Assembly: GCF_029910215.1 (NCBI RefSeq)
Contig: NZ_CP110396.1
Span: forward strand, 1,860,001 to 1,924,000
Reading direction: 5' to 3'
DNA length: 64,000 nt
From: Paraburkholderia sp. D15
GTDB taxonomy: Bacteria; Pseudomonadota; Gammaproteobacteria; Burkholderiales; Burkholderiaceae
Below, in pieces: positions 1-64,000 of the stretch; position 1 is the stretch's first letter, and every line of letters starts with the position of its first letter. Made by a program: the position numbers and the translations under genes. The notes beneath the pieces were generated by a model. That model was not told the DNA's origin. It saw only the letters and a program-made list of their open reading frames with translations, and did not search any database.

Positions 1-719
1 ACAGCACGACCGAGGCGATCAGCAAATACGAATTCGCCTACGACGCGCCGCATGTCGATATCGGCTGGGTACGTCATGAGACGGGTGTGCCCACCGGCTG
101 GTATCGGGCGGTGAGTTATATCCCGAACGTGTTCGCGGTCGAGTCGTTCATGGATGAAGCCGCGTTTGCGGGCAAGCGCGACCCGGTCGATTTCCGGCTG
201 GCTCATATGAAAGATCCGCGTCATCAGGCGGTGCTGCGCGAGGCGGCGGCACGCGCCGGCTGGGGCAAGCCGTTGCCGCCCGGCACGGCGCTCGGCGTCG
301 CGACGAATCAGGCGTACAGCAGCTATGTGGCGGTGGTGGCGCGCGTGAGTCGCAAGGGCGACGAGGTCGTGATCGACAAGCTGACCTGTGTCGCGGATGT
401 CGGGCTGGCGGTGTCGCCGGGTGGCGTCGAGGAGCAGCTATACGGCGGGCTGATGTGGGGTCTGGGACACGCGACGGCGGACCGCATCGACATCCGGCAT
501 GGGCAGGTCGAGCAGAAGAACTTCGATACCTATCGCGTGATGCGGATGACCGATATGCCCGAGGTCGATATCCAGATCGTGCAGGGCGACGTGGCGAAAC
601 CCGGCGGCGTGGGGGAGTTGTCGAGTCCTTCGGTTGCGCCGGCGGTGGCGAACGCGGTGTTCCGCTTGACCGGCAAGCGCTTGCGGGATACGCCGTTCGA
701 TTTGCAGAAGGTGGGGTGA
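1..719 (+). CDS. molybdenum hydroxylase large subunit, C-terminal part (isoquinoline 1-oxidoreductase beta-like), cut by window edge
   Basis: The reading frame is open from base 3 to the stop at 717-719, giving the last 238 residues of a protein whose start lies before the window. It matches the C-terminal molybdopterin-binding domain of xanthine dehydrogenase-family large subunits of the isoquinoline 1-oxidoreductase type. The near-terminal GVGELSSPSVAPA segment carries the glutamate that is catalytic in this family. Such subunits hydroxylate N-heterocycles or aldehydes with a 2Fe-2S partner. The partner is not visible here and may lie upstream. A second, complete homologue occurs at 13746-16478. 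The family is clear; the substrate is unknown. Confidence 0.85.
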   Translation, partial: STTEAISKYEFAYDAPHVDIGWVRHETGVPTGWYRAVSYIPNVFAVESFMDEAAFAGKRDPVDFRLAHMKDPRHQAVLREAAARAGWGKPLPPGTALGVATNQAYSSYVAVVARVSRKGDEVVIDKLTCVADVGLAVSPGGVEEQLYGGLMWGLGHATADRIDIRHGQVEQKNFDTYRVMRMTDMPEVDIQIVQGDVAKPGGVGELSSPSVAPAVANAVFRLTGKRLRDTPFDLQKVG

Positions 720-729
720 ACGCGCCCGG

Positions 730-757
730 CCGTCAGCGCGCGACTGTTAGCTGACGG
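730..757. terminator. hairpin after the molybdenum hydroxylase gene
   Basis: Perfect 8-base arms CCGTCAGC (730-737) and GCTGACGG (750-757) enclose a 12-base loop, starting 11 bases after the stop codon. No long T-run follows, so it is a plausible but not canonical intrinsic terminator. Confidence 0.45.
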
Positions 758-834
758 TTGAGGCGATTCAATATAATTCATGCTCCTTTATGTCGATATG
801 AACCTGATGCATGCGTCGGGTACAAGGAGCATCG

Positions 835-1731
835 ATGACGTTGGCCCAGTTGCAGGCGCTCGCCGCCGTGGTCGAACTCGGCTCGCTGACGGCCGCGGCC
901 GAACGGCTCAGCCGCAGTCAATCCGCGATCAGTCACGCGTTGACCGAACTCGAAGACATCACGCAGATCAAGCTCCTGCTGCGTGACCGGCAGCCCGTCG
1001 TGTTGACGGCCGCCGGCGAGCGGTTATGGCCGTATATCCAGAACGTGACGCGCGAAACGCAGATCCTGCGCCAGCAGATCAGCCTTTCGCGCGGCAAGCT
1101 CGAAGGGCGTCTGGTGGTGGGCTCGTTGCCGAGCGTGTCGCTGGCGTTCGTCGCGCCTGCGTTCGAGGAGCTGAAGGCGATGCATCCTGGCGTGTCGGCG
1201 GTCTTGCTCGAAGGCACGGACCAGGAAATCGAAACGTGGATCGAGGACGGTACGGTCGACGTGGGCGTCGTCGCGGGCGAGAAGACCTTTGTGAACAACC
1301 TGCCTTTGCTCGACGACGATTTTGTGGCGGTCGTGTCGGCGGGCATGTTCGAAGGACGACGGAACGTGTCGGCCAAACAGCTATCCGCGTTTCCGTTCAT
1401 CTACTCCAAAGCTGGCTGCGGACCGTTGATCGCGGATTATTTCGCCGCGAACGGTGGCCAGTTGCGGCCTGCCTTCAACGTGGTGGAGATGCGCACGATT
1501 CTGGCGATGGCGGAGGCAGGCATGGGCGTTTCGATCGTGCCGCGCGTCACGCTCACCTACACGCCGTTCGGTGGCCGCGTGCTGGACTTGTCGCCGAAGC
1601 TGCACCGGTCCGTGCGGCTGTCGTGGACCACGAACGGGCACGCGGTGCTCGACGAGTTCGTCCGGCTTGTCACGGCGAAACGTGCTGGCGGCGGCAAGGC
1701 GCGCAAAACACCGGTGAGGAAGAAGCAATAA
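835..1731 (+). CDS. LysR-family transcriptional regulator
   Basis: A 298-residue LysR-type regulator. The N-terminal winged helix-turn-helix spans about residues 1-60 (LSRSQSAISHALTELED is the recognition region), followed by a substrate-binding-like effector domain from about residue 90. ATG 835 is chosen over the upstream in-frame ATG 811 because AAGGAG at 824-829 sits 5 bases before it. The C-terminus ends in a basic tail rich in Lys and Arg. It lies between the hydroxylase fragment and a LysE-type exporter transcribed the same way, so it may control either. The effector cannot be told from sequence. Confidence 0.9.
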   Translation: MTLAQLQALAAVVELGSLTAAAERLSRSQSAISHALTELEDITQIKLLLRDRQPVVLTAAGERLWPYIQNVTRETQILRQQISLSRGKLEGRLVVGSLPSVSLAFVAPAFEELKAMHPGVSAVLLEGTDQEIETWIEDGTVDVGVVAGEKTFVNNLPLLDDDFVAVVSAGMFEGRRNVSAKQLSAFPFIYSKAGCGPLIADYFAANGGQLRPAFNVVEMRTILAMAEAGMGVSIVPRVTLTYTPFGGRVLDLSPKLHRSVRLSWTTNGHAVLDEFVRLVTAKRAGGGKARKTPVRKKQ

Positions 1732-1863
1732 GCGATCGCCGGTCGTGATGAAAGGCGCTCATGGGGACGATGCAGATTATTCACGCTGGCCCAGCAGAAT
1801 ATGCAATACATTGATCCCCTTGAGTTTAAGCCGACCTCATTCACCGCCTGCAAGGAATCCGCT

Positions 1864-2493
1864 GTGCCCGCCCTGAACACGCTGCTTGGTTTCGCCTTCC
1901 TGTCACTCGGCATGGTCCTCACGCCTGGTCCGAACATGATCTATCTGATTTCACGCTCGATCTGCCAGGGCCGGCGCGCGGGATTGATCTCGCTCGGGGG
2001 CGTGGCGCTCGGCTTCGTGTTCTACATGTTCTGCGCGGCATTCGGCATTACCGCGCTTTTGCTGACCGTGCCGTATGCGTACGACACGTTGCGCTTCTGC
2101 GGTGCGCTGTATCTGCTGTACCTTGCGTGGCAGGCGGTGAAGCCCGGCGGGCACTCGGCGTTTCAGGTCCGGCAATTGCCGCACAACCCTCGCAAACTCT
2201 TCGCAATGGGGTTCGTCACCAATCTCGCCAATCCGAAAATCGCGGTCATGTACCTGTCGTTATTGCCGCAGTTCATTTCGCCGGCGCACGGGAGTGTGCT
2301 CGCGCAATCGTTGGTATTGGGCTGCGTGCAGATCGCGGTGAGCGTCACCGTGAATGCGCTGATCGCGAGCATGGCGGGATCGATCGCCGTCTTTCTCGCT
2401 GGCCGGCCGGTTTGGGCGCGGGTTCAGCGCTGGCTGATGGGAACGGTGCTGGCGGGTTTGGCCGTGCGTATCGCGCTGGAATCGCCGCGTTAG
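1864..2493 (+). CDS. LysE/RhtB-family amino-acid exporter
   Basis: A 209-residue inner-membrane protein with the LysE/RhtB hallmark near its N-terminus (GMVLTPGPNMIYLISRS) and about six hydrophobic segments. The family exports amino acids or related small molecules by proton exchange. GTG 1864 is preferred because AAGGA at 1852-1856 is 7 bases upstream. The longer start at 1801 would add an unusual hydrophilic N-terminus without a ribosome-binding site. It follows a LysR gene, a common arrangement for inducible exporters. The substrate is not predictable. Confidence 0.88.
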   Translation: MPALNTLLGFAFLSLGMVLTPGPNMIYLISRSICQGRRAGLISLGGVALGFVFYMFCAAFGITALLLTVPYAYDTLRFCGALYLLYLAWQAVKPGGHSAFQVRQLPHNPRKLFAMGFVTNLANPKIAVMYLSLLPQFISPAHGSVLAQSLVLGCVQIAVSVTVNALIASMAGSIAVFLAGRPVWARVQRWLMGTVLAGLAVRIALESPR

Positions 2494-2531
2494 AAGTCTC
2501 ACCGGACACGGATGCAGAAGGGCCATGCATT

Positions 2532-3143
2532 TCATGCCGTGCAGCCGGCGCCCTGCCGGATAGCCGACACGATCAACGCTTCGAAGACATCGGCTTGGCC
2601 GGCCGGCAGAACAGGCCGCAGTGTATCGCGACGCTTTTCCGCGCCGAACAAACGCTCGACGATCCAGCCGACCAGATAAAGCGCGGCCAGACAGCCGCCC
2701 GCTGTTGCGACATTGCCGTGGTACATGAACGGCCGGTCGTCCGGCAACACGCCCGACGCGCGCAAAGCCTCGCGCGCTTCCGGATGCGTGGCAGCCCGGC
2801 CCTCGGGCAACAAACCCAAACGCGCGAGAATAAAAGCGCCGGCGCAAATCGAGCCGATCAACTGCCGCGCTGGGTCCAGCCGGAACGCGCTCATGAACTC
2901 GCTATCCGCGATCGCGGCGGGCACCCCTTCCTTGCCGCTCGAAAACAGGACGACGTCGGCCTGATTCGCTTCGTCGAGCGAACCGTGGGTATCGATCAGC
3001 AGACCATGCGCCGAGCGAAGCGTGCCGCTTTTTCCGAGGATCTGAACTTGCCAATCTTGCCGGTTGCGGGCAAGAATGTCCCACATCAGAAACAGGTCGA
3101 TGTCGGTCAATGCATCGAAGGCAATCAGCGCAATTTTTTTCAT
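2532..3143 (-). CDS. DJ-1/PfpI (GATase1-like) family protein
   Basis: A 203-residue class I glutamine-amidotransferase-like protein. The nucleophile-elbow sequence GSICAGAFILARLG contains the conserved cysteine of the DJ-1/PfpI superfamily. The fold includes isonitrile hydratases, chaperone/deglycase-like proteins and the N-terminal domains of GlxA-type AraC regulators; no DNA-binding domain is attached here. ATG 3143 begins MKKIALIAFD, the usual first beta-strand, and is preferred over the longer frame starting at 3194. It is divergent from the TetR gene at 3260, which may regulate it. The enzymatic activity is unassigned. Confidence 0.82.
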   Translation of the reverse strand: MKKIALIAFDALTDIDLFLMWDILARNRQDWQVQILGKSGTLRSAHGLLIDTHGSLDEANQADVVLFSSGKEGVPAAIADSEFMSAFRLDPARQLIGSICAGAFILARLGLLPEGRAATHPEAREALRASGVLPDDRPFMYHGNVATAGGCLAALYLVGWIVERLFGAEKRRDTLRPVLPAGQADVFEALIVSAIRQGAGCTA

Positions 3144-3259
3144 GAGCGGCTCCGTGTGTCCGTGGCAATGACCATGCAGGACAGGCGATATCAATGAAGC
3201 CGCAGTCTAGCGAGACAGGCTCGACCATACACAGCCTGTACGTTTTCAGGAACCGAATA

Positions 3260-3808
3260 ATGCTAACGCGTGACGATTGGATTACCGCCGGGTTCGATGC
3301 ATTGGATCGTGAAGGTTATGCGGGCGTTTCCGTCGAACGCCTGGCGAGGCGGTTGAATGTGACGCGCGGTTCGTTCTATCACCATTTCCGTGGACGCGAC
3401 GATTTGGTCCGGGCCATCCTGACGCAATGGGAGTCCGACTACACCGAGCGGATGCTCGCTTACGCGGGGCAGGGATCGAGTCTCGAAGATGTGCTGACAC
3501 GGTATCTCGAAGTGGCATCGGCAAAACAGCCTTCGAGAGAAGTCGCGATCCGCGCATGGGCGGATCGGGATCCGCTGGTCGCGCAGTACCAGCGGCGAGT
3601 CGACAGCACGCGGCTCGACTTCGCGATTTCGGCATGCCGCACGCGGGTCGATCCATCGGTCGATGCGGACCTGCTCGGCCATCTCGCGCATCTTTGTCTG
3701 ATTGGCGGCCAGCAATCCGGGGACCGGAAGCGAGGCGGCGCCTTTGCTCATCTCGCTCAGCATGCACTGGCGCTGTTGAGCACCAGTGCGTTGTCGAGCC
3801 GGAAGTAG
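3260..3808 (+). CDS. TetR-family transcriptional regulator
   Basis: A 182-residue TetR/AcrR-type repressor. The helix-turn-helix lies within residues 20-50 (VSVERLARRLNVTRGSFYHHF), followed by an all-helical ligand-binding part. ATG 3260 is preferred: CAGGA precedes it by 9 bases, and the upstream frame back to 3194 adds non-conserved sequence. It is divergent from the DJ-1/PfpI gene with about 115 bases between starts. It converges on the cus operon, with a hairpin between them. The ligand is unknown. Confidence 0.88.
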   Translation: MLTRDDWITAGFDALDREGYAGVSVERLARRLNVTRGSFYHHFRGRDDLVRAILTQWESDYTERMLAYAGQGSSLEDVLTRYLEVASAKQPSREVAIRAWADRDPLVAQYQRRVDSTRLDFAISACRTRVDPSVDADLLGHLAHLCLIGGQQSGDRKRGGAFAHLAQHALALLSTSALSSRK

Positions 3809-3812
3809 CGCT

Positions 3813-3855
3813 AGAAATCAAAACGGCCTGAAGGCGGCGGATGCAAACAGGCCGT
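3813..3855 (-). terminator. intrinsic terminator of the cus operon
   Basis: Perfect 8-base arms ACGGCCTG (3823-3830) and CAGGCCGT (3848-3855) lie just beyond the cusF stop. Read on the minus strand, the hairpin is followed by a T-rich run (GTTTTGATTT). It lies between convergent genes and may also stop tetR transcription. Confidence 0.65.
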
Positions 3856-3862
3856 GACGCGC

Positions 3863-4219
3863 TTACTGCTTCACCAGCTTCACGATCGTCAACGTGTCGT
3901 TCACGTCCTCGATTCGGACCTTCACGTTGTCGCCCTCCTTCACGTCCTTCAGCATGGCTGCATCTTTTGCCTTGAAGGCCATCGTCATGGCGGGCATGCC
4001 GACGTTGGTCAGCGCGCCGTGTTTGAGCATGATCATGCCGCTCGACGGATCGACGCGTTTCACCACGGCGTCGGTCAGGCCGTTCGTCGCGGGCGCGGAC
4101 GCGTCGGCGTGGCTCATCGTGTTGCCGGTCATTTTCATGCCCGGCATGTCGTCGGCGAACGCCACGGTGCTTGCAGCAGCGGCCGCTGCAAAAATGGCGG
4201 ACAGAACAATCGTTTTCAT
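3863..4219 (-). CDS. cusF: CusF-like periplasmic copper/silver chaperone
   Basis: A 118-residue protein with a signal peptide (first ~24 residues, cleavage near AFA-DD), a Met/His-rich linker and a C-terminal CusF domain. CusF binds Cu(I)/Ag(I) in the periplasm and hands it to the CusCBA pump. The metal site is recognisable as KHGA followed by GMPAMTM: His and two Met ligands are present. The Trp that caps the metal in E. coli CusF (WPEMTM) is replaced by Met. The start ATG overlaps the cusA stop (ATGA, 4216-4219), so it is translationally coupled as the last gene of the operon. A much longer frame upstream in this phase is a shadow of cusA. Confidence 0.9.
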
Positions 4220-7200
4220 TGCGGTGTTTCTCCAGAGTGAGATTGCGGCACGGTCGTGCCGCCAGGGAAGGACGGCACTTGAGTACCGGCGGATACGACT
4301 TGAGTGACGTGAGCGGCGCGCGCGGTCTGCGCTTCCGGCGTAACCGGGCCGCGTGCGAGACGCCGCCGCTGCAGCAGAAGCCACGCGGCGGGAATGACGA
4401 ACATGGACAGCAGCGGCGCGGTGATCATGCCGCCGACCATCGGCGCGGCAATGCGCTGCATCACCTCGGAACCGGCGCCGTGTCCGACCATGATCGGCAC
4501 GAGGCCGGCGAGCACGACCGCGACCGTCATGGCCTTGGGCCGCACGCGCAGCACGGCGCCTTCGCGGATCGCATCCGCCAGCGTCGTGTCGTCGAACGGC
4601 TGGCCTGCGTTCAACCGGCGGTTCAACGCTTCCTTCAGGTACAGCAGCATGACCACGCCGAACTCGGCGGCCACGCCCGCGAGCGCGATAAACCCCACCG
4701 ATGTCGCCACGGAGACGGCATGGCCCAGCGCCCAGATCAGCCAGAATCCGCCGATCAGCGCAAACGGCACGGTCGACATCAATAGCAAGGCATCGGCGGC
4801 GGAGTTGAAGGTCAGGAACAGCAGCACGAAGATGACCACCAGCGTGACGGGAATCACCGTACGCAGCGTGGCGGCCGCGCGCTCCAGATATTCGAACTGG
4901 CCGGACCACGCGATCGAATAACCCGGCGGCAGGACGACATTGCGGGCCACGGCCTGCTGCATCGCCTTCACGGCGGACGCCAGATCCACATCGCGAATGT
5001 CGATATAGACATAGCCGGCAAGCCGCGCGTTTTCACTGCGGATCATCGGCGGCCCATCGGCAATCGCGAGTCGCGCGACGTCGCCGAGCGTGATCTGCGC
5101 GCCGCGTGCGGTGACGATGGGCAATGCGCGCAGCTTGTCGAGCGAGTCGCGGATTTCGCGCGGGTAGCGGATATTGATCGGAAAGCGCTCGCGTCCCGCG
5201 ATCACTTCGCCCACGTCGTCGCCCCCCACCGCCGACGACACCACCGCCTGAATATCCGCGACCGCGAGCCCGTAACGCGCGGCGGCGGCCCGATCGATAT
5301 CGACGTCGATGTAACGGCCGCCGTTCAGCCGCTCGGCGAGCGCCGACGTGACGCCCGGCACATCCTTCACCGCCGCCTCGACTTGCGCGGCGACGCGATC
5401 GATCTGGGTCAGATCGGCGCCGGAGATCTTCACGCCGACCGGCGTCTTGATGCCCGTGGACAGCATGTCGAGCCGGTTGCGGATGGGTGGCACCCACACG
5501 TTCGAGAGGCCCGGCACCTTGACCGTTCTGTCGAGTTCATCGACGAGTTTTTCCGGCGTCATCCCCGGCCGCCATTGGCTGCGAGGTTTGAACCGAATCG
5601 TCGTTTCGAACATCTCGAGCGGCGCCGGGTCGGTCGCGCTGTCGGCGCGCCCCGATTTGCCGAACACGGTTGCGACTTCGGGCACGGTCTTGATGAGCCG
5701 GTCGGTCTGCTGGAGCAATTCGCCGGCTTTGTCGGCGGAAATGCCGGGCAGCGCGGTCGGCATGTACAGCAGATCGCCTTCGTCGAGCGGCGGCATGAAT
5801 TCGCCGCCAAGCCGCGAGAGCGGAATCGCCGTCAGCGCAAGCGCGACCACGGCCATGCCGATGACGACCCATGGCCGCCGCAACGCGCGTTCGAGTAACG
5901 GCCGATACAGCGCGATCAACGCACGGTTGAGCGGATTGGCGGACTCGGGGGGAATCCGTCCGCGTATCAGATAGCCCATCAACACCGGCACGAGCGTGAC
6001 GGATAGGACTGCGGCGGCGGCGATCGTGTAGGTCTTCGTGAACGCGAGCGGCGCGAACAGTTTGCCTTCCTGTCCCTCCAGCGAGAACACCGGTATGAAC
6101 GACAGCGTGATGATCAGCAGCGAAAAGAACAGCGCCGGTCCGACTTCCGCCGCCGACGCGGCGACGACCTCCCAGCGCCACGCGTTCGTCAGCGGCGTAT
6201 CGGGATGTCGATGTTCATACGCTTCCAGATGCTTGTGCGCGTTCTCGATCATCACGATGGCCGCGTCGATCATCGCGCCGATCGCGATCGCGATGCCGCC
6301 GAGCGACATCAGGTTCGCGTTGACGCCCTGGTAGCGCATCACGATAAACGCGGCCAGCACGCCGAGCGGCAACGAGAGAATCGCGACGAACGCACTACGC
6401 AGATGAAACAGGAACACCGCACAGACCAGGCCGACGATGACGAACTCTTCGATCAGCTTGTCCTTCAGGTTGTCCACCGCGCGTTCGATCAACTGCGAGC
6501 GGTCGTACGTGGTGACGATATCGACGCCGGGCGGCAGCGAGCGTTTCAGATCGGCGAGTTTCGCCTTGACCGCCTCGATGGTGGTCAGCGCATTCTTGCC
6601 CGAGCGCATCACGACCACGCCGCCGGCCACTTCGCCCTGTCCGTCGAGTTCCGCGAGCCCGCGCCGCATTTGCGGCCCGATCTGGATGCGCGCAACGTCG
6701 CCGAGCAGGACGGGCGTGCCGATGTCGTCGGTACGCAGCACGACGCGGCGGAAATCGTCGAGCGAATGTAGATAGCCCGACGCGCGCACCATGTACTCCG
6801 ATTCCGCCAGCTCGACGACCGAGCCGCCCGATTCCTGATTGTTCCGGGCAAGCGCTTCGGCGACCTGAGCCTGCGTGACGTTGTACGCGCGCAGCTTGTC
6901 CGGATCGAGCACGACCTGGTATTGCCGCACCATGCCGCCGATACTCGCCACTTCCGACACGTCGGGCACGGCCTTCAGCTCGAACTTCAGGAACCAGTCG
7001 TTCAGTGCGCGCAATTGTCCGAGGTCGTGACGGCCGGTTCGATCGACCAGCGCGTACTCGTAGACCCAGCCGACACCGGTCGCGTCCGGGCCCAACGAGA
7101 GCGTTGCGCCTGCCGGCAGGCGGCTTTGCACCTGGCTCATGTATTCGAGCACCCGCGAGCGAGCCCAGTACGGATCGGTCCTGTCGTCGAACAGCACATA

Positions 7201-7479
7201 GACGAACGCGTCGCCGAACGACGAATACGCGCGCACGGTTTTTGCGCCGGGCACGCCGAGCAGGGTCGTCGTGAGCGGGTACGTCACCTGATCTTCGACG
7301 ACTTGCGGCGCTTGGCCGGGATACGACGCCTTGATGATGACTTGCGTATCCGACAGGTCGGGCAGCGCGTCGAGCGGCGTTTCGCGCAGTGCGTGCACGC
7401 CCCAGGCGGCGATGGCGGCGGTCGCCAGCAGGACGAGAAAGCGGTTCTGGATGGACCAGCGAATCAGGCGCGCGATCAT
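4216..7479 (-). CDS. cusA: heavy-metal efflux RND pump, CusA type
   Basis: A 1087-residue inner-membrane RND transporter of the heavy-metal efflux class. It drives proton-coupled export of metal ions through the CusCBA channel. The fourth transmembrane region around residue 400 shows [17 protein letters not shown], typical of CusA. The three methionines that bind Cu(I)/Ag(I) in E. coli CusA are conserved in context: [14 protein letters not shown] and RLDMLSTG. This favours monovalent copper/silver over the divalent CzcA type. It overlaps cusB upstream and cusF downstream by 4 bases each. Confidence 0.95.
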
Positions 7480-8771
7480 CGGGCGTCTCCCGCGAGCCGG
7501 GGCAGCACTGACTTCAGGCTGGCCTCCGAGTCGATCAGGAACTGACCCGACGCGACGACCGTATCGCCGTCGTCGAGACCGTCGAGGATCTCGGTTTCGT
7601 TACCGATCTCGCCGCCGGGCGTGACTTCGACCGGTCGCAGGCCGCCGGCACTGTTTTTGACGATCACCAGCGAGCGCCTGCCTGTCGTGATCACCGCCTC
7701 GGACGGCGCGAGCAAACGCGACACGGCTTTTGCGCTGCTGATGCGCACACGCATCAACATGCCGGGCGTCAGTTGCGCATTCGTGTTGTCGATGTCGAGC
7801 CGCGCTTGCAGCGTGCGGCTCGTCGCGCCGATACCTGGCAGGATCTCGCGGATATGGCCGGTGAAGTGCCGCGCCGGATCGCCGCTGAACGTGGCGTCGA
7901 CGTTCATGCCGGGACGCACGTCGAGCGCGAGCGTTTCGGGAATCTCGACGATCAGCCACAGCTTCGCGAGGGCCGCCACTTTGGCTAGCGTTTGACCCGG
8001 CGTCACCATCGCGCCGTCGCGCACGTTCAATTCGCTGATCACGCCCGTCTGCGGCGATGCCAGCTCGAGATGCGTTTGCGCGACGCCGGTACGCTCGAGG
8101 CTGGCGATGAACGCGTCCGGAATCGACATCGCCCGCATGCGCGCGCGGGCCGCGTCGAGCAAGGTAGGGTCCATGCCGCCGCGTTTGAGCGCCAGATATT
8201 CTTCCTGCGGCGCCAGCCAGTCGGGGACGAAGAGCGAAGCGATCGGCGCGCCTTTCGCGATGCGTTGCAGCGGTGCACTCGCATAGAGATGATCGATGTA
8301 GCCGGTCACGCGCGATTGCACGACGTGAGTCTGCGATTCGTCGAACTGCGTGGTGCCGACGGCATCGAAGCTTTGCGTGGTGTCGCGGCGGTGCACGGTC
8401 GCGAAACGAATGCCGAGGTTTTGTTGTAGCGCCGCGTCGACGTGGATGCCGGCGTTGGCGTTGCCGTTGTCATCGCCATCTTCTGCATAGACGGGTTGAA
8501 GTTGCATGTCCATGAATGGCGATTTGCCGGGCTTGTCGAAGTGCTGGTTCGGCACCATCGGGTCGTGCCAATAGAGCACTTTGCGGGCTTTGCTCGAGCT
8601 ATTGCCGCGTGGACTTGTGTCGCCGGTCGAGACCTCTGCGCCGGTTTTCATCGAAGCCGGGTTAGAAACCGTCGCCGCAACGTGCCGGCCGCCGGCGACA
8701 TAACCCGCCCCTGACAAAGCCGCACCGGCAAACACCAGGGCAATCGCCCGCACGAGTCGTTTTCTGTTCAT
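7476..8771 (-). CDS. cusB: periplasmic membrane-fusion protein, CusB type
   Basis: A 431-residue membrane-fusion subunit linking CusA to the outer-membrane channel. An N-terminal membrane anchor (residues ~7-25) is followed by a heavy-metal-binding segment ([12 protein letters not shown] then PGKSPFMDM) seen in CusB-like proteins. The alpha-hairpin, lipoyl and beta-barrel domains follow. ATG 8771 is chosen because GAGGAAAC lies directly upstream and the GTG at 8786 would place the start inside cusC. The stop overlaps the cusA start (ATGA). Confidence 0.92.
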
Positions 8772-8778
8772 CGTTTCC

Positions 8779-10095
8779 TCACTCACTGGCGATCATGTCG
8801 GACGGCAGGATCTGAAATTCGAGCGCTGCCCAGACCAGCGACACCTGGCGCTGCAGATTCAGCACCTGAAGCTGCATTTCGAGTTGCGTGTGCCGTGCTT
8901 CGAATGCGTCGGCGAGTGTCCCCGCGCCGGACCGGTAGGCCGCGTTGGCGAGTTGCACTTTCTGTTCGGCGGCGGGCAGCACGGTTTGCCGCAGATTGGC
9001 CAGCCGTGCGCGGCCGTTGGCGAGCTTCGTCGCGAGGCTCTGGATGTTCGCTGTCACCTGGCGTTCGGTGTCTTCGTAGTTGAGCCGCGCCTGCGTGCCC
9101 ATTTCCGATTTCTGTTCGACGTCGCGATCCTCGATATTTTTCCGGTTGAGCGGCAATGGAATCGATACGCCGAAGGACACGTAGTCGGCGTAGTTGCCGC
9201 CGCGTTTGAAATAGGTGAGGCCCCAGGTCCAGTTCGGATTCCGGTCGCTGCGTGCGACGTCGGTGGCCGCATCGGCGACGGACATCGCCGCGTGCGCAGC
9301 CGCGAGCAGCGGTTGAACTTGCGCGAGTTCGCCGGCGCTCAGGTTCGGCACCTGCGAGTCGAGCGGCGGCGGTTCGTCGGCGACTTGCAGCACGTTGCCG
9401 GACGCGGTCCAGCGCGACAGGTCGATCAGCGCGGACTGCCGCTCCTGCTGCGCGTCGAGCAGCGCGTCGCGTGCATTGCCGAGCGTGAGACGCGCCTGGG
9501 CGATGTCCGGCGACGCGCCCTGCGCCGCGCGATAACTCGCCTGACGCGCGGCGAGTTCGGCGCCCAGATGATCGACCAGCGCCTGATTCAATGCGACGGC
9601 GCGCGTGGCGTAGACCGCGTTGAGCCAGGCCATCGCGGTCTGTTGCCGGACGTCGGCGAGCTTCACGAGATACGCGGACCGGTCCTGATCGACGCTACGT
9701 TGAGCGAGTGCGGTGCGTAGACGGCGCTTGGACGGCGACACCCATTCCTGTTCGATACCGATGCCGCGCATCGTGAAATCGTCCTGACCGATGGTGAACG
9801 CGCGAGCGCCGTTGATCGGCAGATCCTCGACGCTGAGCTTCAGGTTTGGGTTGGGTAGCTGGCCGGCCTTGCCGACGATCGCGGCGTCGCCGCGTACGGC
9901 GGCTTGCGAAGCCTGCAACGATGACGTGCGGCTCTGCGCGATTTGCAGTGCTTCGTCCAATGTCATGCCGGTGCCGTGCGCAGATTGCGTGGACTGTGCG
10001 GACGCGCTGGAGGTGGCCAGCATGAAGCAGGCCGCGAGCGTGACGAGACGCGGCGGCCGCCGCCGGTCGCCCGGCGGAAGAGGTGGGAAAAACAT
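8779..10095 (-). CDS. cusC: outer-membrane efflux channel, CusC/CzcC type (TolC family)
   Basis: A 438-residue TolC-family outer-membrane factor with a signal peptide (cleavage about ASA-QST near residue 34) and two duplicated helical-hairpin halves (for example MTLDEALQIAQSRTSSL at the start of the first). It forms the trimeric exit duct of the tripartite metal pump. It is followed by cusB after 7 bases and preceded by a small Met-rich secreted protein. No lipobox cysteine is seen, unlike E. coli CusC, which brings it closer to CzcC-type channels. Confidence 0.9.
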   Translation of the reverse strand: MFFPPLPPGDRRRPPRLVTLAACFMLATSSASAQSTQSAHGTGMTLDEALQIAQSRTSSLQASQAAVRGDAAIVGKAGQLPNPNLKLSVEDLPINGARAFTIGQDDFTMRGIGIEQEWVSPSKRRLRTALAQRSVDQDRSAYLVKLADVRQQTAMAWLNAVYATRAVALNQALVDHLGAELAARQASYRAAQGASPDIAQARLTLGNARDALLDAQQERQSALIDLSRWTASGNVLQVADEPPPLDSQVPNLSAGELAQVQPLLAAAHAAMSVADAATDVARSDRNPNWTWGLTYFKRGGNYADYVSFGVSIPLPLNRKNIEDRDVEQKSEMGTQARLNYEDTERQVTANIQSLATKLANGRARLANLRQTVLPAAEQKVQLANAAYRSGAGTLADAFEARHTQLEMQLQVLNLQRQVSLVWAALEFQILPSDMIASE

Positions 10096-10211
10096 GTCGA
10101 CCCCGAATGGTCGAGCCGATCCGCGTCCGCTTTAGCGTGGACGTGGCAGCTCATGTCCTGGTGCAGGACAAACGTCACCGCGCAACGGCGGTGTACCGGA
10201 AGATCGGAGTA

Positions 10212-10586
10212 TTAGAGGGTGCGTGGAGGCCGCCAGAGCCCGTCCGGCGCGCGGATGGGAAGCGACTGTGCGTAGTGGAAGACAACCCGGCTATGCGGCG
10301 CCGCCGGACGGCTGACGCTTGCCGTCGTGCCGGGGTAGTAGAGACTGCCGAACTGGCATTGCGCCGTCATCTTGCAGAGCGTGGCCTTGGCCTTGCCGTG
10401 TGTCTTGCCCTCCGGCGAGGCCTTCATCGAATCGCAACCCGGCATGGCCGCGGACATGCCGGCGTCGTCCTGCATGGCCATGCTTTGCTGCATCGGACAG
10501 TCGCCGAGCAAGCCGCTTGCCGCCAGCCCACTGATGGGCAGCATCGCGCACAGCAATAGCAGGAGAAGGGTTCGAAAGAGTTTCAT
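10212..10586 (-). CDS. small periplasmic Met/Cys/His-rich protein, first gene of the cus operon
   Basis: A 124-residue protein with a clear signal peptide (MKLFRTLLLLLLCAMLPISG...). The mature part is rich in Met, Cys and His (CPMQQSMAMQDDAGM, MPGCDSM), which suggests soft-metal binding. The end GLWRPPRTL recalls short proteins often seen before czcC/cusC in Burkholderiales. It starts the leftward metal-efflux operon; 116 bases separate it from cusC. A role as a periplasmic copper sponge or sensor is inference. A possible -10 (TAGAAT) is seen about 30 bases upstream of its start. Confidence 0.7.
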   Translation of the reverse strand: MKLFRTLLLLLLCAMLPISGLAASGLLGDCPMQQSMAMQDDAGMSAAMPGCDSMKASPEGKTHGKAKATLCKMTAQCQFGSLYYPGTTASVSRPAAPHSRVVFHYAQSLPIRAPDGLWRPPRTL

Positions 10587-10711
10587 GGCCGTCTTGCAAG
10601 TCGCGCCATTCTAGCGGAATTGCGGTGACGCGTGAGCGTGCGAAATAACGGTTACCGGATAGGTCGCGCTTGAGTTTCAGCCTTGATTCCAGCTGCGGTT
10701 CGAGTGCAGCC

Positions 10712-11269
10712 TCAACGCGACCGATGCCCCAGCGCATTCATCGCCGCGTGCACGATGTGATCGCGCCATTCGCGTTTGCGGTCCACGCGCACCGCCTGCA
10801 TCGCCGTCATGCCGAGCCCGCAGAATGCGCTCGTCACCCGAACCACGCGTTCCTCGGTCATCGCGGTCAGGTCGATGCCCAGCGCCGCGTAAAGAATCAG
10901 ACCGACCTCGACGAGTTGCGGGTCGCCGTCCGGTTCGCTGTCGGCAATGCGGTTCGACAGCGCGGAGATGCCCGGCCAGTCGTAGGTGAACTGCACCATG
11001 TCTTCGACCACCGCCCGGTCGCGCTTGATGCCGACCGGCAATGACTCGACGTTCGCGCGCAGCGATTGCATATGTTCTCGCACGGTCTCGAGCGCGGCCG
11101 CGTAGATGGCGAGTTTGCTGGGGAAGTGATGCAGCAGGCCGGCCTTTGAGTAATTGACGGCATCGGCGATCTGCTGCAGCGACGTGTGTTCGAACCCATG
11201 TCGGGCGAACAGTGCGGCGGCGCGGTCGATGATGTCGGCGGTGATTTCTGTCTTGGTCGGCTTGGGCAT
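10712..11269 (-). CDS. TetR-family transcriptional regulator
   Basis: A 185-residue TetR-type repressor with the helix-turn-helix in residues 25-50 (TSLQQIADAVNYSKAGLLHHF). It follows a membrane protein gene by 4 bases and is almost certainly co-transcribed with it from the promoter near 11993. That promoter carries an apparent TetR operator (12000-12033), so autoregulation of the pair is the simplest reading. The inducer is unknown. Confidence 0.9.
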   Translation of the reverse strand: MPKPTKTEITADIIDRAAALFARHGFEHTSLQQIADAVNYSKAGLLHHFPSKLAIYAAALETVREHMQSLRANVESLPVGIKRDRAVVEDMVQFTYDWPGISALSNRIADSEPDGDPQLVEVGLILYAALGIDLTAMTEERVVRVTSAFCGLGMTAMQAVRVDRKREWRDHIVHAAMNALGHRSR

Positions 11270-11273
11270 GCGG

Positions 11274-11912
11274 TCAGGAACTGAGGAACAAAGGCATCAG
11301 GTACACGGATTCTATAACTTCATAGATCGCCGCGACCAGAAGCACCAGCGCGATGAGCACATAGAGCCGCGCTGTCGAGATGGCGCCCGCCTTGTAGCCG
11401 GCTAGATGCGAATCGCGCCGGTAATGACGTGGCCAGAGAAACTTGCGTGCCTGCACATAAGCCGCCAGGGCGGCGAGCACATACGCCTCGCCCTCGATCA
11501 GCAAGGTCAGCGAGTGCGGAATCAACGTCATGCGCAACGGACCGATCGGCGCGAACGTCACGCCCCACTGAAACGCCCGATACAACTGCACGAAGATGCC
11601 GGCGAACGGCACCACGAACGACGGCAACGTCGTCATGCCGAACGACGCCACCACCAGATTGACGAGAAACGTCAGCGTGATAGCGGGCAGCAACTCGCGA
11701 TGCACGTAAGCATCCGCCACCGTTTTGAACAGCCCGGGTTTGGCGTAGCCCTGATCGATGGAGGACTGGAATGTGGTCTTCAATTCCGGATGATGCAGCG
11801 TGACGATCATGCTGATCACAGCAAGCCCGAAGTACGCCACGTTGAGCGCGATGAACGCACCTTTGTGCCGTTTGATGATTGCGAAAGCGTCGAGTAGAAG
11901 ATGGTTCAGCAC
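11274..11912 (-). CDS. SpoIIM-like integral membrane protein
   Basis: A 212-residue protein with about five hydrophobic segments, resembling stage II sporulation protein M-type (DUF95) membrane proteins. In non-sporulating bacteria these are uncharacterised membrane proteins. Features include an early segment at residues 20-42, a central VVPFAGIFVQLYRAFQWG region and a late LYVLIALVLLVAAIYEVIES helix. It is the first gene of a two-gene operon with a TetR regulator, so its substrate or stress is probably what the regulator senses. The family call is moderate. Confidence 0.65.
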   Translation of the reverse strand: MLNHLLLDAFAIIKRHKGAFIALNVAYFGLAVISMIVTLHHPELKTTFQSSIDQGYAKPGLFKTVADAYVHRELLPAITLTFLVNLVVASFGMTTLPSFVVPFAGIFVQLYRAFQWGVTFAPIGPLRMTLIPHSLTLLIEGEAYVLAALAAYVQARKFLWPRHYRRDSHLAGYKAGAISTARLYVLIALVLLVAAIYEVIESVYLMPLFLSS

Positions 11913-11992
11913 GCCATTCCTTCGTTCTGTGAGGGAGTGATTGAGCAGACGCCGCTTCGTGTGGGCGAAACGGTGTCTGCCGGATGGCGCTG

Positions 11993-12033
11993 ATTATAGA
12001 CCGAATTGGTCGGTTATCTACCAAAATGGTCGG
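11993..12033 (-). promoter_or_regulatory. promoter and tandem TetR-type operator of the membrane protein/tetR operon
   Basis: On the minus strand a perfect TATAAT (-10) lies at 11998-11993. The palindrome ACCGA-ATTGG-TCGGT covers 12000-12014. A second element, ACCA-AAA-TGGT followed by CGG, covers 12020-12033. TGGTCGG recurs at 12007 and 12027, exactly 20 bases (two helical turns) apart, in the -35 region. This fits cooperative binding of two repressor dimers. No good -35 hexamer is visible. Confidence 0.55.
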
Positions 12034-12069
12034 CAAAATATCCGAAGCTAAAAACGAAGGCGCTGGGCG

Positions 12070-12318
12070 CTAACCCATCGAGCGTTGCGTGCCATGTCGC
12101 TGTCCGCTCGTTCTGAAGTACGGCAGCGCGAACATGTAGAGGCCGGTGAAAAGCAGAAGGAAGAGCGGCAGCAGCGGCGCATAGGTAATCCACGCCGGCG
12201 CCCGTCCGTGTCCGAAACCCATCGCCACGAAGTTCGCGATGACCGTCAGCGTGAAAACGATGGACACCCACCGATGAAACTGTCGAATCCATCCGCTCGC
12301 ATTCAAGCGTGTGTTCAT
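12070..12318 (-). CDS. small two-helix membrane protein
   Basis: An 82-residue hydrophobic protein with two predicted transmembrane helices (about residues 15-36 and 44-66) separated by a short GRAPAWIT loop. No family was recognised with certainty. Its ATG overlaps the stop of the glyoxalase gene (ATGA, 12315-12318), so it is translationally coupled as the third gene of an AraC-glyoxalase-membrane protein operon. Function unknown. Confidence 0.7.
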   Translation of the reverse strand: MNTRLNASGWIRQFHRWVSIVFTLTVIANFVAMGFGHGRAPAWITYAPLLPLFLLLFTGLYMFALPYFRTSGQRHGTQRSMG

Positions 12319-12731
12319 GTCGAACTCCTCGGCGACTGAATCATCTTCCAGCCGTTACCCGCCGGATCGCGAAAGCCCGCATCCACGCTGCCGTATCGCT
12401 CCATGGGCTCCTGCGTGAACTCCACGCCGGCGGCCTTCAGCGTGTCGTAAGTCGCGCGGCAATCGTCCACCGACAGTACCAGCGGCGGCATCGCGCCTTT
12501 CGCGACCATCGCGCGCAGCGTTTGCGCGGTGGCTTCGTCGTGAATCGGCGGGCCGGGTGCGAACAGGCCGAGCTGGAACGACGGTTGATCCGGATGCTGG
12601 ACCGTGAGCCAACGGTAGGTGCCGTTGCGCACGTCGGTATGAACACGGAAGCCCAGCTTGTCGACATAGAACGACAGCGCTTCGTCCTGGTTGTCGACGT
12701 ACAGACCCACAACATTGATACCCTGGTTCAT
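12315..12731 (-). CDS. VOC (glyoxalase/bleomycin resistance) family protein
   Basis: A 138-residue single VOC-fold protein starting MNQGINVVGLYVDNQDEALS, with the paired beta-alpha-beta modules typical of the superfamily and an end (FRDPAGNGWKMIQ) common to glyoxalase-like proteins. GGAGAA precedes ATG 12731 by 3 bases. It overlaps the AraC gene upstream and the small membrane gene downstream by 4 bases each. Members include glyoxalases, dioxygenases and drug-binding proteins; activity is not assignable. Confidence 0.82.
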   Translation of the reverse strand: MNQGINVVGLYVDNQDEALSFYVDKLGFRVHTDVRNGTYRWLTVQHPDQPSFQLGLFAPGPPIHDEATAQTLRAMVAKGAMPPLVLSVDDCRATYDTLKAAGVEFTQEPMERYGSVDAGFRDPAGNGWKMIQSPRSST

Positions 12732-13270
12732 GACTTCTCCTTGGTTGATGGCGGGACTGTAGCGTCGGCCGCGCGGCGGCGCTTCTCCAAAACTGCGATG
12801 TTGAGATCGGGCCGCTGCGCCGCCTTCAGCACGCAGGCCGGTACGCGGTCCAGTTCGGGGATGTCGGCCCGCAGCGACGTGCGCATGGCGCCGGGGCTCT
12901 GGCCCGTGATGTCGCGAAAGATCCGGCCGAAGGTGCCCAGGCTTTCCCAGCCGGTGGCGAAGGCGATGTCCGTGATGGCGAGATCGGTGTCGCGCAGCAA
13001 CGTGGTGGCTTGCTCGATGCGCCGCGTCAGCAGATAGCGATGCGGCGGCAAACCGAATGCCTGTTTGAACGAGCGCGCGAAATGCGCTTCCGATACGCCG
13101 CTCACCTCGGCTAGACGTTTGACCGGCCAGGACTCGTGCGACGCGGCGTCGATCCGGTCCTTCGCGCGCAGCAGACGGCGCAGCAGGGCGGGGTCTTGCA
13201 ACGCGTCGGCGGTGGCGGTCGCGGAGGACGAGGAACGTAGCGGAATGCCGCGGTCTTTGGGTGCGCGCAT
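12728..13270 (-). CDS. AraC-family transcriptional regulator
   Basis: A 180-residue protein that is mostly the double helix-turn-helix AraC DNA-binding domain (about residues 30-135; VKRLAEVSGVSEAHFARSF and ITDIAFATGWESLGTFGRIF), with a short C-terminal tail and no obvious N-terminal sensor domain. ATG 13270 is used; a TTG further upstream (13315) is possible. Its stop overlaps the glyoxalase ATG, so regulator and targets are translationally coupled. A 21-base imperfect palindrome 90 bases upstream is a candidate operator. Confidence 0.85.
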   Translation of the reverse strand: MRAPKDRGIPLRSSSSATATADALQDPALLRRLLRAKDRIDAASHESWPVKRLAEVSGVSEAHFARSFKQAFGLPPHRYLLTRRIEQATTLLRDTDLAITDIAFATGWESLGTFGRIFRDITGQSPGAMRTSLRADIPELDRVPACVLKAAQRPDLNIAVLEKRRRAADATVPPSTKEKS

Positions 13271-13358
13271 CGGGTGGGAAAAAGCCGGAAGAGGATGCGC
13301 GTAGTGTAGGCGCAATCATTTGGGGTTCCGGAATCGCACCTTTCAAAAACCTGTAAAT

Positions 13359-13379
13359 AGTTGCCTGAATCAGGCGACT
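13359..13379. promoter_or_regulatory. palindromic operator candidate upstream of the AraC gene
   Basis: GCCTGA-A-TCAGGC (13363-13375) is a perfect 6-base inverted repeat, extended by AGT/ACT outer arms with one mismatched pair. It lies about 90 bases upstream of the AraC start. Binding by the AraC protein or by another regulator is inference. Confidence 0.4.
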
Positions 13380-13745
13380 CCATTCAAAGCGGATAGAGTG
13401 GCGGCGCGATCTTGCGGTAATGGTTTCCGGCGCATAGGATTGCCGAAAGTCGATTCGAACATTTAATAAATGACGCCCCGGGAGACGACGTAATGAGAGA
13501 ACGCGACCCCTGCCCGCAATCGCTTCAAACAGTCTGCCCGGGTTGAAAACTTAGCGTTGAGTTGAGACCTCGCCGCGCCGATGTCGCGCGGCGCATCAAT
13601 CTACACGAATGCCATTACCGTGATGCAACCGGTATGTAACCGGCTTGCCTGGTCGCGGCCGTCCGTCGAACGAATACACAAGCGTTTCGCATAAGGAAGC
13701 AAGAAATCGAGGAATCGAATAACCATTAATCCAAAGGGGGGCTCC
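13380..13745 (+). other. leader region of the molybdenum hydroxylase operon
   Basis: About 370 bases without a conserved gene. It holds a short ORF (13493-13546) with its own ribosome-binding site and a perfect 8-base-arm hairpin, CGCCGCGC/GCGCGGCG, at 13571-13593. A strong AAAGGGGGG ribosome-binding site lies just before ATG 13746. The long leader with an ORF and a hairpin could support post-transcriptional control, which is unproven. Confidence 0.4.
13493..13546 (+). CDS. possible 17-residue leader peptide
   Basis: ATG 13493 is preceded by GGAG (13481-13484) at 8 bases and reads MRERDPCPQSLQTVCPG before TGA at 13544-13546. It lies about 200 bases before the molybdenum hydroxylase operon and 25 bases before a GC-rich hairpin. 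The peptide has no run of one amino acid that would suggest classical attenuation. It could be chance. Confidence 0.25.
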   Translation: MRERDPCPQSLQTVCPG

Positions 13746-16478
13746 ATGGCTTTCGATATACCGGTGACACGCCGCACTTTCCTCAAGGTGATGGGAAGCG
13801 GCGCGGTCGTGGCAATTTCAATCAGCAGTTTGCCGGCGGCAATACTCAGTTCGTCGATGCAGACCGAACCCGACGATGGACCCGCGTGGGCACCGGAGCC
13901 GGGCAAGGCGCGCTGGCGCATCGACGGTATTCCCAAGGTGACGGGCCAGAAGATCTATGCGCGCGATTTCAAGGCGAGCGATTTCGTCGGCTGGCCGAAG
14001 CAGGAGAACTGGCTGTATGCGTTGCGTTGCGGAAGAGTCGATCGCCTCTATGAGGGCTACGACCTGAGCATGCTGCCGCGTGAACTGCAGCCCATTGCGA
14101 TCGTCGATAACGACGCGCTGCTCGCGCGCAACATTGCGCTGGCGCCCGAGCCGGACCCGATCGCGAGTCAGGATATCTATTGGCTCGCACGCAAAGGGTA
14201 TCCGGCGGATTGCTACGGCCAGCCCGCGGCGATGCTGATTTTCCAGAACTTCGACGTCTATCGCCGCGCGCGCAAGCTGCTGGAATTCAACGATCAGACG
14301 ATCCGCTACGGTGCGGCGGTGGACCCGGCCGCCCGCGCCGCGCCGGTCGCGTTCTCGCCGAAAACGACCTACGTGCGCGACGACGAAAAGAACTTCAGCT
14401 ACGTTCAGGATTACCAGACCGACGGCAAGGGCAACCCCACACCCGAGTACTTGAAGGCACTGGCCGAAGCGAGCGGCAACATCGACGCGACAATCGAGGC
14501 CCACGAAAAGCAGGGCACCTGGTTTAAAGCGGGCGCCGCGGATAACCAGGGTTTCGTCACGCCCGCGATCGACCCGGTGTTCATGGAGCCGGAGTCGGGC
14601 CTTGCGTGGTACGACGCGAGTGCGGGGCAACTACGTCTGGTGCTCGGCACGCAATCCGCGAGCGAGGACGCGGGCAGCGCCGCCGCGTTGTTCTCGAAGA
14701 GCGCGGTGACGATCAACGGCGTGCACATTGTCGCGTGCTATCCGGGCGGCGGATTCGGCGGTCGCGACCGCTCGTATTTTCCACTCTACCTGGCGCTCGC
14801 CGCGCCCTTTGCGAAAGGCGCGCTGCGCTGGCAACAGTCGCGCTACGAGCAGTTTCAGGTCGGTCTCAAACGCTGCGAGACGCAGTTCAGCGAGTCGCTA
14901 TGGTTCGATCGTCAGGGCAAGATCCAGGCGCTCAAATGCAACTTCACGATGAACGGCGGCGGCAAGAAGAACCTGTCGCCCTACGTTGCCCAGCTCGCGT
15001 CGCTCAGTGCGATGAGTTGCTACGAGATCACGCGCGCGAGCACGACGGCCGAATCACTGTACACGCCGGAAGTGTTCGGCGGCTCGCAGCGCGGCTTCGG
15101 CGGTCCGCAGGCGTTCATGGCCATCGAGACCTTGATGGACGAAGCGGCCGTCGAACTCGGCATGTCGCCGTTCGCGATCCGTCGAACCAATCTGCTCGGC
15201 AACGCGCCTTCGCTCGGTAGAGGACGCGCGATCACCGGCGCGCCAATCCTGTTCGATCTGCAACTGACGAGCGTGCTCGATCGTCTCGAAGAGCATGCGA
15301 TCTGGCAGACGCGCGATGCGACACGCGCCGAACGCGAGGCCAAGGGACTGAAATACGGCGTGGGTCTCGCGATGGCGAACGAAGCATTCGGCACATCGGG
15401 CGACGGCATGTACGGCATGGTGCAGATTCTGCCGGACGACAGTCTCCGCGTGATGACGACGTACACCGACATGGGCAACGGTGCGGCGACGTCGCTCGGA
15501 CTCGCGCCGTCCGACTACCTCGGGCAGAACGCGCGGACCATCGCGATGAGCGTGTTCGAGCCGTTCCAGGCATTGGGGCTGAACGGCACGTCGAATCCAA
15601 CGAAGCCCACCGATGTGCGGTTCACGTCCGGTTCATCCAGCGCCTGTCTCGGCGCGTTCCATCAGTACCACGCCGTGAAGGGCGCGGCGCAGGCGTTGCT
15701 GTTGCAGAGCGTGCTGCCCGCCGCGTGGTCGCTGTGGCACGCGAACGTGAGCGCCGCCGACGTCAAATGGGTCGACGGTGCGCTCACCGTGCGAGGCGGC
15801 GGCAAGCCGCTGCCGTGGCGCGATCTGGTGCAACGGCTGCGCAGCATGAATCTGCCGACCGTCGCCGCCGTGCATGCCAGTTACGCGGGTTCGTTCTGGA
15901 CCGGCACGTATCCGTTCACGAGCGGCGCGACCGATATCGAGTACGACTACGTCGCGGTTGGGATGACGCCGGACAACCTGACGCCGTTGCAACGAGACCT
16001 GCATCAGCCCGTGATCGACGGAACGAAGTTTCAGCGGACCACGTATGCGCCGTCGGCGGCGCTTGTCGCGCTGGCCATCGATCCGTCCAATGGCCGGGTG
16101 AAGGTCGAGCACGTGGTGTCGTCGGTGAGCGTGGGGCGGCAGATCTGTCCGGAGCTGGTCGAGGGGCAGTCGCAGGGCGCGGTTGCGATGGGTATCGGCA
16201 ACGTGCTGACTGAAACCTGTCCGCTCGGCAACGAAGGGCCGGGCGGTGGCCGATGGAATCTGGACCGCTACCAGATCACGCGCCTCACCGACATTCCCGT
16301 GCAGACGCTGATCGCGCTACCGCCGCCGAACGATGATCCGGGCAACGCGCGCGGCATTGCCGAGGCGGTGATGTGCCCAATCGCGCCGGCTTTACTCAAC
16401 GCACTCGCGATGGCGACCGGCCATCGCTTCAGGGAAACACCGGTGACGCCGGATCAGATTCGGGGGGTACTGCAATGA
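13746..16478 (+). CDS. Tat-exported molybdenum hydroxylase large subunit (isoquinoline 1-oxidoreductase beta-like)
   Basis: A 910-residue molybdopterin-cytosine-dinucleotide-type large subunit of the xanthine dehydrogenase family. The N-terminus has a twin-arginine signal (RRTFLKVMG followed by a hydrophobic stretch), pointing to export to the periplasm. The aldehyde oxidase-like domains follow; GGGFGGRDRS (about residue 335) and a C-terminal GIAEAVMCPIAPA with the catalytic Glu are visible. The first Gly of the usual GxGE context is retained but the residue before Glu is Ala. It is coupled by ATGA to the 2Fe-2S subunit and followed by a di-haem cytochrome c. Together these form a periplasmic N-heterocycle or aldehyde dehydrogenase passing electrons to cytochrome. 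Substrate unknown. Confidence 0.88.
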   Translation: MAFDIPVTRRTFLKVMGSGAVVAISISSLPAAILSSSMQTEPDDGPAWAPEPGKARWRIDGIPKVTGQKIYARDFKASDFVGWPKQENWLYALRCGRVDRLYEGYDLSMLPRELQPIAIVDNDALLARNIALAPEPDPIASQDIYWLARKGYPADCYGQPAAMLIFQNFDVYRRARKLLEFNDQTIRYGAAVDPAARAAPVAFSPKTTYVRDDEKNFSYVQDYQTDGKGNPTPEYLKALAEASGNIDATIEAHEKQGTWFKAGAADNQGFVTPAIDPVFMEPESGLAWYDASAGQLRLVLGTQSASEDAGSAAALFSKSAVTINGVHIVACYPGGGFGGRDRSYFPLYLALAAPFAKGALRWQQSRYEQFQVGLKRCETQFSESLWFDRQGKIQALKCNFTMNGGGKKNLSPYVAQLASLSAMSCYEITRASTTAESLYTPEVFGGSQRGFGGPQAFMAIETLMDEAAVELGMSPFAIRRTNLLGNAPSLGRGRAITGAPILFDLQLTSVLDRLEEHAIWQTRDATRAEREAKGLKYGVGLAMANEAFGTSGDGMYGMVQILPDDSLRVMTTYTDMGNGAATSLGLAPSDYLGQNARTIAMSVFEPFQALGLNGTSNPTKPTDVRFTSGSSSACLGAFHQYHAVKGAAQALLLQSVLPAAWSLWHANVSAADVKWVDGALTVRGGGKPLPWRDLVQRLRSMNLPTVAAVHASYAGSFWTGTYPFTSGATDIEYDYVAVGMTPDNLTPLQRDLHQPVIDGTKFQRTTYAPSAALVALAIDPSNGRVKVEHVVSSVSVGRQICPELVEGQSQGAVAMGIGNVLTETCPLGNEGPGGGRWNLDRYQITRLTDIPVQTLIALPPPNDDPGNARGIAEAVMCPIAPALLNALAMATGHRFRETPVTPDQIRGVLQ

Positions 16479-16993
16479 GCGGCACGATTCGTTTGACCAT
16501 CAATGGCGAGACCGTCGACGTGCAACCCGGCGACGCCGATATGAACCTGATCGACTATCTGCACGAGCGGCGCGATCTCACCGGCACCAAGCTGTGTTGC
16601 GGCATCGGCGTGTGCCGTGCGTGCACCGTTTGCACGCGCAATCTACTCGATTCGCCGATGGAAAAAACGCTTGCCTGCTCGACGCCGGTCAGCGCGATGC
16701 GGGGCATGCATGTCTATACCGTCGAAGGACTGATGCAGGACGGCAAACTGTCGCCGTTGCAGCAGAGCTTTCTCGAATCGTTTGCGTTTCAGTGCGGGTA
16801 CTGTGCGTCCGGTTTTCTGATGGCGGCGACCGCGATGCTCGATCATCTGCGCGCGCATCCCATCGATTCGGCGCAACTCGATGAAACGATCGAGACGTGG
16901 GTGGGCGGCAATCTGTGCCGCTGTACGGGCTACGTCAAATACATCGAAGCGATCCGCAAGATCGCGACGCCCTACACACGCAACGGAGCATGA
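16475..16993 (+). CDS. 2Fe-2S small subunit of molybdenum hydroxylase (isoquinoline 1-oxidoreductase alpha-like)
   Basis: A 172-residue small subunit with two 2Fe-2S clusters. The N-terminal plant-type ferredoxin domain has CCGIGVCRACTVC with a later cysteine (LACSTPV). The C-terminal helical domain carries CGYCASGF and GNLCRCTGY. The start ATG overlaps the large-subunit stop. It lacks its own signal peptide, so it would be exported by hitch-hiking on the Tat-bearing large subunit, as in other periplasmic members. It overlaps or abuts the downstream cytochrome gene. Confidence 0.93.
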   Translation: MSGTIRLTINGETVDVQPGDADMNLIDYLHERRDLTGTKLCCGIGVCRACTVCTRNLLDSPMEKTLACSTPVSAMRGMHVYTVEGLMQDGKLSPLQQSFLESFAFQCGYCASGFLMAATAMLDHLRAHPIDSAQLDETIETWVGGNLCRCTGYVKYIEAIRKIATPYTRNGA

Positions 16994-16995
16994 TC

Positions 16996-17991
16996 ATGAC
17001 GACCTGCTTGCGTGTATTGATGCTGCTGTTGATGTTCGCGGCGCGTGTCTCCTTCGCTGCCGATGCGGGCGCGAAACCGGAGCAGACGCTGCTGCAATAC
17101 GGACAGCAATGCGTCGATGAGATCGGCGAGATTCCCGCGTTCAGTTGCAACTCGGGTACTACCGTGCCGATCACGGTGAACAATCGCGTGCCCGAGCGTT
17201 ACTTCGCGAACATGACCTGCGATCGGCCGGCGCTGCTGCCCTACGATGCGCCGACGTCCGGGCCTTGTACGCCGTACTCGAAGATCGTCAATCTCTCGCA
17301 CGGCGAGACGGAGATTTCCGCGTTCTGCCGCCGCAAGGAGATTCGCGCGGACAAGAGTGCGTATTTCGACGAGGTGGATATCGTGTTGCACAACACGGGG
17401 AACGGCAAGACGTGCTGGTTTCATGCCGAGCATCCGGGGAGTTCGGCGGGGTTCAACGCGTCACGTGTGCCGCCGCCGAACGAAAAGACGCCGCCGCCGG
17501 GACATGTGTCCGCCGAGGCATTCTGGTGGCCGCCCGCCGCGACCGCGACGAAGAAGTGCGTGTCGTGTCACGACGCGAGCCCGGTGATGTATAGCCCGTG
17601 GCTCGGGCAGGTGTGGGATAAGGTGCCGACTGACCCGTGGGGCAAGTACGTGAATATCGGCGATGCGTTCGCGTCGTGGATGTCGGTGTCGATCAGTACG
17701 CCGGGGAATACTTGCGTCGGGTGCCATCGAATCGGCAATCAGCATAGTTGCGATATCTATGTGCCGCTCGCGGCGGGGATGCTGCCGCCGCCGAAGGGGA
17801 GTGACAAGCTGGCGAGCAGCTATCCGTTGAATCACTGGATGCCGGTGGATAACAACAAGAGTCCGGCGGAGTGGGATGCGGCTAGCGTCGAGTCGGTGAA
17901 GAATCTGCTGACGTGTTGTTCTCCGGAAGGGAAGAACGATCCGAAGTGTCACTTCTCGCCGAACGCGCGGGGGAGTGGGCAGGGCGGGTGA
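16996..17991 (+). CDS. secreted di-haem cytochrome c, electron acceptor of the molybdenum hydroxylase
   Basis: A 331-residue protein with a signal peptide (cleavage near SFA-AD, about residue 22). It has two haem-c attachment motifs, CVSCH and CVGCH, in the second half, about 50 residues apart. Several additional cysteines in the first half (CNSG, CDRP, CTPY, CRRK) may form disulfides. ATG 16996 is favoured by GGAG 7 bases upstream; ATG 16990 would overlap the previous stop. Its position as third gene makes it the likely electron acceptor for the hydroxylase. The N-terminal half was not assigned to a family. Confidence 0.8.
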   Translation: MTTCLRVLMLLLMFAARVSFAADAGAKPEQTLLQYGQQCVDEIGEIPAFSCNSGTTVPITVNNRVPERYFANMTCDRPALLPYDAPTSGPCTPYSKIVNLSHGETEISAFCRRKEIRADKSAYFDEVDIVLHNTGNGKTCWFHAEHPGSSAGFNASRVPPPNEKTPPPGHVSAEAFWWPPAATATKKCVSCHDASPVMYSPWLGQVWDKVPTDPWGKYVNIGDAFASWMSVSISTPGNTCVGCHRIGNQHSCDIYVPLAAGMLPPPKGSDKLASSYPLNHWMPVDNNKSPAEWDAASVESVKNLLTCCSPEGKNDPKCHFSPNARGSGQGG

Positions 17992-17995
17992 GGGT

Positions 17996-18054
17996 GTTTG
18001 GCTTGGGTTGGTTTGGTTTGGTTCGATGCTGTGTTGTGTGGTTCGCTTCCGGCG
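17996..18054 (+). repeat. G/T-rich low-complexity tract
   Basis: Just after the cytochrome gene the plus strand is nearly all G and T, with GG doublets at regular spacing (GGCTTGGGTTGGTTTGG and on). A two-tier G-quadruplex is conceivable. It separates convergent genes. Confidence 0.4.
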
Positions 18055-18067
18055 GCTTTGGTTGGTG

Positions 18068-18502
18068 TTAGCCGTTTTTGAAGTCGGAGAGCATGACGCC
18101 GTTGCGGATCTGTACGAGCGCGTCGGCAACGTAGTCGACGGTCGGTGCGGGTGGGTTCTCCGGCTTCGCCCAGACGAAGCCGGAGCATTTGTGCGGCTCC
18201 ATGTTGGTCGGAACGCCCTCCCATTCCCGGCATGAGAAGAAGAAGCTGATGCGGTTCGTGTCCGAGTCGCGACGCATGACGAGCTTGAATTCGAGTGCGC
18301 CCGGAGCGATGGTGACGCCGGCTTCTTCTTTCGATTCGCGAATCGCGCAGGCTTCGATCGATTCGCCGGGTTCGAGATGGCCGGCTATCAGCGCGTATTG
18401 GCCGTCGCGGAAGCCGGTGTTGGCGCGTTGGAGGAAGAGGCACTCGTTGGCGTCGTTGAGGAAGAGGATGTTGACGTCGACGATGGTGGGCATGCGGGTC
18501 AT
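18068..18502 (-). CDS. NUDIX hydrolase
   Basis: A 144-residue NUDIX pyrophosphohydrolase. The Nudix box is complete in its catalytic residues: GHLEPGE followed by RESKEEAGV, fitting GX5EX7REUXEEXGU except that the U position after RE is Ser. Such enzymes cleave nucleoside diphosphates linked to another moiety. ATG 18502 or 18493 can serve as start; neither has a strong ribosome-binding site. Longer upstream frame is not conserved-looking. It is convergent with the cytochrome gene and marks the last ordinary gene before the accessory island. Confidence 0.85.
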   Translation of the reverse strand: MTRMPTIVDVNILFLNDANECLFLQRANTGFRDGQYALIAGHLEPGESIEACAIRESKEEAGVTIAPGALEFKLVMRRDSDTNRISFFFSCREWEGVPTNMEPHKCSGFVWAKPENPPAPTVDYVADALVQIRNGVMLSDFKNG

Positions 18503-18715
18503 GGGGGGCTGGTCCGGGTTTGTTGCGCGGTCGAGATTGGGTTTACTATCGTGGGCAGGTAAGCTGATGCGACTGCTGAAGCTTGAATGTAGCTTACGAT
18601 GTTTGGTGGTGTCCACGGGGCGCGTGCTTGTCTATTTGCCCCGTCGAATTGGATGTTCAACTTCCGCTCCGTATGAGAAAAAGAAATTGCGAATAATGAT
18701 TATGAAGTTAGCTCT

Positions 18716-19225
18716 ATGACATCAGCCGAATTTGAGCAGCTCAAGGAACAAACTGCCGAGTCAGTCGCGGCGTTTGGGAAAGCGGCATACGAACGGAGAA
18801 CCATAGTTGCCGTCCGCACGTGGAAATGCATCGAAACGCAGGTACTCCGGCAACCGGGCGTCTATTGGATAGAGACGAACATGCCGGTGGAAAAACTCCA
18901 GCGCGCGATTTCGAAGGTCACGGATAAGAATCGGAAAATACGGAAGAATGCTCCTAAAGGTACTGAGATTTTGCAGCAAAAAGGCACGGACAGCTATGTC
19001 GCTTACTCGGGAACAGAGGTCAATCTTCAAAAACGGCTGGGCCAACATCTCTTCAATCGAGGGAACGCGGATACCCAAAAACTCGCATGCTTGGTTGATG
19101 AGCCACCGTTCAATGAATATAAATGGCAAGTGTCTTTTACTGTCATTAAACAGGACATTCTGAGGTACGCGGTAGAGAGCTGGTGGCGCCTGGAGCACGG
19201 TTGGCCAGCCTTCTGCCTGCGATAG
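18716..19225 (+). CDS. GIY-YIG-like nuclease domain protein (candidate)
   Basis: A 169-residue protein in a locally AT-richer region. It shows a plausible GIY-YIG order: GVYWI at 48-52, YVAYSGT at 94-100 with NLQKRLGQH (Arg107, His111), and VESWWRLEHGWPAF with Glu154. In this superfamily the two Tyr, the Arg and the late Glu are catalytic. About 40 residues are inserted between the two Tyr motifs, compared with about 10 in short members, so this is a divergent or variant member. It is the outermost gene of the island beside NUDIX and may act as a DNA endonuclease. AT-rich promoter-like sequence precedes it, but no ribosome-binding site is clear. Confidence 0.55.
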   Translation: MTSAEFEQLKEQTAESVAAFGKAAYERRTIVAVRTWKCIETQVLRQPGVYWIETNMPVEKLQRAISKVTDKNRKIRKNAPKGTEILQQKGTDSYVAYSGTEVNLQKRLGQHLFNRGNADTQKLACLVDEPPFNEYKWQVSFTVIKQDILRYAVESWWRLEHGWPAFCLR

Positions 19226-19325
19226 GTGCAATGTCTGTTTCCTTCACGCCAAGCCCGGCCAGTGCCGCATCAAGCGAGCGCGCGATCCGGCTACTTGCGA
19301 AATATGACTCCGAATGTGAAACGCT

Positions 19326-20165
19326 TTAGAATCCCGGCAGTGATTGTTGGGGCGAGCTTGGTATCGCGGCGTCATTCCAAAGCTTAGTCGCAAGGGGATG
19401 GCGGGAGAGATGGATGAGTCGGTAGAGAGGCCCCTTGTTCATGTTAACGAACAGAGGCTTAGTTTTCGCGACCTGCATCTTCGTCAAGTCGGTCACTAGA
19501 GTTTCCCAATATTCCAGGTATGCGCCCACCTGTTCACGCTTTGGTACTGCGTCGAGCCGTAGATTGTTGCGCCAGCCGGGCGCTGCCGCATCCAGTCTGG
19601 AGCTGACGAGGTTGAAGTCGCCCCCGACGTTTCGCTGGACGTCCATTACACTGAAGTGAATCAGGATATCGATATTTGGCCGAGCGGACAGCTTGCGGAT
19701 TATCTCGAAGTCTAGATGCTCGATGTTGAACGGGTCGAGGAACGCGAAGTGCAATCCCTTCGGCAGAGCATCAAGCACCCAGTCGACGGTTACGGAGGCT
19801 TTGCCCGGGTATGCTCGGACATTAGCGCCGGCGGAGCGAAGGCGCGTCGCGCATGCTTCGACACTGTCCGCGTTCGCATCGCCTATGTAAATTTCGTTAA
19901 ACGGAGCGTCCCCTTTCGCTGATATGCGCCATGCCGCTAACACTCCACCGTCCGAGATGCTTTTTGAATCACGGTTCATGACGCGCCCAGGACCCGAGAA
20001 GAGATCGATGAACGAGGCGTAAGGCCATTTCGCACGCGCCATACGCGCAGAGTCGATATAGCGTGTAAGTGCCAAGTGCTTGTTTTCCGACCAGGCACCA
20101 ACCTTCATGACCGGCAACCCATCAGCCGGGTCAATGGCGATGTCGCCTTCCTGTTTGCTGTTCAC
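19326..20165 (-). CDS. tcmP: TcmP-type three-Cys-motif partner protein, short form
   Basis: A 279-residue protein resembling the three-Cys-motif partner family (TcmP), named for its association with Gp37/Gp68 proteins. VGAWSENKHLALTRYID near residues 22-38 is the typical family opening. FIDLFSGPG (52-60) resembles SAM-binding motif I and FAFLDPF (140-146) resembles methyltransferase motif IV, suggesting a Rossmann methyltransferase-like fold; activity is unproven. The start is GTG 20165 with GGAA about 8 bases upstream. It is divergent from a second, larger TcmP, sharing a 117-base promoter region. Confidence 0.75.
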   Translation of the reverse strand: MNSKQEGDIAIDPADGLPVMKVGAWSENKHLALTRYIDSARMARAKWPYASFIDLFSGPGRVMNRDSKSISDGGVLAAWRISAKGDAPFNEIYIGDANADSVEACATRLRSAGANVRAYPGKASVTVDWVLDALPKGLHFAFLDPFNIEHLDFEIIRKLSARPNIDILIHFSVMDVQRNVGGDFNLVSSRLDAAAPGWRNNLRLDAVPKREQVGAYLEYWETLVTDLTKMQVAKTKPLFVNMNKGPLYRLIHLSRHPLATKLWNDAAIPSSPQQSLPGF

Positions 20166-20282
20166 GCTCTGTTCCCGTTTTCTAGGAGCTCAATGGGGAG
20201 ATTAAATAGTATGCCGTGATTTCGAAATTTTTACTAAAACCTGATAATCTTTCGACAGACCAAGGGCCACACAATACAGCTA
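20166..20282. promoter_or_regulatory. divergent promoter region between the two tcmP genes
   Basis: A 117-base AT-rich segment between divergent starts. GATAAT (20243-20248) is a reasonable -10 for the rightward gene; TATTTAAT-like sequence on the minus strand near 20200-20210 could serve the leftward gene. No LexA-type site is seen here. Confidence 0.4.
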
Positions 20283-21551
20283 ATGGCAAAGTCAAAAGAT
20301 AAGTATCTCTGGCAAGTCGGGAAGCCGCCGCCGATTCTTGACCAGCACAGTGCCGTAAAGCACTCGATTGTCGAAAGCTACGTTCAAAGATACATCGAGA
20401 CGGTGATGTCTCAAGCCATTATTCCGAGGCTGACTTTGTCGTTGGTCGATGGTTTCGCGGGCGGAGGGGAGTACCTCAGCGAAGCTGGTATATCGGTCGA
20501 TGGAACGCCACCTTTGATGATGCGTGCGACGCACGCGGCTCGCGCCAGCATAAACGTTGGTCGCAATGTTACGGAGCGCGAGGTCGACGCCGAATTCTTC
20601 TTCATCGAGAAACGGCGAGAGTCAGCAAGGTATCTGCGTGAACATATTGATAAGCGGCGCGCGGAAGGGACTATCGCTGACATGGACTATCAGCGAACGA
20701 CCATCCGGAATGCGAGCTTCGTAGACGAATTGCCCGGAATCGTCACGCGAATCAAACAGCGTCGCGGTGGCTTTCGCTCCATCTTTCTGCTCGACCAGTA
20801 CAGCTACAACGCCATACCGATGGGCACGCTTCGATGGTTGATGTCGGAGCTACCAGGTGCCGAGGTCATCATGACCTTCAACGTCGACTCGCTGCTAACG
20901 TACATTAGTGACAGGGAAACGAATCGGAAGGCGGTCCGCGGCGTTGACCTCGAAGGCTACATCCCGTGGGTGCACCTAGGACAAATCAAGGCGGAGCATG
21001 GTCGAGCGTCGCTGCAAAGATACGTGGCGCACGGCATTAAGGAGGAGACGGGCGCACCGTTTATGACGTTGTTCTTCGTGCGTCCCCACGCAGCGAACCC
21101 TTGGAGCTACTGGCTTGTGCATATGTCGCAGCGTTACAAGGCGCACGACGTCATGAAATCGCTCCATTGGGACCACTCAAGCGAGTTCGGACATGAGCTT
21201 GAACCAGGGCTTTTCATTCTTGGCTATGACCCAAAGCGCGATGAAGAATACAACGGCCAGTCATCACTTTTGTTCGATAAAAGTGGGGAACAACGCTGTA
21301 TTGAGACGCTGACCGACGACCTCGGTCGCCTACTTTCTAGTCAGCAGCAACCTGTCTCGGTTGCGCAGCTGTTCACGGGAAATATTTCGAACACGATCGC
21401 GGACGAAGCTCGTCTGCAAAAGGTGCTCCGTAGCCTGCATGCGGCAGGCACCATCGCGGTGTCGAACAAAGAAGACCGAGCGCGGCGGCCGTCAAAGCTG
21501 TATCGACCGACCGACATCATCGAATACTCCCGACAACTGCGGTTCACCTAA
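20283..21551 (+). CDS. tcmP: TcmP-type three-Cys-motif partner protein, long form
   Basis: A 422-residue protein of the larger TcmP type. KYLWQVGKPPPILDQHSAVKH (residues ~7-27) is followed by LVDGFAGGGEY (54-64), a motif I-like glycine-rich loop. FLLDQYSYN near residue 178 occupies the place of a methyltransferase motif IV but lacks the DPPY form. The last ~70 residues read like a winged helix (VSVAQLFTGN... LQKVLRSLHAAGTI). It converges with the three-Cys gene, leaving only 10 bases between stops. Having two TcmP proteins with one three-Cys protein is unusual. Biochemical role unknown. Confidence 0.75.
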   Translation: MAKSKDKYLWQVGKPPPILDQHSAVKHSIVESYVQRYIETVMSQAIIPRLTLSLVDGFAGGGEYLSEAGISVDGTPPLMMRATHAARASINVGRNVTEREVDAEFFFIEKRRESARYLREHIDKRRAEGTIADMDYQRTTIRNASFVDELPGIVTRIKQRRGGFRSIFLLDQYSYNAIPMGTLRWLMSELPGAEVIMTFNVDSLLTYISDRETNRKAVRGVDLEGYIPWVHLGQIKAEHGRASLQRYVAHGIKEETGAPFMTLFFVRPHAANPWSYWLVHMSQRYKAHDVMKSLHWDHSSEFGHELEPGLFILGYDPKRDEEYNGQSSLLFDKSGEQRCIETLTDDLGRLLSSQQQPVSVAQLFTGNISNTIADEARLQKVLRSLHAAGTIAVSNKEDRARRPSKLYRPTDIIEYSRQLRFT

Positions 21552-21561
21552 GCCGACGTGG

Positions 21562-22320
21562 TCAGGTTAGTGGAATGGACAGACCTCGTTCAGGCATATC
21601 GTCCCAGGTACGCCCTTCAAGAAGCCGGCCGTTGGCTGTCTTGGAGCGGCGTACACCGTCGCTCCCCCACGTGCCCCATTGCTTGAAGAAGAACTTCACG
21701 CCTCGCTCCTCGCACTGAACCTTGACGTTCTGTACCCAGTCTTCCCGCATCGGGCGTGCCTTCGGACCAGATTCTCCGCCGACAATTACCCAATCAATGT
21801 TCTCGAGATTTAGGGTACCCAAGTCCTCGAGCAGTGGTTCGACTGACAAGAAACGAACGCCGCCTTCCACGCGACGCAGCTCGTCAATTCTCGGTAGGCC
21901 GTGCCTGCGGTCCTCGACGGTGACGCCAAGCCACGCATTTGCTGGTATCTCTCGACGGCTGCAATAGGACGCCAAGCGCTCTGCTCGCTTCGTGAGTATC
22001 TGAAAGGTGTGTTGAGGGCATGCTCGAATCGAATCGAACACCTGCGTGATGTAGGCGTCAGACACAGAGCGGTGAAACAGGTCCGACATCGAATTGACGA
22101 AGTAGACCGTCGGGTTTTTCCGCTTCAGTGGCTCGTCCAAACGATTGGGCAGAATGGTCAGCCGGAAGCCATTTTCATAGCCTGGAGTTCCCATGGCATG
22201 CAAACGTTTTGCCATGCCTTCGGCGTAGCAGTTTTTGCAGCCTTTAGAGATTTTTGTGCAACCGACAGTCGGGTTCCACGTACGCTCCGTCCACTCAATT
22301 TTGCTTTGCCCGCCGCTCAT
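21562..22320 (-). CDS. Gp37/Gp68-family (DUF5131) protein with three-cysteine radical-SAM-like motif
   Basis: A 252-residue member of the phage Gp37/Gp68 family. Cysteines 21, 28 and 31 form CX6CX2C (WNPTVGCTKISKGCKNCYAE), the three-Cys motif that gave TcmP its name and that suggests a 4Fe-4S cluster as in radical SAM enzymes. Barrel-like conserved strands follow: VNSMSDLFH, ILTKR, WLGVTVE, FLSVEPLLE, VIVGGESG and FFFKQWG. ATG 22320 is preceded by AGAGG at about 8 bases; a TTG at 22335 is less likely. It has a long (about 146-base) predicted leader with a LexA box and a hairpin upstream. The reaction is unknown. Confidence 0.82.
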   Translation of the reverse strand: MSGGQSKIEWTERTWNPTVGCTKISKGCKNCYAEGMAKRLHAMGTPGYENGFRLTILPNRLDEPLKRKNPTVYFVNSMSDLFHRSVSDAYITQVFDSIRACPQHTFQILTKRAERLASYCSRREIPANAWLGVTVEDRRHGLPRIDELRRVEGGVRFLSVEPLLEDLGTLNLENIDWVIVGGESGPKARPMREDWVQNVKVQCEERGVKFFFKQWGTWGSDGVRRSKTANGRLLEGRTWDDMPERGLSIPLT

Positions 22321-22402
22321 TGTTCGACCTCTCAATTAGTTTGCGATTTTATCCAGCTTCCCGTGGCTGCTACGAAATAGCCATACTTTCGTCATGTGGT
22401 CG

Positions 22403-22432
22403 CGTTTGTCGCAAGCTTCCGCGCGACAAACG
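22403..22432 (-). promoter_or_regulatory. perfect hairpin in the leader of the three-Cys gene
   Basis: Arms CGTTTGTCGC (22403-22412) and GCGACAAACG (22423-22432) are exact reverse complements around a 10-base loop. The element lies between the predicted promoter and the start of the three-Cys gene, so it could be an operator, an RNA structure or an attenuator. Confidence 0.55.
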
Positions 22433-22472
22433 AGAGAAAAATGGAACACGCATCCGCGTCAGGCACCTAAGC

Positions 22473-22504
22473 AGTATAAAGATCGAGACTGTATATCTAT
22501 ACAG
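22473..22504 (-). promoter_or_regulatory. LexA (SOS) box over the predicted promoter of the three-Cys gene
   Basis: CTGTATATCTATACAG (22489-22504) is a perfect 7-base inverted repeat and matches the CTGT-N8-ACAG consensus known for LexA of E. coli and beta-proteobacteria. On the minus strand TATACT (22478-22473) can act as -10. The box then covers the spacer and a weak -35, the expected position for repression. No plus-strand gene would use it. Confidence 0.6.
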
Positions 22505-22787
22505 TGGATGAGTAAATACGATTGGGCGATAGCGGGAAATAGATTCGGTCCATGCGTCGGCTAGATAGTCCCGGGAAAGTGCTTCCGGCCAATGCCAGCA
22601 AGGCTTTTGAAACAAAACAAAGAACGCGCATCTCCAGCAAACATCTCGGGCGTGGGACGCTGCGATGGCGCGCAAAGCAAGAATTGGGGGCAACCGCAGA
22701 CAAAGGGGCGCTTGGAAATGCTCCAGCGTCACTTTGTCATTGATTCTGGTTGTGCCTTGTTAAGTAAGCTCAGCGGCTAATGAACGC

Positions 22788-22822
22788 GCCTCGTAACCAA
22801 ACCTAACTGAGGCCTCGTAACC
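22788..22822. repeat. 11-base direct repeat downstream of glmS
   Basis: GCCTCGTAACC occurs at 22788-22798 and 22812-22822, 24 bases apart, about 43-77 bases after the glmS stop. It sits where Tn7-like elements commonly insert, but no matching copy was found at the other island edge. Confidence 0.4.
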
Positions 22823-22864
22823 GAGAATAATGCAACTCAGCATGCCAAAGGTGAAACATTCCCC

Positions 22865-24694
22865 CTACTCCACCGTCACCGACTTCGCCAGATTCCTCGG
22901 CTTATCAATATCCGTCCCTCTAGCCAGCGCCGCATGAAACGCCAGCAACTGCATCGGAATCGTGTGCAGGATCGGCGAAAGCAACCCGTAGTACTCCGTC
23001 AGCCGGATCACCTCCATATCCGCACTCGGCGCAATCCCGCAATCGATATCGGCAAACACGAACAGTTTTCCGCTACGTGCGGAAACCTCGTGCATGTTCG
23101 ACTTCAGCTTTTCCAGCAACCGGTCATTAGGCGCCACCGCCACCACAGGCATCTGATCGCTGATCAACGCCAGCGGTCCATGTTTCAATTCACCCGCCGC
23201 GTACGCCTCGGCATGAATGTACGAAATCTCCTTCATCTTCAGCGCGCCTTCCAGCGCAACCGGATAATGCATACCGCGACCAAGGAACAGAATATTGTCC
23301 TTACGCGTCAACAATTCCGACCAAGCCATAATTTGAGGCTCAAGCGCAAGTACCCGGCTCATCGCATCGGGCAGATGACGGAGCGCACGCAAATGCATCT
23401 GCTCATCCGCGTCGGAAAGCCGCGAGCGAACCTGCGCGAGTGTCAATGCAAGAAGAAATAGCGCCACGAGCTGCGTCGTGAAAGCCTTCGTGGACGCCAC
23501 GCCAATTTCAATCCCGGCCCGCGTGATGAAATTAAGCTGACATTCACGAATGAGCGCACTGCTCGGTACATTGCAAATAGCCAGCGTCTTCAACATCTGC
23601 TGTTGCTTCGCGACCTGCACCGCGCCGAGCACATCCGCCGTCTCTCCGCTTTGCGACACCGCTACCACCAACGTATTCGGATTTGCCACACTCTCGCGGT
23701 AACGGTACTCGCTCGCTATTTCGACATTCACCGGCAATTGCGCCAGACTTTCTATCCAGTACTTCGCCGTCAGTGCAGCATGAAAGCTCCCGCCGCACGC
23801 CAATAGCAGTACCGAATCGACGCTATTGAAAACGCGCCATGCGTCGTCGCCGAACAGTTCGGGCATGATCGACGTCACGTCCTGCAAGGTGTCGGCCACG
23901 GCCCGCGGCTGTTCGAAGATCTCCTTCTGCATGTAGTAGCGATACAGGCCGAGATCGGCCGCGCCGCTGTGCGCAGCCACCGTATGCACTTGACGCTCGA
24001 CGCGCTGACCATTCGAGTCGACCACCCAGTGCCGATGCAATTGAATGTCGGCCACATCGCCGTTCTCCAGATAAGCGATGCGATCCGTCACGGACGCGAG
24101 TGCAATTGCATCCGACGCCAGAAAGTTCTCGCCTTCGCCGACACCGACAACAAGCGGCATGCCATCGCGCGCGCCGACCAGTCGATGCGGTTCGTCGCGA
24201 CACAGCACGGCAATCGCGTAGCTGCCGCGCAACTTCTTCACCGCTTGCTGAACCGCATCGAACAGGTCGCCGTTGTACAGATAGTCGATCAGATGCGCGA
24301 TCGCCTCGCTATCCGTCTGGCTGGAAAAGACGTAACCATGTTCCTGCAGCATCGCGCGAAGCTCGTCGCTGTTTTCGATAATGCCGTTGTGCGACAGCGC
24401 GATTCGCGGCGAGTCGGCATCGGGCGAAAAATGCGGATGCGCATTCGTGGTGACCGGCTTGCCATGCGTGGCCCAGCGCGTATGGGCGATGCCGGTATAG
24501 CCGGACAACGCGTGCTTCGCGATCTCGTCGCGCAGATTCGCCACACGATCGACGCTACGCGCGCGAACAAGGCGTCGATCCTGATACACCGCGACGCCGC
24601 ACGAGTCGTAACCCCGATATTCGAGCCGCTTGAGCCCATCAACCAGGTCGGGAAGGATGTTCCGCTGCGCCACGGCGCCGACGATGCCACACAT
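22865..24694 (-). CDS. glmS: glucosamine-fructose-6-phosphate aminotransferase (isomerizing)
   Basis: A 609-residue GlmS. It converts fructose 6-phosphate and glutamine into glucosamine 6-phosphate, the first step of amino-sugar synthesis for peptidoglycan and LPS. The N-terminal glutaminase domain begins with the nucleophile Cys2 ([10 protein letters not shown]); [13 protein letters not shown] and [10 protein letters not shown] are typical. Two SIS isomerase domains follow ([18 protein letters not shown]). The C-terminus [11 protein letters not shown] is the sequence recognised by TnsD at attTn7. GGAG lies 8 bases upstream of the start. It diverges from an lrp-like gene with palindromes between. 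Confidence 0.97.
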
Positions 24695-24757
24695 AGAAAT
24701 TCTCCGCGAAGGAGTCCGGGTGGACCCAATGCGGCGATGATAGAGTCGATGAAATGG

Positions 24758-24829
24758 AATTTAATTTCGTAATTTTGACGAAAATGAAATTCTAAAGCTG
24801 ATTGAGAATGTGGTGAAATTAAATTTCAC
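24758..24829. promoter_or_regulatory. Lrp/AsnC-type palindromes between glmS and the lrp-like gene
   Basis: GTGAAATT-A-AATTTCAC (24813-24829) is a perfect 17-base palindrome. A second dyad, TTTCGT-N7-ACGAAA, lies at 24765-24783, within a longer AT-rich dyad flanked by GAATTT and GAAATTC (24758-24793). Multiple AT-rich palindromes beside a regulator gene are typical of Lrp-family autoregulation. They could also influence glmS. Confidence 0.55.
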
Positions 24830-24850
24830 GGAAAATTGAGGGCAGCCAGC

Positions 24851-25342
24851 ATGGCAGGCATCCATCTCGACGATCTCGACCTCCGCATTCTCGGCATCCT
24901 GCAAACGGACGCATCGCTATCGAACATCGAGCTCGCCGAACGCGCGCTGACTTCGCCGCCCACGTGCTTGCGGCGTGTCGTCAGGCTGAGGGAAGCTGGC
25001 GTGATCCAGCGGCAAATCGCGATTCTCGATCACGCGAAAATCGGTTCGATGCTCACGGCAATCATCGAGGTGAGTCTCGACAGGCAGACGGCGGAGGATC
25101 ATGCGGCGTTCGAGGCGTACATCTGCGCGGAACCGGCCGTGACACAGTGCTATCGCGTGTCGCCGGGGCCGGATTTCATGGTCGTTGCGGACGTGACGAC
25201 CATGGCCGCCTACGATGAACTCGCGCGCCGGCTCTTCACGAGTTCGTCGAATATCCGCAACGTGCGGACTTTCTTCTCCACGCATCGCGCGAAGTTCGAA
25301 GCCAATGCGCCGGTACGTGCGATAGTGGATCAAGGCAAATAG
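24851..25342 (+). CDS. Lrp/AsnC-family transcriptional regulator
   Basis: A 163-residue feast/famine-type regulator. The N-terminal winged helix (residues ~5-60, LDLRILGILQTDASLSNIELAER then TSPPTCLRRVVRLREAGVI) is followed by a RAM-type effector domain (YRVSPGPDFMVVADV). ATG 24851 has GAGGG about 10 bases upstream; the TTG at 24836 is less likely. The promoter carries perfect AT-rich palindromes, suggesting autoregulation. It is divergent from glmS, so it may also influence that gene. The amino-acid ligand is not predictable. Confidence 0.92.
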   Translation: MAGIHLDDLDLRILGILQTDASLSNIELAERALTSPPTCLRRVVRLREAGVIQRQIAILDHAKIGSMLTAIIEVSLDRQTAEDHAAFEAYICAEPAVTQCYRVSPGPDFMVVADVTTMAAYDELARRLFTSSSNIRNVRTFFSTHRAKFEANAPVRAIVDQGK

Positions 25343-25386
25343 CGCGCAGCTATCCGCGCGCGACGAAAAGTAAAACGGATAACGGC

Positions 25387-26004
25387 CTACTTACCGCTCG
25401 ACGTCTGCGTCCCCGCTTCCTTAGCCCCTGCGCCCTGTTTCACGCTGCCGTCGGCCTGTGGTACTTCGACGGGTTTCACCTCGACGGGCGCGGTCCCGTC
25501 CTTCTTCAAACCCAGCTTGTCGGCGGTTTTCGGCGACACGTCGACAATCCGGTTCTGCACATACGGTCCCCGATCCCTGATTCCCACCACGGCACTCGCG
25601 CCGGTTTCCAGATTGGTCACCTTGGCCGTCGTGCCGATCGGCAGCGTCTTGCTTGCGGCCACATTGGATTGGGGATTCATCGGCGTGCCGTCGGCCATTT
25701 TCTTCGAGTAGAACTTCTTGCCGTAGTAGGACGCGGTTCCTTTGCGCGCTTTACCCGAGCGATCGAGACTCGCGTTGTTCGCGGCTTTATGGTTCGCATG
25801 TGCGGTGTCGACAGAAGACGCGGGTTGTTGCGCGAACAACAGGTTCAGCCAGCAACCGAGGATCGCAAACACGTAGACGTGAAGCCAGGTTCTTCTCAGA
25901 CGCAACGATCTGACATCGGCGAGATGCGCGGCTAACCGGCTGACGTCGTTGCCAACGCCGACACCGAAACCGGCGCTACCCCTGGTATGAAGATTCGCTT
26001 CCAT
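25387..26004 (-). CDS. RlpA-like septal ring lytic transglycosylase-family protein
   Basis: A 205-residue protein with a hydrophobic membrane anchor or signal (about residues 44-60) and a double-psi beta-barrel RlpA domain: GTASYYGKKFYSKKMADGT, ASKTLPIGTTAKVTNL and VGIRDRGPYVQNRIVDVS. RlpA proteins cleave naked glycan strands at the septum. No SPOR domain is present; the C-terminal tail is Lys/Pro/Val-rich and probably disordered. AGGAG 7 bases before ATG 26004 fixes the start. It converges with the lrp-like gene; a GCGCGC inverted repeat lies between. Confidence 0.85.
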   Translation of the reverse strand: MEANLHTRGSAGFGVGVGNDVSRLAAHLADVRSLRLRRTWLHVYVFAILGCWLNLLFAQQPASSVDTAHANHKAANNASLDRSGKARKGTASYYGKKFYSKKMADGTPMNPQSNVAASKTLPIGTTAKVTNLETGASAVVGIRDRGPYVQNRIVDVSPKTADKLGLKKDGTAPVEVKPVEVPQADGSVKQGAGAKEAGTQTSSGK

Positions 26005-26265
26005 CGGCCACTCCTGTTCCGCCCGACCCATTCAGGCGGACGTGTGCTTCTGCGAGAGTGACACCTGGAACACCGGTGTACGCGGGATTAAGAAAACCTC
26101 ACACGATATCGGGCTCTTATTGGACGAGGAGAGCTGTTCGACTGATGAATGGCAAATCGTGGAGGGCGTCGAGGCGCACTGATAAAGCCAATACTAGCGG
26201 AGAGTTGCAGGAATGCCAGCTCACCGTTAGCGGACCGTCTTGCCCCGGCGCCCTTCGTCGAACGA

Positions 26266-27015
26266 TCAGCGAGCTTCGGCGGCCCACGCTTCGGCATCGG
26301 CGCCGGCGGGAATGCGCATCGGCGACGACGGATCGGTCGCCGCGCGCCACACGGCTTCGGCCACATCCTGCGACAGCGTGACCGGCGACGACGTGTCCTG
26401 CAGATGCGCGAACACCTGCTTCACGACATCGGCATAGGTCTCGTCATCCAGCCCATGCATGTGAGCGCGCGCATTGTCGCCAAAACGCGTTTCGGGCGAA
26501 CGGCCCGGCAACACGAGACGCGTCCGCACGCCGAACGGTTCGAGTTCCAGCGCCATCGACTCCGTGAACGCATTGACCGCCGCCTTGCTCGCGCGATACG
26601 CGCCGATCAAAGGCATCGCCCTCAGCGTGACGCTCGACGTCACATTCACGATGACACCCGCCCGACGCTGCCGAAACTGCGGCAGCACCGCCTGCGTCAG
26701 CGCGATCGTGCCGAACGTGTTGGTTTCGAAAAGCTCGCGCACCGTGTCGAGCGGCACGAACTCGGCGGGCGAAGCGGCACCGAACCCCGCGTTATTGACG
26801 AGCACGTCGATCGGCCCGGCGGCCTCGACAGCATGGCGAATACTGTCGGGATCGGTGACGTCGAGCGCGAGTACGCGCAAGCGTTCCGATGGCGGCAACA
26901 GATCGGCGCGCGGCGTGCGCATCGTCGCGATGACGTGCCAGTCGCGTGCGAGAAAGTAGCGGGCGATTTCGAGTCCAAAGCCGGACGAGCAGCCGGTAAT
27001 CAATACGGTGTTCAT
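26266..27015 (-). CDS. short-chain dehydrogenase/reductase
   Basis: A 249-residue classical SDR. The NAD(P)-binding TGCSSGFG motif is at the N-terminus, NNAG near residue 77, the catalytic Ser in VTSSV and YRASK with Tyr and Lys. CAGGAG precedes ATG 27015. It diverges from an AraC regulator (27116), a common arrangement in which the regulator controls the reductase. The substrate is not predictable. About 260 bases between this gene's end and the RlpA-like gene hold nothing recognisable. Confidence 0.9.
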   Translation of the reverse strand: MNTVLITGCSSGFGLEIARYFLARDWHVIATMRTPRADLLPPSERLRVLALDVTDPDSIRHAVEAAGPIDVLVNNAGFGAASPAEFVPLDTVRELFETNTFGTIALTQAVLPQFRQRRAGVIVNVTSSVTLRAMPLIGAYRASKAAVNAFTESMALELEPFGVRTRLVLPGRSPETRFGDNARAHMHGLDDETYADVVKQVFAHLQDTSSPVTLSQDVAEAVWRAATDPSSPMRIPAGADAEAWAAEAR

Positions 27016-27115
27016 CGAAACTCCTGAATGATGATTGAACGTGTCCGTACGATAGATCGTCGAAGCCGTACTCGCTACAATCGAGAATCCAAATTTCATT
27101 CGCGAGAGTCCGGCG

Positions 27116-28033
27116 ATGATCGATCCACTGGCCGAAGTCGTCACGCTGCTGCAACCCGGCGCGCGTTTCTCCAAACTCGTGTTCGGCGCGAGTCCCTGGC
27201 GCATCAGCCGTTCGGACGCTGGCCAGCCGTTTTATTGCGTGGTGCTGGAGGGCGGTTGCCGTATGGCGATCGACAGTCACGATCCGTTCGAGGTGCTGTC
27301 GGGCGACTTCGTGCTGATTCCGGCCGCCTACGGCGTCGCGATGTCGAGCCTCGAAGTGCCGCCGCCCGGCGTCGAGATGCCGGCGCCCACCCCGCTAGGC
27401 AACAACGAATTCAGAATCGGCGCAGCGGATAACCCGATCGACTCGCGAATGATGGTGGGCCATTGCAGCTTCGGTTCGCCGGATGCCGCGCTGCTGGTGT
27501 CGCTGCTGCCGCAATACGTGCATGTGCGCGGCGAACATCGGTTGGCGACGCTCGTGCAACTGGTGCGAGAGGAATCGCGCGAGCAACGTCCGGCGCGAGA
27601 GGTGGTGCTGTCGCGTTTGCTCGAAGTGCTGCTGATCGAGGCATTGCGCTCGGCCGCGGGCACGAATGCGTCGCCGGGTCTCGTGCGTGGACTCGCCGAT
27701 GGACGCCTGGCGGCCGCGATTCGCGGCATGCATGAACACCCGACGCGCGCGTGGACCGTCGCGCAACTGGCGAAGGAAGCCGCGCTATCGCGCTCGACGT
27801 TCTTCGAACGCTTCAGCCGCGCGGTTGGCGTGGCGCCGATGGAATATCTGCTCGGCTGGCGCATGGCGCTCGCGAAAGATCTGCTTCGTCGCAATGAAGG
27901 GCGCGTCGCCGAAATTGCGCAGCGTGTCGGCTATAGCTCCGCGAGTACATTCAGCGTCGCGTTCACGCGGCATGTCGGTCGTCCGCCCGCGCAATACGCG
28001 CGCGAACAGCAGGCGGTATTGAGTGGCGAGTAA
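27116..28033 (+). CDS. AraC-family regulator with cupin sensor domain
   Basis: A 305-residue regulator. The N-terminal half is a cupin-type sensor (residues ~20-180, typical of the AraC_N/cupin_6 group) and the C-terminal ~100 residues form the double helix-turn-helix (WTVAQLAKEAALSRSTFFERF and VAEIAQRVGYSSASTFSVAF). Members of this group often sense small organics and activate adjacent oxidoreductases. It is divergent from the SDR gene at 27015, its likely target. Confidence 0.9.
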   Translation: MIDPLAEVVTLLQPGARFSKLVFGASPWRISRSDAGQPFYCVVLEGGCRMAIDSHDPFEVLSGDFVLIPAAYGVAMSSLEVPPPGVEMPAPTPLGNNEFRIGAADNPIDSRMMVGHCSFGSPDAALLVSLLPQYVHVRGEHRLATLVQLVREESREQRPAREVVLSRLLEVLLIEALRSAAGTNASPGLVRGLADGRLAAAIRGMHEHPTRAWTVAQLAKEAALSRSTFFERFSRAVGVAPMEYLLGWRMALAKDLLRRNEGRVAEIAQRVGYSSASTFSVAFTRHVGRPPAQYAREQQAVLSGE

Positions 28034-28112
28034 ACCGCATTCATCGTCATGAGCGGTCGACCTATGCAAAAATGCCGGGCATTCAATAAAACTTAACGAC
28101 ACGGAATCGCAC

Positions 28113-28730
28113 ATGGGCCTTCGCGAAGAACTCGCCGACTTTTATCGCCGTAGCGGATTCGGGCCGGTGGTCGGTGCAAGGCCGCGCACGGTGCCGGTAT
28201 TTACGGGGTGCATGCTGGTGCCGCTGCCCAATATCGAAGTGCGGCGCCGTTATCTGAAGTACCACGACCTTCATCATCTGATTACCGGCTATAGCGTCGG
28301 TCGCATTGGCGAAGGAGAAGTGAGCGCGTGGGAGTTGGGAACCGGCTCGGCGTTCGTGTCGCCGACGCTCGGTGTCATGAACCTGATTGCATTGTCGACC
28401 GGGCTTGTGTTGAAACCAGGGCGTATGTGGGCCGCGTTCAAAAGCGGTTGCACGAGCCGCAATCTGTACCGCCAGGCGGTGCGCGCCGAAATCGATCGGG
28501 ACCACTGGCAGGACGTGGACGCGCTCCGCGCGGACTTCCTTCATTCACGAAAGCGCCGAGGTATCGCCCCGTTGCGCGCGATCGAATTCGCGTGCTATTC
28601 GATCGCCGCGATGTTCATTCACGCACTGATTGCGATACCCGCGGTCATCATGCGGTTCGTGACCGATATCACCTTGGGGTATTCGTTTTTTCAGGCAGTG
28701 AAGCCGAAGAAGCGCACGGATCTTTACTGA
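28113..28730 (+). CDS. Coq4-family protein
   Basis: A 205-residue protein resembling the ubiquinone biosynthesis protein Coq4. The family's metal-binding HDxxH motif is present as KYHDLHHLITGY (near residue 53), and GEVSAWELGTG follows. In eukaryotes Coq4 helps organise the CoQ complex; more recent work assigns it a role in ring decarboxylation/hydroxylation. A C-terminal hydrophobic stretch (ACYSIAAMFIHALIAIPAVI) could interact with the membrane. It stands alone between an AraC gene and a beta-lactamase-fold gene. Confidence 0.75.
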   Translation: MGLREELADFYRRSGFGPVVGARPRTVPVFTGCMLVPLPNIEVRRRYLKYHDLHHLITGYSVGRIGEGEVSAWELGTGSAFVSPTLGVMNLIALSTGLVLKPGRMWAAFKSGCTSRNLYRQAVRAEIDRDHWQDVDALRADFLHSRKRRGIAPLRAIEFACYSIAAMFIHALIAIPAVIMRFVTDITLGYSFFQAVKPKKRTDLY

Positions 28731-28794
28731 GAACTTGAGAATTTGAGAACTCGAAGCGCTCGCCGGCTTCAATCCGGTTCACCGGAGAACAACC

Positions 28795-29970
28795 TCAACG
28801 CGCCCCGGGTTCCGCGCCGATTCCGCTGGCGTTCTCAGCGGCCTCGGTCAACCATACGAGCCGTTCCATCTTCGATTGCCCCATGCGTTTCGACGTGAGC
28901 CGCGAATCCACCAGATTCACCACCACGAGATCGAGCGACGGCACCACCACCGCGTATTGACCCAAATGACCATCGGCCCAGAACGTGGGTCGCAAGAGCG
29001 CCATCTTCGGCGTGCGGATGCCATCCGCCGGCGCGCTGGTCCACCACATGTACCCATAGCCGCCGGTCGGCGTATCGGATACCGCGCGCGTCGATTCGGC
29101 GACCCATTGCGCCGGCACGATCTGCTGGTCGCGCCAGCGGCCGTCATGCAGATACAGCAGCGCGAATCGCGCGAGATCGCGCGCGCTCATATTGAACGGA
29201 TAAGCGGGGTAACGCGTGGCGAGACCGCCCGAAACATAGTGCCCATCCGACGGCCGGTAATCCTGCATGCCGACAGGCTTCGCGATCTCCGTTTGCAGCG
29301 CCTGGAAAATATCCGCGCCGGTCGCTTTCTCATAGATCGCACCGACCGTATTGAAGTCCCAGTTGTTGTAATACCAGAACGTCCCCGGTGGATGACTGTA
29401 ACGCGGTGGCTTGGACGCCTCCATCTGCGCCGTTTCATAGACGGTCGGATGATAGACGCCCGAGCGTGCCTCCAGCAGCATGCGCACGGTCGCCTGCTTT
29501 TCGGTTGGCGTAAGCGCGGGCTCGTTGTCGTCGATACCGAGTTGTGCGAGCGTGTCGTCGAGGTGGATCTGTCCGCGCTCGACGGCTATGCCGATCAGTG
29601 CGCTCATGAAGCTCTTGCGTGCCGAGTGGAGATTCGATTTCCTCGATACGTCGCCCCATTCCGCGAGCACGACGCCATCGTGAACGATCATGCCGGACGT
29701 CGAGCCCTGCTGTTTCGCGTAGGCTACGGCGCGGTCGATTCCTTCCTGCGAGAAGCCATGCATGGGCGGCGCGGCGTGCGTCCACTCGGCGCCGGGATAG
29801 ATGGATTGCGGCGTGTAGGAGACGGGCGCTTGCGCGGCGGATGCCGGCGATTGCTGCTCCGCTGCGCAAGCGCCGAGCATCGCAACGATGCCGGCGGCGA
29901 GCGCGCCGCGCGCGATGTGGGACACCCGATGGGTTGTGCAACGGCCCGACATTTCGTTCTTGTGTGGCAT
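28795..29970 (-). CDS. beta-lactamase-fold serine hydrolase, lipoprotein
   Basis: A 391-residue serine beta-lactamase/penicillin-binding-protein-like hydrolase. A signal peptide ends in a lipobox (MLGAC), indicating a lipid-anchored protein. The active-site SxxK is seen as SARKSF and the YxN element as YYNNWDF. The family includes esterases and D-amino-acid hydrolases (class C-like, 6-aminohexanoate-dimer hydrolase-like). ATG 29970 or 29952 could start it; the frame further up to 30036 is unlikely. It is a single gene upstream of which an AraC-GyrI gene ends. Confidence 0.85.
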   Translation of the reverse strand: MPHKNEMSGRCTTHRVSHIARGALAAGIVAMLGACAAEQQSPASAAQAPVSYTPQSIYPGAEWTHAAPPMHGFSQEGIDRAVAYAKQQGSTSGMIVHDGVVLAEWGDVSRKSNLHSARKSFMSALIGIAVERGQIHLDDTLAQLGIDDNEPALTPTEKQATVRMLLEARSGVYHPTVYETAQMEASKPPRYSHPPGTFWYYNNWDFNTVGAIYEKATGADIFQALQTEIAKPVGMQDYRPSDGHYVSGGLATRYPAYPFNMSARDLARFALLYLHDGRWRDQQIVPAQWVAESTRAVSDTPTGGYGYMWWTSAPADGIRTPKMALLRPTFWADGHLGQYAVVVPSLDLVVVNLVDSRLTSKRMGQSKMERLVWLTEAAENASGIGAEPGAR

Positions 29971-30094
29971 GCGTGGTCTCGCTGGCGGTTCGACTGCTGA
30001 CTTTAACGTGATTCGCCGAAAAATCCGTCGTCGCATCGCCAGTCAGTTTGAACCATCGGCGTGACCACGTCGATGACGAAGGCCTACGCGCCGC

Positions 30095-30928
30095 TCAACG
30101 CTTCAGCGGCAACCAGATTTCGAATCCACCCATGCCGCTGATCGGATCGAACTTCTCGTCGTAACGTTCGAAGTTCGGCGCATCCGCCGGCGTGTGTCCC
30201 GATGCGGGCAGCCATTGATTCCAGATCGTATTCACGGTGCGCCGGATCGTCGACACGTGATCGCGATGACTGAACACCGCGTACCGTTGCGCGGGTATGC
30301 GCACCCGAGCGAATTCGGGCGGCAGTGCCGAAAAATCGCCGACTTCGACGCCGCATAGGTAGTCGAAGTTACCCGCGTCGTCGGCGTTGCAGCAGACGCC
30401 GTAGGCCACGCCGCCTACTTGCCCCGGCACCTTGCCGAAGTACGCGTTAAAGCGCTGCCACTGCGACGGAATGGCCGTGCTGGTATCGCACGTATAACGC
30501 TCGCTCAGTCCCGCGACGAGCAACGGCCGGCCGTCCTCGAAGCGAGGCGGTTCGAGATGCGTGAGTAAGGATTCGTCCATTTTGATCGGCTCCACGATGG
30601 CAAGGTTGTCGAGATGACCTCGTGCGCGCAACGCGTCGGGCGTAAGCCCGAACTGCTCGCGAAACGCGCGCGTGAATGCTTCGTGTGAGCCGTAGCCGGC
30701 TTCGATCGCGACCGCCAGGATATCGGGCGCGCCGTCGGCGAGCCGGCGTGCGGCTTCGCTCAATCGACGCGCACGCACGTAGCGCATCACCGACAAACCC
30801 GTGGCCGCTTCGAATGCCCGCGCCATGTGAAAGCGCGAGACGCAGCCACCATTGGCGATGTCGTCGAGCGTCAACTCGCCGGCAAAATGGCTTTCGATAA
30901 ACCAGAGCGCTTTCCCCACCGGATTCAT
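30095..30928 (-). CDS. AraC-family regulator with GyrI-like effector domain
   Basis: A 277-residue regulator. The N-terminal ~110 residues are an AraC double helix-turn-helix (LTLDDIANGGCVSRFHMARAF and AVAIEAGYGSHEAFTRAF), and the C-terminal part is a GyrI/SOUL-like ligand-binding domain (VAGLSERYTC ... FEIWLPLKR). This is the architecture of Rob and of multidrug-sensing activators. GAGGG just before the ATG supports this start over the GTG 12 bases upstream. It precedes the DHA2 exporter gene but is not obviously co-transcribed; regulation of that exporter is a guess. Confidence 0.88.
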   Translation of the reverse strand: MNPVGKALWFIESHFAGELTLDDIANGGCVSRFHMARAFEAATGLSVMRYVRARRLSEAARRLADGAPDILAVAIEAGYGSHEAFTRAFREQFGLTPDALRARGHLDNLAIVEPIKMDESLLTHLEPPRFEDGRPLLVAGLSERYTCDTSTAIPSQWQRFNAYFGKVPGQVGGVAYGVCCNADDAGNFDYLCGVEVGDFSALPPEFARVRIPAQRYAVFSHRDHVSTIRRTVNTIWNQWLPASGHTPADAPNFERYDEKFDPISGMGGFEIWLPLKR

Positions 30929-31050
30929 ATCGGCCCTCACGTCAGCATGAAACCAGCTTAATCAAGCGCGGACGCACGCATTTGATCGGAATTGCGGTTG
31001 CGGCGTCGGCAGATCGAAACGCGTTTTCAAGGCGAGGGCGAATGCAATCG

Positions 31051-32514
31051 TCAGTTCTGCGTCGCCGCTTTGCCTTGCGTCGCGGAGGCGGATGTCTCGT
31101 CATGTTGAGCCGGGCGGCCCGCGCGCAACAACAAGCCGCCGAGAATGCCCGCTGCCGCCGCGAAAATCGCCCCGAACAGAAACGCCACGTGATACCCGCT
31201 ATTGAGCGCCGCCACCGTGCCTTGCGACGCCTGCATCGCGTCGCTGCGCGCGGCGGCAAGACTCGCCAGCACCGCGAGACCGAGTGCGCCGCCCATCATG
31301 AACGACGTATTGACGATACCCGACGCAAGACCCGAATCGCTCGGATCGACATCGCTCATCGCGGCGAGCAGCACCGGATTGAACGCGATGCCCGCGCCGA
31401 AGCCGAGCAGGATCATGCCCGGCATCACGTCGATTACAAAGCTGCCGTCCACCGGTGCGCGAGCGAACAACGCGAGACCGCACGCGGCAACCAGCAGGCC
31501 GACGGCGAGCGGAATGCGCAGACCGAAGCGCATCACCGCGCGCGCCGAAAGGCCCAGCGAAAACAGACCCATGATCAGATTGGCCGGCAGGAACGCGAGC
31601 CCGACCTGTAGCGGCCGATAGCCGAGCACACGCTGCAGATACAGCGCCGAGATAAAGAACCACGCGAACATCGCCGCGGCCCACAGCACGCCGACCACAT
31701 TCGCGGTCGCGACATTGCGCAGGCGAAACAGCGCGAGCGGCATCAACGGATGCTCGACGCGCGCCTCGATGATCAGGAACACGGTCAGCAACGCGAGCGC
31801 GGCGAACAGCAGGCCGAGCGTCTGCAGCGACGTCCAGCCGGCTTCGTTGCCGTTGACGACCGCATACACGGCGAGCATCAGCGATGCCGTCACCGACACC
31901 GCGCCCGCCACGTCGAGCTTTTCGCCGTGCGCGTGCCCCGGCGCCGACGGCAGCAGCGCGACGCACAGCGCGTACACCGCGATGCCGATCGGCAGGTTGA
32001 CGAGAAAGATCCAGTGCCAGCTGAGCAGATTGGTCAGCAGACCGCCGAGCAACACGCCGATGCTGCCGCCGCCCGCACACACGAAGCCGTAGACGCCCAT
32101 CGCCTTTGCGCGTTCGCCGGGTTCGGTGAACAGATTCATGATGAGCGACAGCGATACGGCCGATACGACAGCGCCGCCCAAACCCTGCACCGCCCGCGCG
32201 CAGACCAGCAGTACCTGCGAATTCGCGAGGCCGCACGCGAGCGAAGCCAGCGTGAACAACGTGATGCCGCCGAGGAACAGTTTGCGATGGCCGTACAGAT
32301 CGCCGAGCCGCCCGCCGAGCAGCAGACAGCCGCCGAACGTCAGCATGTACGCATTGACCACCCACACGAGCGAGGTTTCGGTAAAGCCGAGGTCCGCCGC
32401 AATGGACGGCAATGCGACGTTCACGATCGTCGTGTCGAGCACGATCATGAGTACGCCGAGGCACAGAACGACGAGTGCCAGCCAGCGCTGCCTGCCGTGG
32501 AGGGAATGGGTCAT
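31051..32514 (-). CDS. MFS drug exporter, DHA2 (14-TMS) family
   Basis: A 487-residue major facilitator of the DHA2/EmrB type. The first helix ends in LDTTIVNVALPSIAADLG, the hallmark motif of this family, and LGGRLGDLYGHRK is the loop 2-3 MFS signature. About 14 hydrophobic segments are visible. It exports drugs or organic compounds by proton antiport. CAGGAG precedes ATG 32514. A GC-rich perfect hairpin lies about 75 bases upstream of the start. Confidence 0.93.
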   Translation of the reverse strand: MTHSLHGRQRWLALVVLCLGVLMIVLDTTIVNVALPSIAADLGFTETSLVWVVNAYMLTFGGCLLLGGRLGDLYGHRKLFLGGITLFTLASLACGLANSQVLLVCARAVQGLGGAVVSAVSLSLIMNLFTEPGERAKAMGVYGFVCAGGGSIGVLLGGLLTNLLSWHWIFLVNLPIGIAVYALCVALLPSAPGHAHGEKLDVAGAVSVTASLMLAVYAVVNGNEAGWTSLQTLGLLFAALALLTVFLIIEARVEHPLMPLALFRLRNVATANVVGVLWAAAMFAWFFISALYLQRVLGYRPLQVGLAFLPANLIMGLFSLGLSARAVMRFGLRIPLAVGLLVAACGLALFARAPVDGSFVIDVMPGMILLGFGAGIAFNPVLLAAMSDVDPSDSGLASGIVNTSFMMGGALGLAVLASLAAARSDAMQASQGTVAALNSGYHVAFLFGAIFAAAAGILGGLLLRAGRPAQHDETSASATQGKAATQN

Positions 32515-32589
32515 GCGGGGACTCCTGTGGGGCGATCGACCGGTCTTGTTGCCGGGCTTCGGGCCGGCCGGTTCACGCGGATGGCGGAC

Positions 32590-32614
32590 GGCACCGCTCG
32601 CTGCGAGCGGTGCC
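32590..32614. repeat. perfect 11-base-arm hairpin upstream of the DHA2 gene
   Basis: GGCACCGCTCG (32590-32600) and CGAGCGGTGCC (32604-32614) are exact reverse complements around CTG. It could end gst transcription or structure the exporter leader. There is no T-run. Confidence 0.5.
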
Positions 32615-32747
32615 GGCAACCCGTTGACGACTATGGGTTTTTCAGTCTAGCACCCGCCAGTTTCGCGTCACAACTACGAGTTTCTGGGTGCAATGCGACA
32701 CGCCGCGCCACACCACACCGCTCAGTGGTCAAGCCCCGTTACCAAAC

Positions 32748-33425
32748 TCAATCGCCGCTGACCATTTCGTACTTGCCGCCGCGTTCCAGCGCTCGTTGAT
32801 ACGCCGGCCGCGCGTGAATCCGTTTGAGGAACGCATCGATCGCGGGAATCTGGCCGGCCATGCCGCCGCGCGCGGTGGCGGCTTCGAGCGGGAAGCTCAT
32901 CTGCACGTCGGCCGCTGTGAAATCGTCACCGACGAACCAGCCGGTCGCACTCAATTCCTTATCGATGTAGCCGAGATGCAGCTTCAACTGCGGGTCGATA
33001 AAGCTGGATTGCAACGTGCCGGCGATCTTGCGCGCGATCGGCTTCGCGAAGAAGGGCATCGGCGCGCTGGCGATGCGCAGCGCCACCAGCTTCAGCAGCA
33101 GCGGCGGCATCGCCGAGCCTTCCGCATAGTGCAGCCAGTACGTGTAGCGCAGATGCTCGGGCGTACCTGGCGCCGGCGCGAATCGCCCCTGGCCATATTT
33201 ACCGATCAGGTACTCGACGATCGCACCGGATTCGGCAATGGTCTGGCCTTCGTCGGTAATAACCGGCGATTTGCCGAGCGGATGCACCGCGCGCAACTCG
33301 GGCGGCGCGAGCATGGTCTTCGGATCGCGCTGGTAGCGCTTGATTTCGTACGGGACGCCAAGCTCTTCGAGTAGCCACAGCACGCGCTGCGAGCGGGAGT
33401 TGTTCAGATGATGGACAGTGAGCAT
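32748..33425 (-). CDS. glutathione S-transferase
   Basis: A 225-residue soluble GST. The N-terminal thioredoxin-like domain (MLTVHHLNNSRSQRVLWLLEE) has the family's cis-Pro (SPVITDEG) and ESGAIVEYL glutathione-binding region; the C-terminal domain is all-helical. Ser in NNSRS occupies the catalytic position seen in beta/theta-like classes. It conjugates glutathione to electrophiles or has peroxidase activity. It stands alone between the DHA2 exporter and the 2-aminobenzoate operon, with about 150 gene-free bases on one side. Confidence 0.9.
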   Translation of the reverse strand: MLTVHHLNNSRSQRVLWLLEELGVPYEIKRYQRDPKTMLAPPELRAVHPLGKSPVITDEGQTIAESGAIVEYLIGKYGQGRFAPAPGTPEHLRYTYWLHYAEGSAMPPLLLKLVALRIASAPMPFFAKPIARKIAGTLQSSFIDPQLKLHLGYIDKELSATGWFVGDDFTAADVQMSFPLEAATARGGMAGQIPAIDAFLKRIHARPAYQRALERGGKYEMVSGD

Positions 33426-33550
33426 GGTCAGGGGGCGAGGGTCGTGTTGGCGAATGGAGTGCCCATCATAGGGGCGTTGCGCAGAGGCGGGGCTCTAGTC
33501 GCACGTCGTCTCGCATGACTGTCGACGCATCGCGCTCATGCGGGAACGTA

Positions 33551-33576
33551 GGAACCGGACACGACCGTCCGGTCCC
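33551..33576 (-). terminator. hairpin ending the 2-aminobenzoate operon
   Basis: Arms at 33551-33560 and 33567-33576 match at 9 of 10 positions (core ACCGGAC/GTCCGGT) around a 6-base loop. It abuts the stop codon of the CoA ligase gene, the last gene of the leftward operon. The T content after it is modest. Confidence 0.5.
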
Positions 33577-35220
33577 TTACGCCATCGCCCGTAACTCGAA
33601 GCGCTTCAGCTTGCCCGTCTCAGTACGCGGCAGCGCGCCGACGAAGCTGATCACGCGCGGATATTTATACGGCGCCACGCTGCGCTTCACGTAGCCCTGC
33701 AACTGCTCGACCATCGCGTCGCCGGCCTCATAGCCCGGATTCAGCACGACGAACGCCTTGACGATCTGGCCGCGCGTTTCGTCTGGCACGCCGATCACGC
33801 CGCATTCGGCCACCGCCTCGTGCTGCAGCAACACGCTCTCCACCTCGGGGCCGGAAATGTTGTAGCCGGCGGAGACGATCATGTCGTCGGCGCGCGCCTG
33901 GTAAAACACATAGCCGTCCGCGTCGAGATAGACCGAGTCGCCGGGCAGATTCCAGCCGTCGCGCACGAACTTCTTCTGCCGTTCGTCGGCGAGATAGCGG
34001 CAGCCGGTCGGGCCGCGCACCGCGAGCTTGCCGATCGTGCCGGGCGCGACCGGCTGCATGTCGTCGTCCACGGCTTGCACGACGTAGCCCGGCACCGCGC
34101 GGCCGATCGCGTGCGGGCGGATCGCATCGCCCTGCGCGGCAATGAAAATATGGATCAGCTCGGTACCGCCGATGCCGTCGATCATGTCGATGCCGGTCGC
34201 GTCGTGCCATAAGCGGCGCGTCGAATCGGGCAATGCCTCGCCGGCCGACACGGTCTTCTTCAAACTCGACATGTCGTGATGCGCGGCAAGCGGCGCCATC
34301 TGCCGGTAGAAAGTCGGCGCGGTGAACATCACCGTCGCGTGAAAACGTCCGACGGTTTGCAGCAGCGTCTCGGGCGTGAGCTTCTCGATCAACACGGTCG
34401 AGGCGCCCGCGCGCAGTGGGAAACACAACAGGCCGCCGAGCCCGAATGTGAAGGCGAGCGGCGGCGTGCCGCAAAAGATGTCGCTCGATGTGGGCTTCAA
34501 CACGTGACGCGGAAACAGATCGCACATCGCCACCACGTCGCGATGAAAATGCATGCAGCCCTTCGGCGCGCCGGTGGTGCCGCTGGTGAAGGCGATCAGG
34601 CAGACGTCGTCGGCGGCGGTGTCGCACGCGGCGAAATGTTCGGGTTTGTTGACGGCCAGTGTTTCGAGCGAATCCGCGGCGTCGTCGTGAAAGAAGCGGG
34701 TTTGCTTCAGGCCCGCGCAATAGAACTCGTCGTTCGGGTCGGTGCAGCGGGCCAGTTCCCCGGTCAGGCGCACGTCGCACAACGCCGCGCCGACCTGCGC
34801 CTTGTCGATGATCTGCTTCAGTTCCTTCGCGCGCAGCAGCGGCATGGTCGGCACCACCACGAGCCCGGCCTTCAACGCGGCCAGCGCGGCGACCGCCATC
34901 TGCAACGTATTGGGGCCGCGCAGCAGCACGCGGTTGCCGGGCTGCAGACCCATCTCGTCGACCAGCACGTGCGCGCTGCGATTCACCAGCGTCAGCAACT
35001 CGCCGTACGTGGTTGCGCGCGGCGCGCCCTCGACGTCCGACCAGATCGCCGGGCGGTCGCGATGCCCCGCCTCGATGCTGCGTTCGAGCAGTTCCGTCGC
35101 GCAGTTCAGCCGCGCAGGGTAGGTCACGTCCGGGTTGTCGAGCAGAAGGACAGGCCATTGATCCTGCGGCGGAAGATTGTCGCGCGCGAAGGTATCGACG
35201 TGTGCTGACGGTTCCATCAT
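33577..35220 (-). CDS. abmG: 2-aminobenzoate-CoA ligase (benzoate-CoA ligase family)
   Basis: A 547-residue ANL-superfamily acyl-CoA synthetase. The P-loop AFTSGTTGAPKGCMHFHRD, the central YxxTE-like region GIGGTELIHIF and C-terminal KTETGKLKRFELR-type lysine are all present. The length and overall style match aryl-CoA ligases acting on benzoates. The operon also encodes 2-aminobenzoyl-CoA monooxygenase/reductase, so anthranilate is the likely substrate: ATP + CoA + 2-aminobenzoate to 2-aminobenzoyl-CoA. This corresponds to the Azoarcus evansii abm pathway. Substrate assignment is from context. Last gene of the operon. Confidence 0.85.
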   Translation of the reverse strand: MMEPSAHVDTFARDNLPPQDQWPVLLLDNPDVTYPARLNCATELLERSIEAGHRDRPAIWSDVEGAPRATTYGELLTLVNRSAHVLVDEMGLQPGNRVLLRGPNTLQMAVAALAALKAGLVVVPTMPLLRAKELKQIIDKAQVGAALCDVRLTGELARCTDPNDEFYCAGLKQTRFFHDDAADSLETLAVNKPEHFAACDTAADDVCLIAFTSGTTGAPKGCMHFHRDVVAMCDLFPRHVLKPTSSDIFCGTPPLAFTFGLGGLLCFPLRAGASTVLIEKLTPETLLQTVGRFHATVMFTAPTFYRQMAPLAAHHDMSSLKKTVSAGEALPDSTRRLWHDATGIDMIDGIGGTELIHIFIAAQGDAIRPHAIGRAVPGYVVQAVDDDMQPVAPGTIGKLAVRGPTGCRYLADERQKKFVRDGWNLPGDSVYLDADGYVFYQARADDMIVSAGYNISGPEVESVLLQHEAVAECGVIGVPDETRGQIVKAFVVLNPGYEAGDAMVEQLQGYVKRSVAPYKYPRVISFVGALPRTETGKLKRFELRAMA

Positions 35221-35310
35221 GGTCTCCGGGGCGTGAGCCGGCTGAAGCGCTGGGGTTGGCTTGGTGAGCGTGCTCGTGCTGCGTGATGCTGGGTCGTTAC
35301 GTCATGCGTG

Positions 35311-35706
35311 TTACTGCGGGATCACGGCGGTCGCCTCGATCTCCACCTTGGCCTCGTCTTCGATCAACGCGACGACCTGGACCGCGCTCATCGCGATGTC
35401 GTAGTCGCCGATCAGCGCGCGAAACGCGTGACCGATCTCGCGCAACGACGCGAGGTATTCGCGTTTGTCGGTGACGTACCACGTCATCCGCACCAGATCC
35501 TTCGGCGCGCCACCCGCCTCGTGCAGCACCGCGACGACATTCTTCAGCGCCTGGATCGCCTGGCCGGCGAACTCGCTGGTCTGGAAGCGCGCCTGGTCGT
35601 CCCAGCCGATCTGACCGGCGATGAACACCTGCGTGCCGGTGGCCGCGACGCCGTTCGCGTAGCCGCGCGGTTTGACCCAGCCGGCGGGAAGAAGAGCTTT
35701 TTTCAT
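35311..35706 (-). CDS. RidA-family protein of the aminobenzoyl-CoA operon
   Basis: A 131-residue YjgF/YER057c/UK114 (RidA) protein. Archetypal RidA hydrolyses enamines/imines to ketones and ammonia, using a conserved Arg near the C-terminus. At that place this protein has Lys (EAKVEIEATAVIPQ), so it belongs to a divergent Rid subgroup whose deaminase activity is uncertain. A role in hydrolysing amino-substituted ring intermediates of this pathway, releasing ammonia, is attractive but inferred. The start overlaps the thioesterase stop (ATGA). Confidence 0.85.
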   Translation of the reverse strand: MKKALLPAGWVKPRGYANGVAATGTQVFIAGQIGWDDQARFQTSEFAGQAIQALKNVVAVLHEAGGAPKDLVRMTWYVTDKREYLASLREIGHAFRALIGDYDIAMSAVQVVALIEDEAKVEIEATAVIPQ

Positions 35707-36146
35707 GAGCGATGCGCCTCGATAGAGTCGGGCTGAGGGGTGAACGCCGCGAGCGCACTCGCGATGTCCGGGGGAATGTCGATGGATGTGCCGCGGTCGA
35801 GCGAGGTCGTCACCAGCACCTGCTTCGCGCGAAAACGTGTCTCGCCGTTGCAGTGACCGACGATCTCGATGCCGATCGAACGGCGGCCGATCGTATTCAC
35901 GGTCAGCGTCAGCATGATCGTCTCACCCATCTGGCTCGGCCGCGAAAACTCGCAGTCGAGCTTGACGATCGGCAGGCCGACGCGGCGCTGCGCGATCATG
36001 TTTGCGTAGTCGATCTGCAAGCCTTCGTTGAACCAGTCTTCGACTAGCGCGTTGGTCATCACCAGATACTGCGGAAAGAACACGATGCCCGCCGGATCGC
36101 AGTGCGAAAAGCGGATACGTACCGGCCTGTCGAAGCGCGCGCTCAT
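35703..36146 (-). CDS. acyl-CoA thioesterase, 4-hydroxybenzoyl-CoA thioesterase-like hotdog protein
   Basis: A 147-residue single hotdog-fold protein. [16 protein letters not shown] near residue 13 is the 4HBT-type active-site segment with the catalytic Asp (DPAG). Such enzymes release CoA from aryl- or acyl-CoA thioesters. In this operon it may recover CoA from dead-end intermediates or perform a productive hydrolysis. It overlaps by 4 bases with both the acyl-CoA dehydrogenase gene upstream and the RidA gene downstream, which confirms ATG 36146. Confidence 0.88.
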
Positions 36147-37378
36147 GATGTGCCGTCCCGCGCGGTGCCGGCCGCATACGCCTTCAACAGATCGCGGCCG
36201 ACGATCAATTGCTGCACCTCGGTCGCGCCTTCGTAGATGCGCAGCGCGCGGATCTCGCGATACAGCATCTCGACGGCGGTGCCGCTTTGCACGCCCATGC
36301 CGCCGAACAACTGCACGGCCGCGTCGATCACCTGCTGCGCGCCTTCGCTCGCGTGCCACTTCGCCATCGCGGCTTCGCGTGTGACGCTTTCGCCTTGATC
36401 ACGCAACCAGGCGGCGCGGTAGACGAGCAGGGCGCTGCTGTCGATGGTCAATGCCATCTGCGCGAGCTTCGCCTGCGTCAGTTGAAAGTCGCCCAAGGTC
36501 TGGCCGAACATCTTGCGCGACGATGCGCGTGCGAGTCCCTCCGCCATGGCATGACGCGCGAAACCGAGCGACGCCGCCGCCACCGACGTGCGGAAAATAT
36601 CCAGCGTTCGCATCGCCAGCTTGAAACCTTCGCCGGGCGCGCCGAGCATCTGGCTGCGCGGCACGCGTGCCCCCGCGAAATGCAGACGCGCGAGCGGATG
36701 CGGCGCGATCACGTCGATGCGCTCGGCTATTTCAAGCCCAGGCGTGTCCGCATCGACGATGAACGCGGTGATGCCGCGCGCGCCGGGCGCCTCGCCGGTG
36801 CGGGCGAACACCACGTAGAAGTCCGCGATGCCGCCGTTCGAGATCCACGTCTTGTCGCCGTCGAGCACGTAGGCGTCGCCGTCTTCACGCGCAGCGAGCG
36901 ACATCGCGGCGACGTCCGAGCCCGCGTCGGGTTCCGACAGCGCGAATGCGGCGAGTGCCGTGCCGCTGGCGACGCGCGGCAGATAGCGCAGCTTCTGCTC
37001 GTGCGTGCCGCCGAGCGAGATCGCGCCGGAACCGAGGCCCTGCATCGCCAGCGCGAAATCCGCGAGCCCCGAATGTCTGGCGAGCGTTTCGCGCAGCAGG
37101 CAGACGGCGCGCGTATCGATCGTGTCGCCGTGGCCGCCGTAAGCGACGCCGCCCACGCCGTATTTCAGCCAGCCGGCCGAGCCGAGTTCGCGCACCAGAT
37201 GGCGGCAGGTGGCGTCGACATCGTCATGCGATGGGTGCGATTGGGACGATTGGTGCGAGAGATTCGTCGCGCACCATTGTTCGATGCCGGCGGCGAGTGC
37301 GCGATGACGTGCGTCGAAAAACGGCCATGCCAATGCGCTGTGCAGGTCCGTGTGCGTGTCGTGATTCGTGGCGCTCAC
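36143..37378 (-). CDS. acyl-CoA dehydrogenase of the aminobenzoyl-CoA operon
   Basis: A 411-residue FAD-dependent acyl-CoA dehydrogenase. [13 protein letters not shown] and [17 protein letters not shown] are typical flavin/substrate-binding segments, and [16 protein letters not shown] contains the catalytic-base region. It would oxidise an alicyclic CoA thioester after ring reduction, or a ring-opened product. It starts with GTG 37378, one base after the enoyl-CoA hydratase stop, and overlaps the thioesterase start by 4 bases. Confidence 0.9.
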
Positions 37379-37379
37379 G

Positions 37380-38231
37380 TCAATCTCCCTCGAACACCGG
37401 CCGCGATTTCGCCGCGAACGCCTGGTATGCGCGCTCGAAATCGCGCGTGCTCATGCAGATGGCCTGCGCCTGCGCTTCCGATTCGATCGCTTCGTCGATG
37501 CTCATGCTCCATTCCTGGTGCAGCATTTTCTTCGTGATGCCGTGCGCGAAGGTCGGTCCGGCGACGAGATCGGCGGCGAGTTTTTGCGCGTCGTCGAGCA
37601 GCGAGGTGGGCTCGCACAGCCGGTTGTAGAAGCCCCATGCATGCCCTTCGTCGCCGCTCGCCGAGCGGCCCGTGAAGAGCAGTTCGGCGGCGCGCCCCTG
37701 GCCGATGATGCGCGGCAGGATCGAGCACGCACCCATATCGCAGCCGGCCAGGCCGACGCGCGAGAACAGGAACGCGAGCTTGCTGCGCGCGGTGCCGAGA
37801 CGCATGTCGGAGGCCATCGCGAGGATGGCGCCCGCGCCGGCGCACACGCCGTCGACGGCGGCGATCACCGGTTGCGGACAGTGACGCATGGCCTTCACGA
37901 GGTCGCCGGTCATACGCGTGAAGAGCAGCAACTCGGGCATCGGCAGATCGATCAGCGGTGCGATGATGTCGTGCACGTCGCCGCCAGAGCAGAAGTTGTC
38001 GCCCGCGCCGTGCAGCACCACGGCCTTGACGTCGGTCGCGTAGCCCAGTTGGCGGAACAGGTCGCGCAACTCGGCGTACGACTCGAACGTCAGCGGATTC
38101 TTGCGTTCCGGACGGTTCAGCGTGATCGTCGCGACCTTGGCGGTGACCTGCCAGCCGAAGTGGCGCGCGTTGTAGTCGGCGAGCGTCAGGCGGTTGCCGG
38201 CCAGCAGCGCGTCGGCGTTGGATCGTGTCAT
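37380..38231 (-). CDS. enoyl-CoA hydratase/isomerase of the aminobenzoyl-CoA operon
   Basis: A 283-residue crotonase-fold protein. The oxyanion-hole segments [15 protein letters not shown] and [18 protein letters not shown] are present. It would hydrate or cleave an alicyclic enoyl-CoA formed after the monooxygenase/reductase step. It follows the MarR gene by about 50 bases and precedes the acyl-CoA dehydrogenase by 1 base. The exact substrate is inferred from operon context only. Confidence 0.88.
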
Positions 38232-38282
38232 GAGGGATGTCTCCAGTCTGTGTGTGCCGGTGCGGATCGCGTTGCGTGCGGC

Positions 38283-38840
38283 TCAGTCCTTCAGCGTGTC
38301 GAGCAGATGCTGCTTGAGCTTGCCGAGCCGCTGATGGGTCCGCGATTTTTCGTCGAGGCTCAAGCCGCCGAACAGTTCCACCACCCACTGTTCATGCGCG
38401 ACCGCCATCCGGTCGAATGTCTTGCGGCCGGCCGGCGTGAGACACACGCTGATCGAGCGACGGTCGTTCGGATCGGTATCGCGCGATACCAGGCCTTCTT
38501 TTTCGAGCTGATCCGTGATGCCGGTGACGTTGCCGCCCGTCACCATCAAGCGGCGCGACAGCTCGGTCATCTTCAGGCCTTCGGGATGACGTTCGAGTTG
38601 CGCCATCAGATCGAAACGCGGCAACGTGGTGTCGAATTCGTTGCGCAGACGTTTGCGCAGTTCGGCCTGCACGAGGTTGGTGGTGGTCAGCATGCGCAGC
38701 CACAGACGCAAGCCCATGTGGCTATCGGCGCCGGTACTCATTTCGAGGTCCACGACGTTCTCCGCGGGGTTGGCGATGCCTTTGCGCGGCGGCCGGGTTT
38801 CGGTCGCGGCGGTTTTCCTTGCGTGGGTTGTCTTGCTCAC
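38283..38840 (-). CDS. MarR-family regulator of the aminobenzoyl-CoA operon
   Basis: A 185-residue MarR regulator with an N-terminal extension of about 45 residues before the winged helix (GLKMTELSRRLMVTGGNVTGITDQLEKEGLV, wing DPNDRRSISVCLTPAG). It starts at GTG 38840, with GGAGAAG just upstream, and overlaps the SDR stop (GTGA). Embedded in the operon, it likely binds an aryl-CoA effector such as 2-aminobenzoyl-CoA, like MarR repressors of other aromatic-CoA pathways. A dyad over the -35 of the operon promoter is a candidate operator. Confidence 0.9.
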   Translation of the reverse strand: MSKTTHARKTAATETRPPRKGIANPAENVVDLEMSTGADSHMGLRLWLRMLTTTNLVQAELRKRLRNEFDTTLPRFDLMAQLERHPEGLKMTELSRRLMVTGGNVTGITDQLEKEGLVSRDTDPNDRRSISVCLTPAGRKTFDRMAVAHEQWVVELFGGLSLDEKSRTHQRLGKLKQHLLDTLKD

Positions 38841-39613
38841 ATCACTTCTCCACCGGAGATGGATAGGGATTGCCCCGTGATCGCGTCCGAGCCGGGCTGG
38901 CACAGCCAGAGCACGGCGTCGGCGACTTGTTGCGGCGTCACGAAGCGGCGTTGCGGGTTGGAGCGCAACAGGGTGTCGCGCGCCTGTTGTTCGGTGCGCG
39001 CGGTCTTGCTGGTGATCTGCTCCAGCGATGCGTGCAGTAGTTCGGTTTCCGTGTAGCCTGGGCACACCGCGTTGACGGTCACCCCTTTCGTCGCGACTTC
39101 GAGGGCAAGCGAGCGCGTCAGGCCGATCACGCCGTGTTTCGCCGCGCAGTACGCGGCCACGTACGCATAGCCGATCTGGCCCGCGGTGCTGGCGATGTTG
39201 ACGATGCGCCCGTGCCCGCGTTCGAGCATGCCGGGCAGCACTGCTCGCGTACCGAGGAACACGCCGGTGAGGTTGACGTCGAGCATGCGTTGCCAGAGCG
39301 CCATGTCGGTGTGCGCGAACGGCGCGGCCTGTGCTTGCCCTGCGTTGTTAACCAGAATGTCCACCGCGCCCGCCTGCGCGAATGCGGTCGTCACGGACGC
39401 TTCCTGCGAGACATCGACGCCGATGCAGGCGACGTCGCCGAGCGCGGCGCACGCTTCGCGCTGCGCTTCGAGCCGATCCGCGTTGCGGCCCATCAACGTG
39501 ACGCGCGCGCCGGCACGCAGCAGCGTCATCGCGACGGCCGCGCCGATGCCGCTGCCGCCGCCCGTCACCACCGCGTGCTGCCCGGCGAGTGTGTTTGACG
39601 TGGTTGTACTCAC
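38837..39613 (-). CDS. SDR-family 3-hydroxyacyl-CoA dehydrogenase-like enzyme
   Basis: A 258-residue classical [11 protein letters not shown] is the cofactor motif, NNAGQA follows, and the catalytic elements are [22 protein letters not shown] (Ser, Tyr, Lys). It resembles 3-hydroxybutyrate dehydrogenases. In the anthranilate CoA pathway it would oxidise a 3-hydroxyacyl-CoA intermediate. GTG 39613 overlaps the monooxygenase/reductase stop by 4 bases; a longer in-phase frame to 40072 is a shadow of that gene. Confidence 0.88.
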
Positions 39614-41982
39614 ACCGTGCCCTCCGCGCGCTGTGCGCGTTCTTGCGGCGACAAACCCGCGTTCGCTGCCGCCTGCGCGCGTTCGCGTTCCAGATTGCGC
39701 TCCAGCTGCGATTTCGCGGCCGTGTATGGCTTCGGCCACATCACATCGAAATAGCCTATTTTTGCGGCCTCGTTCAGCGTCCACGACGGATTCGCCAGAT
39801 GCGGCCGCGCAATCGCGCAAAGATCGGCACGACCCGCCGCGATGATGCTGTTGACGTGATCCGCCTCCGAAATCGCGCCGACTGCAATGGTCGCGATGTC
39901 GGCCTCGTTGCGGATGCGGTCGGCGAACGGCGTCTGGAACATGCGCCCGTAGACGGGCTTTTCCGCCTTGCTGACCTGCCCCGACGACACGTCGATCATG
40001 TCCGCGCCCGCCGCTTTGAACGCACGCGCGATCTGCACGGCGTCGTCGGGCGTAGTGCCGCCTTCGACCCAATCGTTCGCGGAAATCCGCACCGAGATCG
40101 GCTTGTCCTGCGGCCAGACGGCGCGGATCGCGTTGAAGACTCGCAATGGGTAGCGCAAACGGTTTTCCAGCGAGCCACCGTATGGGTCGGTGCGATGGTT
40201 CGTCAGCGGCGACAGGAAGCTCGACAGGAAATAGCCGTGCGCGCAGTGCAGTTCGAGCCAGTCGAAACCGGCTTGCGCGGACATCTGCGTGGCGCGGACG
40301 AATTGCGCTTCGATCTCGTCGAGTTCATCAGGCGTGGCCTCGTGCGAATGCTGGCTGACGCCCGGCAGATATTGTTGCGGCGAAGCGGATACGAGCGGCC
40401 AGTTACCTTCCGCAAGCGGTTGATCGATGCCTTCCCACGCGACGCGTGTCGAACCTTTCGCGCCGGAGTGACCGAGCTGGATGCCGATTTTCGCGTCCGA
40501 TTGCCGATGCACGAGATCGACGATGCGGCGCCACGCGTGCAGATGTTCAGGCGCGTACATGCCGGGGCACGCGGGCGTGATACGCGCTTCGGGCGACACG
40601 CAGGTCATTTCCGTCATGACCAGCGCGGCGCCGCCCATCGCGCGCGCGCCGAGGTGCATCAGGTGATAGTCGCCCGCGATGCCGTCGACAGCGGAGTACT
40701 GCGCCATCGGCGAGACCACCACGCGGTTTTTCAGCGTCACGCCGCGCAGCGTGAAAGGCGTGAACATCGGCGGGACGGAGTGCTTGTCCGGCGCGCGCGT
40801 CACGCCTGAGCGTTCGGCGAGCCAGTCTTCGAAACCGGATAGATAACGCGCGTCGCGCTCGCGGAGATTTTCGTGCGAGATACGTTGCGAGCGGGTGAGC
40901 AACGAGTAAGCGAATTGCTCCGGTTCGAACGACGTGTAACGGTCGACGTGTTCGAACCACTCGGTCGAATTGCGCGCGGCGTTTTGAATGCGCAGCACGT
41001 CGATGCTGCGCACGTCCGTGTAATGCTGGAGCGCTGCGGGCAGATCGCCCGGATGCGCGCCGATGCTGTTGGCGAGTTCGATGGAATCTTCAAGAGCGAG
41101 CTTGGTGCCCGAGCCGATCGAAAAGTGCGCGGTGTGCGCGGCGTCGCCCATCAGTACGATCGGCGTACGCGTGCCGTCGGCGTTATCGCGCCAGTGAACC
41201 CATTCCTGGTTGACCACGCGCGGAAAGCGGATCCATTGCGACGAGCCGCGCAAATGCGCGGCGTTCGAGAGCAACGGGTTGCCATCCAGATACTTCGCGA
41301 ACAGCTTCTCGCAGAAGGCGATGCTGTCTTCCTTGCTCATCTCGTCGAGACCGGCGGCGCGCCACACGCGCTCGGGTGTTTCGACGATAAAGGTGGAGGT
41401 TTGATCGTCGAAGCGGTAGGCGTGCGCCTGGAACCAGCCGTGTTCGGTTTCCTCGAACGCGAAAGTAAAGGCGTCGAAGAGTTTCTTCGTGCCGAGCCAC
41501 ACGAAGCGGCAGTCGCGCATGTCGATGGCGGGCTGATAAGTCGCTGCGTATTGTTGCCGGATCGCACTGTTGGCGCCGTCGCACGCGACGATCAGGTCGG
41601 CTTCGTAGATCGAGTCGTCCGTGACCTGGGTTTCGAACACCAGTTTGACGCCGAGCGCCTCGCAACGCGCTTGCAGGATATTCAGCAGACGTTTTCTACC
41701 GATGCCGCAGAAGCCGTGACCCGACGAACGGACCGTCTCGCCGCGGAAATGGATTTCGATGTCGTCCCAGTGGTTGAACGCGTCGAGGATCGCGTCGGCG
41801 CTGGGGGCGTCCGCGGTGCGCAGATTGCCGAGCGTCTGGTCGGAGAACACCACGCCCCAGCCGAAGGTGTCGTATGGACGGTTGCGTTCGACGACGATGA
41901 CTTCGTTCGCCGGGTCGCGGCTTTTCATCAACAGGCCGAAGTACAACCCGGCAGGGCCGCCGCCGATGCAGACGATGCGCAT
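39610..41982 (-). CDS. abmA: 2-aminobenzoyl-CoA monooxygenase/reductase-type bifunctional flavoenzyme
   Basis: A 790-residue fusion. The N-terminal ~390 residues are an FAD aromatic monooxygenase ([14 protein letters not shown] at 7-20, [14 protein letters not shown] near residue 275). The C-terminal half is an Old Yellow Enzyme-type reductase ([38 protein letters not shown]). This domain pair is that of 2-aminobenzoyl-CoA monooxygenase/reductase of Azoarcus evansii; databases also call homologues salicylyl-CoA 5-hydroxylase. The enzyme hydroxylates and reduces the aromatic ring of the CoA ester. First gene of an eight-gene operon behind a good promoter; the ligase and the other genes fit the anthranilate route better than salicylate. 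Confidence 0.9.
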
Positions 41983-42015
41983 GCTTGTTCCCCAAGGTGA
42001 TTCCGCTTGGAGGGT

Positions 42016-42050
42016 AATTTAGGCTTCGATAGTTTAGATGTCAAGTAAAT
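42016..42050 (-). promoter_or_regulatory. sigma-70 promoter and MarR operator candidate of the aminobenzoyl-CoA operon
   Basis: On the minus strand TTGACA (42044-42039) is a perfect -35, followed after exactly 17 bases by TAAATT (42021-42016) as -10. An imperfect dyad, TTTAGATG-T-CAAGTAAA (42033-42049, 6 of 8 pairs), covers the -35. This is where a repressing MarR protein would sit. The transcription start would be about 30 bases before ATG 41982. Confidence 0.65.
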
Positions 42051-42323
42051 GCGCGGGTGCTCCCGAAACGGGCGGATAGGGGTGCCACTCTTGAGCCCGT
42101 GCAAATTCGTTCACAACAGACGTGAAAAACCATCGTTGGACGGTGAGCGCCACCGAAATCAATACTTTGGACATGTCGAGGCGCTTCAACGGCGGCCGGC
42201 ACGAAGTTGCGCTTGATGGTGTTTGTTCAACTTTCGCCGCACACACCGGGTCTGGTGGATGTATCGGAGGCGCGATCAATGCCGGGCGCAGCGTACGACT
42301 AACTGATGAACATAGGGCGATAT
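42051..42323. other. gene-free intergenic segment
   Basis: Between the aminobenzoyl-CoA promoter and the aminopeptidase gene no supported gene is seen. An 81-residue frame on the minus strand (42034-42279) overlaps the promoter and lacks a ribosome-binding site. The segment must contain the rightward promoter of the aminopeptidase gene, but no clear hexamers stand out. Confidence 0.4.
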
Positions 42324-43166
42324 ATGAGCCACAACGTCGATTACAACGAGATCTCCATCAAAACCCCGGAAGAGATTGCAATGCTGCGCGTCGCGGGTCG
42401 TATTGCCGCACAAGTCCTTCAGGATCTGACTCCTCACATTCGGCCTGGCATTACGTCCCGTCAAGTCAACGACATCGCTTACGACTTGATCGTCAACAAG
42501 TACCACGCGGAGGTCGATCGCGAGGATCTCGCGGGCTACGACTCGAGCCAGTACGCGTGCATCTCGATCGCGCACAACGAGAACGCTTTCAGCGGCGAAC
42601 CGAATGATCTGCCGTTGCAGAAGGGCGATCTTTTCGGCGTTGACGTGAGCATCAAGAAGGAAGGCTGGTGTGGCGATACTCAACGCATGTGGATCGTCGG
42701 CGAGGAGACGAGTTCGGAAGCGCGTCTCCTGATGTCGGTGGGCTACCAGGCCATGTGTCTGGGTATCAGCCTTGTTCGTCCAGGCGCGAAACTCCAGGAT
42801 ATCGCCCGTCGCGTGCAAGAGTATGTGGAATCTTTCGGATTCTCAATGCTTCGCGTTCCGAGCGGCACCGGTCACTCGATCGGTCAGGTTCATGCCGATG
42901 GCTGGCTTATTCCGTACTACGACTGCCCAACGAATGAAGGCCGTGTGCTCGAAAAAGGCATGGTGATCACGGTCGAACCGTTCATCTGCGCGGGCTCCGG
43001 AGACGGTATCCGACTGAATAACGTCACCCGCTCCGCGCAGACGGCAGATAAATCTCTCGCCGTATATTGGGAGCACGTTGTTGCAGTGACTGACAACGGT
43101 TGCGAAATTCTTGACCTGCGTGAAGGCGAAGACACGACGTTTTACGATGCGCGTTCGCGCCGTTAA
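42324..43166 (+). CDS. type I methionine aminopeptidase-like protein, divergent paralogue
   Basis: A 280-residue pita-bread-fold protein of the MetAP type. The five metal ligands are traceable: Asp in GVDVS, Asp in CGDTQ, His in GTGHSIG, Glu in TVEPF and Glu in WEHVVAVTD. The His that contacts substrate in E. coli MetAP (CHGIP) is replaced in FSGEP, and GHGIG has become GHSIG. This suggests altered specificity, or another member of the creatinase/aminopeptidase fold. ATG 42324 (AGGG 7 bases upstream) is preferred to 42306. It is a single gene divergent from the aminobenzoyl-CoA operon. Confidence 0.85.
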   Translation: MSHNVDYNEISIKTPEEIAMLRVAGRIAAQVLQDLTPHIRPGITSRQVNDIAYDLIVNKYHAEVDREDLAGYDSSQYACISIAHNENAFSGEPNDLPLQKGDLFGVDVSIKKEGWCGDTQRMWIVGEETSSEARLLMSVGYQAMCLGISLVRPGAKLQDIARRVQEYVESFGFSMLRVPSGTGHSIGQVHADGWLIPYYDCPTNEGRVLEKGMVITVEPFICAGSGDGIRLNNVTRSAQTADKSLAVYWEHVVAVTDNGCEILDLREGEDTTFYDARSRR

Positions 43167-43216
43167 TCGCAGGTGGCTCCGCTCTCCAAAAGCGCCGTGA
43201 TCTGACGTCTACGAAG

Positions 43217-44110
43217 TTAGTCTGATTCGTTGACTATTTCCGCAAGCCATTCTGCAAACTGCAGGATGGCTTCGCGCCTGGGGTTATCTTGGCGCCAGCA
43301 AACATGGTAGGGAAGCGTTGACGGAAGCCGGGCGCTACTGATTCGCACTAGCGTGCCGTCCCGCAGATAGGAATGGATGAGGCGCTCCCGAAGCATCGCT
43401 ACGCCTTGGCCGGCGAGCGCTGCTTGCAGCAGCGATGCTGCGTCGCTGAACATGGGACCATGATTCGGCGCGCTGGCGCTAATTCCAGCGATATCGAAGA
43501 ACTCTTGCCATGAGCGTCCTGCGAACCTCAATAACGGCACATGAGCGAGATTGTCGGTATCCAGCGGTGCGTGCCTGTCAAAGAACGCCGGGGTGCATAC
43601 CGCGACAACCGAATCATCGAGCAGCTTCCTCGATTGAAAACCATCTCTATTAACGGGTCTATGCCAGATGCCAACGTCTGTCTCGTAGCGCTCAGGGACG
43701 TCCAGCGTATTGCGTATCGTGATTGAGAGGTCAAGATGCGGTTTGACCGCTGAGAATGCCTCGAGCCTTGGAATCAACCAGACGTTGGCAAAATCGGCCA
43801 TTACGCTGATCTTGAGGACAAGCCGCGGTTGTTGCTTCGAGCTTTTGGCTTCGAGCAACGCAAACTCGAGATCGGCAAGGTTCTTGCGCACACGTTCTGC
43901 AAGTCGCGTGCAGGCCGCCGAGGGGATCATTTGCGTTTGTGCACGCTCGAACAACGGAATGTCGAGCAACGCTTCAATCTGCCGGATCTGATGACTGACG
44001 GCGCTGTGTGTCAGGTTCAGCTCATTCGCGGCCAGGGTGAAGCTGCGGCAGCGTTCAGCTGTTTCAAGCGCACGAAGCGCGGCAATGTTGAGGCGCAGTC
44101 GGTCGGTCAT
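43217..44110 (-). CDS. LysR-family regulator, GcvA-like
   Basis: A 297-residue LysR regulator of the GcvA-like group: IAALRALETAERCRSFTLAANELNLTHSAVSHQIRQIE forms the helix-turn-helix and linker, and the effector domain follows from about residue 90. ATG 44110 begins at MTDRLRLN; an upstream in-phase frame to 44191 is unlikely to be used. It is convergent with the aminopeptidase gene, with about 50 bases between, and divergent from a small secreted-protein candidate. Targets unknown. Confidence 0.88.
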   Translation of the reverse strand: MTDRLRLNIAALRALETAERCRSFTLAANELNLTHSAVSHQIRQIEALLDIPLFERAQTQMIPSAACTRLAERVRKNLADLEFALLEAKSSKQQPRLVLKISVMADFANVWLIPRLEAFSAVKPHLDLSITIRNTLDVPERYETDVGIWHRPVNRDGFQSRKLLDDSVVAVCTPAFFDRHAPLDTDNLAHVPLLRFAGRSWQEFFDIAGISASAPNHGPMFSDAASLLQAALAGQGVAMLRERLIHSYLRDGTLVRISSARLPSTLPYHVCWRQDNPRREAILQFAEWLAEIVNESD

Positions 44111-44376
44111 TGCGGTTGTCGAAAACGTAGGTTGGCAATTTGAAAATGCCGGCTCGGTGCGGGTCCGCACATTGTGCATTCCCCAATCCATTGGTGTTAT
44201 GTCACCGCCGCCGGGCGGCGCCAGGCAGTGCGGAAGATTCGCGGTCGAATGCGGGAAGTCCGGTTCAATATGTCGATTTGAATAATCAATATTTACATTT
44301 ATTTTAACTTCAATATTATTCGATCAACGCATCGCCTGCTTCTCTCTACCGACATTCAGCCTGAGGTTTGACCATC

Positions 44377-44604
44377 ATGCGCTACACAAGGCTGCGCGCT
44401 TTCGCCGCCGTCGTTACCCTTTCTTCGCTCTCGCTGGCGTCGACCGCGATCCACGCATCGACCCACGACCCGCTGATGTCGATTGAACGATCTGATACGC
44501 CCGCGTGCTTCGTATGTCGGCACTGCACCGATACCCGCAGGGGAAAGGCTCCCGGAAACCGAACGAACGCGATCCAGATAAACGCCGCATACGAACATAC
44601 GTGA
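44377..44604 (+). CDS. possible small secreted protein
   Basis: A 75-residue frame with a good signal peptide (RYTRLR then a hydrophobic stretch ending near SLASTAIHA). The mature part has a CFVCRHC cysteine cluster and an otherwise hydrophilic tail. GAGG lies 10 bases upstream of ATG 44377, and an AT-rich promoter-like segment (44271-44330) precedes it. No family was recognised. It could be a remnant; the tail looks non-conserved. Confidence 0.4.
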   Translation: MRYTRLRAFAAVVTLSSLSLASTAIHASTHDPLMSIERSDTPACFVCRHCTDTRRGKAPGNRTNAIQINAAYEHT

Positions 44605-45172
44605 AGACGGAACGTTTGCGAGCGCGCCTTATAGCGAGTGAGGAAGGCAGGGTGGATCGAAATGGCTTGGTGAAGAAACCGATAAATGGATCTGTAACGG
44701 TTCTGTCACGGCCCATATGCTGAAATAATCTGGGTGGCGCAAGAAAATTTATACGGACTTCCGTAAGTCGCCTGAGTTCTTAACGCATCGCTTATGTTTT
44801 CAGTGACGCTGCCTGACTTACAACAGCTTTGTCGAAATGCCGGTCATGGAAAGCCTGTCGCACGCGAGCCCGGGCTTTACTCGCGCACTGCTGGCAGCCG
44901 GCGCCGATCTGGACGGTCCGCTTTATCACGGGAAAACGGGATGCGAGAGGTGAGTGCGCAGGCTGCTTTGCAAGGCCTCTGGGCGTTTCCGGGTTTAAGA
45001 ATCTCTACAGTGCAGCCGTAATAAGGTAATCGAAACGGCGGCTACTTCGAACATTCAAAATTCGGCATCTTTTCCGTCAACCGGACATTGTTTACCGGCA
45101 CGTGAGTCTCGAATTGAAGCCGGCCGCTGTGCAACAGAGCATGTGCGTTCCCAGAATCTGAGAGAGGTCACC
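44605..45172. other. gene-free segment
   Basis: About 570 bases with no supported gene. A short inverted repeat, GACTT-CCGT-AAGTC, lies near 44755-44770. Frames on either strand (for example 44794-45021) have no ribosome-binding site or family. It presumably holds the promoter for the 519-residue protein that follows. Confidence 0.4.
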
Positions 45173-46732
45173 ATGAGTACCGTATCGTCGTTGAACGCGA
45201 GCCTGTCGTCCAATCTGTTGCCGGCACTGAACGCGCCGGGCAAGTCGGCGGCGCTTGCCGACGTCACGTCCGCGGACATCGACGCGGCGTCGCCTTCGAC
45301 GATCGTCACCATTCCGTCGGCGGTTGCCGAATCGCCGATCGTCTATACGCCGCAAGGGGCGTTGTTGGGTCTGGAGCCGACCACGACGTGGGCGCAAAGC
45401 AACAACACCGACGCCGTTTCGCTGGCCATGGCAGGCAATTACACGGCCAACACGATATCCGGCCAGTTCTACAACCTGGGTAGCACACTGCTCAATCGCT
45501 TCAAGACCACTGGCAGCGACTTTTCGCAGTCGGTCACGCTCGGTTCGACGGGTGCAGCGGGTGCTGCGAGCGCAATCGGCGCTTCGTCCACGCCGCAAGG
45601 TGATGCCAGGCTGACGGTCAAGACCGCGAGCGGCGTGACTGTCGTCATCGAGATGGATAGCGGCAACGGCACGTTGGGCGTCAGCGTGAACAGCAGCGGC
45701 AAGCTCAGCGACACCGAGCGCAGCGCGCTGGCCAAACTTGCCGATGGTTTCCAGAAGGCGATCAACGGACTGAGCGCGTCGCCGCCGACGGTCGATTTGA
45801 GTGGTTTGACGCAATTCGACACGTCGGTGTTGTCGTCGGTGAACTTGCAGTTCAATGTCACGGGTAGCGGACAACAAGATATCTCGGCCAGCTTTTCGCA
45901 GAACAGTTCGGCGAGAAGTTTCAGCGTGACGGATTCGCTCGGCACGATGAACGTCAAGGTCGATACGAGCAATGCCGCGCTGCTGGGCTCGGGCGCGCAA
46001 CACGATCAGGCTATCGCAAGCTATCTGGCGCAGTTCGACAATGCCAGCGCGCGCGGGCACGGAAACGCGCAACTGATGAGCATGTTCAAAGACGCGTTCA
46101 CGCAGTTGAACAGCAATGAGGGCACGCCGACGCAACAGCTTCCGGGTACGGCGTACGCGCCGTGGCTCGCGCAATCGGATCAGTCCATGCTGACGGGGCT
46201 CGCCGATTTCAGCGCTTCGATTACCGATACGCCGGTCTCGTCGAATCCGTACCGGCTAAGCGAACAGGACACGTTTTCCTATCAGGTCTCGCAAACCACC
46301 AGCACGCAAGGCAATCAATTCGACAGCCGGATTTCGCAAATGCAGCAGTCGCATCTTCAGGCGAGCTATCACCTGGCGTTGTCCGGCGGCGGCGCGCCCA
46401 CGCTGGACGCGACGTTGGCCTCGCAGAACTACGACTACATGCGGATCGACGACAGCGCCAGTAGTGCCGTCAACATCGCGACTAAACAGGGCAAATTGCT
46501 GGCGGCGACGCTGGATCAGTCGTCCAGTCAGTCCACACGCCAATCCGAATATGTGAAAGGCGTGTTGACGTCGGATGTCACGACGCCGACTGAAACGTCG
46601 AATTCAAAAGATCTGCTGGCGCTGCTGAAACCTTTTCTGGAAAACGATCAGGCCGCGCAGAACAGCGACGGTTGGCAGAATGCGCTTTCCAGCATTCACG
46701 GAATGATTTTTCTGAACGCGAACGCTGCTTGA
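45173..46732 (+). CDS. unrecognised 519-residue Ser/Thr/Ala-rich protein
   Basis: A single long protein with a strong ribosome-binding site (GAGAGGTC) before ATG 45173. It has no signal peptide, no cysteine that I can find and no transmembrane segment. It is rich in Ser, Thr, Ala, Gln and Asn, with alternating hydrophobic residues in places (ARLTVKTASGVTVVIEMD; VNLQFNVTGSGQQDISASF), suggesting beta structure. Composition resembles proteins secreted without cleavage, such as flagellar/type III or surface proteins. No apparatus genes are nearby. Function not assigned. Confidence 0.75.
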   Translation: MSTVSSLNASLSSNLLPALNAPGKSAALADVTSADIDAASPSTIVTIPSAVAESPIVYTPQGALLGLEPTTTWAQSNNTDAVSLAMAGNYTANTISGQFYNLGSTLLNRFKTTGSDFSQSVTLGSTGAAGAASAIGASSTPQGDARLTVKTASGVTVVIEMDSGNGTLGVSVNSSGKLSDTERSALAKLADGFQKAINGLSASPPTVDLSGLTQFDTSVLSSVNLQFNVTGSGQQDISASFSQNSSARSFSVTDSLGTMNVKVDTSNAALLGSGAQHDQAIASYLAQFDNASARGHGNAQLMSMFKDAFTQLNSNEGTPTQQLPGTAYAPWLAQSDQSMLTGLADFSASITDTPVSSNPYRLSEQDTFSYQVSQTTSTQGNQFDSRISQMQQSHLQASYHLALSGGGAPTLDATLASQNYDYMRIDDSASSAVNIATKQGKLLAATLDQSSSQSTRQSEYVKGVLTSDVTTPTETSNSKDLLALLKPFLENDQAAQNSDGWQNALSSIHGMIFLNANAA

Positions 46733-46966
46733 AAGACGCGATTCTGCCTCGGTAAATTCGGAACCGGCGGCAACCACCGGCATGGCGTGGTCAGCCGCGG
46801 TTAAAAACCGTCAATGCATTTTCGACAAGGCGATGAGCGTCCTGTTCGATAATCGCATTATGGGCGACGACCACGCGCGTAAAAGGCCACGCGAGAATGC
46901 GCACGCACCGGTAATGTCAAGGGATGCCGCATATGAGTCGAACGTGAGTTTTCCCGCCCGCAAAAA
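46733..46966. other. short intergenic segment
   Basis: About 235 bases between convergent genes. A 91-residue frame (46782-47057) runs into the LysR gene on the other strand and is not supported. Confidence 0.35.
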
Positions 46967-47839
46967 CTACCGGAAAATCTCCGCAATCAAATTCGCCACC
47001 GTCCGGATCCGCTCGCTATCCCGCAACGCCGGATGCAGCACCATCCACACATCCTGATCCAGGGTCTTGATGTGCTTCTCCACGCACACCAGATCGCTAG
47101 TCGTATCCCCCGCCAACTGCGCGAGCACCCCCAATCCCGACCCGCCCAGCACGCCATCGAACACCCCCATCCCATAGCTGCTGCGCAACGACGGTGCCGG
47201 CGCGCCGGGTAGGGTTTTCAACCATTGGGTCGCCGGATGGTCCGGCTGCCGGTCGTCATAGCCGACGAAGGACAGTTTGTCCCATTCCTTCCTGGCGATC
47301 GCCGCTTTATGGCGCAGATAGTAGTCGCGCGACCCATACAGCCCGAAGCGAATCCGCCCGATCCGCCGTACATATAGATCGCCTTCTTCGGGACACTCCG
47401 ACCACAGCGCAATATCCGCTTCGCGCCTCGCGAGGCTATACGGCCGGCGCGAGGTCAGCACCTCGATGGCCAGCCCGGGCAGCCGGTCCTGAAACGAGCC
47501 CAGCAGCTTCAGCAGAATGTACGACGGCCATTCCACCGCGTTGATCCGCACCGTGCCATGCGCCGCCGCCCCGCCATTGACGTCCGCCGCGCGCTCGATG
47601 CGGTGCGCCATCTCCTCCATCTGCTCCGCCCACGCCAACACCTTCGCGCCGAACGCCGTCACCGTGCAGCCCGACGGCACCCGGTCGACCAGCGGCTCGC
47701 CGAGCCGCCTTTCCAGCTCGGTCAGCCGCCGCGACAAGGTCGGCGCGCTCAGCTCGCAAGCCGTGGCGGCCGCCCGCATCGTGCCGCCACGGGCGATCGC
47801 CACCAGAATCCGCAGGTCGTCCCAATCGACGTGTTCCAT
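46967..47839 (-). CDS. LysR-family regulator, divergent from the ribose-type operon
   Basis: A 290-residue LysR regulator starting MEHVDWDDLRILVAIARGG, with helix-turn-helix MRAAATACELSAPTLSRRLTELE. It is divergent from the sugar transporter operon with 228 bases between starts. Two direct copies of TTTTGAAA, 15 bases apart, precede its start and may be part of its binding site. It is likely the operon's regulator. ATG 47839 is chosen; the frame up to 47875 overlaps the promoter. Confidence 0.9.
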   Translation of the reverse strand: MEHVDWDDLRILVAIARGGTMRAAATACELSAPTLSRRLTELERRLGEPLVDRVPSGCTVTAFGAKVLAWAEQMEEMAHRIERAADVNGGAAAHGTVRINAVEWPSYILLKLLGSFQDRLPGLAIEVLTSRRPYSLARREADIALWSECPEEGDLYVRRIGRIRFGLYGSRDYYLRHKAAIARKEWDKLSFVGYDDRQPDHPATQWLKTLPGAPAPSLRSSYGMGVFDGVLGGSGLGVLAQLAGDTTSDLVCVEKHIKTLDQDVWMVLHPALRDSERIRTVANLIAEIFR

Positions 47840-48067
47840 TTTTGAAACATAAGGTTTTGAAATTTGGCATAGCATAACCCACTTACCGAGGATAGGATTG
47901 GTTTTGCCATGCTTGCCAGATACTGGGCAGGCCAGCCACGCGGGCCTTCAGGGCCCTTGCTGGCCATGTCGAAGGCGGCGGGTACGGCGTTCCAGACCAT
48001 CACACGACCCAACAACGACTCAACGCAACGGCTCGCAGTCGAGCGAATGAGCGACACGGAGACATCA
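47840..48067. promoter_or_regulatory. divergent control region of the LysR gene and the ribose-type operon
   Basis: TTTTGAAA at 47840-47847 and 47855-47862, followed by an AT-rich patch, lie at the LysR end. CGGAGAC before ATG 48068 serves as ribosome-binding site of the binding-protein gene. No perfect promoter hexamers were identified. Confidence 0.4.
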
Positions 48068-49033
48068 ATGATTCGCCATTTCCAACCGGCGCGGCGCCGC
48101 GCCATCGTAGCCAGCGCAGCGTTCCTCGCTGTATCGATCCTCCCGATGCAAACGGCATTCGCCCAGGCGGCCCACAAGCCCAAGGTCGCGCTGGTCATGA
48201 AGTCGCTGGCCAACGAGTTCTTCCTGACCATGGAAACCGGCGCGAAGGATTACCAGAAGCAGAACCCGACCAAGTTCGACCTCGTGACCAACGGCATCAA
48301 GGACGAGACGGACACGGCCAACCAGATCCGTATCGTCGAGCAGATGATCGTGTCGAAGGTCGACGCGCTGGTGATCGCCCCGGCCGACTCGAAGGCGCTG
48401 GTGCCGGTTCTGAAGAAGGCGGTCGATGCCGGCATCATCGTGGTCAATATCGACAACAAGCTGGACTCGGACGTGCTCAAGTCGAAGGACCTGAACATCC
48501 CGTTCGTCGGCCCGGATAACGCGAAGGGCGCGCAGAAGGTCGGCGACTACCTCGCGAAGCACCTGAAGTCGGGCGATCCGGTCGCCATCATCGAAGGCGT
48601 GTCGACCACCACCAACGCGCAGCAGCGCTCGGCCGGCTTCAAGCAGGCCATGGCGACGGGCGGCATGAAGGTCGTCTCGCTGCAATCGGGCGAATGGGAG
48701 ATCGACAAGGGCAACGCCGTGGCGAGCCAGATCCTCAACGCGAATCCGGACGTGAAGGCGCTGCTGTGCGGTAACGACAACATGGCGATCGGCGCGGTCT
48801 CCGCGGTGCGCGCGGCAGGCAAGGCCGGCAAGGTGCAGGTGGTCGGCTACGACGACATCAACGCGATCAAGCCGATGCTGGCCGACGGCCGCGTGCTCGC
48901 CACCGCGAATCAGTACGCGGCGAAGCAGGCCGTGTTCGGTATCGACACCGCGTTGAAGGCGCTCGCCGAGCACAAGAAGCAATCCGAGTTGTCGGGCGTC
49001 GTCGAAACGCCTGTCGATCTGGTTACCAAATAA
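48068..49033 (+). CDS. rbsB: ribose-type ABC transporter, periplasmic binding protein
   Basis: A 321-residue periplasmic sugar-binding protein (RbsB/peripla_BP_4 type). A signal peptide (basic RHFQPARRR, hydrophobic core, cleavage near AFA-QA) is followed by the two-lobed fold: KVALVMKSLANEFFLTME, ALVIAPADSKALVP, NIDNKLDSD, ALLCGNDNMAIGA and VVGYDDINAIKPM are conserved. It captures ribose or a related pentose and delivers it to RbsAC. First gene of a five-gene cluster. Sugar identity rests on similarity and on the adjacent ribokinase. Confidence 0.9.
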   Translation: MIRHFQPARRRAIVASAAFLAVSILPMQTAFAQAAHKPKVALVMKSLANEFFLTMETGAKDYQKQNPTKFDLVTNGIKDETDTANQIRIVEQMIVSKVDALVIAPADSKALVPVLKKAVDAGIIVVNIDNKLDSDVLKSKDLNIPFVGPDNAKGAQKVGDYLAKHLKSGDPVAIIEGVSTTTNAQQRSAGFKQAMATGGMKVVSLQSGEWEIDKGNAVASQILNANPDVKALLCGNDNMAIGAVSAVRAAGKAGKVQVVGYDDINAIKPMLADGRVLATANQYAAKQAVFGIDTALKALAEHKKQSELSGVVETPVDLVTK

Positions 49034-49104
49034 GACCGCTCAGCGCGTGGCCGGCTCGTCCCGAGCGGCCACGCCGGGCGGTATCTGTCTGTTTTTTCCA
49101 TCCG

Positions 49105-50709
49105 ATGTCTACTCCGATCCCCTCCGTCGCCGCCGCCGCGCCCGTGTTACGGGTGCACGGCGTCGGCAAGACCTATGCCGAGCCGGTACTCGCCGACGTG
49201 TCGCTCGACCTCCACGCCGGCGAAGTGCTGGCGCTGACCGGCGAGAACGGCGCGGGCAAGAGCACGCTGTCGAAGATCGTCGGCGGGCTGGTCACGCCGA
49301 CCGCCGGCACGATGTCGCTGAACGGCGCGGCCTACGCGCCGGCCAGCCGCAAGGAAGCCGAGGCGCTCGGCGTGCGCATGGTCATGCAGGAACTGAATCT
49401 CCTGCCCACGCTCTCGGTCGCCGAGAACCTGTTCCTGAACCGTCTGCCGCGGCGCGGTCCGTTCGGTTGGATCGACCGCGCCAAACTGCGCGAGGACGCG
49501 CGTCACGCGATGGCGCAGGTCGGCCTCGACGCGATCGATCCCGACACGCTGGTCGGCACGCTCGGCATCGGGCATCAGCAGATGGTCGAGATCGCGCGCA
49601 ATCTGATCGGCGATTGCCGCGTGCTGATTCTCGACGAACCGACCGCCATGCTGACCGCGCGCGAAGTCGATCTGCTGTTCGAGCAGGTCGAGCGGCTGAA
49701 GGCGCACGGCGTCGCGCTGGTGTACATCTCGCACCGGCTCGAAGAGCTGAAGCGCATCGCGCGGCGTGCTGCCGTGCTGCGCGACGGCCGCCTCGTGCAC
49801 GTCGACGAAATGGACAATCTGAGCACCGACCGCCTTGTCACGCTGATGGTCGGCCGCGATATCGGCGAGCGCATCGATCTCGGCGAGCGGCGGATCGGCA
49901 ACGTGGCGTTCAAGGTGAACGGCATGACGCGCGAACCGGCGGTGCGCGACGTGTCGTTCGAGGTCAAGGCCGGCGAGATCTTCGGCATCAGCGGGCTGAT
50001 CGGCGCGGGCCGCACGGAACTGATGCGGCTCATCTACGGCGCGGATCGCGCGGATGCCGGCACGGTCGAGGTGGCGCGCAACGGCGGCGCACCCGCGCCC
50101 GTCAAGATCGGCTCGCCGACGGACGCCGTGAAGAACGGCATCGCCTTGATCACGGAAGACCGCAAAGGCGAAGGCCTGCTGCTCACGCAACCGATCGCGG
50201 CCAACATCTCGCTGGGCCATCTGCGCGCGGTGTCGAGCAAGGGCGTGGTGGACGGCCGCCGCGAGTCGGCGCTCGCCACCCGGCAAATCGACGCGATGCG
50301 CATCCGTACCTCGGGACCGGCGCAGGCCGTGTCGGAGCTGTCCGGCGGCAATCAGCAGAAAGTGGTGATCGGCCGTTGGCTCGCGCGCGATTGCTCGGTG
50401 CTGCTGTTCGACGAACCGACGCGCGGCATCGACGTCGGCGCCAAGTTCGACATCTATGCGCTGATGGGCGCGTTGGCGCGGGAAGGGCGCGCGCTGGTCG
50501 TGGTGTCCAGCGACCTGCGCGAACTGATGTCGATCTGCGACCGCATCGGCGTCATGTCGGCGGGTCGCATGACGGGCCTTTTCGAGCGTGGCGCCTGGAC
50601 CCAGGACGCGCTGCTGGCGGCGGCCTTCGCGGGCTACGCGAAGCGCGACGAGCTGCTGCACGCGCCGATCGAGCCCGACGCCCAGGCGCCCGATCATCAA
50701 GTCAATTAG
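49105..50709 (+). CDS. rbsA: ribose-type ABC transporter, duplicated ATPase
   Basis: A 534-residue ATPase with two ABC domains. The first has Walker A GENGAGKST and Walker B VLILDEPTAML. The second has a degenerate A-loop (GLIGAGRTEL), a perfect signature LSGGNQQKV and LLFDEPTRGIDVG. This is the architecture of RbsA/AraG/MglA sugar importers. It energises uptake through RbsC. It lies 71 bases after rbsB and 12 bases before rbsC. A 998-residue antisense frame here is a GC artefact. Confidence 0.94.
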   Translation: MSTPIPSVAAAAPVLRVHGVGKTYAEPVLADVSLDLHAGEVLALTGENGAGKSTLSKIVGGLVTPTAGTMSLNGAAYAPASRKEAEALGVRMVMQELNLLPTLSVAENLFLNRLPRRGPFGWIDRAKLREDARHAMAQVGLDAIDPDTLVGTLGIGHQQMVEIARNLIGDCRVLILDEPTAMLTAREVDLLFEQVERLKAHGVALVYISHRLEELKRIARRAAVLRDGRLVHVDEMDNLSTDRLVTLMVGRDIGERIDLGERRIGNVAFKVNGMTREPAVRDVSFEVKAGEIFGISGLIGAGRTELMRLIYGADRADAGTVEVARNGGAPAPVKIGSPTDAVKNGIALITEDRKGEGLLLTQPIAANISLGHLRAVSSKGVVDGRRESALATRQIDAMRIRTSGPAQAVSELSGGNQQKVVIGRWLARDCSVLLFDEPTRGIDVGAKFDIYALMGALAREGRALVVVSSDLRELMSICDRIGVMSAGRMTGLFERGAWTQDALLAAAFAGYAKRDELLHAPIEPDAQAPDHQVN

Positions 50710-50721
50710 TGGAGTATCAGC

Positions 50722-51723
50722 ATGACCGCACCAACCAGTCTGCCCACCGCGCAGAGCGAACCCCCCAAGAGCGCACGGCCGGTCGGCACGCGCCTCGGTT
50801 TCTCGAACTACCTCGGCCTGCTCGGCGCGCTGCTCGGCATGATCGTGCTGTTCTCGCTGCTGAGTTCGCACTTCCTGAGTTACGACACGTTCAGCACGAT
50901 CGCCAACCAGATTCCCGATCTGGTGGTGATGTCGGTCGGCATGACCTTCGTGCTGATCATCGCCGGCATCGATCTGTCGGTCGGTTCCGTGCTCGCGCTC
51001 GGCGCCGCGCTGACTAGCGTCGCCGCGTTGCAGTGGCATTGGCCGGCGCTCCCTTCGGCACTGCTCGGCATGGCCGGCGCGACGCTGACCGGTTGCCTGA
51101 CCGGCGCGATCACCGTGGCATGGCGGATTCCGTCGTTCATCGTGTCGCTCGGCGTGCTCGAAGCGGCGCGCGGCGTCGCGTATCAGCTCACCAATTCGCG
51201 CACCGCCTATATCGGCGATGCGTTCGATTTCCTGTCCAACCCGATCGCGCTCGGCATTTCGCCGGCGTTCCTGATCGCCATCGTCGTGATGGTCGCCGCG
51301 CAGTTTCTGCTGACGCGCACGGTGTTCGGCCGCTACCTCGTCGGCATCGGCACGAACGAGGAAGCGGTGCGGCTCGCGGGCGTCAATCCGCGTCCGTACA
51401 AGATCGCCGTGTTCGCGTTGATGGGCCTGCTGTCCGGCCTCGCGGCGCTGTTCCAGATCTCGCGTCTCGAAGCCGCGGACCCGAACGCCGGCTCGGGCAT
51501 CGAGCTGCAGGTGATCGCGGCGGTGGTGATCGGCGGGACGAGTCTGATGGGCGGGCGCGGCTCGGTCATCAGCACGTTCTTCGGCGTGTTGATCATCTCC
51601 GTGCTGGCCGCGGGCCTCGCGCAGATCGGCGCGACCGAACCGACCAAACGCATCATCACGGGGGCCGTCATCGTGGTGGCTGTCGTGCTGGATACCTATC
51701 GAAGCCGGCGTCGCGCCGCTTGA
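50722..51723 (+). CDS. rbsC: ribose-type ABC transporter, permease
   Basis: A 333-residue permease of the RbsC (BPD_transp_2) family, with about 8-10 hydrophobic segments. FVLIIAGIDLSVGSVLALGA and EEAVRLAGVNPRPYKI are typical conserved blocks. It forms the membrane channel for the sugar. The start has GGAG about 9 bases upstream, close after rbsA. Confidence 0.93.
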   Translation: MTAPTSLPTAQSEPPKSARPVGTRLGFSNYLGLLGALLGMIVLFSLLSSHFLSYDTFSTIANQIPDLVVMSVGMTFVLIIAGIDLSVGSVLALGAALTSVAALQWHWPALPSALLGMAGATLTGCLTGAITVAWRIPSFIVSLGVLEAARGVAYQLTNSRTAYIGDAFDFLSNPIALGISPAFLIAIVVMVAAQFLLTRTVFGRYLVGIGTNEEAVRLAGVNPRPYKIAVFALMGLLSGLAALFQISRLEAADPNAGSGIELQVIAAVVIGGTSLMGGRGSVISTFFGVLIISVLAAGLAQIGATEPTKRIITGAVIVVAVVLDTYRSRRRAA

Positions 51724-51760
51724 ACCGGCCATTCGGTGAATGGCAAGCAGGAGAATGAAC

Positions 51761-52693
51761 GTGTCAAAAGAGACGAAGCCGGGCCGCGTCCTGGTCGTGG
51801 GCAGCATCAATACCGATCTGGTCGCGCGCTCGCCGCATCTGCCGCGCCCGGGCGAAACGATCGGCGGCCATGAGTTCTCGCAGGTCGCGGGCGGCAAGGG
51901 CGGCAACCAGGCGGTCGCGGCCGCGCGCATGGGCGCGCAGGTGGCGATGGTCGGCTGTGTCGGTACCGACGCGAACGGTGCGCAACGGGTCAAGGATCTG
52001 GAAACCGAAGGGATCGATTGCAGCGGCATCGAAGTGCATCCCGCCCAGCCGACCGGCGTGGCGATGGTGACGGTGTCGGACGACGGGCAGAACACCATCG
52101 TCGTGGTCGCGGGCAGCAATGGCGAATTGACGCCGGAAGGCATCGCGCGTCATGAAGCCGCCGTCAAGGCGTGCGACGTGGTGGTGTGCCAACTGGAGAC
52201 GCCGCCCGAAGCCGTGCACGCGACCCTCGCGCTGGCGCGCCGGCTCGGTAAGATCACCGTGCTGAACCCGGCGCCGGCCACCGGTCCGCTGCCGGTGGAA
52301 TGGCTGCCGCTGGTCGATTACCTGGTGCCGAACGAAGTCGAAGCCGCGATTCTGGCGGGCCTGCCGGTCGAATCGGAAAGCGGCGCGCGGCGCGCGGCGA
52401 CCGAACTGCAACGCGGCGGCGCGCGCAACGTGATCGTCACGCTCGGCGCGCAAGGCGCGTATCTGCTGGTGGACGGCGGCGAGGGCCGTCATTTCCCCGC
52501 GCCGCAAGTGCAGGCGATCGACACGACCGCCGCCGGCGACACCTTCATCGGCACGTTCGCCGCGCAGATTGCCGCGCGGCAGTCGCTGGACAACGCTATC
52601 GGCCTCGCGCAACGTGCGGCCTCCATCTCCGTGACGCGCGCCGGTGCGCAGCCGTCCATCCCGAATCGCGCGGAAGTCGATAGCGCAGCCTGA
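51761..52693 (+). CDS. rbsK: ribokinase
   Basis: A 310-residue PfkB-family sugar kinase. GGKGGNQAVAAARMG near the N-terminus and DTTAAGDTFIGTFAA near the C-terminus (anion hole and catalytic Asp) are the two PfkB signatures, here in ribokinase form. It phosphorylates ribose to ribose 5-phosphate. AGGAG at 51749-51753 best fits GTG 51761 (7 bases); ATG 51755 is too close. It follows rbsC by about 37 bases. Confidence 0.92.
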   Translation: MSKETKPGRVLVVGSINTDLVARSPHLPRPGETIGGHEFSQVAGGKGGNQAVAAARMGAQVAMVGCVGTDANGAQRVKDLETEGIDCSGIEVHPAQPTGVAMVTVSDDGQNTIVVVAGSNGELTPEGIARHEAAVKACDVVVCQLETPPEAVHATLALARRLGKITVLNPAPATGPLPVEWLPLVDYLVPNEVEAAILAGLPVESESGARRAATELQRGGARNVIVTLGAQGAYLLVDGGEGRHFPAPQVQAIDTTAAGDTFIGTFAAQIAARQSLDNAIGLAQRAASISVTRAGAQPSIPNRAEVDSAA

Positions 52694-52827
52694 CGCGTTC
52701 GCCCGTGGCGACACGCGGCGGCCCGTACCGCCACCCCACGAAGGTGGTTCGACGTTGACGTTGATTCACCGGCGCGCTCGCACGAGGGCGCCGGCTCCCC
52801 GATCACGATCTCGACTGGACGAAAAAC

Positions 52828-53931
52828 ATGAAATCACCATGTCTAGGTATCCTGATGATGTCGATGGTGCTGGGCGGTTGCGGCGGCACCATTGCACCCA
52901 CCGATCCGCTGGCCAACGCGCCGAAAATCATCATCGATTCCGACTTCAATACGATGGGCGACGACGGTCAGCTGTTCGCGATGACCACGCAGTTGATGGG
53001 ACAAGGCAAGGTCAATCTGCTCGGCTTGACCGTCGTTACCGGCAACGACTGGCTGCTGCAGGAAGAATCGGACGCGTTGAAGGCCGTGGAGCGCATGGGC
53101 GTGCAGAACGTGGTGGGCGTCTACGGCGGCGCGGACTACCCGCTGCAATACGACGTGGCGAGCATTCGCGCGCAGCAGGCCGCCAATCCGCAGGGCTATT
53201 TCGGCGCATGGAGCCGGCCCGAGCCGACCCAACAGTCGCAGCTCGTGGCGCCGCCGGACGGCTTCGCGGTGTCGACCAAGCTGCAAGCGCAGAGCGCCTC
53301 GGATTTCATGATCCAGACCATCAAGCGCTATCCGAATCAGGTCACGATTCTCGAAGTCGGGCCGCCGACCAACCTCGCCACCGCCATCATGAAAGCGCCG
53401 GAGATCGTGCCGCTGATCAAGCGGATCGTCTACATGGGCGGCGCGATGGCCGTGCCGGGTAATGCGAACGCGGTGGGCGAACTCAACTGGTGGTTCGATC
53501 CGCTCGCGGTGCGCACGGTGTTGCAGACGACGATTCCGCAAGCCGTCATTCCGCTCGACGTGACGAACACCGTGCCGCTCACGCAAAGCGTGTATGACCA
53601 GATCGTCAACAACCCGGCCAAACAGACGGCGGTGACGCGGGCGTACGGCATCGCCAATGCGGGCGCGTTCGCCACCAATACCGATCTGTTCGATACGTTG
53701 ACCATCGCGTACTTCCTCGATCCGACGTATGCGACGCAGACCCACAGCGCTTACCTCGACATCGACACCACGAGCGGCGAAGATCAAGGGCACGTGATGG
53801 TCTACCCGGATCAGCCGGCCGCGGGCGCGTCGCCGAACAAGATTACTTACGTCACGCAGTTCGACAACGCACGCTTCTTCAATCTTTACGTCGATCTGTT
53901 GACGAGTCCGGTGCCGATTACGCTGCCGTGA
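52828..53931 (+). CDS. lipoprotein nucleoside hydrolase (inosine-uridine preferring type)
   Basis: A 367-residue nucleoside hydrolase with a lipobox signal (MVLGGCGG), so it is expected to be membrane-anchored in the periplasm or on the surface. The family hydrolyses ribonucleosides to base and ribose. The usual DTDxxxDD calcium/catalytic motif appears as DSDFNTMGDD, a longer spacing. VGPPTNLATA and RIVYMGGA are conserved blocks. Its location after rbsBACK suggests that it feeds released ribose to the transporter. Extracytoplasmic nucleoside hydrolases are uncommon. Confidence 0.85.
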   Translation: MKSPCLGILMMSMVLGGCGGTIAPTDPLANAPKIIIDSDFNTMGDDGQLFAMTTQLMGQGKVNLLGLTVVTGNDWLLQEESDALKAVERMGVQNVVGVYGGADYPLQYDVASIRAQQAANPQGYFGAWSRPEPTQQSQLVAPPDGFAVSTKLQAQSASDFMIQTIKRYPNQVTILEVGPPTNLATAIMKAPEIVPLIKRIVYMGGAMAVPGNANAVGELNWWFDPLAVRTVLQTTIPQAVIPLDVTNTVPLTQSVYDQIVNNPAKQTAVTRAYGIANAGAFATNTDLFDTLTIAYFLDPTYATQTHSAYLDIDTTSGEDQGHVMVYPDQPAAGASPNKITYVTQFDNARFFNLYVDLLTSPVPITLP

Positions 53932-54033
53932 CGAGCGACAGGCTGGACGTGGCTGAATCGAAGCAGTAGTCTGAGCGTGCGGGACGACGTAGTTTGGCGA
54001 TGCTGGTCCTAACCGACAACGTGGAGCCGGAAT

Positions 54034-54345
54034 ATGAACGTAAGCACCGAAACGCTCGTTGACATGCTGCGGGAAGTCGAAGCCGACGATCCCATCGATT
54101 ACGCGGACCTGCCGTTCGGCGAGCAGGAACTCAGGCGCCTCGTCATGAGTTCACTCGTCGAGCGGCATCAGCAGGTCGAAGCGGGCGACATGAGCGTGTC
54201 CGACATTCACGCGCTCTATCTGCTGAGCACCGCCAAGCTGGTTCTGGAGAACACGGTGTTGCATGCGCGGCTGCTACTGCTTCAGGGGCAACATGTGGAT
54301 GTGCAGGCGCTGCTGGCGCCGTTCACGCTGAAGGGCAAGTCCTGA
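54034..54345 (+). CDS. hypothetical 103-residue protein
   Basis: A small, acidic, mainly helical protein (ETLVDMLREVEADDPIDYADLPFGEQELRRLV; LYLLSTAKLVLENTVLHARLLLLQG) with GGAG-type ribosome-binding site upstream (GTGGAGCCGG). No signal peptide or metal-binding cluster. It is convergent with the Fur-family gene, sharing a bidirectional terminator. Function not recognised. Confidence 0.7.
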   Translation: MNVSTETLVDMLREVEADDPIDYADLPFGEQELRRLVMSSLVERHQQVEAGDMSVSDIHALYLLSTAKLVLENTVLHARLLLLQGQHVDVQALLAPFTLKGKS

Positions 54346-54361
54346 ACGAATGGCGTGGAGC

Positions 54362-54390
54362 ATGGCTCGCCAGGCGGCGAGCCATTATTT
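54362..54390. terminator. bidirectional intrinsic terminator
   Basis: Perfect 10-base arms ATGGCTCGCC (54362-54371) and GGCGAGCCAT (54376-54385) around AGGC, followed on the plus strand by TTATTT. It lies between the convergent hypothetical gene and the Fur-family gene and overlaps the latter's stop codon. Confidence 0.75.
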
Positions 54391-54831
54391 GCCGGCGCCG
54401 CGCCGGATCGGCGTGCCGCGTTTTCTGCAGTCGGCGCACAGACCGAACAGGACGAGCCGGCGTCCCGATACCTCGAAGTCGAATTGTTCCGCGACCGCCC
54501 GTTGCCGCGCGTCGATCTCCGCATCGAAAAACTCGCTGATGCTGCCGCATCCGCCGCACACGACATGATCGTGCGGCTTGCCGTCGTTCAGTTCGTAGAC
54601 CATGCGTCCGTCGCCGAACATGACGCTCGACAGCAACTGCGCGTCGACGAGCTGGCTCAGCACGCGATACACCGTCGCGAGACTCATGTTGCGCGAATCT
54701 TCGTTGAGCAGCCGGTAGACCTCCTCGGCGGCGAGGTGGGCATGCGCGTGGGCGTGAAAATACTCCAGCACCAGCACGCGCGGAAACGTGGACCGCAATC
54801 CGGCTCGCTCGAGGACTCTGTGAATGTTCAT
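54385..54831 (-). CDS. Fur-family metalloregulator
   Basis: A 148-residue Fur-superfamily repressor. Winged helix about residues 1-80 (RSTFPRVLVLEYF; MSLATVYRVLSQLVDAQLL), HAHAHAHLAAEEVY adds a His cluster, and the C-terminal domain has HDHVVCGGCG and CADCRKRG, the two CxxC pairs of a structural zinc site. It could be iron-, zinc- or peroxide-responsive. ATG 54831 is preferred to the upstream 54867. It precedes a small periplasmic protein and a COG4705 membrane protein, also leftward, but these lie upstream and are not clearly in the operon. Confidence 0.9.
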   Translation of the reverse strand: MNIHRVLERAGLRSTFPRVLVLEYFHAHAHAHLAAEEVYRLLNEDSRNMSLATVYRVLSQLVDAQLLSSVMFGDGRMVYELNDGKPHDHVVCGGCGSISEFFDAEIDARQRAVAEQFDFEVSGRRLVLFGLCADCRKRGTPIRRGAGK

Positions 54832-55026
54832 GGATCGGGTGAAAACGCAAGGCAGGCGGGGCGGCAAGACGGCGTGGGTCGCATCGCCAGTGGCCGAACT
54901 ATGCGTGCCCGTTCCTTAAGGGAACCTTAACCGGGCGCTTTCGCCCCGGTTCATCCGCTTTCACGCGCTTTCCCCCGGTGTCCCCTATCGGCGATTTCGA
55001 GGTTCGAACCGGCAGGCAAGCTGGCG

Positions 55027-55446
55027 TCACGCCTTGCCGCTCATTCGGTCCATGATCGCCAGCAGGTCGTCGAGCGACTGCCTGCATTCGGCGGCGTTCG
55101 GTGTGCTCGCACGCAACGCACTCAGCGCGCGATCGATCGCCTTGTCGACCGTGTGCCAGTCCGCTGCCGCGCGCGGTTTCAACGACGGCTCGGCGTCGTC
55201 CCACGCGAGTTCCAGGTCTTTGATGCGTGTCTTGCCGCCGGCGAGATCGCCCTTGACGACGAGCGCGTGCGTGTCGGCGGCGATCTTGCGGAAAGGCGCG
55301 AGGTCGCCCAGTCTGGATGCTTTCGCCGGTTCCGCGGCGTCGGCGGAAAGGAGCACGCTGTGGCCCGATCCGATATGCCCGAAACTGAGGGCGGAAATGG
55401 CGATGAACGAAGCGATGACTGCCTTGCTGAGGGTCGATTGATTCAT
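55027..55446 (-). CDS. small periplasmic helical protein
   Basis: A 139-residue protein with a signal peptide (first ~37 residues, cleavage near ADA-AE) and a helical mature part ([37 protein letters not shown]; a later [17 protein letters not shown]). No family is recognised with certainty. It lies about 60 bases after a COG4705 membrane protein and likely belongs to its operon. Confidence 0.7.
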
Positions 55447-55509
55447 GAAGAATGCTTCCTGATGAGGTGAAGGGGTTGAACGCGGGACTATCGTGCGGCT
55501 ATCGAGGGG

Positions 55510-56301
55510 TTACCGGATCTGACGCTTCGAACGTTGCGGGTTCAAGTTTCTTGCCGCGGCAGCGCGCAGTTGGAGCGCACGCTGTTCGACCGTGCTGACG
55601 TAGACGACCAGCGCGACGATTGCACTGAGAAACAGCAGACTCGTGTCGATCACGCCGAGCCCAATGCCGCCGTAAGCGCGCGGCTGCGCGAGCAGGTCGC
55701 CGAGCGACGCACCGAGCGGCCGCGTCAGAATGTAGGCGAGCCAGAACGTCAGTACGGGATTGGCGCCGGCGTAAAAGGCCGCGCTCACCAGTGCGATCAG
55801 CGCGCCGAACACGACCGCGCCGATCATGAAGCCGAGGCCGAGCGCTTCCGTCGCGAGATCGCCGGCCGCCGTGCCCAACGCAAAGGTGCACAGAATCGCG
55901 GACCAGTAGAACAGCTCGCGGCGCGTCGTGTTGATCGTGTGAATGGAGAGGGTCCGCTCACTGCGATACCAGAGCCCGAACACGATCGCGAGGGCCAGCG
56001 CGAATGCGATCGTGCTCGCGTAGAGACTGACGCCGAGCTGGTCGGTCAATGCGTCGGTGATCTGGGTGCCCACTACGCTGACCAGTACCACGGTCAGCCA
56101 GTAAATCCACGGTACGTAATGGCGCATACGCAACTGCGCGACGAGCGCCGCAAGCAGCAGCACGAGCATCATGCCGCCCGTCAGCGCGGTGCCCAGGCCG
56201 ACGTGCACGGCCAGATAGTCGGCGCCGGTTTCGCCGACCGTGGTCGCCATGATCTTGATGGCCCAGAAGACGAGGGTCGCTTCGGGGACTTTGTTGCTCA
56301 T
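55510..56301 (-). CDS. COG4705 (DUF347) integral membrane protein
   Basis: A 263-residue membrane protein built of four repeats, each with a hydrophobic helix and a G..D motif: TTVGETGADYLA, VGTQITDALTDQL, GTAAGDLATEALG and GASLGDLLAQ. This four-repeat pattern characterises COG4705. These proteins are annotated as membrane-anchored proteins of unknown function. ATG 56301 begins MSNKVPEATLVFWAIK. It is followed by a small periplasmic protein. Confidence 0.85.
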   Translation of the reverse strand: MSNKVPEATLVFWAIKIMATTVGETGADYLAVHVGLGTALTGGMMLVLLLAALVAQLRMRHYVPWIYWLTVVLVSVVGTQITDALTDQLGVSLYASTIAFALALAIVFGLWYRSERTLSIHTINTTRRELFYWSAILCTFALGTAAGDLATEALGLGFMIGAVVFGALIALVSAAFYAGANPVLTFWLAYILTRPLGASLGDLLAQPRAYGGIGLGVIDTSLLFLSAIVALVVYVSTVEQRALQLRAAAARNLNPQRSKRQIR

Positions 56302-56542
56302 CGTGCTGACACGATAGCGGGAGGTTTCTAGCACGGCGTTTCTCCTGTCGATAGCGAGCGATGCGATCACGCCTCGCCTCGCCTGTGCATCGACTATGCA
56401 ATGGAGAACCTTATGCGGGCCTTATGAGACCTTATGCAGGCTTTGCGCGTGAGAGGCCAGCAAACGCCGCTACTGACGCGCCGCGCGATATTGCATAGAC
56501 TGCAGCCTTGACCGTGTCCACTCCGACATCTTCGATCGCCGC

Positions 56543-57325
56543 ATGCCTCGCCAGCCCAACGCCTCTCCGCTCAAACCGCGCCGCGCGCCCACCCAGCCGC
56601 GCTCGGAGCGCATGGTCGCGACCTTGCTCGAAGCCGCCGCCCAGGTGCTGGAAAGCAAGGGACTCGAAGGCTTCAATACAAATGCGGTCGCGGAGCGCGC
56701 CGGCGTGAGCATCGGTTCGCTTTACCAGTACTTCCCCAGCAAGGACGCGTTGACCTTCGCGCTGATGCAGCGCGAAAGCGATCTGTTCTATCGCGATGCA
56801 TTGGCCGCACGCGATCATGCTGGCGGACCCGATGCGCTGGATCATCTGATCAGCGTGTCCGTGCGCCAGCAATTCGCGAGACCGACGCTCGCGCGCTTGC
56901 TCGATGTCGAGGAAAGCCGGCCGCACATGCGCGCGGCGTTGTCGGCGAAAGGATCGATGCGCACGCTGCTGATGGAGATCATTGAGCGTGAGGGTTTGCC
57001 GCCGCAGGAGAACCTCGTGGTCGCTTCGCGCGATCTGATGGCGATCATTCGCGGTCTCGTCGACGCCGCCGGCGAGCGGGAAGAGACCGACATGGCGAGC
57101 CTCATCCGTCGCGTGACGGCGGCCGTGCTCGGCTATTTGACGATGATGTCGAACACGGCCGAAGCCCTGCCACGCGCGCAAGCGCAATCCGATGCCGGGC
57201 GCAACGACGAGGACGGAGAACGCGCCGCTTCGCCGCAAGCGCCGGCGCAACCTGCCCGCCACGCATCGGGCAAACGCGAGCAAGCCGCGCGCAAGACCGC
57301 GCCGCGTGCCCGCAAACGCCCGTAG
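56543..57325 (+). CDS. TetR-family regulator with a long basic C-terminal tail
   Basis: A 260-residue TetR regulator. Helix-turn-helix within residues 25-70 (FNTNAVAERAGVSIGSLYQYF). The ligand domain ends near residue 205; the remaining ~55 residues are rich in Arg, Lys, Ala, Pro and Gln (for example RKTAPRARKRP), like the tails of histone H1-like bacterial proteins. That tail is unusual for TetR and may bind DNA non-specifically. A proline/arginine-rich N-terminal extension is also present. It is followed by VOC and epimerase genes on the same strand. Confidence 0.88.
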   Translation: MPRQPNASPLKPRRAPTQPRSERMVATLLEAAAQVLESKGLEGFNTNAVAERAGVSIGSLYQYFPSKDALTFALMQRESDLFYRDALAARDHAGGPDALDHLISVSVRQQFARPTLARLLDVEESRPHMRAALSAKGSMRTLLMEIIEREGLPPQENLVVASRDLMAIIRGLVDAAGEREETDMASLIRRVTAAVLGYLTMMSNTAEALPRAQAQSDAGRNDEDGERAASPQAPAQPARHASGKREQAARKTAPRARKRP

Positions 57326-57443
57326 CACGGGCCTGAGCGACCGTCCACGTAACCGCCGTCGACGCGAGTATTGAACGCGAGCTTTTACTCGTAACATTCT
57401 CCGTACGGAACGCAACGAGCGATCCGCTTCAACGGAGATCGAC

Positions 57444-57845
57444 ATGAGCGATAGCACTACCATGAAGCTCAACCACCTGAGCTTCCCCTCGACCGATGCC
57501 GGTACGACCGCGGCATTCTTCATCGACCATCTGGGCTGTACCGGGACCTCGTTCGGCGCAAGCTGGATTCTGAAGCGCCCCGGCTTCGACATCGTGATCG
57601 AAGACGCAACGGACCGTGCGGTCGCATGGCCGGGCAATTTCCACATCGGCTTCGAACTGGATACCGTCGACGACGTGCGCGCCCTGCACGCACGCATGGC
57701 CGGCGCAGGCGTCGCGATGAAAACCGACGTGTTCAAACACGAACGCGGCTCGCGCTTTTTCTGCGAAGTGCCGGGCGGCGTGCTGGTGGAGATCAATACG
57801 CGCTCCGACGCCGACGAGCGATATCGCGGCACTTTCGAACATTGA
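57444..57845 (+). CDS. VOC-family (glyoxalase-like) protein
   Basis: A 133-residue single-domain VOC protein: MKLNHLSFPSTD, ASWILKRPGFDIVIED, FHIGFELDTVDDVRALHARM and FFCEVPGGVLVEINTR. GGAGAT precedes the start. It lies between a TetR gene and an epimerase gene on the same strand, about 55 bases before the latter, and may form an operon with it. Substrate unknown. Confidence 0.87.
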   Translation: MSDSTTMKLNHLSFPSTDAGTTAAFFIDHLGCTGTSFGASWILKRPGFDIVIEDATDRAVAWPGNFHIGFELDTVDDVRALHARMAGAGVAMKTDVFKHERGSRFFCEVPGGVLVEINTRSDADERYRGTFEH

Positions 57846-57900
57846 CAGGCCGGCTGCGTTGCCGGAAAGAACCGGCCGCGCACGGCAGGAGAACAAGCAC

Positions 57901-58773
57901 ATGCAAGTATTCGTAACCGGCGCCACCGGATGGGTGGGTTCCGCGGTCGTTCAGGAGTTGCTGCGCGCCGGTCATCAAGTGACCGGCCTCGTTCGCTCCG
58001 AAACCAATATGGCCGCACTGACCGCAACCGGCGCGCAAGCGATCCGCGGCACGCTCGCGGATGTCGATGCCTTGCATCGCGCTGCCTCGTCGGCCGACGC
58101 GGTCATCCACACCGCGTTCAATCACGACTTCTCCCAATTCGCCGCGAACGCCGAGGAGGAACGGCGCGCGATCGAGGCGATTGGAAGCGCATTGCAAGGT
58201 TCGAGCCGTCCGCTGCTCGTGACTTCGGGACTTGCGCGAATCGCATCGGGCCGTCTCGCGACCGAGGAGGACGTGCCCGATCCATCGTTTCTCCGCAAAT
58301 CGGAGACGGCCGCGAGAGCCCTGGCGGCACGCGGCGTACGCGCCGCGACGGTCAGGCTGGCGCCGTCGGTGCACGGCGTCGGCGATCATGGTTTCGTGCC
58401 GATGCTGATCCGTATCGCCCGCGAGACCGGCGTATCCGCCTATCTCGACGAGGGCGCCAATCGCTGGGCCGGCGTGCATCGGCTGGATGCGGCGCGCGTG
58501 TATCGGCTGGCGATCGAGCAGGGCGTCACCGAGTCCGCGTACCATGCGGTCGCGGACGAAGGCGTGCCGTTCAAGGAGATCGCCGCCGTGATCGGGCGGC
58601 AGCTCGGTGTGCCGGTCGAAGCGCGAGGACGCGAGCACTTCGGCTGGTTCGCCGACTTCGTCGGGCTGGAAATGGCCGCGTCGAGCGAACGGACACGCGC
58701 CCGGCTGGATTGGTCGCCGGTCGGCCCGGACTTGCTTGCCGACATCGATCAAGCGGCTTATTACGCGAGCTGA
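57901..58773 (+). CDS. NAD(P)-dependent epimerase/dehydratase-like protein (extended SDR)
   Basis: A 290-residue extended SDR. The cofactor motif TGATGWVGSAVVQELLRAG is at the N-terminus, and the C-terminal part resembles NmrA/atypical SDR reductases. CAGGAG precedes ATG 57901 by about 8 bases. The upstream in-phase ATG 57859 lacks a ribosome-binding site. The usual YxxxK pair is not obvious, so a sensor or reductase role with a different active site is possible. Confidence 0.85.
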   Translation: MQVFVTGATGWVGSAVVQELLRAGHQVTGLVRSETNMAALTATGAQAIRGTLADVDALHRAASSADAVIHTAFNHDFSQFAANAEEERRAIEAIGSALQGSSRPLLVTSGLARIASGRLATEEDVPDPSFLRKSETAARALAARGVRAATVRLAPSVHGVGDHGFVPMLIRIARETGVSAYLDEGANRWAGVHRLDAARVYRLAIEQGVTESAYHAVADEGVPFKEIAAVIGRQLGVPVEARGREHFGWFADFVGLEMAASSERTRARLDWSPVGPDLLADIDQAAYYAS

Positions 58774-58904
58774 TCGGATTGAAAGGCGATCTGGCGCATC
58801 GGTATGACACGACTGTGCGCCAGATTCCAGCCGGCCTTATCGACGACCCAAATAAATATCCAGCCGTTTCACAATATCCGCGATCCTGACACGTCTTCAG
58901 GCGC

Positions 58905-59486
58905 ATGGAACCGCAGCCCACCCCGGACACGATGACCGATCAAGACAGTGAAATCACCGCGACCGTGGTGCGCGAGCGCACGAGGCTCGGGAATTTCATC
59001 CGGCGTCGTGTGCGTGATCCCAACGAAGCGGAAGACATTCTGCAGGACGTCTTCCACGAATTCGTGCAGGCATATCGCCTTCCCGCACCGATCGAACAGG
59101 CGAGCGCGTGGCTGTATCGCGCCGCGCGCAATCGCATCATCGATCGCTTCCGCAAGAAGAAAGAGCAGCCGCTCTCCGAGCTCGCCGATCACGGCGACGA
59201 CACGGACAACGAGTACCGACTCGATCTCGCGCTGCCCGCGCACGATGCGGGCCCCGAGGCGCTCTACGCGCGCGCGGTGTTGCTCAAGACCTTGCAGGAA
59301 GCGCTCGACGAACTGCCGCCGGCGCAACGCGACGTGTTCATCGCGCACGAACTCGAAGGGCGAACGTTCAAGGACATGGCGGCGGAAACGGGCGTCACGA
59401 TCAATACGCTGCTCGCGCGCAAGCGCTATGCGGTGTTGCATCTGCGTGCGCAGTTGCAGATCGTGTACGACGAACTGGATCTTTAA
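58905..59486 (+). CDS. ECF-type RNA polymerase sigma factor
   Basis: A 193-residue ECF sigma-70 family factor. Region 2 lies at about residues 20-85 (RRVRDPNEAEDILQDVFHEFV, core-binding) and region 4 at about 125-180 (LDELPPAQRDVFIAHELEGRTFKDMAAETG, DNA-binding). No anti-sigma with a zinc-binding motif is adjacent; instead a small membrane protein and a ferredoxin follow in the same operon. ATG 58905 is used; ATG 58932 is an alternative and neither has a strong ribosome-binding site. Confidence 0.9.
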   Translation: MEPQPTPDTMTDQDSEITATVVRERTRLGNFIRRRVRDPNEAEDILQDVFHEFVQAYRLPAPIEQASAWLYRAARNRIIDRFRKKKEQPLSELADHGDDTDNEYRLDLALPAHDAGPEALYARAVLLKTLQEALDELPPAQRDVFIAHELEGRTFKDMAAETGVTINTLLARKRYAVLHLRAQLQIVYDELDL

Positions 59487-59498
59487 AGGAGTCGACGG

Positions 59499-59810
59499 AT
59501 GAAATGGCGGATGAGATGTCTCGCGAAGGTGCTGCTCGTCATAGTCGGGATCGCGGTACTCGGCTGGGCAGTGATGATGTTGTGGAACTGGGTGGTGCCG
59601 GCGCTGTTCGTCGGTGCGCGCGCGATCGATTTCGCGCACGCGTTGGGACTGCTGGTGTTGAGCCGCATTCTGTTCGGTGGCTTCCGTGGCCACGGCGGAT
59701 GGCGCGGACGCCGTCAATGGCGCAAATGGCAATCGATGACGCCTGAAGAGCGCGAGCGATTCCAGGCGGAGTGGAAATCACGTCATGGCTTTCGCTCGGG
59801 AGATGAATGA
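59499..59810 (+). CDS. small membrane protein of the sigma factor operon
   Basis: A 103-residue protein with two hydrophobic stretches (residues ~8-36 and ~45-60) and an Arg/Trp/Gly-rich cytoplasmic tail ending in MTPEERERFQAEWKSRHGF. AAAGGAG precedes the start, 12 bases after the sigma stop. It could be an anti-sigma-like membrane anchor, which is inference. Its last four bases overlap the ferredoxin start. Confidence 0.75.
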   Translation: MKWRMRCLAKVLLVIVGIAVLGWAVMMLWNWVVPALFVGARAIDFAHALGLLVLSRILFGGFRGHGGWRGRRQWRKWQSMTPEERERFQAEWKSRHGFRSGDE

Positions 59811-60115
59811 CCATGCGCCAAAAATCCGCCGCTGATGTCCAATGCAAGCAGAGCCCCGGTGTGATCGTGCCGGTGGTCGATCTGCGCCGCTGCGAAGGCA
59901 AGGGCGACTGCCTCGACGTGTGTCCGGAGAACGTGTTCGAGATCCGTCGCATCGACGACGCCGACTACCGCGAGCTTGGTGTGCTCAACCGCTTCAAGCT
60001 GCGCGTGCACGGCATGAAGGTCGCCTATACGCCGAACGCGGATGCGTGCCGCTCGTGCGGTCTTTGCGTGACGGCGTGTCCCGAGCACGCGATCAAACTG
60101 GCCCGGGCGTCCTGA
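59807..60115 (+). CDS. 4Fe-4S dicluster ferredoxin
   Basis: A 102-residue ferredoxin with two cluster motifs: CEGKGDCLDVCPENVF and CRSCGLCVTACPEHAI. The first set has the wider spacing seen in some bacterial 2[4Fe-4S] ferredoxins. It overlaps the preceding membrane protein gene by 4 bases (ATGA). A redox role in the sigma factor's stress response is possible. Confidence 0.9.
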   Translation: MTMRQKSAADVQCKQSPGVIVPVVDLRRCEGKGDCLDVCPENVFEIRRIDDADYRELGVLNRFKLRVHGMKVAYTPNADACRSCGLCVTACPEHAIKLARAS

Positions 60116-60235
60116 TCGCGGTTCTGGTTCTGCTGCAACCTGCGCGGCCGATGTGGCCAATCCGGCCATGGCCGCGTCAGGTTCGCGCCATCTCGATTGC
60201 GTATGCTCGAAACAGCGCGATCGTCAGGAGGGCAA

Positions 60236-61033
60236 ATGGAACCATTCCCGCTATTCATCGTGGGCTCGCCGCGGTCCGGCACCACCTTCCTGTGCTCCGT
60301 ACTGAACGTCCATCCGCTCATTCAACTGACCAATGAGTGCCGCGTCTTTGCGCTATTGAAGGACACGCTCGATGTCGGCAGCCGGCGACCGGATCTGCTG
60401 AGCGTCGCGTGTCGCGACCGCTTCAACCACTTCAGCCGACGCACGCTTGGCGCGTGGGTCGAACGTTTCTACCGCGAAGAACTCGGCTTGACGGCACCGA
60501 TCTGGGGCGACAAGCATCCGTCCTACGCCGATCCCTCGGTGCTGTCCGGCCGCACGGGATCGATCGAACGTTTGCCGCGTTCCGGTTCGTGTCTGCGGCT
60601 GATACGCGAGCTCTTGCCGCGCGCGCGTTTCATTCACATTCATCGCGATCCGCGCCACGTGGCGAATTCGTTACTGCACAAACACTGGGCCGGTTCGATG
60701 GAAGACGGCGTCCGCGTGTGGGGGCAGTATGTGGCAGAGATCGTGGAATTCTTCGACGAGGTGCCCTCGCAACAGGCGCTGACGCTCGGCTATCGAACCG
60801 TGATCGAAGATCCGCACGCCACGGCGGCCAGCATCGGGCAGTTCCTCGGTCTTGCCGACGCATCGCCGATCAGCGACTTCCTGATCGCGCAACGTCACGC
60901 GCCGACGCCGTTCAGCGACCCCGTGACCGACATCGCCGATCTCTACGTCATTCCGCGTGCGTCGACGGTCGACGCGCGGCTTCTCGCGCTGGCGGGCAGC
61001 ACGGCGGCTTATCTGGGGTATGCGGCGGCTTGA
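60236..61033 (+). CDS. sulfotransferase-family protein
   Basis: A 265-residue PAPS-dependent sulfotransferase-like protein. GSPRSGTTFLCSVLNVHP (residues ~9-26) is the 5'-phosphosulfate binding loop, and HIHRDPRHVANSLL is the 3'-phosphate binding region. Such enzymes sulfate carbohydrates or lipids. CAGGAGG precedes ATG 60236 by about 6 bases. It is followed by a GGDEF/EAL gene after a gene-free 280 bases. Substrate unknown. Confidence 0.85.
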   Translation: MEPFPLFIVGSPRSGTTFLCSVLNVHPLIQLTNECRVFALLKDTLDVGSRRPDLLSVACRDRFNHFSRRTLGAWVERFYREELGLTAPIWGDKHPSYADPSVLSGRTGSIERLPRSGSCLRLIRELLPRARFIHIHRDPRHVANSLLHKHWAGSMEDGVRVWGQYVAEIVEFFDEVPSQQALTLGYRTVIEDPHATAASIGQFLGLADASPISDFLIAQRHAPTPFSDPVTDIADLYVIPRASTVDARLLALAGSTAAYLGYAAA

Positions 61034-61314
61034 CCGGAATACGCCGCAACGGCGTGTATCCGCTTCGGCAATTCACCGGCCATTCAGAGAATGGGACGCG
61101 GCGGCAATACACAATAAAGCAATAAAAAAGAACGCCGCAGCGCCGGTTGGGCAAGGCTTCCTCACTTTCCATAAGCCCGTCCGGGCACGGTATTTATTCA
61201 ATTTTCCTGAATCCGAGTGCTTTCGCACACGGATTCAACCTTATTCATTGTGTTTACGTAATAATCCGGCAGCATAGCGGTATTGATCCACCAACCGATA
61301 AGAATGTGCAGGTC
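61034..61314. other. gene-free leader segment
   Basis: About 280 bases before the GGDEF/EAL gene. AT-rich patches are present, but no gene or strong motif. An upstream in-phase extension of the GGDEF frame to 61147 lacks conserved features. Confidence 0.35.
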
Positions 61315-63249
61315 ATGGCTTTCAGCGAACCAAGGTCTCCATTTTTCAAGTGGATCGTCTCTTCCGCGCAGAATCTGAGCGTGGACAATCGTCAGGTACT
61401 CCTCGCCAATCTGTTCACGCGCACCGCGTCGATCATTTTTGCGTCGATCTGCGAAATCAGTGTCTGCGCAACTGCTTTCTACCTCTATCCGAATGCGCTG
61501 TACGCGAGCTGGGGCAGTGCCGTCGTCGCGTTGCTGATCGCGCGCCTCGTGCTGATCTGGTTGTGCTGCACCCGCAGCGCGCGCGGCCAGCCGACTCCCA
61601 CGTCCGCCTTCTTATTCGCCAGCGTGCTCTGGAGCGCGTTGTTCGGCTACGGTTCGCTGCTCTGCAATATCAGCGGCGACCCCACACTTTTTCTGCTCGG
61701 AAACGTTTGCGCGGTCGGTGTGATCGGCGGTTTGGCGGGACGCAATGCCGGCACGCCGCGTCTCGTGATGTTGCAGATCATCTTCATTCTGAGTCTGCTG
61801 GGTGTCGGCGCCGCATTGTCGCCCGGCTCGGGCAAACTCGTGTTGCTGTTTCAGGCGCCGTTCTGCGCGGCGGGTTTTTTCACCGTCGCGTTGCGCAGCA
61901 ATCGCGACACGGTGGCTTTGTTGTCGGCGCGCGAAAACAGTCATCGTCTGGCGCGGCAGGACAGTCTCACCGGCTTGCCGAATCGCGCGCGGATCAGCGA
62001 GCTGCTGTCGGAGCGCACCGAATTGGGCGTGCTGCGCGAGGGGCAGTCGTTCGCGGTGCTGTTGATCGATCTGGATGGGTTCAAGGCGATCAACGACAGT
62101 CTCGGCCATGCAGCCGGCGATCAGATTCTTCAGGAAGCCGCGGGTCGTCTGCGCGACGTGCTGCCGGTCGGTGATCTCGTTGGCCGGCTGGCGGGTGACG
62201 AATTCGTCGCCATTTCCGACGGCACCGTGGAAGCGCGCGACGTTCGCATTCTCGCCGACCGGATCGTCAAGGCGCTGGCCCGTCCGTTCTCGCTGAGCGA
62301 AGCACTCGTGCATATCGGCGCGAGCGTTGGCGTGTCGCTCTATCCCGAGCATGCGCAGACCGGACCGCAATTGCTGATTTGCGCCGACCGCGCGTTGTAT
62401 TCCGTCAAACGCAGCGGCAAGAGTGCGTATGCGTTATTCGATGCGTCAAGACATGCTTCGGATGAGAGCTTGAGTCTGCTGCGCAGCGACCTGGAAGGCG
62501 CATTGCAGTCGTATAGCGGCCTACGCATGGAGTATCAGCCGATCGTCGATCTCGCCAGCGGTATCGTGGCCGGACGCGAGGCGCTGATTCGCTGGACGCA
62601 TCCGAGTCGCGGCGAACTGTCTCCTTCCGCGTTCATTCCAACCGCCGAACGTACCGGCCTGATTCTGGCGCTCGGCGAATGGGCGCTGCTGCAAGCGTGC
62701 AAGGAAGCGGTCACCTGGCAGGACAAGGTGACGGTCGCGGTCAACGTGTCGCCCGTGCAATTGCGCGAGGAATCGTTCGCGTCGAGCGTGGCGGCGATTC
62801 TGCGCAAGACGCGGTTGCCGCCGGTCAGATTGAATATCGAAGTGACGGAAACAGTATTGCTGAACGACGATGTCGTGACGCGGCGCAACGTCGCCAGGTT
62901 GCGCGCGTTGGGTATCGGCCTGGCGCTCGACGATTTCGGCACCGGTTTCTCGACCATGTCCACACTTGTGCGCTTTTCGTTCGACAAGCTGAAGATCGAC
63001 AGTTCGTTCGTGAAGGAATCGGTGCATCGCCGCGAGTCGGCCGCCGTGGTGCGCGGGATCGTTGCGTTGGCACGGGAGATTGGCATACCGACCACCGCCG
63101 AAGGCATCGAAACGCAGGAGCAACTGGACTTCGTGCGCGTGTGCGGTTGCACGCATGCGCAGGGTTTTCTGCTCGGCAGACCGGTACGGGGTGAAGATAT
63201 CGCGCGCATCGACGAGCGGTTAGACGCGCCTTCTATCGCGAAGCAATGA
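61315..63249 (+). CDS. membrane-bound GGDEF/EAL protein (cyclic-di-GMP turnover)
   Basis: A 644-residue protein. The N-terminal ~185 residues have about six membrane helices (MASE-like sensor). The GGDEF domain follows (QDSLTGLPNRARI, RLAGDEFVAISDG): the motif is AGDEF, with the first Gly changed. The EAL domain is complete: GREALIRW, NVSPVQLR, IEVTETVLLND, LALDDFGTGFST, KLKIDSSFVK and TTAEGIETQEQL. It probably hydrolyses c-di-GMP; synthase activity is uncertain. ATG 61315 is preferred, with AGG just upstream. Confidence 0.92.
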   Translation: MAFSEPRSPFFKWIVSSAQNLSVDNRQVLLANLFTRTASIIFASICEISVCATAFYLYPNALYASWGSAVVALLIARLVLIWLCCTRSARGQPTPTSAFLFASVLWSALFGYGSLLCNISGDPTLFLLGNVCAVGVIGGLAGRNAGTPRLVMLQIIFILSLLGVGAALSPGSGKLVLLFQAPFCAAGFFTVALRSNRDTVALLSARENSHRLARQDSLTGLPNRARISELLSERTELGVLREGQSFAVLLIDLDGFKAINDSLGHAAGDQILQEAAGRLRDVLPVGDLVGRLAGDEFVAISDGTVEARDVRILADRIVKALARPFSLSEALVHIGASVGVSLYPEHAQTGPQLLICADRALYSVKRSGKSAYALFDASRHASDESLSLLRSDLEGALQSYSGLRMEYQPIVDLASGIVAGREALIRWTHPSRGELSPSAFIPTAERTGLILALGEWALLQACKEAVTWQDKVTVAVNVSPVQLREESFASSVAAILRKTRLPPVRLNIEVTETVLLNDDVVTRRNVARLRALGIGLALDDFGTGFSTMSTLVRFSFDKLKIDSSFVKESVHRRESAAVVRGIVALAREIGIPTTAEGIETQEQLDFVRVCGCTHAQGFLLGRPVRGEDIARIDERLDAPSIAKQ

Positions 63250-63270
63250 ACGGTGGCGTGAATGGAGGTT

Positions 63271-63287
63271 GAAGCCGGATTGGCTTC
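63271..63287 (+). terminator. possible terminator hairpin
   Basis: GAAGCC-GGATT-GGCTTC, extended by one imperfect pair, lies 21 bases after the GGDEF/EAL stop. No T-run follows. Confidence 0.35.
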
Positions 63288-63314
63288 GACATCGGCACAA
63301 GAGGCAGAACGACC

Positions 63315-63734
63315 ATGACGTCTACATTGCAATTCCAGTTGAGACTCACGATCTCGCTCGAGCATGCGGATGCGTTACGCGCCGATTCGTCCGGCGCATC
63401 GCACCCTGCATTGCGTGATGTGCTGCACCGGCACCATGCGACGCTGAAGTGTCAGTACGATGCATTCGCCGATTACGTCAGCGAGGCGGAGCAGTCCGGA
63501 ACGGAAAACTATCCGCTTTACGAGTGGACACGCGCGACGATCGAGAATCCGCAAAAGAAAGCAAAGTACCTTCGATCGTTCACGGTCTATGTGAACGATG
63601 CCGAGGTCTACGATCAGTCCGTTGCCGATAGCCTGGAAATGGCCCTGCGAAATCTGATCGGCGAGTACGGTATCGAGGGCGTCTCGCGCTTCGATACGAA
63701 CCCCGCGAACAATCCGCAACCGCCCGCGCGTTAA
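63315..63734 (+). CDS. hypothetical 139-residue protein
   Basis: A soluble, mixed-composition protein (LQFQLRLTISLEHADALRAD; KYLRSFTVYVNDAEVYDQSVADSLEMALRNLIGEYG) with a proline-rich tail. No signal peptide, no recognised motif. It follows the GGDEF/EAL gene by 65 bases on the same strand but behind a possible terminator. Function unknown. Confidence 0.65.
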   Translation: MTSTLQFQLRLTISLEHADALRADSSGASHPALRDVLHRHHATLKCQYDAFADYVSEAEQSGTENYPLYEWTRATIENPQKKAKYLRSFTVYVNDAEVYDQSVADSLEMALRNLIGEYGIEGVSRFDTNPANNPQPPAR

Positions 63735-63849
63735 CGTGCAGATGACCGGCTAGTATCCCGTCGCCATTTGTCATGCTCGTTTGACATTTGACGACAAGCC
63801 GCCGGGATCGTGAGAGGATGCTATTTCACTTTTTCTCGAGGAGAGCGCC

Positions 63850-64000
63850 ATGGGACTCTTGGACGAAGCAGGAAAGATTGCAGGGGCTATTGCGGCCGTC
63901 GAAGCAGCTGAAAAAGTGGACCCGGAAGCCGGTTTGCTGACCAAAGGCATTGCGGCTGTAGCCGGTTTCGAAGGCGCCGGTAAGCTGGAAGAAATGGTCG
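63850..64000 (+). CDS. start of an unidentified gene, cut by window edge
   Basis: ATG 63850 is preceded by GAGGAGAG at a good distance and reads MGLLDEAGKIAGAIAAVEAAEKV onwards for 50 residues, Ala/Glu-rich and helical, to the window end. No function can be given from this part. Confidence 0.6.
   Translation, partial: MGLLDEAGKIAGAIAAVEAAEKVDPEAGLLTKGIAAVAGFEGAGKLEEMV

What the first reader, a model, noticed from the sequence alone, without database searches (positions are those of the whole stretch)
18716..22320. Four-gene island with two TcmP proteins, one three-Cys Gp37/Gp68 protein and a GIY-YIG-like nuclease
TcmP and the three-Cys Gp37/Gp68 family are known to co-occur, but their function is not established to my knowledge. 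Here two different TcmP proteins flank the system, with one convergent on the three-Cys gene by 10 bases, and a nuclease candidate is added at the edge. A methyltransferase-like partner, a radical-SAM-like enzyme and a nuclease together suggest nucleic-acid modification with restriction, that is, a phage-defence system. The system interpretation is inference.
Basis: partly seen in the sequence, partly recalled or inferred. Interest (0 to 1): 0.8.

Follow-up and report, generated by a model that had tools for sequence, protein, structure and literature searches.

The report
Mobile methyltransferase and radical-SAM gene trio
A small mobile gene cluster in a bacterium pairs two different methyltransferase-like proteins with one radical-SAM-like enzyme; it probably chemically alters DNA or RNA and may protect against viruses, but what it does has not been shown.

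Summary
The four ORFs are real, at the stated coordinates. Three form the unit; the fourth does not. TcmP-A, TcmP-B and DUF5131 (19326-22335) are a recurrent mobile module: 15 of 33 TcmP-bearing genomes of the family have one short 'DP' TcmP, one long 'DQ' TcmP and a single DUF5131. DUF5131 lies near TcmP in 32 of 33 family loci, 18 of 18 other phylum loci and 19 of 20 viral loci. The GIY-YIG-like ORF1 lies outside the shared unit, is in 1 of 144 genus genomes and scores below Pfam's cut-off, so 'modification plus restriction' is not supported. Predicted folds: DUF5131 is nearest spore photoproduct lyase, a radical-SAM enzyme; TcmP-B is nearest RlmJ, an rRNA N6-adenine methyltransferase. DUF5131 matches PADLOC's untested phage-defence candidates PDC-M30/M41, and genes beside such modules include Kiwa, CBASS, DarTG and Lamassu-type matches (control). 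Best reading: two TcmP adaptors share one radical-SAM engine that modifies nucleic acid, probably in defence. Linkage, mobility and predicted folds are computed; chemistry, substrate and defence are inferred. New variant of an uncharacterised candidate.

The parts
19326..20165 (-). TcmP-A: short 'DP'-type three-Cys-motif partner, 279 aa, methyltransferase-like by homology to TcmP-B
   Evidence: TIGR04474 147 bits; G58, D96, D144-P145 invariant and K29-H30, P59, G60 nearly invariant in 62 sequences; motif IV DP[FY] in the 120 listed relatives of 525; hhalign to TcmP-B 96.8%
20283..21551 (+). TcmP-B: long 'DQ'-type TcmP, 422 aa, RlmJ-like methyltransferase domain plus C-terminal GMT-like wHTH
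21562..22335 (-). DUF5131 (phage Gp37/Gp68, three-Cys protein), radical-SAM-type barrel; likely ATG start at 22320 (252 aa)
20166..20282 (.). Divergent TcmP-A/TcmP-B intergenic region; probable shared promoter/operator
   Evidence: alignment of 9 same-layout loci, well conserved in all but L054; function inferred
20219..20228 (.). Palindrome ATTTCGAAAT, candidate operator
   Evidence: only copy in the 64 kb window, 0.06 expected by chance; between TcmP-A and TcmP-B in 7 of 9 same-layout loci
19296..22695 (.). Extent of DNA shared with P. ginsengiterrae locus L007, in a different chromosomal setting: approximate mobile unit
   Evidence: 90.6% over 3410 columns, flanks not matching
18716..19225 (+). 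ORF1, GIY-YIG-like protein, 169 aa; neighbour, not part of the unit
   Evidence: PF01541 15.3 bits, below cut-off; 4 relatives besides itself in a 5.8-billion-protein set searched by shared words; 1 of 144 genus genomes; outside 19296-22695
22865..24694 (-). glmS-like gene whose 3' side is the insertion site; same neighbour in locus L059
   Evidence: module immediately downstream here and in L059; gene named from its sequence by recall

Best explanation
It is a mobile three-gene nucleic-acid-modification module. Two RlmJ-like methyltransferase paralogues of different class (short DP-type TcmP-A; long DQ-type TcmP-B with a winged-helix domain) share one spore-photoproduct-lyase-like radical-SAM enzyme (DUF5131). 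Proposed mechanism: each TcmP binds and methylates, or only presents, a nucleotide in its own DNA or RNA target; DUF5131 then performs radical chemistry at that nucleotide. The two TcmPs give two target specificities, or two alternative routes, to one shared engine. The outcome is most likely protection against phage or other foreign DNA. Shown by computation: families, predicted folds, motif conservation, near-obligate linkage of TcmP to DUF5131, mobility, purifying selection, defence-type neighbours. Inferred: catalytic activity, substrate, order of steps, anti-phage outcome.
Against: The searches found no functional study of these families (listings and passages only). Motif IV is DPFN or DQYS, not the D-P-S-Y of the genome's own RlmJ, so N6 methylation is not implied and TcmP-B may only bind. 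TcmP-A was not folded, and its profile match to one RlmJ sequence was poor (probability 3.6%, E 0.012). The cluster spacing C-x6-C-x2-C is not the common C-x3-C-x2-C (recalled), and 14 of 111 gathered DUF5131 relatives did not show it. One plasmid TcmP had no DUF5131 listed within 6 kb and one family locus has only a TcmP fragment (L072). The window's own immediate neighbours are a NUDIX gene and glmS; the NUDIX protein has only a weak PADLOC match (PDC-S07, 30.9 bits). The defence enrichment was not tested formally. Strong constraint on DUF5131 also fits a repair role.
Confidence: 0.45

Rival explanations
1. DNA (or RNA) lesion repair cassette: DUF5131 is a spore-photoproduct-lyase-like repair enzyme and TcmP proteins recognise or prepare the lesion; it spreads on mobile elements because damage tolerance is useful to them and their hosts.
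For: Nearest fold is a DNA repair lyase; in 74 of 80 viral DUF5131 loci no TcmP-like ORF was found in the fetched stretch; very low dN/dS.
Against: Defence-type neighbours and patchy presence (33 of 398 genomes) are less expected of repair; a methyltransferase partner is not known for spore photoproduct lyase (recalled).
Confidence: 0.2
2. Element-borne nucleic-acid hypermodification: the genes mark the DNA or RNA of prophages and plasmids so that it escapes host restriction, and are stranded in chromosomes.
For: 20 viral-contig loci, 60 plasmid records, 29 of them predicted conjugative; varied chromosomal sites.
Against: Some copies sit next to other defence-type genes, and the window's copy lies between chromosomal-type genes.
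Confidence: 0.15
3. Modification-restriction system of the first reader: methyltransferase and radical-SAM enzyme modify, ORF1 nuclease cuts.
For: ORF1 is a plausible GIY-YIG-like protein next to the module and shares its low GC3.
Against: ORF1 found in 1 of 398 family and 1 of 144 genus genomes; outside the shared unit; no recurrent nuclease among the neighbours examined.
Confidence: 0.05
4. Toxin-antitoxin or addiction module, with one TcmP as antidote.
For: Mobile and compact, with stops of TcmP-B and DUF5131 10-11 bases apart or overlapping.
Against: In 3 of 15 three-gene loci TcmP-A is broken while TcmP-B and DUF5131 are open (L043, L044, L058), and each TcmP class occurs alone with DUF5131, so neither TcmP is a required antidote to the other.
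Confidence: 0.07

Closest known systems
PADLOC candidate systems PDC-M30 and PDC-M41
   Same: DUF5131 scores 368 and 360 bits to the B components; TcmP-B is best to M30A and TcmP-A best to M41A
   Different: Going by the component names each candidate is one TcmP plus one DUF5131 (PADLOC's rules were not seen); here both TcmP classes share one DUF5131, and the A-component scores are weak (39.9 and 26.4 bits)
Spore photoproduct lyase (radical SAM)
   Different: 14% identity; C-x6-C-x2-C cluster motif; partnered with TcmP in this module
RlmJ, 23S rRNA A2030-N6 methyltransferase
   Different: Motif IV DP[FY] or DQY instead of D-P-[P/S]-Y; wHTH domain in TcmP-B; patchy and mobile
NCBIfam radical SAM mobile pair protein A (TIGR04471)
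   Same: DUF5131 matches at 95.5 bits over residues 21-219
   Different: Far below the 355-bit cut-off

Membership tests
TcmP (TIGR04474) | score over curated cut-off (53 bits) | tested here: met
   147 and 188 bits
DUF5131 / Gp37-Gp68 (PF07505) | score over curated cut-off (28.9 bits) | tested here: met
   354.7 bits, full length
PDC-M30 (PADLOC) | B component DUF5131 | tested here: met
   PDLC04569 368 bits
PDC-M30 (PADLOC) | A component TcmP | tested here: inconclusive
   TcmP-B 39.9 bits, E 6.4e-11; PADLOC's own thresholds not available
PDC-M41 (PADLOC) | B component DUF5131 | tested here: met
   PDLC04639 360.3 bits
PDC-M41 (PADLOC) | A component TcmP | tested here: inconclusive
   TcmP-A 26.4 bits, E 1.1e-6
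PDC-M30/M41 (PADLOC) | anti-phage activity | not testable with these tools
   PDC systems described as not experimentally validated (PMC10855318, passages)
Radical SAM superfamily | radical-SAM type barrel fold | tested here: met
   top fold matches of the predicted model are radical SAM enzymes
Radical SAM superfamily | three cluster-type Cys after the first strands | tested here: met
   C26, C33, C36 in 93, 93 and 92% of 111 relatives, between strand 23-25 and helix 37-47; also invariant in the 45, but those were picked by this pattern
Radical SAM superfamily | common C-x3-C-x2-C spacing | tested here: not met
   C-x6-C-x2-C in 97 of 111; other spacings are known in the superfamily (recalled)
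Radical SAM superfamily | [4Fe-4S] cluster and reductive SAM cleavage | not testable with these tools
   needs purified protein
Spore photoproduct lyase | lyase activity and H-donor Cys | not testable with these tools
   activity needs an assay; coordinates of the superposition were not available
RlmJ-type N6-adenine methyltransferase | fold | tested here: met
RlmJ-type N6-adenine methyltransferase | motif IV D-P-[P/S]-Y | tested here: not met
   DP[FY] in 120 of 120 and DQY in 120 of 120 listed relatives; DPSY in the own RlmJ, DPPY recalled
GIY-YIG nuclease (PF01541), ORF1 | score over curated cut-off (22.6 bits) | tested here: not met
   15.3 bits, E 0.025
GIY-YIG nuclease, ORF1 | ordered catalytic residues Y, Y, R, H, E | tested here: inconclusive
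   Y50, Y94, R107, H111, E154 invariant in 5 of 5; the gap between the two tyrosine motifs is longer than usual (recalled)
Restriction-modification | conserved cognate endonuclease | tested here: not met
   ORF1 in 1 of 398 and 1 of 144 genomes; no nuclease recurs among neighbours examined

The most novel reading that the evidence does not exclude
TcmP/DUF5131 is a form of bacterial immunity that works by radical chemistry on nucleic acid: one spore-photoproduct-lyase-like engine is served by interchangeable RlmJ-like adaptor methyltransferases of two classes (DP and DQ), and carrying both classes with one engine widens the range of targets.
Probability: 0.28. Interest if true: 0.87.

Novelty: new variant of a known kind. 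Interest (0 to 1): 0.55.

Why it matters
TcmP and DUF5131 are widespread, mobile and unexplained. The evidence turns 'three-Cys protein and partner' into a testable enzyme pair: a spore-photoproduct-lyase-like radical-SAM protein plus RlmJ-like methyltransferases. It separates two TcmP classes by a strict motif (DP versus DQ) and shows that one DUF5131 is commonly linked to both. If the module is defensive, radical chemistry on nucleic acid would be an unusual immune mechanism; if it is repair or hypermodification, a PADLOC label now in use would need correction.

Tried and rejected
Restriction partner: ORF1 and other neighbours were checked and no recurrent nuclease was found among those examined. 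ORF1 relatives in viral contigs: none. ORF1 in solved structures: none, alone or as alignment. Sequence-level PDB relatives of TcmP and DUF5131: none credible. Profile match of TcmP-A to a single RlmJ: poor. PHROGs: DUF5131 matches phrog_2045 of unknown function; TcmP-A none, TcmP-B one match at E 0.25. tRNA-linked insertion: no tRNA in the window. Repeats in and around the unit: only short, imperfect ones. Promoter scan: 2 promoter-like sites, shuffles 2.4 on average. Empty site: glmS loci of two relatives (L216, L217) align to the window at glmS and its AsnC side but not beyond the glmS end towards the module; the NUDIX side aligns in other genomes (L218, L219), so no clean empty site was obtained. 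Papers: searches listed no functional study of TcmP or DUF5131; most of the 394 papers (30 listed) use the abbreviation for other things; PMC7387457 and PMC5463345 appeared in listings and were not opened. The library lacks preprints and most subscription journals.
Full report
Observation. The four ORFs are present as described. TcmP-A is 19326-20165 (-), TcmP-B 20283-21551 (+), DUF5131 21562-22335 (-; the likely ATG start is 22320) and ORF1 18716-19225 (+). Families: TIGR04474 147 and 188 bits, PF07505 355 bits, PF22560 wHTH 44 bits in TcmP-B, GIY-YIG 15.3 bits in ORF1, below its 22.6 cut-off. TcmP-B and DUF5131 are convergent with 10 bases between them. The window lies in an 8.3 Mb, three-contig genome. 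That genome has three DUF5131 genes and TcmP over the cut-off only here.

The unit. DNA of P. ginsengiterrae matches the window from 19296 to 22695 at 90.6% and stops there, in a neighbourhood of other genes. ORF1 is outside. On the right the unit abuts the region downstream of glmS; window 22689-22842 resembles the sequence downstream of glmS in another locus (L057, 73%). Locus L059 (contig length ties it to L009, Burkholderia sp. BCC1644) carries its own diverged copy beside the same glmS-AsnC pair. In L057 glmS lies about 6.7 kb beyond the module. The island is poorer in G+C: 51-58% against 60-67% on its left side, while the right side is mixed at 56-66%; GC3 is 0.58-0.65 against mostly 0.7-0.9. 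ORF1 shares that composition but occurs in 1 of 398 family and 1 of 144 genus genomes; a word-based search of 5.8 billion proteins gave itself and four relatives. Their surroundings could not be read.

Conservation. In 398 family genomes, 33 have TcmP over the cut-off; I fetched all 33 neighbourhoods (L042-L073 and the window) and, as an extra, one below the cut-off (L075, a TcmP fragment without DUF5131, not counted here). DUF5131 is within the fetched stretch in 32 of 33; the exception, L072, has a TcmP fragment. In most it is adjacent; in L052, L053 and L055 it lies 1-3 kb off. Both a short and a long TcmP with one DUF5131 occur in 15 of 33: seven with the window's layout (L054, L056-L060, window), seven with DUF5131 and TcmP-B in one direction and TcmP-A divergent (L042-L047, L066), and one with all three in one direction (L049). 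The rest: DUF5131 plus one long TcmP in 3, plus two long TcmPs in 3, plus one diverged long TcmP in 1, plus a short TcmP in 10, and the L072 fragment. TcmP-A is broken while the other two are open in L043, L044 and L058, and all three are broken in L066; sequencing error is not excluded. Across 299 phylum genomes, 19 have TcmP, the window's among them; all 18 others have DUF5131 beside it and 2 of 18 have a second TcmP. So two TcmP classes with one DUF5131 are common in this family and rare in the wider sample.

Viruses and plasmids. Of 20 viral-contig TcmP-B relatives, 19 have DUF5131 near; the twentieth ends at the contig edge. Conversely, of 80 viral DUF5131 loci (the best 80 of 112), 6 have a TcmP-like ORF in the fetched stretch. 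DUF5131 relatives are in 159 of 50,697 phage records (TcmP was not looked for there), TcmP-B relatives in 60 of 72,556 plasmid records, 29 predicted conjugative. Of two plasmid records opened, one has integrase, DUF5131 and TcmP in a row; the other has TcmP behind an IS21 element with no DUF5131 listed within 6 kb, from an incomplete gene table.

Two TcmP classes. Motif IV reads DP[FY] in 120 of 120 listed TcmP-A relatives and DQY in 120 of 120 listed TcmP-B relatives (the best 120 of 525 and of 551). In 44 TcmP frames of other loci the long ones mostly read DQ (DQY, in a few DQC or DQF) and the short ones DP. Exceptions and gaps: L254 (339 codons) reads DQY, L245 (366 codons) seems to read DPF, and the second TcmP of L055 gave no clear read. 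The K-H motif was found in 38 of those 44. Neither class has RlmJ's D-P-[P/S]-Y, so the target atom cannot be inferred.

Selection and regulation. Between the window and seven same-layout loci, dN/dS is 0.03-0.04 for DUF5131, 0.07-0.08 for TcmP-A and 0.07-0.15 for TcmP-B; pairs with saturated synonymous sites are left out (two for TcmP-A, one for DUF5131), and the others except P. ginsengiterrae have dS 1.2-2.1, so these are rough. Pairwise identities of the three proteins correlate (0.83-0.95 over 28 non-independent pairs). The 117-base space between the divergent TcmP genes is well conserved in 8 of 9 same-layout loci (not L054) and holds the palindrome ATTTCGAAAT at 20219-20228, the only copy in 64 kb (0.06 expected). 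It lies in that space in 7 of 9; L059 has it only inside TcmP-A, L054 not at all, and L066, of another layout, has one copy elsewhere. It is a candidate operator, perhaps for TcmP-B's winged helix (inference).

Defence context. DUF5131 scores 368 and 360 bits to PADLOC PDC-M30B and PDC-M41B; TcmP-B is best to PDC-M30A (39.9 bits) and TcmP-A to PDC-M41A (26.4 bits). These are 'guilt-by-embedding' candidates, not validated; PDC-M30 was predicted in 32 of 100 P. aeruginosa strains, 68.8% of which were resistant (PMC10855318, passages; also PMC11878078, passages). In Sinorhizobium meliloti a TcmP gene (SMa2243) is listed next to the Hna defence gene in a transcriptome table (PMC12445080, passages). 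The nearest two genes of at least 120 aa on each side of 31 of the 32 non-window loci (L065 left out for want of a control; L060 gave two; 122 proteins; some loci are related) matched PDC-M65A (2), mad3 and mad8 (2 each), KwaA, KwaB, CBASS cyclase and 2TM effector, DarT, DarG, LmuA, LmuC, HmaC, PDC-S25, PD-T4-2_A and others at E up to 1e-10. The control, 119 of 120 proteins from 31 other places of the same genomes (one long protein dropped for size), matched type II methyltransferase models and otherwise, among those listed, mostly UvrD-type helicase models, plus RTasHel and IetA. Only the first 25 of 51 and of 74 matching families are listed, without protein names, so no formal test was made. 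The window's own neighbours are a NUDIX gene, with a weak PDC-S07 match (30.9 bits), and glmS.

Conclusion. The best-supported reading is a mobile nucleic-acid-modification module in which two methyltransferase-type adaptors share one radical-SAM engine, probably for defence. Repair and element-borne hypermodification remain open. The nuclease is a neighbour.

Noticed in passing
window 20219-20228: Palindrome ATTTCGAAAT, the only one in the window, in the conserved divergent TcmP-A/TcmP-B region, kept in 7 of 9 same-layout loci.
   Followed up: partly
L043, L044, L058, L066: TcmP-A is split or interrupted in 4 of 15 three-gene loci, in 3 of them with TcmP-B and DUF5131 still open; sequencing error not excluded for the frameshifts.
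   Followed up: partly
window 19230-19328: A short ORF of about 32 codons (read by eye) begins just after ORF1 and runs over the left edge of the shared unit (about 19296), as if a second gene of an ORF1 locus had been truncated by the insertion.
   Followed up: no
L002, L003 (G000 C2 302987-303853, C3 489378-490229): Two further DUF5131 genes in the same genome, away from any TcmP over the cut-off; L002 has an integrase-like ORF next to it (named by eye).
   Followed up: partly
L056 4236-7645, L057 11497-15443: A PDC-M65-type gene pair lies next to the TcmP module in two genomes, on opposite sides; family matched in L056, L057 by clustering with it.
   Followed up: no
L309 4235-7314: Plasmid cassette of site-specific integrase, DUF5131 and TcmP near mercury-resistance genes in Stutzerimonas stutzeri.
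   Followed up: no
phages collection (50,697 records): DUF5131 relatives are frequent in Gordonia and Mycobacterium phages (49 records each of 159), annotated mostly as hypothetical in the rows listed; their TcmP status was not checked.
   Followed up: no
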